Below, piece by piece: positions 1-41,166 of a stretch of 41,166 nucleotides of DNA (position 1 is the stretch's first letter; every line of letters starts with the position of its first letter). Source of the DNA: Bacteroidota bacterium (GTDB lineage: Bacteria > Bacteroidota > Bacteroidia > Chitinophagales > Chitinophagaceae); NCBI GenBank assembly GCA_029561255.1, contig JAKQJH010000238.1, positions 1 through 41,166 on the forward strand, read 5' to 3'. Below the pieces are notes generated by a model, which saw only the letters and a program-made list of their open reading frames with translations, was not told the DNA's origin and searched no databases. Made by a program: the position numbers and the translations under genes.

Positions 1-68
1 AAACTCACCAAAATGCAACAGATTGCCTGAGCCTTTCTTTCCGTTCATCTCTTTCCTACATTTGCAGC

Positions 69-1235
69 ATGCAACTGATTGAAGTCAACTCGCCTAAACT
101 GGCCAATGAATTCATACTGGTCAATGTGGAAATCAATAAGCACGTGCCCGCCTATATCCGGCCACTGGACAAGGATATCCATGATATCTTTGACCCGAAG
201 AAAAACAAGGCCTACCGTTTCGGGGAAACAAACCGGTGGATCCTGAAAGATGATAACGGAAAACTGATCGGGCGGATCGCGGCCTATGTCAACAAAAAAT
301 ACCGGACCAAGGGGGATGAGTTCCCGGTGGGCGGGATTGGTTTTTTTGACAGCATCGACAATCAGCAAGCTGCCGATATGTTGTTTGATGTGGCCAAACA
401 CTGGCTGATGCAAAAGGGGATGGAAGCGATGGATGGCCCGATCAATTTCGGGGAAAGGGATCGCTGGTGGGGACTGATCGTGGAAGGATTTCATTCAACT
501 CCCTATGGCATGAATTATAATCAGCCCTATTATCAAAAGTTATTTGAACAGTACGGGTTCCAGTGTTTTTTTAACCAGTATTGTTATGGACTGGATCCCA
601 GAAAAGAAGTGAGTCCGAAAATCATTGAGCGCCACGCCATGCTGTCCAAAGATCCGGGGTATAAAGCCAGGCATATCAAAAAAAATCAGCTGGAGAAATT
701 TGCCGGTGATTTTGCCACCATCTATAATAAAGCCTGGGCCGGACATGGCGGGATGAAAGAACTGAAAAAGGAACAGGTACTGGCCCTTTTTAAAAAAATG
801 AAACCGGTCATGGATGAAAAAATTGTCTGGTTTGTTTATTACAATGAAGCCCCCATTGCCCTGTTTGTGAATATTCCTGATCTTAACCAGTGGTTCAAGT
901 ACCTGAATGGGAAATTTGACTGGTGGCATAAACTGAAATTCCTCTGGTACAAGCTGACCAAAAAAAATACCCGGTTCAGCGGACTCGCGTTTGGTATTGT
1001 ACCTGAATTCCAGGGTACCGGGGTGGATGCTTTTATGATCAATGAAGCCAAATTTGTGGTACAACCCCAGACCGATTATGAAGAATATGAATTGCTCTGG
1101 ATCGGTGATTTTAATCCCAAAATGATCAATGTGGCGGAGAACTTCGGGGATACGTATAAATCAAGACACCTGATTACTTACCGCTATATTTTTGACCGGA
1201 CCCGGGAGTTTAAGCGCCATCCGATCCTGAATTAA
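69..1235 (+). CDS. GNAT-like/hypothetical protein (388 aa)
   Basis: Full-length ORF; TACATTTG box 4 nt before ATG; GNAT-like motifs (NRWILKDDNGKLIGRIAAYVN). Confidence 0.75.
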   Translation: MQLIEVNSPKLANEFILVNVEINKHVPAYIRPLDKDIHDIFDPKKNKAYRFGETNRWILKDDNGKLIGRIAAYVNKKYRTKGDEFPVGGIGFFDSIDNQQAADMLFDVAKHWLMQKGMEAMDGPINFGERDRWWGLIVEGFHSTPYGMNYNQPYYQKLFEQYGFQCFFNQYCYGLDPRKEVSPKIIERHAMLSKDPGYKARHIKKNQLEKFAGDFATIYNKAWAGHGGMKELKKEQVLALFKKMKPVMDEKIVWFVYYNEAPIALFVNIPDLNQWFKYLNGKFDWWHKLKFLWYKLTKKNTRFSGLAFGIVPEFQGTGVDAFMINEAKFVVQPQTDYEEYELLWIGDFNPKMINVAENFGDTYKSRHLITYRYIFDRTREFKRHPILN

Positions 1236-1298
1236 ACTTATACACAGGTTCCGGTAATATTAGCCCGCAATCTGCCTGTTCCTTAAATTGCAGCCGGT

Positions 1299-3098
1299 AT
1301 GGATAAATTTATCGTTTCGGCCCGGAAGTACAGGCCCCAGACATTTGATACAGTGGTGGGACAATCGCATATCACCACTACGCTGAGAAATGCCATTAAA
1401 AATCAGCAGCTGGCACATGCGTTCCTTTTCTGCGGTCCGCGCGGAGTAGGTAAGACCACCTGTGCCCGTATCCTGGCCAAGACCATCAACTGTGAACATC
1501 CTACCAAAGAGGGCGAGGCCTGCGATAAGTGCCAGAGTTGTACTTCGTTTAATGACGGGGCTTCCATGAATTATTTTGAGCTGGATGCCGCATCCAACAA
1601 CTCGGTGGACAATATCCGGGACCTGGTGGACCAGGTGCGTTTTGTACCACAGACCGGCAAGTATAAAGTATATGTGATTGATGAGGTACACATGCTCAGT
1701 TCCTCGGCCTTTAATGCTTTCCTGAAAACCCTGGAAGAGCCTCCCCCCTATGCCATTTTTATTCTGGCTACTACCGAGAAACATAAGATACTGCCAACCA
1801 TCCTGAGCCGTTGCCAGATTTTTGATTTCAAACGGATCACTACCAATGATACCGTGCAGCACCTCGAAGAAATTTGTGTGAAGGAGGAAATCACCGCAGA
1901 AAAAGCGGCACTGCAGATCATAGCACAAAAGAGTGAAGGATGTATGCGGGATGCCCTGAGTATCCTGGATAAAATTGTCAGTTTTACCAATGGCGAACTG
2001 AATTATACCAATACACTCGAGCACCTGAATATCCTGGATGCGGATTATTATTTCCGGATCCTGGAGTACATGCAGGGTCAGGATCTGGCCTCCGCCATGC
2101 TGATCTATGATGATATCAACCGGAAAGGATTTGAAGGCGACCTGGTATTGAACGGTCTGGCAGAATTTATGCGGAACCTCCTGGTATGTAAAGATGAAAA
2201 AGCGGCGATGTTGCTGGAAGCTGTGGAAAGTTTTAAAAGCCGATACCTCGAAACTGCCCGAAAAGTAAATGCGGGACTGCTGGTCAGTGCCCTGAATATC
2301 CTGAATGAAGCGGAGATTAATTACAAATCTGCCCGGAATAAACGGCTGCATGTGGAACTGACCCTGATCAAACTCTGTTATCTCCAGCAAGCGCTTGACC
2401 TTACCACCGATGCAGGAAGCAGCGGTAAAAAAAAAATAACTGAATCCGCGCTTGCCTTTCGAACCCGGCCCATCCGCCAAATGGCACTGAAAACCCCGGT
2501 CGTTGAGAGTGCCCCCCCGGCGCCAGTCACAACACCCGCCAGCGGCGCCAAACTGATTATTGAGACGCCAGCTCCCCGGGCCACTGAACCTGCAGTAACA
2601 GCTTATATCCCTGAAAAAAAAGTCACGGAAGCCACTAAGACAGGTAATAAACTGTCTGCCTTAGATAAAATCAGGAAACAATACACCGGCAATGGCAATA
2701 ATGCCCATGAAAAGGCCATTATCGCCCTGGAAATGGAGACGCTCCAACAAGCCTGGGAAGAGTATATAGTACGACTGAAAGCGGACCGCAATCCGGCTGC
2801 GCAACCCTTTTCACTGGCCCTTTTACGAATCAGGGATGCTAATTCCTTTGAAGCCATTACTGCCAATAATATTGAACAAAAATTCATTGAAGCTGAGCGG
2901 AATGCCTTGTTCCACTTTCTTCAGCAACGACTACAGAATAAATTGCTGCAATTTACCGTAACGGTGGAGGATAAGAATGATGACCGGGCCCCGGTAGAAG
3001 TTACCCTCACTTCCAAAGAGCAGTTTATGAAAATGGCCGAACAATACCCGGTTATATGGGATCTGAAAGAAAGATTAAAGCTGGAACTGGACTATTGA
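1299..3098 (+). CDS. dnaX: DNA polymerase III subunit gamma/tau
   Basis: Translation has SARKYRPQTFDTVVGQSHITTTLRNAI, GPRGVGKTTCARILAKTINC (Walker A), zinc-binding cysteines and VYVIDEVHMLSSSAFNAFLKTLEEPP. Confidence 0.97.
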   Translation: MDKFIVSARKYRPQTFDTVVGQSHITTTLRNAIKNQQLAHAFLFCGPRGVGKTTCARILAKTINCEHPTKEGEACDKCQSCTSFNDGASMNYFELDAASNNSVDNIRDLVDQVRFVPQTGKYKVYVIDEVHMLSSSAFNAFLKTLEEPPPYAIFILATTEKHKILPTILSRCQIFDFKRITTNDTVQHLEEICVKEEITAEKAALQIIAQKSEGCMRDALSILDKIVSFTNGELNYTNTLEHLNILDADYYFRILEYMQGQDLASAMLIYDDINRKGFEGDLVLNGLAEFMRNLLVCKDEKAAMLLEAVESFKSRYLETARKVNAGLLVSALNILNEAEINYKSARNKRLHVELTLIKLCYLQQALDLTTDAGSSGKKKITESALAFRTRPIRQMALKTPVVESAPPAPVTTPASGAKLIIETPAPRATEPAVTAYIPEKKVTEATKTGNKLSALDKIRKQYTGNGNNAHEKAIIALEMETLQQAWEEYIVRLKADRNPAAQPFSLALLRIRDANSFEAITANNIEQKFIEAERNALFHFLQQRLQNKLLQFTVTVEDKNDDRAPVEVTLTSKEQFMKMAEQYPVIWDLKERLKLELDY

Positions 3099-3165
3099 GT
3101 GAAACCGCCGTACGGGATGCCACATTCACTATTTTACCTTAATTTCGGCCAAAATTTAACGGTAC

Positions 3166-4821
3166 ATGGCTGAAGTGATATTAATGCCCCGCCTGAGCGA
3201 TACAATGACAGAAGGTGTGATCGCCGCCTGGCATAAAAAAGTGGGAGATCCTGTAAAGAAAGGGGATCTGCTGGCCGAAGTGGAAACGGACAAGGCCACA
3301 ATGGAACTGGAGAGCTATAAAGATGGGGTACTCCTGCATATCGGCACAGAAAAGGGCGGAAAACTCCAGGTAAATGACTTGCTGGCCATTATTGGTACAG
3401 CCGGGGAAGATATTTCTGGTCTGATGGGAGCCGCCTCAGCTGCTCCTGCCACCAATGCCCCTGTTGCGGCGCCCGAAGCTCCGGCGGCAACTGCACCTTC
3501 GGCTACAGCCGCGTCTTCGCTTGATATTTCCAAAATGGATGAAGTGGTTTTAATGCCCCGTCTGAGTGATACGATGGAAGCAGGCGTTATTGCTTCCTGG
3601 AATAAAAAAGTAGGCGATACGGTAAAGAAAGGCGAAGTACTGGCTGAAATAGAAACAGATAAAGCCACCATGGAACTGGAGAGTTATAAAAACGGAACCC
3701 TGTTATATGTCGGCGCAGAGAAAGGCGAAAAAATTCTGGTGAACGGGCTATTATGTGTTATTGGAGAAAAAGGGAAGGTGGATGTAGACGCCATTATTGC
3801 GGCCAGTAAAGCTGGGGTTACAACCGCAACGGCTCCTCCTCCTGCATCAACCCCTGCAGTTGCGGCTCCTGCTCCTGTGGCTGCAACGGCTGTTCAAACA
3901 GCGCCGGTAACCACAACAACGGCAATAACTGAAAATGGACGCGTCAAAGCTTCTCCCCTGGCCAAGAAAATTGCCCAGGAAAAAGGCGTGGATCTTCGTT
4001 TACTCCAGGGAAGCGGAGATGGCGGACGTATTGTAAAAGCGGATATTGATAACTATAAGCCAGGAACGGCCCCCGCTGCGGCAGCAGCTGTTGCCCCTGT
4101 GGCAGCGGCAACTGTGGCAGTATTTGCCGGCAGCACCGAAGAAGGATACACGGATCTGCCCAATTCCCAGATCCGCAATGTGATTGCCCGCCGGTTGGGT
4201 GAAAGTAAATTCAGTGCGCCGCATTTCTATCTGACGATGGAAATTAACATGGACAATGCGATGGCGGCGCGTACACAACTCAACGAGATCAGTCCTGCCA
4301 AGATCAGTTTCAATGATTTGGTGGTAAAAGCTGTCGGACTGGCCCTTCGCCAGCATCCGGCGATCAATGCTTCCTGGATGGGTGATAAAATCCGCCGGTA
4401 CAAGCATATTCATATTGGTATAGCCGTGGCTATTGAGGATGGACTGATTGTGCCGGTGATTCGTTTTGCCGATCAGAAAACTTTACCACAAATCGCCGCT
4501 GAAAGCAAAGAACTTGCCGGTAAAGCCAAGAATAAAAAATTACAACCCAACGAATTCGCAGGAAATACATTTACCATTTCCAACCTGGGTATGATGGATA
4601 TTGATGAATTTACAGCGATTATCAATCCACCGGACAGTGCCATCATGGCCGTTGGCCGAATCAAGGAAACGGTGGTAAGGAAAGGCGATGGTTTTGGTGT
4701 AAGCAACTTTATGAAAGTAACGCTCAGTTGCGATCACCGCAGTGTGGATGGAGCTTCAGGGGCTGCCTTCCTCCAGACATTTAAAAAGTACCTGGAGAAT
4801 CCGATTACGATGTTGCTCTGA
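3166..4821 (+). CDS. pdhC: Pyruvate dehydrogenase complex dihydrolipoamide acetyltransferase (E2), two lipoyl domains
   Basis: Two ETDKATMELESYK lipoyl motifs, Ala/Pro/Thr linkers, E3-binding domain (ASPLAKKIAQEKGVDL), catalytic C-terminus with CDHRSVDGA. Confidence 0.95.
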   Translation: MAEVILMPRLSDTMTEGVIAAWHKKVGDPVKKGDLLAEVETDKATMELESYKDGVLLHIGTEKGGKLQVNDLLAIIGTAGEDISGLMGAASAAPATNAPVAAPEAPAATAPSATAASSLDISKMDEVVLMPRLSDTMEAGVIASWNKKVGDTVKKGEVLAEIETDKATMELESYKNGTLLYVGAEKGEKILVNGLLCVIGEKGKVDVDAIIAASKAGVTTATAPPPASTPAVAAPAPVAATAVQTAPVTTTTAITENGRVKASPLAKKIAQEKGVDLRLLQGSGDGGRIVKADIDNYKPGTAPAAAAAVAPVAAATVAVFAGSTEEGYTDLPNSQIRNVIARRLGESKFSAPHFYLTMEINMDNAMAARTQLNEISPAKISFNDLVVKAVGLALRQHPAINASWMGDKIRRYKHIHIGIAVAIEDGLIVPVIRFADQKTLPQIAAESKELAGKAKNKKLQPNEFAGNTFTISNLGMMDIDEFTAIINPPDSAIMAVGRIKETVVRKGDGFGVSNFMKVTLSCDHRSVDGASGAAFLQTFKKYLENPITMLL

Positions 4822-4850
4822 GTAGGAAAAGAGCTGAATATTATTTATCA

Positions 4851-4880
4851 GGGTAAGTCATTCAGGCTTACCCTTTTTTA
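4851..4880 (+). terminator. Rho-independent terminator after the E2 gene
   Basis: GGGTAAG / CTTACCC perfect 7-bp stem followed by TTTTTT. Confidence 0.85.
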
Positions 4881-5067
4881 TGCCCTTGAATGTTATTGCA
4901 CTTCCCGATTTTTGCAAACTCATCCTTTTCCGGAAAAATGGCAGTATAATTGCCCTTGAATAGAGTCACTTAGAGTCAATAGGGGGAATGCCTTAAATGA
5001 GAAAATCCCGCATTGTAACTCATGATTTTATAAATAAAACCATTTTACCTTTCCTTAAAATCATACT

Positions 5068-5292
5068 ATGGCTGAAAAGGATGAGTCTGGTTTTTCCTGG
5101 CTGAGCCTGTTTTTGGTAACCGGCTTTTCAGGACTGGGGTTTGATCTGATCATCAAACTGCTGGATGGTTATCATTCACCCATTTTGCTTTGGATTGGAA
5201 TTATTGCTCTTTCACTCGGCCTGCTCAACTTCCTGATTAGCTTGATTGCCCGCAAAGCATCAAACAAAAAAGAATCAAGATTGGGTGATTAG
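5068..5292 (+). CDS. Small membrane protein (74 aa)
   Basis: Two hydrophobic segments; ATG preceded by a TACCTTTC-like box in a non-coding gap. Confidence 0.55.
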   Translation: MAEKDESGFSWLSLFLVTGFSGLGFDLIIKLLDGYHSPILLWIGIIALSLGLLNFLISLIARKASNKKESRLGD

Positions 5293-5295
5293 CCT

Positions 5296-7143
5296 TTATT
5301 TCCCCGACTCCAATAATACCAGTTTCCCATCCATCGTACTGACCAGCAGATGGGTGGCATCCACCACCTGCACGGTGTTCACCATTGAATTATCAATCTT
5401 ATAGCGCCAGTTAACCCGTTTGTTTTTTGGATCAATGGAAAACACCTGTCCGCTTCTTGTCCCAAAAAACACCTGGCCTTCTTTTTCAATCAGCATGGAT
5501 GGCGCGTGTTCATATCCAAATCCGGCGTGCATTTTCCAGGCGGCGGATTGTTTTTCCCGGCTGGCCGGATAGGCAACAATGGAATCCTGCATGCTTTTTC
5601 CATATATCCATTTACCATCAGCGGATATGCCGATCGATTCCCGAACCCCGCCATCATTGTTTCGCCAGAGGGTGTTACCGCTAGTCAGGTCAATGGCGGT
5701 AATAAAGCGATCAGGTGCCATGATATAAACCACGCCGTCTGCCGCAACCGGTATACAAGAGGCGGGAGAATAATTCCGCACTGATGATCCGTTATTCCAT
5801 TTCCAGAGCAGTTGTCCGGTTGCACTGGATACCGCATAAAGATGCCGGTCCCATGCACCGAATACCAGTTTACCCGCTACTAATAATGGTTTACTGACCA
5901 CCGGTCCCTGCAAGCCATCAAAATCCCAGATCAGCTTGCCATCTGAAACACGGATGGCGCGGTAATGATGATCGCTCCCCCCGATAAAAACAGTATCCCC
6001 GTTGGTCAGGGGTGCACCCAGCACGGCCGCATTTGTTTTATAGGTCCATTGCAGTTTTCCATTCCGGGCATCCAGACAATAGATGGTACTATCCGCCGAG
6101 CCCAGGACTACCCGGTTACCCGCAACGGCCGGTGAGGAAAAAACAGCCCCGTCAGCATGGAATGCCCATTTCTTTTTCCCGTTGGAATAATCATATCCGT
6201 TGATGCGGCCCAGCTGATTACCCACAATGACCCGGTCTTTTGCCAAAGCCGGTGTGGAAATAATATTGGCTTCATCTGAAACAGACCAGCTAACCGTAAC
6301 CCGTGATTCTTTTTTTGTAACGGTATATTCAGGACGTTTAAAAGTTTTGCCCTTTTGATAATGATGCGTACTCAGTGCCACAGAAGTCCAGTGCTTTTCT
6401 TTTCCGGTTACAGGTTTTCTTTCCGTAAAAATGAGTGAATCGTTGCGCCATTCCACCAGGTTATAACCACCTTCAGTGGCTTTGGCCCGCAGATTGGAGC
6501 GTCCCATCACTCCAGGTATATCTTCAAAGTTCATGGCTTTATTGGCATGCCCGTGGCCGCATAAAATAACCTGGGTATTGTACTGACGTAACCGGTCAGT
6601 GATTTCGTACCAGTTGTCCAGTCCTTCATCAATGGGGTAATGGTTCAGGAATACCAGTGGCTGTCCGGGTTTCAGTTGCCGGAGTTCCTGGTCCAGCCAG
6701 TTCACGGCGTCGCGTGGTACATGCCCGTCACTCATCCGAACATAGGGCCCTGATGCGCATCCGATAAACCGGATGCCATTGTATTCAAAACTGAATTTAT
6801 CAGATCCGAAAACCGTTTTAAACATATCGCCCCCGCTTTCACTCCAGCCCGTATCATGATTGCCTGGGATGATGTACCATTTCAGTCCAAGACTGTCCAG
6901 AATCTGACGGGCCAGTTTCAGTTCATCATTGGTTCCCATTTCGGTGATATCACCTGTCAGCACCACAAAAGCAATATCTTCCTGCGCATTGATATCGCGG
7001 ATGCTGCGGCGAAGGTCTTCCTCTGCGGATCCGTTGGGTGAACCGATATGGGTATCGGATATAAAGGCAAACCGGAATACCCGTTGCTGGGCATAGCCGG
7101 AAAAAGAAATAATAAATAAGAATAATACCAGGAGCTGCTTCAT
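5296..7143 (-). CDS. Secreted metallophosphoesterase fused to a PQQ-like beta-propeller
   Basis: Calcineurin-type motifs (FISDTHIG, GDITEMGTNDE, IPGNHDTG, LNHYP, CGHGHANK), then repeated propeller blades (VVLGSADSTIYCLDARNGKLQWTYKT). ATG at 7143 with signal peptide MKQLLVLFLFIISFSGYA preferred over the TTG at 7176. Confidence 0.9.
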   Translation of the reverse strand: MKQLLVLFLFIISFSGYAQQRVFRFAFISDTHIGSPNGSAEEDLRRSIRDINAQEDIAFVVLTGDITEMGTNDELKLARQILDSLGLKWYIIPGNHDTGWSESGGDMFKTVFGSDKFSFEYNGIRFIGCASGPYVRMSDGHVPRDAVNWLDQELRQLKPGQPLVFLNHYPIDEGLDNWYEITDRLRQYNTQVILCGHGHANKAMNFEDIPGVMGRSNLRAKATEGGYNLVEWRNDSLIFTERKPVTGKEKHWTSVALSTHHYQKGKTFKRPEYTVTKKESRVTVSWSVSDEANIISTPALAKDRVIVGNQLGRINGYDYSNGKKKWAFHADGAVFSSPAVAGNRVVLGSADSTIYCLDARNGKLQWTYKTNAAVLGAPLTNGDTVFIGGSDHHYRAIRVSDGKLIWDFDGLQGPVVSKPLLVAGKLVFGAWDRHLYAVSSATGQLLWKWNNGSSVRNYSPASCIPVAADGVVYIMAPDRFITAIDLTSGNTLWRNNDGGVRESIGISADGKWIYGKSMQDSIVAYPASREKQSAAWKMHAGFGYEHAPSMLIEKEGQVFFGTRSGQVFSIDPKNKRVNWRYKIDNSMVNTVQVVDATHLLVSTMDGKLVLLESGK

Positions 7144-7199
7144 CAGCCAATTTACCAAATTCCATATCCGGGACAATCAAAAATATATTTTCAATAATT

Positions 7200-7230
7200 T
7201 TTGAAATTTCGAAAACAGCCTGTAATTTTG
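7200..7230 (+). promoter_or_regulatory. Bacteroidota-type promoter TTTG-N19-TAATTTTG for the GbsR/MarR gene
   Basis: TTTG 7200-7203, 19-nt spacer, TAATTTTG 7223-7230, ATG at 7235. Confidence 0.75.
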
Positions 7231-7234
7231 CTAT

Positions 7235-7741
7235 ATGAAACTTACGGAAGCCAAACAACAATTCATCAGCAGCTGGGGAGCCTTTGGTACTCATTGGGGA
7301 ATCAACCGTACCATGGCGCAGATTCATGCCTTATTACTGGTGAGTCCGGAACCCCTCACCCAGGATGATATTATGGAGGAACTCAATATCAGCCGGGGTA
7401 ATACCAATATGAATATCCGGGAACTGATCAATTGGGGACTGGTGGAACGGGTCTTGATATCCGGCGAACGGAAGGAATTTTTTTCGGCGGAGAAAGACAT
7501 CTGGAAAGTGGTGAAGCAGATTGTGAAGGAACGGAAGAAAAGAGAACTGGAACCTATGCTGCAGTTGCTCGATAAACTCGAAGCAGTGGAAGGCGATAAA
7601 AAAGATAAAGAGGTGAAGACCTTTGTAGATACCATCAGTGGCATTAAAAAACTTGGCAAGCAGGCCGACAAAACCCTGGACACGATGATCCGGGCAGAAG
7701 AGAGCTGGTTTGTAGGTGCCCTGATGAAAGTATTTAAGTAG
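7235..7741 (+). CDS. GbsR/MarR family transcriptional regulator
   Basis: wHTH pattern QIHALLLVSPEPLTQDDIMEELNISRGNTNMNIRELINWGLVERV. Confidence 0.88.
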   Translation: MKLTEAKQQFISSWGAFGTHWGINRTMAQIHALLLVSPEPLTQDDIMEELNISRGNTNMNIRELINWGLVERVLISGERKEFFSAEKDIWKVVKQIVKERKKRELEPMLQLLDKLEAVEGDKKDKEVKTFVDTISGIKKLGKQADKTLDTMIRAEESWFVGALMKVFK

Positions 7742-7758
7742 TGTATCTGTTTTGTTTG

Positions 7759-7786
7759 GAAAAGCCGGTTTGTCCGGCTTTTCTTT
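7759..7786 (+). terminator. Rho-independent terminator
   Basis: GAAAAGCCGG-TTTGT-CCGGCTTTTC perfect 10-bp stem followed by TTT. Confidence 0.85.
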
Positions 7787-7831
7787 CATCCAATATTTTC
7801 ATTATTTTCTGAAATTACAAATAGATTAAAT

Positions 7832-8230
7832 ATGAAATATTTTAAACTCACGGACCTGATCACCCAGACCACCCTGATGCTGACCAGTCTGGTGTTGCTT
7901 TGCTTTGACCAGGCGAAGGAAAATGCGTTTGTGTTGTTTTATTTTATACTGGGTGGCTGGCAATTTCTCAGTTTTACCATACACCAGTTTGCCACAAGCG
8001 AAAGCTGGTATCACCGGAAGCACCGGCTGTTCTATGGGAAAACAATCGGCCTGACATTTGCCGGTTTTATCGGATTACTGCTTTTAACTTTCTTCCAGGT
8101 ACCGTTCCTGTTCTACTATTTGTGGGCAGCCTTGTTTATCACTCCTTTGTATGCGCTTGGCTACCTGATCATCAGTTACCGTGAATTACAGACCATCCAG
8201 CGCAAAGAACTCATCCATTTAAAAAACTGA
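7832..8230 (+). CDS. Hypothetical multi-span membrane protein (132 aa)
   Basis: Full ORF with several hydrophobic segments. Confidence 0.7.
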   Translation: MKYFKLTDLITQTTLMLTSLVLLCFDQAKENAFVLFYFILGGWQFLSFTIHQFATSESWYHRKHRLFYGKTIGLTFAGFIGLLLLTFFQVPFLFYYLWAALFITPLYALGYLIISYRELQTIQRKELIHLKN

Positions 8231-8299
8231 CCGGCGACTCCTTCAGACAGCGAAAGGAAACTTCGCCCCGGTTTAAACTACTCTTTGTAGCTTTACCCT

Positions 8300-8665
8300 A
8301 TGTCACAAAAGAAAACATTAGTGCTCGGTGCTTCTGACAATCCCTCACGGTACAGTTACCTGGCGGTACAACGTTTACGCAGCCATGGTCATCCGGTGCT
8401 GGCCATCGGACGCAAGGCTACCGTAGTAGCCGATGTAACAGTAGAAACAGCTAAGCATAAATATGCTGATATTGATACGGTGACGTTGTATCTCAACCCA
8501 CAGCATCAACGGGAATATTATGATTATATCCTGTCTCTCTCCCCAAAGCGGATCATTTTTAATCCGGGCACTGAAAACGATGAACTGGCAGCGCTAGCTG
8601 CTGAAAAAAACATTCAGACCATTGAAGCCTGCACCCTTGTCATGTTAAGTACAAACCAGTATTAA
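8300..8665 (+). CDS. CoA-binding protein
   Basis: Rossmann-like KTLVLGASDNPSRYSYLAVQRLRSHGHPVLAIG and FNPGTENDEL; TAGCTTTA box 4 nt before ATG. Confidence 0.88.
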   Translation: MSQKKTLVLGASDNPSRYSYLAVQRLRSHGHPVLAIGRKATVVADVTVETAKHKYADIDTVTLYLNPQHQREYYDYILSLSPKRIIFNPGTENDELAALAAEKNIQTIEACTLVMLSTNQY

Positions 8666-8666
8666 A

Positions 8667-8702
8667 TCGTAGATAAACAGGTTCGTTTTCGAAAATCTAC
8701 GA
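8667..8702. repeat. Stem-loop downstream of the CoA-binding gene
   Basis: TCGTAGAT...ATCTACGA perfect 8-bp arms with inner TTCG-TTTT-CGAA. Confidence 0.6.
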
Positions 8703-8864
8703 ATCGCCGCAGGTACTACTCCTCATTTTTCCAGAAATCAGTAGGCTTGTTTTTGGAACTGAATAAAAGTTTCACCAACCTTTACATACCGTACCCCCCT
8801 GAAAGCTGCAATCACCAATCCTGATTGCCGAACAATATCCTATTGACTCTTAAAAGAAGAACCG

Positions 8865-9338
8865 ATGAAAACCTTCCGTGCCACTATGCTATGCGTAGTA
8901 CTTACACTATCCGCCATTGTTTCCAATAGCCAGGAACAAAAAATTCCGCTGAATGAACCGGACCAGAACAAGCCCCGTTTATTCTCCAACCTGCCGGACA
9001 AGATTCCTGTTACCCTTACTAATATTGACAATATCCTGAGTGCCCCGGTCGGACGTAACAGTCAGTTTCGTTTGTCAGAGGACAATACGCTGCAGTTTGC
9101 CGGTGAAGTGGTTTCCACCGCCAGCAAATACAATAACAGTATTCAGAGTGTGGTTATCCGCTCGGATGATTTCAACGGAGCCCGCCTGACTATCTCAAAA
9201 ATCACGAATCCGGATGGGAGTATCCGCTATTCGGGACGGATCATCAGTTTCAAACATGGTGACCTGTATGAACTCGAAAACCAGGATGGCCAGCTGGTGC
9301 TGGTAAAGAAGAACTATTATGAATTAGTCAATGAATAA
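8865..9338 (+). CDS. Secreted hypothetical protein (157 aa)
   Basis: N-terminal signal peptide (MKTFRATMLCVVLTLSAIVSNSQ); own intergenic upstream region. Confidence 0.7.
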   Translation: MKTFRATMLCVVLTLSAIVSNSQEQKIPLNEPDQNKPRLFSNLPDKIPVTLTNIDNILSAPVGRNSQFRLSEDNTLQFAGEVVSTASKYNNSIQSVVIRSDDFNGARLTISKITNPDGSIRYSGRIISFKHGDLYELENQDGQLVLVKKNYYELVNE

Positions 9339-9414
9339 AAAAAGTTGATGTTATAGCTGACCCGTTTTTAGTCCGTACCCATTGTATCCTATCCAATCCT
9401 AAATCCGCCTTGTT

Positions 9415-11007
9415 ATGAAAAACTATTTTTTACCCGTTCTGGCCCTGTTGCTGGGTGCCGGGACTGCCCGCGCCCAGGTACCGGCGTTAAGCAGTTATCC
9501 AACCGCCACCGCGGTCCTTTTCCTCGATTTTGACGGTCATACAGTTAGTGGAACCAGCTGGAATACCAGCGGCCCGATATTCTGTGCTCCTTCCGGACTG
9601 GACAATTCCCAGATCACTACCGTGTTTAACCGGGTGGCTGAGGATTACCGTCCCTTTAACCTGAATGTTACGACCGATTCCACCAGGTACCTGGCCGCCC
9701 CGATTGATAAAAGAATGCGGGTCATCCTCACTCCTACCTATCAATGGTATGGAAGTGCCGGTGGAGTGGCTTTTGTAAACTCCTTTATCTGGGGCGATGA
9801 TACCCCTTGTTTTGTATTTACCGGCCTGCTCAATTATAATGTAAAAAACATAGCTGAAGCCACCGCCCATGAATCAGGCCACACTCTCGGGCTGTTTCAC
9901 CAGGCCAGTTATAACAGCAGTTGTGTAAAGACAACCGATTATAACCCCGGTACCGGTACCGGCGAAATCGGCTGGGCACCTATCATGGGTGTTGGATACT
10001 ACCAGAATTTCACCCTCTGGAATAATGGCCCCAACTCTTTTGGCTGTACAAATTATCAGAGTGACTTAAGTGTCATCACCGGAAATAACGGGTTTACCTA
10101 CCGGACCGACGATTATGCCGGAACTTTCGCGAGTGCCTCCACCACTACTTTTACCAATAACCAGTTCAGTATAAACGGGGTGATCGAACAAAGTGCCGAT
10201 CAGGACCTGATCCGGTTTGTACAACCATCCTATGGTCGTTTTCAGCTCAGTGCGGTACCTTATAATGTGGGTACCGGCAATGCAGGGTCTGATCTTGATC
10301 TGCAGGTTACTTTATATAACAGTTCCCAGGCACAAATCAGTATATATAACCCCGGTGGGCTGCTCAGTTCAGTGATTGATACCATTCTGAATGCCGGCAA
10401 TTATTACCTTAAAATTGAAGGTAAAGGAAACGTGTATGCCCCTAATTATGCCAGCCTGGGTTCCTACGCCCTGGAAGGAACTTTTACAGAAGGCATACCC
10501 TTGCCTTTACGCCAACTGACTTTACAGGGGCAGCTGAATGGTGACCGACACCAGTTTAGCTGGATAGTTGATGCCGATGAAACCATCGTCAGCCAGGTAC
10601 TGGAAGTATCTACCGATGGCCGGAGTTTCGCCCCGGTGAGCCAATCGGCAACTGCGGACCGCAACTTCAGTTACAAGCCTTTTGCCACTGGCAACTTACA
10701 ATACCGGTTAAATGTGGTGTTTGACAATGAACGCCAGTATTATTCCAATGTAGTAAGACTGCCCAATACCGCCAATACCCCCAAACCCAGGATCATTAAT
10801 AACCTGACCGAGTCCAATATGATCAGTGTTAACAGTCCTGGTAATTATGTCTATATGGTGTACGATTTCAATGGAAAGACCCTGGCCCGTGGTATACTGG
10901 TAGCCGGTATCAATACAATCACCGCTAAAGGCATGACCGGCGGTATGTATATGGTCCGCTTCAGTAAAGACGGTCAGCAATGGACAGAAAAGATCGTTCG
11001 CCAATAA
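9415..11007 (+). CDS. Secreted metzincin-like zinc metalloprotease with T9SS-type C-terminal tail
   Basis: HESGHTLGLFH zinc motif; signal peptide; C-terminus GMTGGMYMVRFSKDGQQWTEKIVRQ typical of type A sorting domains. Confidence 0.88.
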   Translation: MKNYFLPVLALLLGAGTARAQVPALSSYPTATAVLFLDFDGHTVSGTSWNTSGPIFCAPSGLDNSQITTVFNRVAEDYRPFNLNVTTDSTRYLAAPIDKRMRVILTPTYQWYGSAGGVAFVNSFIWGDDTPCFVFTGLLNYNVKNIAEATAHESGHTLGLFHQASYNSSCVKTTDYNPGTGTGEIGWAPIMGVGYYQNFTLWNNGPNSFGCTNYQSDLSVITGNNGFTYRTDDYAGTFASASTTTFTNNQFSINGVIEQSADQDLIRFVQPSYGRFQLSAVPYNVGTGNAGSDLDLQVTLYNSSQAQISIYNPGGLLSSVIDTILNAGNYYLKIEGKGNVYAPNYASLGSYALEGTFTEGIPLPLRQLTLQGQLNGDRHQFSWIVDADETIVSQVLEVSTDGRSFAPVSQSATADRNFSYKPFATGNLQYRLNVVFDNERQYYSNVVRLPNTANTPKPRIINNLTESNMISVNSPGNYVYMVYDFNGKTLARGILVAGINTITAKGMTGGMYMVRFSKDGQQWTEKIVRQ

Positions 11008-11127
11008 CCTTTTTCTTGTTCTGACACTCCTGACAGGCAGGCTTGTACGAAGTTGTAACAGAACGATAATCCGTACCCCTATTGTAATTCAGAGGTTTTC
11101 CTGTAACTTAGGAAAACCTCTTTTTAT

Positions 11128-11601
11128 ATGCGCTGGAGAAAATTTAATGGAGATCCCATTGAACTGCCAATCACCGATGCGGTGGAAGCGGCCATCAAGC
11201 GGGAAACAGAAAAAGGATACCGGTTGAAAGTCTGCATCGGTACCGATTCACAGGTAAAAGGAAAGGAAACAGAATTTGCCACAGTCATTGTTTTTCTGCG
11301 GGAAGGACAGGGCGGATTTATGTTTATTCACAATGAAAAGACCCAACAGCCTTTTACTATTAAGGAACGGATGCTGACTGAAGTAGCCCGGAGTATTGAA
11401 ATTGCTTATGAGCTCTGTCACTTGTTTACCCGGTATGATGTGGACATGGAAGTGCATGCAGACATTAATACCAATCCTCAGTTTAAGAGTAATGATGCAT
11501 TGAAGGAAGCCATGGGCTATATCCTGGGGATGGGGTTTGCATTCAAGGCCAAGCCGGAAGCATTTGCCAGCAGCAGTTGTGCCAATAAAGTGGTGAACTG
11601 A
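11128..11601 (+). CDS. YkuK-like (DUF458, RNase H-like) protein
   Basis: YRLKVCIGTDSQVKGKETEFATVIVFLREGQGG and VHADINTNPQFKSNDALKEAMGYILGMGF. Confidence 0.8.
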   Translation: MRWRKFNGDPIELPITDAVEAAIKRETEKGYRLKVCIGTDSQVKGKETEFATVIVFLREGQGGFMFIHNEKTQQPFTIKERMLTEVARSIEIAYELCHLFTRYDVDMEVHADINTNPQFKSNDALKEAMGYILGMGFAFKAKPEAFASSSCANKVVN

Positions 11602-11605
11602 ACAG

Positions 11606-11641
11606 CAGGGTACCCTGATTTTGCAACGGGTACGCCCGTTG
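11606..11641. repeat. Two adjacent palindromes downstream of the YkuK-like gene
   Basis: CAGGGTACCCTG (11606-11617) and CAACGGG-TACG-CCCGTTG (11624-11641). Confidence 0.6.
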
Positions 11642-11712
11642 ATGACTTTCCCACCTCATAACAGAAACAGGATCTTAGTGTTTCTTCTTGCCCTTCACTA
11701 AATTCAGGTTGA

Positions 11713-11907
11713 TTATTCAGATTTAACAGGACCAGCAATCGGGTTATGCTGTAAAGACGGGGCAGGCTGCTGTCCGGCCTGAAGATTCCACTTACCGGTA
11801 TACATTCGTTCCATCACCCTTGATTGTTCCTGGGCCAGTGAAAAAACAAGCAGGACCAGGAAAAAAAGGATGACCGTTATATTTCTTTCTGAACGTTTCA
11901 TTTTCAT
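11713..11907 (-). CDS. Small membrane-anchored protein (64 aa)
   Basis: ORF with one hydrophobic segment; TAATTTTG upstream on the minus strand. Confidence 0.45.
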   Translation of the reverse strand: MKMKRSERNITVILFFLVLLVFSLAQEQSRVMERMYTGKWNLQAGQQPAPSLQHNPIAGPVKSE

Positions 11908-11964
11908 GATAAGGGCTTCAGCCCTGCAAAATTACAATATTAAATCCGGTTAATCCAATGATCC

Positions 11965-12582
11965 TCAGAGCCGTTTAAAACTCTGGTTTAACTGATAAAT
12001 ATAATCCAGTATTTCTTTCCTGCCGACCCGGGTGGTAGCTGAAGTGAGGTAATGGGGCGGTGGTTGTTCCCAATTATCGGCTAATGCATCCAAAAACTCT
12101 TTACAGTGCCGCAAAGTGGCCCCGGGTTTGTTTTTATCGGTCTTGGTAAATACAAGCACAAAGGGTATTTGCCATTCCCCCAGCTGGTTCACAAATTCCA
12201 GGTCATTGGCTTGCGGTGTATGGCGACTGTCAATCAGCACAAACAGGCATACCAGGTTTTCTCTCTTCCGGATATAGGATTCGATCATATTCTCCCAGTT
12301 ATTACGGGCTTTCTGGGAGACTTTTGCATACCCATATCCTGGCAGATCCACAATATTCCATTTCTTCTTATCCGAAGAAACAATCTCAAAATGATTGATC
12401 AGCTGGGTTTTACCCGGGTTGGCCGAGGTTTTAGCCAGTTTAAGCTGATTGGTCAGCATATTGATCAGCGAGGACTTTCCCACATTACTACGGCCGATGA
12501 AGGCATATTCGGGTTTTTCAGCCGGCGGGCATTGTTTATAAGTAGCACTGCTGATGACATATTTAGCGGACGTAATTTCCAT
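11965..12582 (-). CDS. engB: Ribosome biogenesis GTP-binding protein YihA/YsxC
   Basis: EYAFIGRSNVGKSSLINML, PGKTQLINHF, VDLPGYGYAKVS and FTKTDK motifs. Confidence 0.96.
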   Translation of the reverse strand: MEITSAKYVISSATYKQCPPAEKPEYAFIGRSNVGKSSLINMLTNQLKLAKTSANPGKTQLINHFEIVSSDKKKWNIVDLPGYGYAKVSQKARNNWENMIESYIRKRENLVCLFVLIDSRHTPQANDLEFVNQLGEWQIPFVLVFTKTDKNKPGATLRHCKEFLDALADNWEQPPPHYLTSATTRVGRKEILDYIYQLNQSFKRL

Positions 12583-12586
12583 CCGA

Positions 12587-12708
12587 CAAAGGTAGAGGTT
12601 TAGTGAGTTTAGACGTTTAGACGTTTAGAGGTTTAGAGGTTTAGAAGATGGAGTTCTAAGAAAACCCTAAACGACTAAACGACTAAACCCCTAAACTCTC
12701 TACCTTTG
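12587..12708. repeat. Inverted array of 8-nt GTTTAG-core repeats bounded by CAAAGGTAGAG / CTCTACCTTTG
   Basis: Left arm has about six NNGTTTAG units, right arm about four CTAAACNN units; 11-bp termini are perfect inverted repeats containing outward TACCTTTG boxes. Confidence 0.9.
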
Positions 12709-12714
12709 CCCCCC

Positions 12715-13464
12715 ATGTCAAACCCCCTCCCCCACGATAATATCATTCCTTTTAAAGGATCTGATAAGACCAAAAAAGAGCAGGTAGCCGATATGTTTGA
12801 CCGGATTGCCGGCCGGTACGACCTGATGAATCGCTTTTTATCTGCCCGGATTGACATCAGCTGGCGGAAAAAAGCAATTAATATGTTCAAAAAGGACCAG
12901 CCGCAGCATCTGCTGGATGTGGCTACCGGAACTGCGGACATGGCGCTAATGGCATATTCCATCTTAAAACCCAGGCAGATTACCGGAATCGACATTTCGG
13001 AAGGAATGTTGGAATACGGAAGAAAAAAGATTGAAAAAGAGGGACTTGGAGAAAAAATCCAGTTACATACCGGGGATGCGGAAACAATAAAATTTGCTGA
13101 TAATACGTTTGATGGCGTGATGGTGGCATTTGGAGTACGGAACTTTGAAAACCTCGAGAAAGGCCTTACTGAAATAAAGCGGGTGTTAAAGCCCGGGGGA
13201 CAGCTGATTGTGTTGGAATTTTCTAAACCCCGCCGCAAAGTGGTAAAAGGATTGTATAACCTGTATATGGGAATAATAGCCCCCCAGGTAGCCCGCTGGT
13301 TCAGGCAGAATAAGGAGGCTTATGAATACCTCAATGAATCAGCCAATGCTTTTCCGGATCGCCATTTATTTACTGACATTTTAAAAAAAGTGGGATACTC
13401 CGAAACAGAGTTTCAGCCGCTGACCTTTGGCATATGTTGCATATACTCCGGAAGAAAAGTTTAA
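12715..13464 (+). CDS. ubiE: Demethylmenaquinone/ubiquinone methyltransferase
   Basis: VADMFDRIAGRYDLMNRFLSARID, DVATGTADMAL, FGVRNFENLEKGLTEIKRVLKPGG. ATG at 12715 preferred over the TTG at 12706, which lies inside the -7 box. Confidence 0.95.
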   Translation: MSNPLPHDNIIPFKGSDKTKKEQVADMFDRIAGRYDLMNRFLSARIDISWRKKAINMFKKDQPQHLLDVATGTADMALMAYSILKPRQITGIDISEGMLEYGRKKIEKEGLGEKIQLHTGDAETIKFADNTFDGVMVAFGVRNFENLEKGLTEIKRVLKPGGQLIVLEFSKPRRKVVKGLYNLYMGIIAPQVARWFRQNKEAYEYLNESANAFPDRHLFTDILKKVGYSETEFQPLTFGICCIYSGRKV

Positions 13465-14183
13465 TCAGGTCCCTGATAATACCCGTACTGCTGAACGGTT
13501 TAATGTTGGTTTCTTCATCTGCCAATGCCCAATTTGGTAAAGTGGAGATGAATATGTTTGACCATGACAGCAAGCCTTACTATTTCGGTATTACCATAGG
13601 CGTCAATCTGGCCCGGTTCCATACAGAATGGCATCCCCGTTTCCTGCAATCTGATAGTGTTTTGATTGGCGAGCCGATTAATTCAGGCGGACTCACGCTT
13701 GGTTTATCAGCAACCGGCCGGATTTCCGACCGCTTCCAGGTCCGTTTTAACCCCCAGCTCATGTTTATTGAGCGGAATATATTCTACAAGTTAAAATACC
13801 CGGATTTTGACGGCAATACGGAGGTGACCAAAAAAGTGGAGTCGGTGATTATGTCTTTCCCCATCCAGATAAAATTCCAAAGTGACCGGATTGGTAATTT
13901 CAGGGTATATACGCTGGCTGGCTTTAAAGCGGATATTGATATGGCCAGTAATGCCCGGGCCAAGAAAGCGGAAGAACTGATAAAAATCCAGAAACATGAT
14001 TTCGGTCCGGAATTCGGTATCGGGTTTAATTTCTTTTTTCCCAGCTTTATATTCTCCCCTGAAATAAAAATCAGTAATGGCCTGAGGAATATCCACGCCC
14101 GCGATGAAAACCTGCGTTTTTCCAGCATGTTTGATAAAATCCAGTCCAGGATGATTGTATTTTCCATCCATCTCGAGGGATAG
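13434..14183 (+). CDS. porT: PorT-like T9SS/outer-membrane beta-barrel protein
   Basis: Signal peptide ending ...SSANAQF; barrel-like C-terminus; adjacent to ubiE; starts 31 nt before the ubiE stop ends. Confidence 0.75.
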   Translation: MLHILRKKSLIRSLIIPVLLNGLMLVSSSANAQFGKVEMNMFDHDSKPYYFGITIGVNLARFHTEWHPRFLQSDSVLIGEPINSGGLTLGLSATGRISDRFQVRFNPQLMFIERNIFYKLKYPDFDGNTEVTKKVESVIMSFPIQIKFQSDRIGNFRVYTLAGFKADIDMASNARAKKAEELIKIQKHDFGPEFGIGFNFFFPSFIFSPEIKISNGLRNIHARDENLRFSSMFDKIQSRMIVFSIHLEG

Positions 14184-14579
14184 TTGATTTTTATATCATA
14201 TTACATTTTTTAATATAATAAAAATTGATCTAAGTCAAAATTACCCTTCCGGCAAGCTTGCATTTGCCCAAATTATGTACTACCTTCACACGTTACGAGA
14301 ATATTCTGACTTTATAGTATTTCCGGTAGGACGTACTAAAAGCCCAAAAGAACCGTTTTCTTTTACACCAAACTTCATAATAAGTTGTTTTTCATATCAT
14401 CACGATTTGTCAAACAGCCCCTATTTTTAAATACGGTTTTAAGATTACAGGGTATCAAATCAGAAAATTCAACTTCAGCATTCGTGATCCTGCAGGGCCT
14501 GGCCCTTTGTTGGAAAAGCAGAAATACAATACCCTTTAAAACTCCATTAACCTGATCTAGAACAGAATTATTTTATTTC

Positions 14580-16019
14580 ATGCTTTTCAATTCCATAAGT
14601 TTTGCCATTTTTTTACCCGTGGTATTTCTTCTTTATTGGTTTGCCACTAAAGGAAAAGTCAGGCTACAAAATATATTGCTGCTGGTAGCCAGCTACTTTT
14701 TCTATGCCTGCTGGGACTGGCGGTTTCTTTTCCTCCTTATTTTTTCCACTTTGCTTGATTATTATACGGGTATCCGGATACATGAAAGTGCTACCAAAAA
14801 GAAATCAAGGTATTGGATGTGGCTCAGTATAGTGATAAACCTGGGCTTCCTGGGTGTATTTAAGTACTATAACTTTTTCGTATCATCTTTTGCAGACGGA
14901 CTGGCACTTGCCGGGATTAAGATGAATTACGCCACCATCAGTGTAATCCTGCCCGTAGGTATTTCTTTTTACACCTTCCATGGTATCTCCTACGTACTGG
15001 ATATCTATTATAAGCGCATTAAACCGGAAAAAAACTTTGTTGATTATTCGGTCTTTGTCAGCTTTTTTCCCCTGCTGGTTGCCGGACCCATTGAAAGAGC
15101 CACCCACCTCTTACCCCAGATTATCAAAGAAAGGAAATTTGAAATTGCCAAAGCAGTGGATGGGCTACGGCAGATCCTGTGGGGGCTGTTCAAAAAAATT
15201 GTGATTGCAGACAATTGCGCCGAATATGCCAACATGATTTTCAATAACAGTGAAAGTTATCATGGAGGCATCCTGGTCCTGGGAGCAGTCTTATTCGCTT
15301 TCCAGATATATGGCGACTTCTCTGGTTATTCGGATATAGCACTGGGTACGGCCCGACTGTTCGGAATTGATCTTTTAAGAAATTTTGCTTTCCCCTACTT
15401 CTCGCGTGATATCGCAGAATTCTGGAGACGCTGGCATATTTCCCTTTCCAGCTGGTTCCGCGACTATCTGTACATCCCGCTGGGTGGCAGCAAGGGCGGC
15501 AAATGGATGAAAGTGCGAAACACTTTTATCATTTTCCTGGTCAGCGGATTCTGGCATGGTGCCAACTGGACTTTTATTGTCTGGGGTTTTCTGAATGCCC
15601 TTTTTATCATGCCGTCGGTATTAATGAATACCAACCGTAATAACCTGGATATTGTGGCAAAAGGCCGCATTTTCCCGGGAATAAAAGACCTGCTTTCCAT
15701 TCTGCTCACTTTTACCCTGACCCTTTTCGCCTGGATATTTTTCCGGGCAGATACTCTTTCACATGCCTTCCATTATATAGGGGGCATTTTCACCACTGAT
15801 TTCTTTGAACAGTCCGATGAATTTATACCCCGTCCGCTTTATTTTCTGTTAGCTGCCTTTATTCTGACGGAATGGTACGGCAGGGAATCCAGGTATGCTT
15901 TGGAAAAATTCGGGGTAAAGTATAACCGTATTTTCCGATGGAGTGTATATTATTTAATTATTCTCTTGCTGTTTGTTTTTAAAGGAAACACCCAGCAATT
16001 TATTTATTTCCAGTTCTGA
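14580..16019 (+). CDS. MBOAT family O-acyltransferase (AlgI-like)
   Basis: LFNSISFAIFLPVVFLLYW, FFPLLVAGPIERATHLLPQ, FWRRWHISLSSWFRDYLYIPLGGS, LVSGFWHGANWTFIVWG. Confidence 0.95.
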   Translation: MLFNSISFAIFLPVVFLLYWFATKGKVRLQNILLLVASYFFYACWDWRFLFLLIFSTLLDYYTGIRIHESATKKKSRYWMWLSIVINLGFLGVFKYYNFFVSSFADGLALAGIKMNYATISVILPVGISFYTFHGISYVLDIYYKRIKPEKNFVDYSVFVSFFPLLVAGPIERATHLLPQIIKERKFEIAKAVDGLRQILWGLFKKIVIADNCAEYANMIFNNSESYHGGILVLGAVLFAFQIYGDFSGYSDIALGTARLFGIDLLRNFAFPYFSRDIAEFWRRWHISLSSWFRDYLYIPLGGSKGGKWMKVRNTFIIFLVSGFWHGANWTFIVWGFLNALFIMPSVLMNTNRNNLDIVAKGRIFPGIKDLLSILLTFTLTLFAWIFFRADTLSHAFHYIGGIFTTDFFEQSDEFIPRPLYFLLAAFILTEWYGRESRYALEKFGVKYNRIFRWSVYYLIILLLFVFKGNTQQFIYFQF

Positions 16020-16021
16020 TC

Positions 16022-17017
16022 ATGAAAAAGTTTCTACTCCAGCTATTCATTTTCCTTGCACCACTGGTGTTGTTGGCTTTTGTGGCAGACCGTTACATCA
16101 ACCGGACCCTGAAGACTTCAAAAACCGGTGATTATGCGGTATGGAATGATATTCTTGATGGAAAAGTAAATTCCGAAATCGTTATCTATGGATCGTCCCG
16201 GGCCTGGCTGCAGATGAATCCCCGGATTATTGAAGACAGCACCGGCAAGGACGCTTATAACCTGGGTATAGACGGGCACAACTTCTATATGCAGTATCTC
16301 CGGCATGACCTCCTGTTAAGATATAACAAGCCCCCGGGCACCATCATCCTCTCTTTAGACAATTTTACTTTTGATAAAAAGAAAGACCTGTATAATCCGG
16401 AACAATTCCTCCCCTACCTGGATAACAAGGAAATTCTGGATGCCACCAAAACGTATTTTGGATTCGATTTCTATGATTATAAACTTCCATTGATCCGGTA
16501 TGCCGGCCAGCAGGATGCTTTAAAAAATGCGCTGAAGATTATGATCAAGCCCTCATTGAATAATATTGACCGTTATAAGGGCTATAGCGGACAGGATTTA
16601 AGCTGGAATAATGACCTGGACCGGGCGATGGCCGTTCAGAAAAAATATGTGCAGCATTTTGACAGTGCTACTATCCGGCTTTTTGACCAGTTCCTGCGTG
16701 AAGCCAGGGCTACGAAAACCGAGATCATTATGGTTTATTCTCCTGAATATATAGGCGGCCAGCAATTTGTATCAAACAGAAAAGAGGTGTTTGCCATTTA
16801 TGACAGCTTTGCCCGTAAATACCAGATTCCCTTCTTTGATTATTCGAAAGACAGTATGTGCCTGGATAAGGATTTTTTCTATAATTCACAACACCTGAAT
16901 AGTAACGGAGCCAATGTTTTCACCCGTAAGATGATCCGTGACATTAAGGCCTACCGGGAACAAAAGCTTCAATCCAACGGCATCTATAAAATTGCCCGGC
17001 CCGAACAGGGAAACTAA
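16022..17017 (+). CDS. SGNH-like/membrane-anchored protein paired with the MBOAT acyltransferase
   Basis: IVIYGSSRAWLQMNPRIIED and late DxxH-like HLNSNGANVFTRKM; 2 nt after the MBOAT stop. Confidence 0.75.
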   Translation: MKKFLLQLFIFLAPLVLLAFVADRYINRTLKTSKTGDYAVWNDILDGKVNSEIVIYGSSRAWLQMNPRIIEDSTGKDAYNLGIDGHNFYMQYLRHDLLLRYNKPPGTIILSLDNFTFDKKKDLYNPEQFLPYLDNKEILDATKTYFGFDFYDYKLPLIRYAGQQDALKNALKIMIKPSLNNIDRYKGYSGQDLSWNNDLDRAMAVQKKYVQHFDSATIRLFDQFLREARATKTEIIMVYSPEYIGGQQFVSNRKEVFAIYDSFARKYQIPFFDYSKDSMCLDKDFFYNSQHLNSNGANVFTRKMIRDIKAYREQKLQSNGIYKIARPEQGN

Positions 17018-17126
17018 GAACTCCACTGGGGCAATTATATCCTGCACTGCCTTCAAGAAACAGCGTAGTTCAACCGATAGACGCTAAAATTAATAATGTA
17101 TTGAGGCACCAGCCGCTTTTACCCGG

Positions 17127-18833
17127 TCAGAAATCAAACTCCCGCCGGTGCATATTCCAGCGAAGTCCCAGACTGATTACTGATGTATTTCCGGATACGA
17201 TGGGAGCTGTTTTTGTTTCCTGCTTCCGGACCAGGGCACTGAGTTCAAAAAACAGATTCTCTTTCCATTCATAGGAAACCAGGAATGAGCCTATAAAAAC
17301 GGCCGTCTTCCAACCACTGCCGATTTCATAGCCAAAATCGGCCTGGCGGAATGGTGCCACATTAGGATAAAAGATATTGCTGCCAAAACTCCGGTCGCTG
17401 CTATCACGTCCTTGTGTATACGCAATCAGTTTACCGGTGATCAGCCACTTGGGAGCGGGTTGATAACGGGCGATGGCAATCCACTCGCGGAAATTAGCCC
17501 CCAGGGGGTGAGCGAGGGGTTGATTGTAATGGGTATAATTGGCCACCGAATCACGATGAGAATAGGTAAAAGGCCTCACCCGGTTATGTTCCAGCTGCAG
17601 GTCCAGGTTGGGTATACCAAAGGCATCAATGTATTTTGCCCCAAACTGCAATCCCCATTTGTTGGCCCACCAGCCCCGGTTGTTTTTTATCTCTGATAAA
17701 AGAAATTCATCCAGCATCAGTTGACCATATACCTGGATCTTATGAGGCAGGTTGGCTTTTACATCCAGTCCGGCCACGGAATTATCAAAGCTGCCATTCT
17801 GTTGCTCCACAGAACGGTAAAAAATGATCGGGTTCAGGTATCCAAAATCAAAGCGGTTGGGCCGGCCAAAGACCACTCCTTCAAACAATCCCACATTCAG
17901 CCATTTGGTCACCGCTACATCGAGGTGGTGCATGGCTGCATATTTTTTGCCGATTAAACGGTCCCCTAACCGGTTATCTGCATTGTGCAGTTCCATAAAC
18001 AGGTTCTGGTAGTTGAATTTCCATATCCGGGTATTGAGTTTCAGAAAAAGATTACTGTTGCCAAAATCACTCAGGAATAAACTGCGGTGTCCGTTGCCGA
18101 TAAAATTCCGGTCGTAGCCAAAAGCCACATCGATGTAACGGGTTACATTGAAAGTCAGGTAGCCCCGGGCATCAAAGTAATCATAGCCCGTACCTTTAAA
18201 ACTCTTATAAAATCCGGCTCCCGGCACGGCATGCCTGGCTGTTACAAAGTCACGCACATAAAAAGGCACCCGTTCCTGGTTATCGGTCAGGTAGGTGGCA
18301 AATCCGATCTTATTCGCGATCCTTCCGCGGAGTGTCAGCCCCCGGGTATTCTGAAAAAGACTTTCACTATTGTCCTTTTCTTTGGAAACAGTTACCTGGA
18401 TCACGGGATTGATCACCAGGTCGAAATCTTTTACATGTACTTCATACAGGTTGGCCGGGGAGGTATAAAAATTTTTAAGAAAAGGTTTTTTTGCCTGGAA
18501 GGCTGAACGAAGACTGTCAGGCAGGTACTCCATGTTATTCGCCATGATCCTGCGAAGATTATACTGATCCACTTTCGTCATGGACTTTGCCACCCGGTTA
18601 TTCAGTAATAGCCTGTTCTTCCCGTCCGCAGACAACAGTGCATTCATCACATGCTGCCGGCTGAGTGGCCTTGTTTTAGAGAAATTAAACAGGGAATCCT
18701 TATAGGCCCGGATCTCGAGCCGATCCAGCAGCATCGCCGATTTATCTCCCTGCGGCAGGAAAGTGATCTGAGAAAATCCGGAAATTGGAAGCAGGATCAG
18801 CGCCAGTCTTACAAGGCTTTGTTTAAATTGCAT
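17127..18833 (-). CDS. Wzi-like capsule assembly outer-membrane protein
   Basis: Signal peptide (MQFKQSLVRLALILLPISGFSQ) and FGYDRNFIGNGHRSLFLSDFGNSNLFLKLNTRIWKFNYQNLF pattern. Confidence 0.75.
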   Translation of the reverse strand: MQFKQSLVRLALILLPISGFSQITFLPQGDKSAMLLDRLEIRAYKDSLFNFSKTRPLSRQHVMNALLSADGKNRLLLNNRVAKSMTKVDQYNLRRIMANNMEYLPDSLRSAFQAKKPFLKNFYTSPANLYEVHVKDFDLVINPVIQVTVSKEKDNSESLFQNTRGLTLRGRIANKIGFATYLTDNQERVPFYVRDFVTARHAVPGAGFYKSFKGTGYDYFDARGYLTFNVTRYIDVAFGYDRNFIGNGHRSLFLSDFGNSNLFLKLNTRIWKFNYQNLFMELHNADNRLGDRLIGKKYAAMHHLDVAVTKWLNVGLFEGVVFGRPNRFDFGYLNPIIFYRSVEQQNGSFDNSVAGLDVKANLPHKIQVYGQLMLDEFLLSEIKNNRGWWANKWGLQFGAKYIDAFGIPNLDLQLEHNRVRPFTYSHRDSVANYTHYNQPLAHPLGANFREWIAIARYQPAPKWLITGKLIAYTQGRDSSDRSFGSNIFYPNVAPFRQADFGYEIGSGWKTAVFIGSFLVSYEWKENLFFELSALVRKQETKTAPIVSGNTSVISLGLRWNMHRREFDF

Positions 18834-18871
18834 GGGTATTGGCTTTGACTAATAATTTCAATGGACAAGAT

Positions 18872-20215
18872 ATGCAAAATTACCTGATTCGGAATATACA
18901 GCTCGTCAATGAAGGACGGATCCACACGGCTGATGTACTCCTCAAAAACGGACGAATTGAAAGGATCGGCGGACAGATCAATGAAACCAATGCCGCAGTC
19001 ACTGAAATCAATGGGGAAGGAAAATTTCTACTGCCGGGCTGTATAGATGACCAGGTGCATTTCCGGGAGCCCGGACTGACCCATAAAGCCACCATTGGCA
19101 CTGAAGCCAAAGCAGCCGTAGCCGGTGGGGTCACCAGTTTTATGGAAATGCCCAATACGATTCCCAATGCCCTGACCCAGGAATTGCTGGAAGAGAAATA
19201 CCAGATCGCTTCCCGCAGCTCGGTGGCGAACTATTCCTTTTTCATGGGCACCGCCAATAACAATACGGAAGAGGTACTGCGGACCAATGAAAAAAAGAGA
19301 GATATCTGTGGGATTAAAATATTCATGGGCAGCAGCACCGGCAACATGCTGGTGGATAATCCCAATACCCTTGACCGGGTGTTCCGGGAATCCGAAGTAC
19401 TGATCGCCACCCACTGTGAAGATGAATCCATCATTAAACGTAATCTGGATCGTCTGAAAGCGGAAGGTCGTGAACTGGTACCGGCTGATCACCCCATTAT
19501 CCGGGACGAGGAAGCCTGTTACGAATCTTCGCTCTATGCCATCCAGATCGCTAAAAAGTACGGCACCCGCCTGCATATCCTGCATATCAGTACGGCAAGG
19601 GAACTCCAGCTATTTACCAATATGTTTCCGCTGAAAGACAAACGCATTACGTCCGAAGTCTGTGTTCACCACCTTCATTTCACCAGCGATGATTATGCAA
19701 AACTGGGCAATAAAATAAAATGCAACCCGGCTATCAAAGCTCCCCACAACCGGGAAGAATTATGGAAAGCCCTGCTGGATGACCGGCTGGACATTATAGC
19801 CACCGATCATGCCCCGCATACCTGGGCAGAAAAAAATGAGCCCTACGAAAAAGCACATGCAGGTCTGCCCCTGGTGCAGCATTCTCTCCTGCTGATGCTT
19901 CATTATGTGAAACAAGGAAAATTATCCCTTGAAAAAGTAGTAGAGAAAATGAGTCATGCACCGGCTGACTGTTTCCAGGTAAAAGAAAGAGGCTATATCC
20001 GCGAAGGCTACCATGCCGACCTCGTGATTGCGGACCTCAATGAACCGTACACCGTCACCAAAGAAAACATCCTGTATAAATGCGGCTGGAGCCCGTTAGA
20101 AGGTGTTGAATTCCCGGCTAGCATTACCTATACTTTTGTAAACGGGCATTTGGTGTATGGAAATGGGGAGGTGAATGAATCTCAATTTGGTGAACGGTTA
20201 AAGTTCATACGCTAA
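18872..20215 (+). CDS. pyrC: Dihydroorotase
   Basis: LPGCIDDQVHFREPGLTHKATI, ATHCEDES, LHILHIST, DIIATDHAPHTWAEK. ATG 18872 preferred; the track starts at 18839. Confidence 0.93.
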   Translation: MQNYLIRNIQLVNEGRIHTADVLLKNGRIERIGGQINETNAAVTEINGEGKFLLPGCIDDQVHFREPGLTHKATIGTEAKAAVAGGVTSFMEMPNTIPNALTQELLEEKYQIASRSSVANYSFFMGTANNNTEEVLRTNEKKRDICGIKIFMGSSTGNMLVDNPNTLDRVFRESEVLIATHCEDESIIKRNLDRLKAEGRELVPADHPIIRDEEACYESSLYAIQIAKKYGTRLHILHISTARELQLFTNMFPLKDKRITSEVCVHHLHFTSDDYAKLGNKIKCNPAIKAPHNREELWKALLDDRLDIIATDHAPHTWAEKNEPYEKAHAGLPLVQHSLLLMLHYVKQGKLSLEKVVEKMSHAPADCFQVKERGYIREGYHADLVIADLNEPYTVTKENILYKCGWSPLEGVEFPASITYTFVNGHLVYGNGEVNESQFGERLKFIR

Positions 20216-20216
20216 A

Positions 20217-20299
20217 AAAAAGAACCAAGATGCCGAAAGAAGAACCAAGAACCAAAGATGCCAAGATGCCAAAGAAGGTTCAAATTACAAAGGACAAAT
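20217..20299 (+). repeat. Array A: AGAACCA/AGATGCCA 7-8 nt repeats
   Basis: AAAAAAAGAACCAAGATGCCGAAAGAAGAACCAAGAACCAAAGATGCCAAGATGCCAAAGAAGG. Confidence 0.9.
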
Positions 20300-20383
20300 A
20301 ATAAACAAGATATTCTAAGTTCTTTACTTCAGTTTTGGGATTTATGTTTTCTATGAACTAAAATACAAAAAAGTGTTACTGGG

Positions 20384-20749
20384 TCAGGAATCGCCTTTCT
20401 TTTTCAGAATGGCGGTAAAAATTAATACAAATTCTCTTGCCTCCTGTCTGAGTGCTGATCTTTCTTCTTCCTCCTTACTACTGCCATCCGTAATGACCAA
20501 CTTTAACCAATATCCTGATTCTTTTGCTTCACGACGGCAGGTTTTTATTTTCATAATAAAGTCCTTTCCACCAATTCCCTCGTTTGCTTCAATATAATTC
20601 GCACCTGGCGAACTTCCTGAACGTATCAATTGTGGTACAAACTCATTATTTGCCTGGTTTTTTGGCAACTTTAAACAGAAATCCCTCACACGTTCCGCAA
20701 ACCGACTGGTTCTATCCTCCAGATCAAATTTTCTATTATTTTCTGTCAT
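20384..20749 (-). CDS. Four-helix-bundle protein (S23 / 23S rRNA intervening-sequence protein family)
   Basis: RFAERVRDFCLKLPKN...FVPQLIRSGSSPGANYIEANEG...DFIMKIKTCRREAKESGYWLKL is the family signature; TAGGTTTG box 11 nt before ATG. Confidence 0.92.
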   Translation of the reverse strand: MTENNRKFDLEDRTSRFAERVRDFCLKLPKNQANNEFVPQLIRSGSSPGANYIEANEGIGGKDFIMKIKTCRREAKESGYWLKLVITDGSSKEEEERSALRQEAREFVLIFTAILKKKGDS

Positions 20750-20873
20750 TGGTTTTTAACCAAACCTAATAACAACTATTTTCATCGAGATGTCCAAAAC
20801 ACCACAATTTTCTGCTTTTTTCCCCCTCTTCATCTTGTCTTTTCCTCTTTCAACCTCTCCCTATTGATGCTTT

Positions 20874-21001
20874 TTTGATCCTTGTCATTTGGTCCTTCTT
20901 TGGCTTCTTGGCATCTTCGGTTCTTGGATCTTTTTTTGGCATCTTGTCATTTGGTTCTTCTTTCGGCATCTTGGCATCTTCGGTTCTTGGTTCTTTTTTA
21001 A
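20874..21001 (-). repeat. Array B: same family as array A, inverted, with an internal 62-bp tandem duplication
   Basis: Reverse complement reads AAAAAAGAACCAAGAACCGAAGATGCCAAGATGCCG...; TTGTCATTTGG starts at 20882 and again at 20944. Confidence 0.9.
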
Positions 21002-21004
21002 GTT

Positions 21005-22321
21005 ATGCAAATCGACCACACTTCCTTCAACGACATCTCCATCTTCCACCCGGAAGAGGAATTCTCCATATTCCATAAACTGAACTTTACCCGTACGGTG
21101 GGTGGACGGGAATGGTTGCGGAAGTTTTTTACGGAGCCGCACAGTGACCTGAATAAGATCAGGGGTACCCAGAAAGTGATCCGGACCTTTATGGAACATA
21201 TTCATCACTGGCCGTCGGAGATCAGCAATGGTACGGTGCTGGTTATCGATAAATTTCTCGACTACCCGATCGATCCGATCAGTGAGGCGCCCGCTTCTTT
21301 TAATAACCTGTTGTACAAATGGCTGCACAATGCGGATTATTCGATGATCAAATATTCGATGCCGCATTTCGGGGATTTTTTCCGGGGACTCCGACAGGTG
21401 TCCGAATTGCTGACGGACCTCGACCTGCCTCCCGCCATTAAATTATATGTGGACCGAATCAGCGGTTTACTCAAGGAACCTCCTTTGAAAAAACTGGCTG
21501 AAACGGCCAGGGGGGAACGGCTCAGTACAGGTCAGAATTTGTATTTCGCGTATCATATGCGTGGCCGGTATAAAAACAGTACGCTGGAACTGATTGATAT
21601 TTTCAGCCGGCTGGACGCCTGGTATTCGATGGCGGTGGCGGTTAAAACATACCAGCTCAGCTTCCCGGAATTTGTAGAACAAAGCACGCCCCTGGTGGAT
21701 GCCAAAGGACTGTACCATATTCTGCTTCCCACGCCTGTCGCTTACGACCTGCAAATGAATCCCGAACAGAATTTCGTTTTCCTGACCGGGGCGAATATGG
21801 CGGGGAAAAGTACACTGATCAAATCTGTAGGTGCCGCCGTATTCCTGGCCCATATCGGAATGGGTGTACCCGCCCAACACATGAAGCTGACCCTGTTTGA
21901 CGGGCTGCTCAGTAATATCAATGTAGTGGATAATATTGCCAAAGGGGAAAGTTTTTTCTTCAATGAAGTGCAACGGATCAAGAACACCATTGACAAAATA
22001 AATAACGGGAAAAAATGGCTGGTGCTGATCGATGAACTGTTCAAAGGAACCAATGTACAGGATGCCATGAAGTGTTCCCTCACCGTGATCAAAGGACTGA
22101 TCAAAATAAAAAATTCCCTTTTCATCCTTTCCACCCACCTCTATGAGATCGGGGAAGAGCTGAAAACCTATCCCAATATTTCCTTCCGGTATTTTGAAAC
22201 CAACGTTACCGAAGACCAGCTTTCCTTCAGCTACCAGCTCCGCGAAGGCATCAGCAATGACCGGATCGGCTATGTGATCCTGAAGCGGGAAAAAGTGGTG
22301 GAAATGCTGGAGAATCTATAG
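21005..22321 (+). CDS. MutS-related ATPase (short, lacks N-terminal mismatch-binding domain)
   Basis: FLTGANMAGKSTLIKSVGAAVFLAHIGMGVPA, LIDELFKGTN, FILSTHLYE. Confidence 0.9.
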   Translation: MQIDHTSFNDISIFHPEEEFSIFHKLNFTRTVGGREWLRKFFTEPHSDLNKIRGTQKVIRTFMEHIHHWPSEISNGTVLVIDKFLDYPIDPISEAPASFNNLLYKWLHNADYSMIKYSMPHFGDFFRGLRQVSELLTDLDLPPAIKLYVDRISGLLKEPPLKKLAETARGERLSTGQNLYFAYHMRGRYKNSTLELIDIFSRLDAWYSMAVAVKTYQLSFPEFVEQSTPLVDAKGLYHILLPTPVAYDLQMNPEQNFVFLTGANMAGKSTLIKSVGAAVFLAHIGMGVPAQHMKLTLFDGLLSNINVVDNIAKGESFFFNEVQRIKNTIDKINNGKKWLVLIDELFKGTNVQDAMKCSLTVIKGLIKIKNSLFILSTHLYEIGEELKTYPNISFRYFETNVTEDQLSFSYQLREGISNDRIGYVILKREKVVEMLENL

Positions 22322-22380
22322 GCAACCGTTCCTCATTTTCCATTATGACCCGGCGGATTATTTTTCTATCTTGTGTCCCT

Positions 22381-24000
22381 ATGAAGTTATCCCTGACGGC
22401 CCTGTTTGCCTTGCTGTTTTCCGCGTCGGTTACCGCCCAGACAAATACAGATATCCTGCATTACCGGTTTGCTATTGAGCTGAATGACCAGAATGACACT
22501 ATTGTTGGCCATACCCAGATCACCCTGGTAACAACATCTGCGGGCCGTTCAGTAACCCTCGACCTGCAAAGCATTTCTCCAAAAGGAAAAGGGATGATCG
22601 TCGGCAGGACGGTATTTCCTTATGTTGTAAACGGAAACGACAATGCGCCCACCAGCCGGTTCACACATCAGAAAAATAAACTGACCATTGAAGCACTCCA
22701 GCCATTCAATACCGGTGATACGCTTCAGTTGTTTATTCAATACAAAGGGATCCCGGAAGATGGAATGATCATTTCAAAAAACAGTTATGGCCACCGTACA
22801 TTTTTTGCAGACAACTGGCCTGACCGGGCCCACCACTGGATTCCCTGTGTGGATCAGCCGGGTGATAAAGCCAGTTTTGAATTTTTAGTCACTGCCCCTG
22901 AACACTACCAGGTGGTGTCCAATGGAATACAAATTGAAGAAACCAGTTTGTCCGGTCATAAAAAGCTAACACACTGGCGTGAAGACATTGCCTTGCCAAC
23001 AAAAGTGATGGTGATCGGGGTAGCAGCCTTTGCCGTGCAGCATACCGGTTTTGTCAATAATTGTATTCCGGTCAGTTCCTGGGTATTCCCGGAAAATGCA
23101 GAGAAGGGTTTTTATGATTACAGCATCGGCACGGAAGTACTCGCCTTCTTTGATCAGTACATCGGCCCCTACCCTTACCGAAAACTGGCCAATGTACAAT
23201 CCAAAACCGTCTATGGAGGAATGGAAAATGCGGGAGCCATATTTTATTATGAAAACTCCGTAACCGGGCAGCGGAGCGAAGAAGGATTATTTGCCCATGA
23301 AATCGTACACCAGTGGTTTGGGGATATGGCTACGGAGAAAAGTTTTGCGCATCTCTGGCTCAGTGAGGGATTTGCTACCTACCTGACCCATATTTATATG
23401 GAACACCAATACGGTACTGACAGTCTGAACAAAAGAATGAAAGAGGATCGGGCTTCGGTATTAAGTTTTGTTAAAGAAAGTAAGCGTCCGGTGGTCGACA
23501 GCACCCCCAACTATAAAAGTCTGCTCAATGCAAACAGCTACCAAAAAGGCAGTTGGGTGTTGCATATGTTGCGACGGGAAATCGGGGACTCCCTATTTCA
23601 TGCTGGGGTTCGTGCGTACTATGATTTGTATAAAGGACGTAATGCAGAAACCAAAGACCTGCAGGTTGTATTTGAAAGAATTTCAGGCAAACCGCTGGAA
23701 ACATTTTTCCGGCAATGGTTATTCCGCGGTGTAAATCCGAAATTGCAGATCAGCTGGAAGGAAGATCCGTCGACGGATGGCCTGATCATCACCATTGACC
23801 AGGTGCAAAAAGGAGATCCTTTTGAAATGGCGCTGGAAATGGAATTGCATTATGAAGGGAATAGTAAAGAAGTACGTCGTTTTGATCTCAGTAAAATCTC
23901 CCATAGCTTTTTAATAACCGGTAAAGGAAATTTGTTGAAAATAATCCCGGATCCAGGGACTTCCTTACTTGCTGAATTCAACATTTTATCCGGGAAATAA
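22381..24000 (+). CDS. Secreted M1 family aminopeptidase
   Basis: YGGMENAGA, HEIVHQWFGD...SEGFATY; signal peptide MKLSLTALFALLFSASVTAQ from the ATG at 22381. Confidence 0.95.
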   Translation: MKLSLTALFALLFSASVTAQTNTDILHYRFAIELNDQNDTIVGHTQITLVTTSAGRSVTLDLQSISPKGKGMIVGRTVFPYVVNGNDNAPTSRFTHQKNKLTIEALQPFNTGDTLQLFIQYKGIPEDGMIISKNSYGHRTFFADNWPDRAHHWIPCVDQPGDKASFEFLVTAPEHYQVVSNGIQIEETSLSGHKKLTHWREDIALPTKVMVIGVAAFAVQHTGFVNNCIPVSSWVFPENAEKGFYDYSIGTEVLAFFDQYIGPYPYRKLANVQSKTVYGGMENAGAIFYYENSVTGQRSEEGLFAHEIVHQWFGDMATEKSFAHLWLSEGFATYLTHIYMEHQYGTDSLNKRMKEDRASVLSFVKESKRPVVDSTPNYKSLLNANSYQKGSWVLHMLRREIGDSLFHAGVRAYYDLYKGRNAETKDLQVVFERISGKPLETFFRQWLFRGVNPKLQISWKEDPSTDGLIITIDQVQKGDPFEMALEMELHYEGNSKEVRRFDLSKISHSFLITGKGNLLKIIPDPGTSLLAEFNILSGK

Positions 24001-24071
24001 AACCATTTTTCCGGGAAAAACACAGGTAGCAGAACGGACAGTCTGGCTTTATTATTCTCTACCTTTCCTTC

Positions 24072-25622
24072 ATGCTGATTAAAACATTTGGCAGTGCCGT
24101 TTATGGCGTGGAAGCCACCACGATTACCATTGAAGTAAACTGGATTCAGAACCAGGGCAAGGACCCGTTGATTGTGGGTTTACCGGATAATGCGGTAAAG
24201 GAAAGCCTGCAACGTATCGAGAGTACCTTTAAAACAAACAGCTATGATTTTCCCCGCACCAAAGTGGTGGTGAATATGGCACCGGCGGATATCCGTAAAA
24301 GTGGTACGGCGTTTGACCTTCCTATTGCATTGGGAATACTCGCTGCTTCTGAACAAATCAGTAATCCTGAGTCCCTGTCTTCCTATATTATCATGGGTGA
24401 GTTATCACTTAATGGTGAAATACGGCCCATCAAGGGAGCATTACCCATTGCCATCCAGGCGCGCAAAGAAGGGTTTAAAGGATTAATCGTGCCCAATGTA
24501 AATGCCAAAGAAGCCGGTATGGTCAACCAGTTGCAGGTCTACGGCATTGGTCATATCAATGAAGTGATTGATTTTTTTATCAATGGGGAGCAGGGGCTGG
24601 AACCCATCGTGATCAATACCCGGGAAGAATTTTTTCATTCACAGTATGATTTTGAGATTGATTTCTCCGAAGTAAAAGGGCAGGAAAACATCAAGCGTGC
24701 ATTGGAAATTGCGGCCGCCGGTGGACATAACGCCATTCTGATCGGTCCGCCCGGTGCCGGTAAAACCATGCTGGCTAAAAGACTGCCCACCATTCTGCCT
24801 CCGCTGACCTTGCAGGAAGCATTGGAGACCACCAAGATTCATTCGGTGGCCGGAAAGTTACCGGAGAATGCCACGCTGGTTTCGAAGCGCCCCTTCAGAA
24901 GTCCTCATCACACCATTTCCGATGTAGCCCTTGTAGGCGGAGGAGGCATTCCACAGCCCGGAGAAATTTCACTGGCACATAACGGGGTGTTGTTTTTGGA
25001 TGAGTTGCCTGAATTTAAACGGACAGTTCTGGAAGTGATGCGGCAGCCGATGGAAGAAAGAAGGGTGACGATCTCAAGAGCTAAAGTAGCGGTGGACTTC
25101 CCGGCTTCTTTTATGCTGATGGCTTCAATGAATCCATGCCCCTGCGGGTATTATAATCACCCGGACCGGGTATGCAGTTGCGGTCCCGGTATGGTGCAGA
25201 AATATTTAAATAAAATTTCCGGTCCCTTGCTCGACCGGATTGACCTGCATGTGGAAGTCACGCCGGTGGCTTTCAGCGAACTTTCCGCCATCCGGCCGGC
25301 CGAACCTTCTTGCGCGATCCGTGACCGGGTGATTAAAGCAAGGGAAATACAGGCGGAACGTTATAAAGAAAATCCAGGCGTGTATTGCAATGCACAAATG
25401 AGCAGTAAACAACTGAAAGAAATCTGTGTGATTAATGCGGTGGGTGCTAACCTGCTTAAAGCGGCCATGCAGAAACTCAATCTCTCAGCCCGGGCGTATG
25501 ACCGGATCCTGAAAGTGAGCCGTACGATCGCGGACCTGTGTGACAGTCCGGATATAAAACCCGAGCACCTGGCAGAAGCCATCCATTACCGCAGTCTGGA
25601 CAGGGAAGGTTGGGGCGGCTGA
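24072..25622 (+). CDS. yifB: YifB/ComM family Mg-chelatase-like AAA ATPase
   Basis: VVNMAPADIRKSGTAFDLPIALGIL, IGPPGAGKTMLAKRLPTILPPL, HNGVLFLDELPEF, MNPCPCGY. Confidence 0.95.
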   Translation: MLIKTFGSAVYGVEATTITIEVNWIQNQGKDPLIVGLPDNAVKESLQRIESTFKTNSYDFPRTKVVVNMAPADIRKSGTAFDLPIALGILAASEQISNPESLSSYIIMGELSLNGEIRPIKGALPIAIQARKEGFKGLIVPNVNAKEAGMVNQLQVYGIGHINEVIDFFINGEQGLEPIVINTREEFFHSQYDFEIDFSEVKGQENIKRALEIAAAGGHNAILIGPPGAGKTMLAKRLPTILPPLTLQEALETTKIHSVAGKLPENATLVSKRPFRSPHHTISDVALVGGGGIPQPGEISLAHNGVLFLDELPEFKRTVLEVMRQPMEERRVTISRAKVAVDFPASFMLMASMNPCPCGYYNHPDRVCSCGPGMVQKYLNKISGPLLDRIDLHVEVTPVAFSELSAIRPAEPSCAIRDRVIKAREIQAERYKENPGVYCNAQMSSKQLKEICVINAVGANLLKAAMQKLNLSARAYDRILKVSRTIADLCDSPDIKPEHLAEAIHYRSLDREGWGG

Positions 25623-25629
25623 AGAATAC

Positions 25630-27057
25630 TTATTTTACTTCAAACCCTTTTCGTTGTTCCCGGCTTAGCATGGCGGTGGCTTCCGCATCATTCACAAATG
25701 CTTCCTGCTCCGGATTCCACTGCAACTTCCGTTTCAGTTTCATGGAAATATGATGCAATAAACAAGCGGAACAAGAACGATGGGCTTCCTCCACCGGGGC
25801 AATGGTGGCTTTATTATCGCGGATGGCTTCAAGCCAGTTGCCATGGTGGTCATTGCTGACAGTAAAATGAAATTCCTTTTCCCCGATGACTGATGTCAGC
25901 AGCTTCGGGTCACTGGCATCCAGTTTCTTTGCCTGTTCACCAGGTTTTGAGGGGTCACTGCTGGTGGCCTGGTAATCGCCGCGGGACACAAATATCCAAC
26001 CTTGGGTACCCTCAAATTTAATCCCGTTGGGATATTCATTACTAACGGACATGCTCACCCCGTTATTATACCGGGCGCCGGTCCTGAAAACACCATGCAC
26101 ATCCCAGAGGCCGCCGGTATTGAATTCCACTTTCTCACACCAGACCTCTACAGGCCCGCTGCCCTCCATGCCCATTCCCCAGTGAGCGCTGTCGATATGG
26201 TGTGAGCCCCAGCCGGTGATCATGCCCGCCCCAAACTGTTCGCATCGGAGCCAGCCAGGACGACCATAATCCTTTTGCGGATGCACGCGTTCTTCGGTGT
26301 AGTAGGCTTCGGGAGTAGAACCCAGCCACATATTATAATCAAAACCGGCGGGTACCGGCATCTCTGTTTTATTTCCCCCCGGCGGATCACCCGGTAGTCC
26401 TACATATACATTTTTCAGTTCACCGATCCGTCCATTGCGGACCAGTTCCGCCGCATACCTGAATTGTTCCGCACTGCGTTGCTGACTGCCGATCTGGAAT
26501 TTCACACCGGTTTTGCGGATCACATCCGACATCACACGTCCTTCTGCAATGGTCAGCGAAGCTGGCTTCTGCATATAAATATGTTTACCCGCCCGTGCGG
26601 CCGCCACGCCGATCATCGCATGTGAATGATCGGGGGTACTGATCAATACGGCATCAATATCCTTGTTCAATAATAACTCCCGGTAATCAGAATAGATTTT
26701 CACCCCATCAAAGGGCTTCCCTTCTTTTTTGGCATAATATTCATTGACCAGTTGTTGGCCATCAGCAGCACGACGGCTATCCACATCACAGACAGCCATC
26801 ACCCGCGCAAAATCCTGTTTCCATACACCTGGTATATCATGTCCGCGTGAAATACGTCCGACACCGATTGCGGCCACATTGATCCAGTTGCCGGGCGCAT
26901 ATTTACCAAAAACGGAAGCCGGAACAATAGTAGGGAAACTCAGGGCAAGCCCGGTACCAAGCGCCGCTTTGACGGAGTCATTCAGGAATTTACGGCGGTT
27001 CAGGTTTTTTTCTTTGCTTTCAGCAGCAGGATGATTCCGCTGTTTTTTCTTTTTCAT
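25630..27057 (-). CDS. Gfo/Idh/MocA family oxidoreductase with Tat-like signal
   Basis: NRRKFLNDSVKAALG signal, INVAAIGVGRISRGHDIP, ISTPDHSHAMIGVAAARAGKHIYMQKPASLTIAEG. ATG 27057 preferred over the TTG at 27066. Confidence 0.92.
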   Translation of the reverse strand: MKKKKQRNHPAAESKEKNLNRRKFLNDSVKAALGTGLALSFPTIVPASVFGKYAPGNWINVAAIGVGRISRGHDIPGVWKQDFARVMAVCDVDSRRAADGQQLVNEYYAKKEGKPFDGVKIYSDYRELLLNKDIDAVLISTPDHSHAMIGVAAARAGKHIYMQKPASLTIAEGRVMSDVIRKTGVKFQIGSQQRSAEQFRYAAELVRNGRIGELKNVYVGLPGDPPGGNKTEMPVPAGFDYNMWLGSTPEAYYTEERVHPQKDYGRPGWLRCEQFGAGMITGWGSHHIDSAHWGMGMEGSGPVEVWCEKVEFNTGGLWDVHGVFRTGARYNNGVSMSVSNEYPNGIKFEGTQGWIFVSRGDYQATSSDPSKPGEQAKKLDASDPKLLTSVIGEKEFHFTVSNDHHGNWLEAIRDNKATIAPVEEAHRSCSACLLHHISMKLKRKLQWNPEQEAFVNDAEATAMLSREQRKGFEVK

Positions 27058-27101
27058 ATGTGGCAAATAGTTTATCCGGGTTCAACACGTTCGGAAACCG
27101 G

Positions 27102-28277
27102 TTATTTTCTTAATGAAAGGACCGTTGCATTCTTCTGAGCTTTCAGGGCCAGCTCGGTTGCGAGGAAGCAGTGTGCTTGCGACATGGCTGTTTCGGTACG
27201 GTTCAGCACATCATCCACGAAACGGGGACCGAAAGGCAGTATCTCATTATTACAATCCATGTGCAGCATTTCCTTTTTATTCACCAGGTATAAATGGTTA
27301 CCACCTTTATGCGCCGATACGATATCCGTGTTCTTGCGTACTTCAATATAACCTTCTGTGCCCATAATGGTCAGGCGGCCATCGCCCCAGGAATTGAGTC
27401 CGTCCGGTGTAAACCAATCGACTCTGATATAACCTAATCCACCGTTTCCACTCAACATTACATCGCCAAAATCCTCGAATAAAGGTTTATCGGGGTGGTG
27501 CAGGTTTCCAATCTGTGAAGCCACAATCCGGGCTTCTGTGGTTCCGGTAAAATGCAGGTATTGGTCAAACTGATGGGAACCGATATCGGTTAAAATACCG
27601 CCAAAACGATTCTTGTCCCAGAACCAATCCGGTCGTACAGCCAGGCCGGTTTTTCCAATATTATTATTGATCCGGTGTGGTGCTAAATTGATCGTTTGTA
27701 TTACCTGGCCAATGGCACCTGCTTTTACCAGCTGACTGGCTTTTTCCGTGCCTTTATTTTCCAGCCGCTCACTGTACATAATTGAATAGATCCGCTTCGT
27801 TTCTTTCTGCACTTTTTTTACTGCTGCCAGTTGTTTAAGCGTAATGATGCCGGGCTTATCGGTTAAATAATCTTTGCCATGCTGCATAACCCGGATCCCC
27901 AGTGGAGCCCGTTCATCGGGAATGCCCGAGCTCAATACCAGGTGTATGGACGGATCTTCGAGGATCTCCGCTTCATTCTTTGCCATCCTGGCTTCGGGAT
28001 AAGCTTTTAAAAAGGCAGCTGACAGGTCTGCTTCTATGGCATATAAGGCCACCAGTTCGCCTCCTCCTCTTTTTATGGCTTCTGTCATTCCATAAATATG
28101 CGGATGGTTGATATTAATGACAGCGAATTTTATTTTGCCGGCAGGGATCACGGGGGCTTCCACATAGGAAGGACCGATCCCGGTAAAATTACCTGTCATG
28201 GGTGCCAGCATCATTAATCCGGATGCTTTGCTGACGTCCTGTAAAAACTGTCTCCGATTGGGCTTTTTGTGGCGCAT
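27102..28277 (-). CDS. Gfo/Idh/MocA family oxidoreductase with Tat-like signal (second copy)
   Basis: NRRQFLQDVSKASG signal, KDYLTDKPGIITLKQL, GGILTDIGSHQFDQYLHF. Confidence 0.9.
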   Translation of the reverse strand: MRHKKPNRRQFLQDVSKASGLMMLAPMTGNFTGIGPSYVEAPVIPAGKIKFAVININHPHIYGMTEAIKRGGGELVALYAIEADLSAAFLKAYPEARMAKNEAEILEDPSIHLVLSSGIPDERAPLGIRVMQHGKDYLTDKPGIITLKQLAAVKKVQKETKRIYSIMYSERLENKGTEKASQLVKAGAIGQVIQTINLAPHRINNNIGKTGLAVRPDWFWDKNRFGGILTDIGSHQFDQYLHFTGTTEARIVASQIGNLHHPDKPLFEDFGDVMLSGNGGLGYIRVDWFTPDGLNSWGDGRLTIMGTEGYIEVRKNTDIVSAHKGGNHLYLVNKKEMLHMDCNNEILPFGPRFVDDVLNRTETAMSQAHCFLATELALKAQKNATVLSLRK

Positions 28278-28560
28278 GCAAATCGTTTTTTTGAATTAGG
28301 ACACCGGAATGTTGTACAATCCCGGATGAAAATAAATGTAACTATTTTTGATTGAACCACTATCCGGGGGTTGCCCGGTTTTCCCGGATGAAAACAGCAA
28401 CCGACAGACTGAACAGCTGTTTGATTGGATTCTGGAGGGTGCTAAATGACTAAAAAAGAAGAGAAAAGAGCCCGGGGCCTGTTAACTTGGCATATTTCCT
28501 AAACTTGTACGAAGTTTGTACATTGAATCTGCATTCCCATTTTTCGCCTCAATCCCATTT

Positions 28561-30411
28561 ATGAAGATATTATTTAAATACCTCAGGCCATATAAATGGC
28601 TGGTAGGGCTGGTTTTACTCCTGGCTGCCGTGAATATCGGGTTCTCCCTCGTGGATCCCATTATTTTCGGTCGGCTGATCAATCTGGCTACATACCACCA
28701 GAATAAGATTGCATTCAGCTGGGATTCGTTCCTGTTCTTCAACGAAAGCATTACCGAAGAGGTGATCAAGGTAAAACCAGGCGGGATCGTGGAAAAAGTC
28801 ATGGAAACCCGTCATTATTATGGGGTGGCCTGGCTGTTGCTGGCTTCCATTACCGTGGCGATGATCAGCCGGATTGCCAAAGCCTTCCAGGATTATTTCC
28901 TGAACCTGATCACGCAAAAATTCGGAGCCACCGTATTTACTGAAGGATTACAGCATGCGATGAAACTCCCCTATCAGGAATTTGAAGATGCGCGGAGCGG
29001 GGAAACCTTAAGTGTACTACAGAAAGTAAGGCTGGATACCGAAAAATTTGTTTCTTCTTTTATTAATGTGCTTTTCCCGGTGATCGTGGGAATTTTATTT
29101 GTAGCCGTGTATGCCACCACGATTCACTGGAGTCTGCCCCTGGTTTATTTTGGCGGCATTTTCCTGCTGACCATTATTTCGAATTTGCTGAGTAAAAAAG
29201 TAAAGACCATCCAGAAAAAGATCGTGGGACAAACCACGGCGCTGGCAGGAGCCACTACTGAATCCCTGCGGAATATTGAACTGGTGAAAAGTCTCGGTTT
29301 GACCCAGCAGGAAGTATCCCGGCTCAATAAAAATACCTTTAAGATACTCGGGCTGGAACTGACCAAGGTTAAAAGAATCCGCAGTATCAGTTTCATCCAG
29401 GGTACGTTTGTCAATACACTTCGCCAGATCATATTATTCCTGCTGATGTTGTTTATCTACCGCGGCAGTATGGATGCCGGGCAGATCGTGACGATGCAGA
29501 TCTTCTCTTTCTTTGTGTTTGGTCCGCTGCAGGAGATTGGCAATATCATTCTCACCTATCGCGAGGCCCAGGCTTCACTGGAGAATTTTGCCAACCTGAT
29601 GAAAAAATCACCGGAACCCAGGGCGGCCAATCCGAGTCATTTAGGACGGATCGAGACACTGGAATTTGACCATGTGGCTTTTAAACACCAGACCGCTTCG
29701 CAGAATGCGATCAATGATATCAGCTTCAAAGTGAAAACCGGGGAAACGATTGCCTTTGTGGGCCCCTCCGGTTCCGGCAAGACCACTTTAATGAAATTAC
29801 TGGTGGGTTTGTACCGGCCACAGGATGGAAAGATCCTGTATAATGGGATGGATGAAAACAGTATTGACTTCGAAGACCTGCGCAATCAGATCGGCTTTGT
29901 TACCCAGGATACCCAGTTGTTTTCCGGCTCGATCCGCGAGAACTTATTATTTGTGAATCCCTCGGCGACAGAAGAGGATCTGGAAGATGTATTAAAAAAA
30001 GCGTCCTGTCAGAACCTCTTATCCCGGGCGGAAAAAGGACTGGATACGATGATCGGGGAAGGAGGATTAAAGTTGTCCGGTGGTGAAAAACAGCGTCTAT
30101 CCATTGCCCGTGCTTTATTACGAAAGCCTAAATTGTTATTGTTTGATGAAGCCACTTCAGCCCTTGATTCGCTGACCGAAGAAGAGATTACAGATACGAT
30201 CCGGGATATTTCAAAAGAAGGCAGCCAGGTGACCATCCTCATTGCTCACCGGCTGAGTACAATCATGCATGCGGACCGGATCTATGTGCTCGAGAAAGGC
30301 GATGTGGTGGAGACCGGGAATCACGAGTTATTGATTGGCGAAAAGGGATTGTATTTTGCGATGTGGCGGCAGCAGATCGGGGAACGAAAATCCCGGGCGG
30401 CCGTTGTTTAA
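28561..30411 (+). CDS. ABC exporter (TM domain fused to ATPase)
   Basis: Walker A GPSGSGKTTLMKLL, LSGGEKQRLSIARALL, LLFDEATSALDS. Start at 28561 (MKILFKYLRPYKW) preferred. Confidence 0.95.
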   Translation: MKILFKYLRPYKWLVGLVLLLAAVNIGFSLVDPIIFGRLINLATYHQNKIAFSWDSFLFFNESITEEVIKVKPGGIVEKVMETRHYYGVAWLLLASITVAMISRIAKAFQDYFLNLITQKFGATVFTEGLQHAMKLPYQEFEDARSGETLSVLQKVRLDTEKFVSSFINVLFPVIVGILFVAVYATTIHWSLPLVYFGGIFLLTIISNLLSKKVKTIQKKIVGQTTALAGATTESLRNIELVKSLGLTQQEVSRLNKNTFKILGLELTKVKRIRSISFIQGTFVNTLRQIILFLLMLFIYRGSMDAGQIVTMQIFSFFVFGPLQEIGNIILTYREAQASLENFANLMKKSPEPRAANPSHLGRIETLEFDHVAFKHQTASQNAINDISFKVKTGETIAFVGPSGSGKTTLMKLLVGLYRPQDGKILYNGMDENSIDFEDLRNQIGFVTQDTQLFSGSIRENLLFVNPSATEEDLEDVLKKASCQNLLSRAEKGLDTMIGEGGLKLSGGEKQRLSIARALLRKPKLLLFDEATSALDSLTEEEITDTIRDISKEGSQVTILIAHRLSTIMHADRIYVLEKGDVVETGNHELLIGEKGLYFAMWRQQIGERKSRAAVV

Positions 30412-30420
30412 ATTTACAGT

Positions 30421-30729
30421 ATGGGACTTTTTTCTTTTTTGAGTAATGGCTCCTTAAAAAAAGCGTTAAGACAGGGAGCGGTAATCATTGATGTACGATC
30501 TGCCAGTGAATATGACCGGGGACGGGTTCCCGGTTCACTGAACATACCGGTTGACCGCATTGGGGCGAGTATACCACGTATTAAAGGACTGAATAAACCG
30601 GTGATTTGTGTTTGCGCCAGTGGTCACCGGAGCCGGATAGCCGCGGATACACTGAAACAGGCCGGCTTGAAAGAAGTCTACAATGGGGGAAGCTGGGAGC
30701 GGATACTTCGTTTAATTGAATCGCTCTGA
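30421..30729 (+). CDS. Rhodanese-like domain protein
   Basis: IIDVRSASEYDRGRVPGSLNIPVDRI, VCASGHRSRIAADTLKQAG, YNGGSW. Confidence 0.93.
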   Translation: MGLFSFLSNGSLKKALRQGAVIIDVRSASEYDRGRVPGSLNIPVDRIGASIPRIKGLNKPVICVCASGHRSRIAADTLKQAGLKEVYNGGSWERILRLIESL

Positions 30730-31176
30730 TCAGGGATTGACTTTTACTTTCATCGTGCGGCTGACCCCGTTCAGCCCATGATCTTCATAAAACACACTTA
30801 CCGTATAATCGGTTGCAGCGGTTACCGTAACCGCTGCAGATACATTGAAGTTATACGACAGAATTCCATGAATTTCGTAAAGTTGTTCTTTCACAACCTC
30901 GCCCGTCACATCATTGGTAATACGGATATAGCCCCGGTATAAACCCATATCATCAGTGATAGATCCGGTTACACTGACTGAAGAACCATTCGCAAAAACC
31001 TGGTTATTCAACGGGGTCATCACCGTGAGCACCGGCCGGGTGGTATCATTATCCGTCACAATATGCGGACCTCCACCCCCAGCGCCTTCATCAGTACTGC
31101 CGCCGGATTTGGAGCAGGCGGCCAGAAATCCGGCCATGATAAGGAATATGAAAATACTTTGTCCCGGTTTCTGCAT
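30730..31176 (-). CDS. DUF4625-like lipoprotein
   Basis: Lipobox MAGFLAACSKSGG; DTTRPVLTVMTPLNNQVFANGSSVSVTGSITDDMGL. Confidence 0.78.
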   Translation of the reverse strand: MQKPGQSIFIFLIMAGFLAACSKSGGSTDEGAGGGGPHIVTDNDTTRPVLTVMTPLNNQVFANGSSVSVTGSITDDMGLYRGYIRITNDVTGEVVKEQLYEIHGILSYNFNVSAAVTVTAATDYTVSVFYEDHGLNGVSRTMKVKVNP

Positions 31177-31180
31177 AAAT

Positions 31181-31188
31181 CAAATATA
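31181..31188 (-). promoter_or_regulatory. -7 box TATATTTG, 4 nt before the DUF4625-like ATG
   Basis: Minus strand reads TATATTTG-ATTT-ATG. Confidence 0.6.
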
Positions 31189-31193
31189 TCGTA

Positions 31194-31667
31194 TTATTTC
31201 TCTTTGGTACCAGAGATAATATCTGTAAAAATATTCCCCTTTTCCAGTTCCTCAATATCACTTAGTTCCAGTTCGATGGCCTTGGTGCTCTGGATAATTT
31301 CTGCCAGGGAAATAAACAAGGAAGCCAGCAAACTCAGCAGGGCTACTGCAAAAATAAACTCCGCTACTACCGCTGCTCCCCGGTACAAACTGTACATACA
31401 ACCCACACAACCAAGGAAACTGAATACCCCCAGGCCCTGCATATAACGGATCAGGTTGATCCGGCGACGCAGATTTTTGATCTGCCAGAGGATAATCTTG
31501 TTTTTGTGCAACTCCGTAAACTCATCATGGGATTTACGACCCTCTATATACTCATCGTGTAATTTGCGTACCAGGTTGGCCAGGGCCAGAAAACGATTGG
31601 TATAGGCCAGCAACAACAGGGAGATGGCCGGGAACAGGAGTGCCGGGGTGGTCAGGGAGATTTCCAT
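31194..31667 (-). CDS. DUF2721-like membrane protein
   Basis: MEISLTTPALLFPAISLLLLAYTNRFLALANLVRKLHDEY. The track start at 31742 is inside the repeat array; ATG 31667 preferred. Confidence 0.78.
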   Translation of the reverse strand: MEISLTTPALLFPAISLLLLAYTNRFLALANLVRKLHDEYIEGRKSHDEFTELHKNKIILWQIKNLRRRINLIRYMQGLGVFSFLGCVGCMYSLYRGAAVVAEFIFAVALLSLLASLFISLAEIIQSTKAIELELSDIEELEKGNIFTDIISGTKEK

Positions 31668-31692
31668 AGGATAAAGGTCGGGAAAAGTCGGC

Positions 31693-31762
31693 AGTTCGAG
31701 GTTCGAGGTTGGAGGTTGGAGGTTCGAACCTCGAACTTCCAACCTCCAACCTCGAACTTCCC
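31693..31762. repeat. Inverted heptamer array: five RGTTSGA units facing five ACYTCSM units
   Basis: AGTTCGA GGTTCGA GGTTGGA GGTTGGA GGTTCGA | ACCTCGA ACTTCCA ACCTCCA ACCTCGA ACTTCCC; exact 7-nt phase over 70 bp, centre GGTTCGAACC. Confidence 0.95.
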
Positions 31763-31773
31763 TCCCTCGCTGC

Positions 31774-34221
31774 TTACTTCAACTTAAACTCCAGCGGTAC
31801 ATTCAGCTTGACGGAGAAATTGCGGCCGGCATTAAATACCCCGGTTCTGCCTGTTACCAGGTTTTCGGCGGAATATTTCAACCGGCTGAGGTGATTTTGC
31901 CAGGCCACGTTACCGATATTCATTACCCCGAAATGGAGACTGAAGATTGTTTTCTTTTTAGTATTCGTAATATCTGCACCAAGACCTGCATTCAGGAGAA
32001 AGTATCCATTGGTGGCTGTTTCCGTTTCGTAACCACTAAAAAACCGGTCCTGTTTAAAGGTCTGATCCCCTTCCAGCCGGGCATAAAAATTACGGATTGA
32101 TTTACCGGCTTTTTGAAAGTCGGCCCTTATTTCGCTGGTCCACCGCGGGGCGGGTATCAGGGGCAGGTTATCACTGCCGGGTTTGAAGCCGTCGAGTAAA
32201 TCATCAAAGCGGCCCCTTACAAAGGAGAAGTTGTTTTCAAAATGCAGCCAATGAATGGGGTGCGGGTGGATATCCAGTGTAAACTCCAGGCCGGATAATT
32301 GTGCATTGTGCTGATTGAATTTAAAGGCCAGTATATCTTCTCCATCCACATTCACCAGTGAATCACCTCCGGAGAGGGATTCCAGTTTCCGGTAAAAAAT
32401 AAAATCATTAATGCGGTTATAAAAGGCCGACAAACCCAGGCTGAAATGTTCATAATCCAGATCGATTCCTCCATCCAGTTGCAGACTGGTTTCTGAGGTC
32501 AGTTCATTGGAACCATACTCATACCGGTTGGTGCCCTCGTGTGTTCCGTTACTGGCCAGTTCCGCTAAAGTAGGTGCCCGGAAGCCACGGGCGATATTTG
32601 CTTTTACGGTAACCCGCTCGGCCGGTTCATAACTCACCCCGAGACTTCCGGATATATTGGAGAAGTTACGGGTAAAGGCTTTGAATTTTTCTTCAGTGCC
32701 TTCGAAAAATTCTTTCCCATCAACTGACCTGTTATCGAACCGAAGTCCCCCACTGAGGGTACCATCTTTATAAAACCGCTGGAAGTATACAAAGGCGCCG
32801 AAATCAAATAAACTATATTCCGGGATCAGCACTTCAGCTCCTTTATTTTTGTTTTGCTGTTGCATTCCATTCACCCCAATACTGGTATGCCATTCTTTCA
32901 TTTCAGGCAATTGCCATTGCAGGTTGTAGTTGATCGTTTTGAGATCAAAAAACAATTCCTGTTCTTCAGGATCTTCCGCATTACCAAATTCTTTACGGCG
33001 ATTATTCTGGTAACCCAGGTTGAGTTTAAGCCGGCTTTGGCCAATAGCAAAATTATTATCGCTGACCAGTTTATAGTGCTGCACCCGTTGATTCGGTATA
33101 AAGAGTTTACGGGACTCCAGGTCTTCTTCCGTAGCGATTCTTTCGATCGGTGTTCCGGCATAAAGGATAAATTTTCCGTTGGCGTCATCCCGGTCACCTT
33201 CCACCAGTCCGAGACGTTGATCAAATCGGCTAAAGATTAAGTGGCTGTAGCCCCAACCCTTATTGATACCTAAATAACCACCCAGATTTTTCTCATTAAA
33301 CCGTGAATTCAGCACCCGGCCATCATGTTTGTTTTTATAATCCCCGGCTGATTTATGGGAGCCATAGATATTCCAGTTAAATCCGTTTTTATTTCCCGCC
33401 ACACTGATATTATTGGCCAGTAATCCGTTATTGGATTGATAATTACTGAGCCAGTTGGCCCGCAGGGTGCCTTCAGGGGCTGGTACATTGGTAATAAAAT
33501 TCACCACACCTGCCAATGCATCACTGCCATACATCAGGGATGCCGGTCCTTTCAATATTTCCACTTTGGAAATACTCATTTCATCAATCTCTATCCCGTG
33601 CTCATCTCCCCATTGCTGTCCTTCCTGGCGGATACCGTCATTTACTGTTACCACGCGATTGGCACCCAGTCCCCGGATAATCGGTTTGGAAATGGCCGGT
33701 CCGGTTGACACCTGCGATATTCCCGGTACATGACTTAATGCATCAATGATATTCCCGGAAGGGGTTTGTAATAAGGTTGCTTTTTTGATGGAGGTAATGG
33801 GCACAGGTGCTTTTCGGATACTGGTGGCCCCGGAAACGCCGGTGATCACCACCCCCTGATTCTCCACAATACGGGTGGAAAGGGCAAAATCCTTCTGCAT
33901 ATCGGCATTGATCTCAATATGCTCTACCAGTGTACTATAACCGGTAAAGGATACTTCCACTACATGGTGTCCCGGGGGAATATTCGTCAGCACATACAAC
34001 CCATTTTCGTCACTGCTTGTTCCGATTTTATCATCGGTAAAATAAATATAGGCGCCGGCCAATGCCTCACCGGTCTTGCTATCGGTAATCTTCCCGGTCA
34101 GTTTTACTTTTACCGGTATTATTACGCGATTATGCTCTTTTGTTACAACCAGGTTTTCCTGTGCAGAGAGGACTTGCAGGGCGAAGAAAGCCCAGATAAA
34201 GGCGACCAGTTTTTGTTTCAT
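31774..34221 (-). CDS. TonB-dependent receptor, ZnuD-like, with N-terminal carboxypeptidase-regulatory-like domain
   Basis: KLTGKITDSKTGEALAGAYIYFTDDKIGTSSDENG; plug SKPIIRGLGANRVVTVNDGIRQEGQQWGDEHGIEID...ILKGPASLMYGSDALAGVVNFI. Confidence 0.93.
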   Translation of the reverse strand: MKQKLVAFIWAFFALQVLSAQENLVVTKEHNRVIIPVKVKLTGKITDSKTGEALAGAYIYFTDDKIGTSSDENGLYVLTNIPPGHHVVEVSFTGYSTLVEHIEINADMQKDFALSTRIVENQGVVITGVSGATSIRKAPVPITSIKKATLLQTPSGNIIDALSHVPGISQVSTGPAISKPIIRGLGANRVVTVNDGIRQEGQQWGDEHGIEIDEMSISKVEILKGPASLMYGSDALAGVVNFITNVPAPEGTLRANWLSNYQSNNGLLANNISVAGNKNGFNWNIYGSHKSAGDYKNKHDGRVLNSRFNEKNLGGYLGINKGWGYSHLIFSRFDQRLGLVEGDRDDANGKFILYAGTPIERIATEEDLESRKLFIPNQRVQHYKLVSDNNFAIGQSRLKLNLGYQNNRRKEFGNAEDPEEQELFFDLKTINYNLQWQLPEMKEWHTSIGVNGMQQQNKNKGAEVLIPEYSLFDFGAFVYFQRFYKDGTLSGGLRFDNRSVDGKEFFEGTEEKFKAFTRNFSNISGSLGVSYEPAERVTVKANIARGFRAPTLAELASNGTHEGTNRYEYGSNELTSETSLQLDGGIDLDYEHFSLGLSAFYNRINDFIFYRKLESLSGGDSLVNVDGEDILAFKFNQHNAQLSGLEFTLDIHPHPIHWLHFENNFSFVRGRFDDLLDGFKPGSDNLPLIPAPRWTSEIRADFQKAGKSIRNFYARLEGDQTFKQDRFFSGYETETATNGYFLLNAGLGADITNTKKKTIFSLHFGVMNIGNVAWQNHLSRLKYSAENLVTGRTGVFNAGRNFSVKLNVPLEFKLK

Positions 34222-34233
34222 ATTTTGTAACTA

Positions 34234-34256
34234 TGTTGCAAATATAAATTGCAACA
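34234..34256. promoter_or_regulatory. 23-bp palindrome, candidate metalloregulator (Zur/Fur-type) operator
   Basis: TGTTGCAA-ATATAAA-TTGCAACA, perfect 8-bp arms; minus-strand TATATTTG -7 box lies inside (34239-34246), with TTTG 20 nt further upstream. Confidence 0.7.
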
Positions 34257-34366
34257 ACGTTTCATACAAATAAATTTTTAAACCGGCTAATCCTGAGCTG
34301 ATTTACTTAGTCTGAATACCAAATCAGCCCAAGAATCCTTAATTTACTGACTGTCAAATCGATTAT

Positions 34367-34960
34367 ATGCGGAAGAAAATGGCGATAACGGTGCTTTTCC
34401 TGTCTGGAGGAATGTATTTCCAGGCCTGTAATAAGAAAGATGCCTTACCCAACCCCTGCCTGGGAGTGAGTTATGATATCCAATACTTTAAAACGGAATC
34501 CGTGGGTAGTTCGAACAATGGTTCCCTTACAATTACTTCACCGGTAGGTGACACGATCAGCTACCAGCTAAATAGTGCCGCTTTCCAATCCTCCCCTATT
34601 TTCTCCAACCTGGCACCTGGCGATTATCGCATCATTGTTAAAAATCAAAAGGGCTGTACCGATACCACGCAGGTAACCGTCTTTAACTATGGTCCCAAAT
34701 ATGCCCAGGTAAAACAACTGATTGCCGGCACGGGCGGTATCGGTGGTTATTGCGGTCCCTGTCACCTCAATGGGGCCATAAACGGTGGAAAGAATTTTGA
34801 TACCGATGCCAGCATTGTCGCCAGCTGGGACCGGATCAAGGCCCGGGCCGTAGACGGACTGCCAACGTTTATGCCGGAAGCTCCGAATAGTCCATTAACA
34901 TTAGCTGACCGGCAGAAGATCACTGATTGGGTGAATGCAGGGCACAGGCAAAGCGATTAA
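34367..34960 (+). CDS. Lipoprotein with cytochrome-c-like CXXCH motif
   Basis: Lipobox GGMYFQACNKKD; YCGPCHLNGAINGGKNFD and LTLADRQKITDWVNAG. Confidence 0.7.
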   Translation: MRKKMAITVLFLSGGMYFQACNKKDALPNPCLGVSYDIQYFKTESVGSSNNGSLTITSPVGDTISYQLNSAAFQSSPIFSNLAPGDYRIIVKNQKGCTDTTQVTVFNYGPKYAQVKQLIAGTGGIGGYCGPCHLNGAINGGKNFDTDASIVASWDRIKARAVDGLPTFMPEAPNSPLTLADRQKITDWVNAGHRQSD

Positions 34961-34969
34961 AAAAGAAAA

Positions 34970-35047
34970 AGAACCAAGATACCAAGACGCCGAAATAAGA
35001 ACCAAGATACCAAGATGCCAAGAAGCCAAAGAAAAATCAAGAAGCAA
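34970..35047 (+). repeat. Array C: AGAACCA/AGATGCCA 7-8 nt repeats
   Basis: AGAACCAAGATACCAAGACGCCGAAATAAGAACCAAGATACCAAGATGCCAAGAAGCCAAAGA; same family as arrays A and B. Confidence 0.88.
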
Positions 35048-35139
35048 AATACAAACTGTGAGCTTATGGTTACGATTATGAGCAATTTTCGTAAATGAGA
35101 TTCAGTGGTAAATATGATAATGCTCTAAGATGGCTCCCA

Positions 35140-35195
35140 ACACCTAACAGCTAACAGCTAACACCCGACACCCGACACCTGACACCCGACACCCT
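35140..35195. repeat. Heptamer array of eight ACANCYN units
   Basis: ACACCTA ACAGCTA ACAGCTA ACACCCG ACACCCG ACACCTG ACACCCG ACACCCT; exact 7-nt phase. Confidence 0.93.
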
Positions 35196-35197
35196 TT

Positions 35198-36793
35198 CTA
35201 TCTGACTTTCATCATCGCCCTCACCTGCTGTGTCACTCCATTCTGGAATCGCGCATAGTAGATACCGGTAGGTAATCCTTCACTGTTAAAGTCGAGCGTA
35301 TAGGTACCTGCGGTATATTCCCGGTCGGCGAGAATTTTGATCACACGGCCCAGCGTATCGATGATCTGGATAAACGTATGTCCTCCGGCAGTTTTGAACT
35401 TTATCGTGGTGCTGCTGGTAAATGGATTCGGTGAATTGGTAATCAGTACATCGCCCGACGTGGGCGGAGGAGGCGTGATCCCACTGCAGGCCCCGGCTTT
35501 GATGATGGAGAGCGATTGCAGCTGACTATTGATATTGGGTGGGAATAAAGAATCGACCACTGTTTTATCCAGGCAAAACCATTTCTCCAGCAGCGTGGAA
35601 TAAATACTGCGGAAATCATATTGCATCGGGATATTATCATTCACTGTGGCACTGGCAGGAATAGTTGGGTTGACACCCAGCATGCCCGATTCGATATTAC
35701 TGCCGAATAAGAACATGGGAGCCGCTGCCCCATGGTCGGTGCCGGTGCTGGAATTGGATTTGATCCTTCTTCCAAATTCACTATAGGTCATTCCAACCAC
35801 CCTGTCTTCCACATTCTGAAATTTAAGATCATCCTGGAAAGCTTTGATGGCATCGGATACCCGTTGAAGTAAGGTGGCATGGTTACCCGTGGTGGTATCG
35901 GTAGCTCCCACCTGAACAGAGTGTGTATCAAACCCGCCGAAGCTGACCATATATACCCGGGTCTTCAATCCACCGGCAATAAGCCTGGCCACGATTTTTA
36001 ACTGATCGGCCAGTGAATTGCCTGTGGGGTACGTACCCTGCTGGGTAATGGAATTGGCAGCATTCTTTATGACAGTTGAATATTTCTGTGTCTGCTGATT
36101 GACCTGCCGGATATATTTTAATTCCTTACCAGCCGGAGTGGATGGCACAGGATCAGTCGTTCCATTCACCAGGTTATAAAAATTAGTCGGATTGGTAATA
36201 CTCATTCCCATATTGGCCGTTGGTCCCTGGGTGGTGAGTGTGGTGGTGGAACCAATCTGAATAGCAAGCGGATCAGGCATCGTGGTACTCGGATATCCCG
36301 TTGGGAAATCCGGAAACTCATAGTTGAGATAACGACCGGCCCAGCCACTATATACTTCCTGGTTGCTGTTCGAAGCACTCATCCAGATATCCGTTGCCCG
36401 GAAATGTGAAAAATTGGGCTGCGGATATCCCACAGCCTGCACCAGTTTGGCCTTGCCTTCAGTAAATAAGGTTTGCAAACCGGTCATGGATGGATGCAGT
36501 CCGGTACCACTTACACCGGCAATCGGTAATACCCGGTTTTCGGGGATAGCGATATTGGTTCTTGCATTATAATATTTTGAATAATCCGCTACAGGGATTA
36601 CCATATTTAATCCATCATTCCCACCGGACAATTGTACAATCACCAGCACATGATCTGTCACCGTTTGTCCACGCATCAGCGCCTGCACCAGTGGCGATTG
36701 CTGGTCGAAGGCTTTTACGGAATACCCGTTGATCACTTCCGGTAAAAGTGCCGCGGCAGGTAAGGCGTTGAGTAAAAAATCTTTTCTTTTCAT
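35198..36793 (-). CDS. DUF1501 domain protein with T9SS C-terminal sorting domain
   Basis: LVIVQLSGGNDGLNMVIPV, DTHSVQ, MTYSEFGRRIKSN, DHGAAAPMFLFG; C-terminus ITNSPNPFTSSTTIKF...GLPTGIYYARFQNG. Confidence 0.93.
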   Translation of the reverse strand: MKRKDFLLNALPAAALLPEVINGYSVKAFDQQSPLVQALMRGQTVTDHVLVIVQLSGGNDGLNMVIPVADYSKYYNARTNIAIPENRVLPIAGVSGTGLHPSMTGLQTLFTEGKAKLVQAVGYPQPNFSHFRATDIWMSASNSNQEVYSGWAGRYLNYEFPDFPTGYPSTTMPDPLAIQIGSTTTLTTQGPTANMGMSITNPTNFYNLVNGTTDPVPSTPAGKELKYIRQVNQQTQKYSTVIKNAANSITQQGTYPTGNSLADQLKIVARLIAGGLKTRVYMVSFGGFDTHSVQVGATDTTTGNHATLLQRVSDAIKAFQDDLKFQNVEDRVVGMTYSEFGRRIKSNSSTGTDHGAAAPMFLFGSNIESGMLGVNPTIPASATVNDNIPMQYDFRSIYSTLLEKWFCLDKTVVDSLFPPNINSQLQSLSIIKAGACSGITPPPPTSGDVLITNSPNPFTSSTTIKFKTAGGHTFIQIIDTLGRVIKILADREYTAGTYTLDFNSEGLPTGIYYARFQNGVTQQVRAMMKVR

Positions 36794-36819
36794 CTGATCT
36801 GATTAAGAATTATATGAAA

Positions 36820-38490
36820 CTATGCCAGCTGGTATTCTGATAAATTAAATAAATACTGAAACAGGGATTTCAATCTTGTATTCACTGTATTAAAATTGGC
36901 GGTGGTCGGGTTGGACACATATGCGGTCCAGGCATTGGTCCAGTAATAATCCCATTGCTGCCCGGTGAGCAGGATCTGGGTTTTGATCTGGCTTTTGCTC
37001 TGGGCCGATAACTCATTTCTGAAAAAGACGCGGATGGCTTCGTCGATCAGGTCGTTCGGATTGCCGGGATTGGACAAAGATTGTGCAAAAGCCACACAGT
37101 TAAACTGCACCCGGAAACTGTTCCGCGCATAACCGCTGTTGATCATCGTATCAGTAAACTGGTTGCGTTTCGGCAATGAGTCGGAATTGATCCAGATTTC
37201 ATGAAAGGAAGGTTCCTGGTAATAGGCCGGCATCCCGGATACATTGGGCGGATCGTGCAGGTTTTGTCCCATATTGACCATCCATGAATTGAACGTATTC
37301 CATAACCCGTAATTCGTATCCCAATCCGTTTCCGGTTTGAAAGCCACATTCATTTCCCGCATCGAACCGATCACAATATCCGAAGGTGTTTTAATCATAC
37401 AGCCCCGGTTGAGTAAATCATAAAAATGCTCGCTTTTGAACAAGGCGGACAAGACCGGTTTTAATTCATAATTATTAGAGCGGAATATTTCAGCCAATGG
37501 TTCAATCACATTGGTTTCCGTGGCCGCATCAATCGAATAATAAACAAACCAACGGTACATTTTCCGCAGCAGGAATTTCGCCACTTCCTGTTGGGCGAAA
37601 ATCATATTCAGCAGGTCGGCCAGTTCAAGATCCCCGGCAGTGGCGGTATTCCTTCCGGTAATTACCGTATTATTGAAAAAAGCGGAAAACGTTTTATTAG
37701 TAGTTGTATGCCGGTTGAGATTAAAGACAGATGTGTAAGTGGTGCCATTCACCTGCCATCCGGTTAATACTTTTGCCGCTTCTTTTACATCGTTTTCCGT
37801 GTACTGAGATCCGGGACCCTTGCCCAGGGTAAACAGTTCCATCAGCTCCCGGGCATAATTTTCATCCGGGGCATTTTTATTGTTGAGATAGCCATTCAGA
37901 TAACGCAGCATGGCCACGTCTTTGCTGATCTCCCTGACCAACTCCTTATAATTGCCCAGTGCATATTGCCGGATCAGGCTGTGTTGCTTGTAATTCCAGT
38001 TGGCATTCCCCACTTCACTGGCTTCATTGCCAAAATGATCCACCAGGAACATGATCAGTTTTTCCCGGATGCTGCGGTCCTGGTTGACCAATACACCGGT
38101 CCACCATTTTTTATAGGAACCGCGTCGCTGTGACTGCACCGTACCATCGCTATTAATATCATTGATCCAGGTGGTTCCCTGTGCGATATTACCATCCGGT
38201 GTTACTCCCGGAGTGGTGGAGGTGGCATATTCTTTTACCGGGGGATTGGGTTGAGGCGCTGTGGGATTGAGTAATTCATCCACTGCCTGGTTCATGCTCA
38301 TGGACCTGAAATAGTTTATATCGGAGGGCTTGGCCCCGAACATGGTCCTTTTAAGCAGGTGAATGACTTCCTGCTCCGTCCAGGCACCGGTATATGCCGA
38401 AATACCCGATTGAGTACGAAATGGCTGTTGGATATCATCCGTTGCTGCCCTATTCAGGCGGCGGGCCTTTAAAAACGCACGTCTGTCCAT
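36820..38490 (-). CDS. DUF1800 domain protein
   Basis: EVIHLLKRTMFGAKPSDINYF, LIMFLVDHFGNEASEV, NENYARELMELFTLGKG-like (DENYARELMELFTLGKG). Confidence 0.93.
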   Translation of the reverse strand: MDRRAFLKARRLNRAATDDIQQPFRTQSGISAYTGAWTEQEVIHLLKRTMFGAKPSDINYFRSMSMNQAVDELLNPTAPQPNPPVKEYATSTTPGVTPDGNIAQGTTWINDINSDGTVQSQRRGSYKKWWTGVLVNQDRSIREKLIMFLVDHFGNEASEVGNANWNYKQHSLIRQYALGNYKELVREISKDVAMLRYLNGYLNNKNAPDENYARELMELFTLGKGPGSQYTENDVKEAAKVLTGWQVNGTTYTSVFNLNRHTTTNKTFSAFFNNTVITGRNTATAGDLELADLLNMIFAQQEVAKFLLRKMYRWFVYYSIDAATETNVIEPLAEIFRSNNYELKPVLSALFKSEHFYDLLNRGCMIKTPSDIVIGSMREMNVAFKPETDWDTNYGLWNTFNSWMVNMGQNLHDPPNVSGMPAYYQEPSFHEIWINSDSLPKRNQFTDTMINSGYARNSFRVQFNCVAFAQSLSNPGNPNDLIDEAIRVFFRNELSAQSKSQIKTQILLTGQQWDYYWTNAWTAYVSNPTTANFNTVNTRLKSLFQYLFNLSEYQLA

Positions 38491-38697
38491 ATTTGATTGA
38501 TTTGATCCCGGGAAAGAGTTATTTCAGATGAGTAAAATACAAAAAGGTTTAAGCCTGTCCGCTATTATCTTAAAAAAAATTGTAATGCACGAATATCTGT
38601 TTAACCAGCACGAATCAGACTGAGTCTGGCTTCAAACAGGACCCGGATTGGGGTAATTGGTCAATTAACCTATCTTTCCTGTTCATCCTCATTGATT

Positions 38698-39777
38698 ATG
38701 AAACGATTCATTGCCTGCCTGCTGATCATGCTCGCTGCCTGCGGCGTTCGGGAGAACACTAAGCCTTTGGATTCTGACAGCTGGACCATTGGTCCTTTTG
38801 TAAAAACAGATAGCCTGAATCCGATATTACTACCCGATACCAGCCAGGTATTCACCTGCCCGGTCAGTCAGCAAAAACTGGCCTGGGAATCCAGGAATGT
38901 ATTAAACCCAGCGGCCGTTGTCAAAGAAGGAAAAGTATATCTCCTTTACAGGGCCCAGGATCCGATGATGACATCCAGGATCGGGTTGGCGATCAGTGAC
39001 GATGGATTACATTTTACCAAACAACCTGCGCCGGTGTTTTATCCGGACAAGGATTCAATGTTAGCCCTGGAATGGAAAGGCGGCGTGGAAGACCCACGGA
39101 TAGTGGAAGATGCCAACGGGCGGTACATTCTTACCTATACTTCCTATGATGGCAAAACAGCCCGGCTTTGCCTGGCCAGTTCCACCGATCTTTTTCACTG
39201 GCAAAAACATGGTCCTGTGCTGGGCACCGGAAAGTATAAGGATACCTGGTCCAAATCGGGAGCAATTGTGGTAAAACAAGCCGGTGAAAAAATGATTGCT
39301 GAAAAAATCAATGGTAAATACTGGATGTATTTTGGGGATACTGATCTTTTCATGGCCTATTCCGATGATCTCATTCATTGGAGCCCTTGTGAAAATGAAG
39401 AAACCCATCAGCTGATCAAAGTGCTGACTGCCCGGCCCGGAAGGTTTGACAGCCGGCTGGTAGAACCTGGCCCCTTTGCCCTTTTAAAAGAGGAAGGCAT
39501 CCTGCTGATATATAACGGCAGTAATGCGGCCAATTTCAATGACACATTACTGCCGAAGTATACCTATAGTGCCGGACAGGCGTTGTTTGATAAATCAAAT
39601 CCTTTCAAACTCATTGACAGAACGGATGGCTATTTCATCCATCCGGATAAAAGTTATGAACGTACCGGTGAAGTGAATGAAGTCTGTTTCGTGGAAGGGC
39701 TGGTCAGGTTTAAGAACAAATGGTTTTTGTATTACGGCACGGCGGATTCAAGAATTGCGGTGGCGGTGGGTGAGTAG
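38698..39777 (+). CDS. GH130-like glycosidase/phosphorylase lipoprotein
   Basis: Lipobox MLAACGV; NPAAVVKEGKVYLLYRAQD, GGVEDPRIVEDANGRYILTYTSYDG, LLIYNGSNAA, VCFVEGLVRFKNKWFLYYGTADSRIAVA. Confidence 0.85.
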   Translation: MKRFIACLLIMLAACGVRENTKPLDSDSWTIGPFVKTDSLNPILLPDTSQVFTCPVSQQKLAWESRNVLNPAAVVKEGKVYLLYRAQDPMMTSRIGLAISDDGLHFTKQPAPVFYPDKDSMLALEWKGGVEDPRIVEDANGRYILTYTSYDGKTARLCLASSTDLFHWQKHGPVLGTGKYKDTWSKSGAIVVKQAGEKMIAEKINGKYWMYFGDTDLFMAYSDDLIHWSPCENEETHQLIKVLTARPGRFDSRLVEPGPFALLKEEGILLIYNGSNAANFNDTLLPKYTYSAGQALFDKSNPFKLIDRTDGYFIHPDKSYERTGEVNEVCFVEGLVRFKNKWFLYYGTADSRIAVAVGE

Positions 39778-39803
39778 TGTTGGTGTTATCACCAACACTA
39801 CTC
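39772..39803. terminator. Perfect 14-bp hairpin overlapping the GH130-like stop codon
   Basis: GAGTAGTGTTGGTG-TTAT-CACCAACACTACTC. Confidence 0.7.
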
Positions 39804-39850
39804 GTTGATATCACCAACTATAATACACAGTGATAACACAAACTATTAGT

Positions 39851-39878
39851 TCATAGCTGGTGTTTTCACCAGCTATGA
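39851..39878. terminator. Perfect 12-bp hairpin abutting the stop codon of the convergent DUF3575-like gene
   Basis: TCATAGCTGGTG-TTTT-CACCAGCTATGA. Confidence 0.7.
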
Positions 39879-40667
39879 TCAGAACCGAATCCCCAATGAA
39901 AATCCTGCCCTGATGCCACCCCAGGGGCCATCCAGTTCCAGGCTGGCACCATTAGCAGTAACCACCACTTTTTTGTTCGTCAATGGAATATCAAGGTCTT
40001 CCAGTTCGGTGCGCAGATCATCTTGTTCGGCGGGGGTCATCGTCTGGGATGAAATCCCGTTGAATAAACCATTCCCCGTACCGTAATGCGGACCTAAGAT
40101 CCACCAGTCAAGTACCAGTCGTTTACCCAATGGCCATTGAGCCCCCAATAATAAACCACCGGTATGGCTGGTCAGTTTTCCGGTCATATTGATGGTTTCG
40201 GTACCACCACCACCATCATCATAATCAAATTCCAGCTGACTTGTTTTATAACTGGCATACCGGTAAAAAGGCGCCAGGTAAAATCCGCGTCCATACCCTC
40301 TTTTGCTCAGGTAAAAACGAAATTCCGGTGTGATGGCCAGGTTACTCATTTGAAAGGTTTCCAATACATCCCTTGTATCGGGATCATCACCGACAGCATC
40401 CAGGATCGCCTGTTTAAAAGGGAGCGTGGATTCGGGCATTACCCGTACGCCGAGGGCAAATGAGAACTTGCGGCTGAGTACCCGTTCGTATTGCAGCGCA
40501 TACTGTTTTAACGGAAGTGAAGTCAGGTTCACTTTGATCATATTCATTGGTATCGTATTCTTCTCTGCCGGTTCTTTAGTTTCTGTCCCTTCCGGTTGGT
40601 CCTGAGCGGTTAACTGCAGGCAGGAAAAAAGAATCAGTGCTGGCAGTAAGAAAAGTCTTTGTTTCAT
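39879..40667 (-). CDS. DUF3575-like outer-membrane protein
   Basis: Signal peptide MKQRLFLLPALILFSCLQLTAQ; NMIKVNLTSLPLKQYALQYERVLSRKFSFALGVRVMP. Confidence 0.75.
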   Translation of the reverse strand: MKQRLFLLPALILFSCLQLTAQDQPEGTETKEPAEKNTIPMNMIKVNLTSLPLKQYALQYERVLSRKFSFALGVRVMPESTLPFKQAILDAVGDDPDTRDVLETFQMSNLAITPEFRFYLSKRGYGRGFYLAPFYRYASYKTSQLEFDYDDGGGGTETINMTGKLTSHTGGLLLGAQWPLGKRLVLDWWILGPHYGTGNGLFNGISSQTMTPAEQDDLRTELEDLDIPLTNKKVVVTANGASLELDGPWGGIRAGFSLGIRF

Positions 40668-40839
40668 GGTGATGTTTTTAGTAAAGTGTAATTACTGGAA
40701 AATGATTGAGATCCCGGAGCGTGTTTTAACGGGTAAGAATGAAATTAGTTCAAATAAAACCGGGAATGCTTCATTTTACTGAAACGTTCCCGGTACTACT
40801 GGTTATTCCGTATTTCAAACGGTAATAAATCTGTATATG

Positions 40840-41166
40840 TTAACTGATATTCTCGATGATCCCGGCGATCCCTTGTCCGCCACCTACACAGGCGCTGATC
40901 ATTCCATACTTTTTATTCAGTCTTTTAAGGTCATTCAGGTTTTGAATCGTGAGTTTGCATCCGGTACATCCCAGCGGATGTCCCAATGCAATGGCTCCTC
41001 CGTTGATATTGACTTTGGCGGGATCCAATCCGGCTTCGCGGATTACGGCGATGGACTGGGAAGCAAAAGCTTCATTCAGTTCAATGAGATCGATATCGGC
41101 CAGGTTAAGTCCGGCTTGTTTCAGCGCTTTCGGAATGGCGGCCACGGGACCGATACCCATAATACG
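40840..41166 (-). CDS. Acetyl-CoA C-acyltransferase (thiolase), C-terminal part, truncated by the window edge
   Basis: [47 protein letters not shown]. Confidence 0.93.

Follow-up and report, generated by a model that had tools for sequence, protein, structure and literature searches.

Structures of the widespread S23 proteins have been available since 2006, but to our knowledge no function has been assigned to them. The STRR, LTRR and TAACTGA repeats of bacteria have been described repeatedly, and we know of no explanation for their 7-nt period or their patchy distribution. In Beggiatoaceae, cyanobacteria and Bacteroidetes, the TAACTGA heptamer has been described as a repeat without explanation (PMC4679880). 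The 23S rRNA intervening sequence (IVS) of Coxiella is an S23 open reading frame (ORF) between terminal inverted repeats, whose 28-bp stem is cut by RNase III, and such sequences are regarded as selfish and possibly mobile (PMC4990558). Homology of the S23 family (PF05635) with Avd has also been noted (PMC10053308). Here we analysed a 41,166-nt stretch of Bacteroidota DNA (the window), in which an S23 gene is framed by inverted arrays of heptamers. Among openly licensed papers, preprints aside, which dealt with S23 of the rRNA IVS, with Avd, with PF05635 close to retroelements and CRISPR, or with heptamer repeats, we found no link drawn between S23 and heptamer arrays, and an earlier description is possible.

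Where a dihydroorotase-like amidohydrolase gene adjoins the gene of a MutS domain V protein (the pyrC/mutS junction), one S23 gene lies between two oppositely oriented short-unit arrays (Table 1), and S23 is the only gene of this cassette. The left array begins directly after the amidohydrolase stop codon, and the right array contains a 63-nt duplication. The arms form an inverted repeat of 83 nt with 82% complementarity (positions 20226-20308 and 20864-20946) and also contain one perfect 24-nt and one perfect 15-nt inverted pair; when joined, they have a predicted fold of -109.5 kcal/mol. Their alignment score of 46.5 was the highest of 78 loci, the best of about 6,000 cross-pairings reaching 28.5. 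The initial annotation of this DNA, which had placed the S23 gene between inverted short-unit arrays, was borne out on this point and on the outer heads, TAAAAAAAAGAACCAAG on the left and TTAAAAAAGAACCAAG on the right in reverse complement; the TAA of the left head is the stop codon of the preceding gene. It had also seen a shared tail extending past the short units. This sequence (CAAATNACA) is present, but it is a variant of the unit, found again as CCAAATAACAAGAACC in arrays without the gene in a related genome. The cassette lies between two protein genes, outside any 23S rRNA gene; no tRNA was found in the window, and an Rfam scan of the window gave no match, rRNA included.

Four further short-unit arrays in the window, all missed in the initial annotation, have no S23 gene (Table 1). 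The unit type GTTTAGAC of one of them also flanks an S23 gene elsewhere in the host genome (L002, contig C15), and the ACACCCG unit of another is the reverse complement of the GTGTCGG-type unit at S23 gene L007 (contig C398). The array at 31694-31757 is an intergenic, near-perfect 30-bp palindrome of heptamers with a 3-nt loop.

Table 1. Features of the S23 cassette, its neighbours and the other short-unit arrays of the window.
Feature	Position	Strand	Remarks
Gene-less palindromic array, unit GTTTAGAC	12593..12696		Fold -42.9 kcal/mol
Dihydroorotase-like amidohydrolase gene (pyrC of the initial annotation)	18839..20215	+	Pfam PF01979, E 4.7e-20; flanks the cassette
Left array	20216..20308	+	AAGAACC / AAGATGCC units; downstream array of the S23 gene
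S23 / 23S rRNA-IVP family gene	20384..20749	-	121 aa, four-helix bundle; PF05635, E 2e-9
Right array	20864..20999	-	Units of the left array in opposite orientation; upstream array of the S23 gene
MutS domain V protein gene	21005..22321	+	PF00488, E 4.4e-33; flanks the cassette
Gene-less palindromic array, unit GTTCGAG/GTTGGAG	31694..31757		Fold -56.2 kcal/mol
Gene-less array of the cassette's own unit (AAGAACC / AAGATACC)	34965..35052	+	
Gene-less array, units AACAGCT / ACACCCG	35139..35194	-	

The window S23 protein passes the curated cut-off of the PF05635 profile (38.1 against 33.8 bits), and its AlphaFold2 model (mean pLDDT 88.5) matches the solved S23 proteins 2rld (TM 0.78) and 2gsc (TM 0.76), which points to a four-helix-bundle fold. 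The model also resembles Avd, as had been suggested from the sequence, although this match is weaker (4dwl, TM 0.63). Both solved S23 structures contain five chains, and by analogy with these relatives the window S23 is probably a homopentamer. The structure comparison found no nuclease-like fold for S23, which we regard as a helical bundle akin to Avd, with no recognised catalytic domain. The absence of a reverse transcriptase (RT) from the window, also stated initially, was correct, and RVT_1 had no match in the host genome (76% complete) or in most genomes of the genus.

Ten S23 matches were found in the host genome (3.63 Mb, 413 contigs). Nearly every one of these genes is framed by inverted short-unit arrays, each with a different unit (TAAGTTR, GTTTAGTY, GGCAGKR, TTAGTAG, GTACGAA, GTGTCGG, AAATAAG and AAGAACC), and at some loci only one flank is visible because contig ends cut them. 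For 130 distinct S23 genes from the host family, many from draft genomes, and for a first set of 78 loci, we locally aligned each 400-nt upstream flank with its 400-nt downstream counterpart in reverse complement. A gene's own flanks exceeded the 95th percentile of cross-pairings in 109 of the 130 cases and the 99th in 81; the 95th percentile was exceeded by 5 of 127 control flanks taken 400 nt farther out and by 20 of 130 in a same-orientation control, and 21 of the 130 genes had no significantly matching arms at this level. Gene by gene, a score of 14 was reached by 4 of 5 S23 genes versus 5 of 602 other genes in 760 kb that were read without regard to S23, except that the G028 stretch was picked for its five S23 genes. 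Inverted arrays are associated with S23 genes across the host family, an enrichment that, together with presence or absence of the cassette in relatives, had been named initially as a test; both outcomes favour the initial interpretation.

Autocorrelation within the arms was 0.50 at 7 nt, 0.46 at 14 and 0.35 at 8, with about 0.27 elsewhere, and the units are mostly 7 nt long and specific to their locus. On the sense strand, G exceeded C in the upstream arm at 79 of 94 loci, so the orientation of the element is fixed relative to transcription. A conserved S23 location with AAGGTAC-type arrays was observed at a pyrE-like/NUDIX-like junction in three species of the genus, where two of the three S23 genes have an internal stop codon.

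The arrays had initially been taken as one repeat family (GAACCAAG), but a single family for all S23 loci was rejected: the unit differs at nearly every locus and follows the S23 clade. Over 3,896 non-orthologous pairs, with units compared by alignment score, protein identity was correlated with unit similarity (Spearman 0.18, a value reached in 0 of 500 Mantel permutations); mean unit similarity was 0.40 above 60% protein identity versus 0.17 below 25%, and an opposite-strand control was flat. A scan for one narrow S23 clade in the genomes of 84,980 species returned 80 loci from about twelve phyla (Bacteroidota, Cyanobacteria, Acidobacteriota, Planctomycetota, Verrucomicrobiota, Lentisphaerota, Balneolota, Desulfobacterota, Nitrospirota, Bacillota, Elusimicrobiota, Marinimicrobia and others). 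Many of these loci, unrelated to one another, have AGTCAGR-type units before S23 and CTYCTGA-type units right after its stop codon. Own flanks exceeded the 95th percentile of cross-pairs at 26 of the 80 loci, a control inflated here because all loci share one unit, and far flanks did so at 0 of 74. In cyanobacterial plasmids, S23 genes from other clades have GGGAACA, AAAAGCT, GGGAAAA or GGTGACA units around them, heptamers of a type long familiar in Nostoc; S23 genes of Nostoc plasmids are framed by GGGAACA, AGTCAGG and similar arrays. At one locus (L080) the S23 gene is framed by a TAACTGA array.

S23 genes at eight loci in Acidobacteria and Clostridia/Bacillota were found inside a larger element, whose ends are non-coding and conserved and which also has a divergent ORF (MNAFFEHHKDSIRFGYRCFDRLLLNGLIQPF...); it looks like a separate mobile element carrying an S23 element. 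The only known RNA family detected at the Acidobacteria and Clostridia S23 loci with conserved flanks was an FMN riboswitch, at one locus.

Presence or absence of the cassette was found at the pyrC/mutS junction in relatives and also in cyanobacterial plasmids. Among 18 further genomes of the genus that keep pyrC beside this MutS gene, three have an S23 gene at the junction (G044, G058 and G071, always on the strand opposite to that in the window), nine have a gene-less short-unit palindrome (GTGAATRG in six, other units in three) and in six the gap is short and plain. In the closest relative (G044, whose MutS is 94% identical), the S23 at this junction is just 69.3% identical to the window S23, whereas an S23 at another locus, between two transhydrogenase genes in G050, is 79.5% identical. 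These results indicate that the elements are not simply inherited in place.

Three of the plasmid sites count as cases of presence or absence. On Nostoc plasmids, an S23 gene with AGTCAGG arrays exactly fills the space from one stop codon to the next start codon; in five plasmids that lack the element these codons are separated by 3 bp, and one of the five has a different S23 gene with GGGAAAA arrays in the next gap. The third site occurs with an S23 gene and GGGAACA arrays, empty, and with a gene-less GGGAAC palindrome that starts from the same left end; at the fourth, S23 lies between cas10 and cmr3 in PCC 7003 and is absent in PCC 7002. Empty plasmid sites have gaps of 0-12 bp, arrays and gene arriving together. 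When filled and empty plasmid sites were compared, the ends abutted the stop and start codons and no clear target-site duplication was seen; GGTTCTA on the left and GGATTCTA on the right of the third Nostoc site are suggestive of one but also fit the repeat unit. CRISPR loci of cyanobacterial plasmids hold S23 genes with arrays at three loci, in cas10/cmr3 and cas6/cas4 gaps, and S23 elements within CRISPR loci may explain why PF05635 appears as CRISPR-linked in large surveys. Two near-identical plasmid loci (L251 and L252) differ in the upstream array by two heptamer units (14 nt), so the number of units changes quickly.

Array density was 0.6 per 100 kb in S23-less genomes of the same genus, which equals the shuffled level, and 6-13 per 100 kb in S23-bearing genomes. 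The S23-less members are mostly small genomes; a check of large S23-less genomes of the family, on 180 and 200 kb only, gave 1.7 versus 13 arrays per 100 kb, which argues against genome size as the sole cause of array absence. Pattern counts in 42 genomes of the genus were also made for two units. AAGAACC arrays had 33 matches in the host genome, 73 in G058, 12 in G044 and at most four in all others, with window-type S23 genes present in these three genomes and in G050 and G071 (p = 0.002). GTSAAT arrays had 2 to 166 matches (median about 45) in ten genomes with the matching S23 clade and 0 to 11 elsewhere, with one exception (p = 2.5e-4). Both values were computed among S23-bearing genomes with relatedness ignored and are optimistic, overstating the evidence, because species are not independent; controls with clade and unit swapped gave p = 0.46 and 0.20. 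The GTSAAT exception is G099, with 53 matches and no close clade member, whereas for AAGAACC, G067 has four matches without a window-type S23, and G071 and G050 show the reverse, with hardly any arrays.

Array dispersal is correlated with the cognate S23 in both unit families. A strict rule, by which each gene-less array would have a cognate S23 in its genome, is unsupported: non-adjacent arrays found their best match in their own genome in 4 of 13, 7 of 19 and 6 of 19 cases, where 1 in 6 is expected, and many gene-less arrays had no cognate S23 in the sampled set. G058 contains twenty AAGAACC array loci without S23, most of them palindromic, and many of its loci consist of one to four tandem copies of a hairpin unit, about 100 nt long, in which AAGAACC arms enclose a conserved loop (CCTCCTGCCCATGAGGATTGAAAGTATGACAATTGG).

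We consider it probable that the cassette represents a small mobile palindromic element in its gene-carrying form, in which S23 recognises the heptamer array of its own element and serves gene-less copies in trans. The ends of such an element would be inverted arrays of an approximately 7-nt unit, with S23 as the single gene between them. Because S23 is the only constant partner of a unit, we infer that it recognises the array and that palindromes with this unit need it to spread or to be maintained. Recognition of its own unit could be in single- or double-stranded nucleic acid, the most likely target being the hairpin made by the two arms, and would be needed for keeping and spreading elements with that unit. 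Palindromes that share the unit but lack the gene would then be dependants served in trans, as REPs are by RAYTs. Since S23 has no known catalytic domain, strand transfer would probably fall to host enzymes of replication or repair that act on the hairpin. Kinship with the 23S rRNA IVS suggests that S23 may recognise an RNA hairpin, and the data are compatible with RNA or DNA.

Our confidence is evenly divided on a wider proposal, that the orphan STRR-type heptamer repeats seen in cyanobacteria, Bacteroidota and further phyla belong to a single class of palindromic mobile element, with members that carry the gene and members that lack it, in which each unit family is recognised and propagated by its own S23, with no dedicated transposase or RT. 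This would bring together two old puzzles, S23 and the heptamer repeats of bacteria, as components of a single kind of mobile element, with the resulting hypothesis that each S23 binds its own heptamer. If so, S23 would be a mobility factor that binds palindromic arrays in a sequence-specific way, a protein function not known to have been described before; there would be a kind of mobile element without a recognisable recombinase, residing inside operons and CRISPR loci; and the origin of the intergenic palindromes in these genomes would be explained.

A somewhat unlikely alternative, much of which is compatible with a mobile palindromic element served by S23, is that the cassette is a relative of the IVS acting at the RNA level. 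The arms would pair in the transcript, RNase III would remove the S23 piece with little harm to the host operon, and S23 would bind RNA, spread being passive or through an RNA intermediate. The Coxiella IVS, with its S23 ORF and its RNase III-cleaved stem (PMC4990558), is consistent with this, as are the G-rich upstream arms, the predicted fold of the joined arms of the window cassette (-109.5 kcal/mol) and the position of elements inside operons, exactly between stop and start codons (cas10/cmr3, and the 3-bp gap of the Nostoc plasmids). However, the described IVS stem is no heptamer array, and an RNA-level process alone fails to explain why gene-less copies follow the cognate S23. An RT cycle is also unsupported, and dependence on an RT as a requirement was rejected: RVT_1 was found in 6 of 42 genus genomes and in none of the array-rich G041, G061, G103, G104, G071 and G066, complete genomes among them.

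It is quite improbable that the arrays are made by the host, as slippage-grown simple repeats or hairpin terminators, with S23 merely settling or being tolerated there. Heptamers are the commonest long simple repeats in prokaryotes, for which polymerase slippage has been proposed (PMC4679880), and the S23-less palindromes at the pyrC/mutS junction of nine relatives would fit such an origin. Against this, array density falls to the shuffled level in S23-less genomes of the genus, the unit follows the S23 clade across loci and phyla in a fixed orientation to the gene, and the empty plasmid sites show arrays and gene arriving together.

We give very little credence to the possibility that these are true REP/RAYT or IS200/IS605 relatives, moved in trans by a Y1 tyrosine transposase with S23 as a passenger or accessory. 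The palindromes are small, dispersed and intergenic, and Y1_Tnp genes occur in 18 of 42 genus genomes, but the complete, array-rich G103 and G066 have no Y1_Tnp match, by which dependence on Y1 or RAYT as a requirement was rejected; moreover, each unit family has its own S23 and no Y1 protein of its own, and no Y1 gene lies inside the elements examined. The initial description of the cassette as a non-autonomous, REP/RAYT-like element fits the gene-less palindromes better, as the cassette carries a gene, and RAYT membership fails because the element has no Y1 transposase and some array-rich genomes lack one altogether. An addiction or regulatory module resembling type III toxin-antitoxin systems, spreading as a selfish gene pair, would account for a protein gene preceded by a tandem array and for its occurrence on plasmids and in CRISPR operons, but is just as hard to credit given two inverted arrays rather than one, 7-nt units where the known type III antitoxin repeats are longer, ten or more different S23s possible per genome, and no nuclease-like fold in S23.

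Several known systems share features with the element described here. Foldback elements also have long inverted ends made of short tandem units, but they are eukaryotic, much longer and without S23. Avd of the diversity-generating retroelements has a related fold, although RT, template repeat and variable repeat are absent here. The STRR and LTRR repeats of Nostoc and the TAACTGA repeats share the 7-nt period, the tandem units and the intergenic position, but they are described as repeats of unknown function, and the accessible papers name no S23 partner for them. The 23S rRNA IVS of Coxiella and Leptospira encodes the same protein family in an ORF between terminal inverted repeats, as at the window locus and most S23 loci of the host family, whereas the elements here are intergenic or plasmid-borne, lie outside rRNA, end in short-unit arrays that differ at nearly every locus, and have dispersed gene-less copies. 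REP/RAYT systems likewise combine dispersed intergenic palindromes with a single-copy gene that is flanked by the same repeats and, by analogy, would act in trans, and palindrome dispersal is correlated with the gene in two unit families, with exceptions; unlike in those systems, the cassette has no Y1 (HUH) transposase, its protein is a helical bundle, and its repeats are arrays of an approximately 7-nt unit that come in many families per genome.
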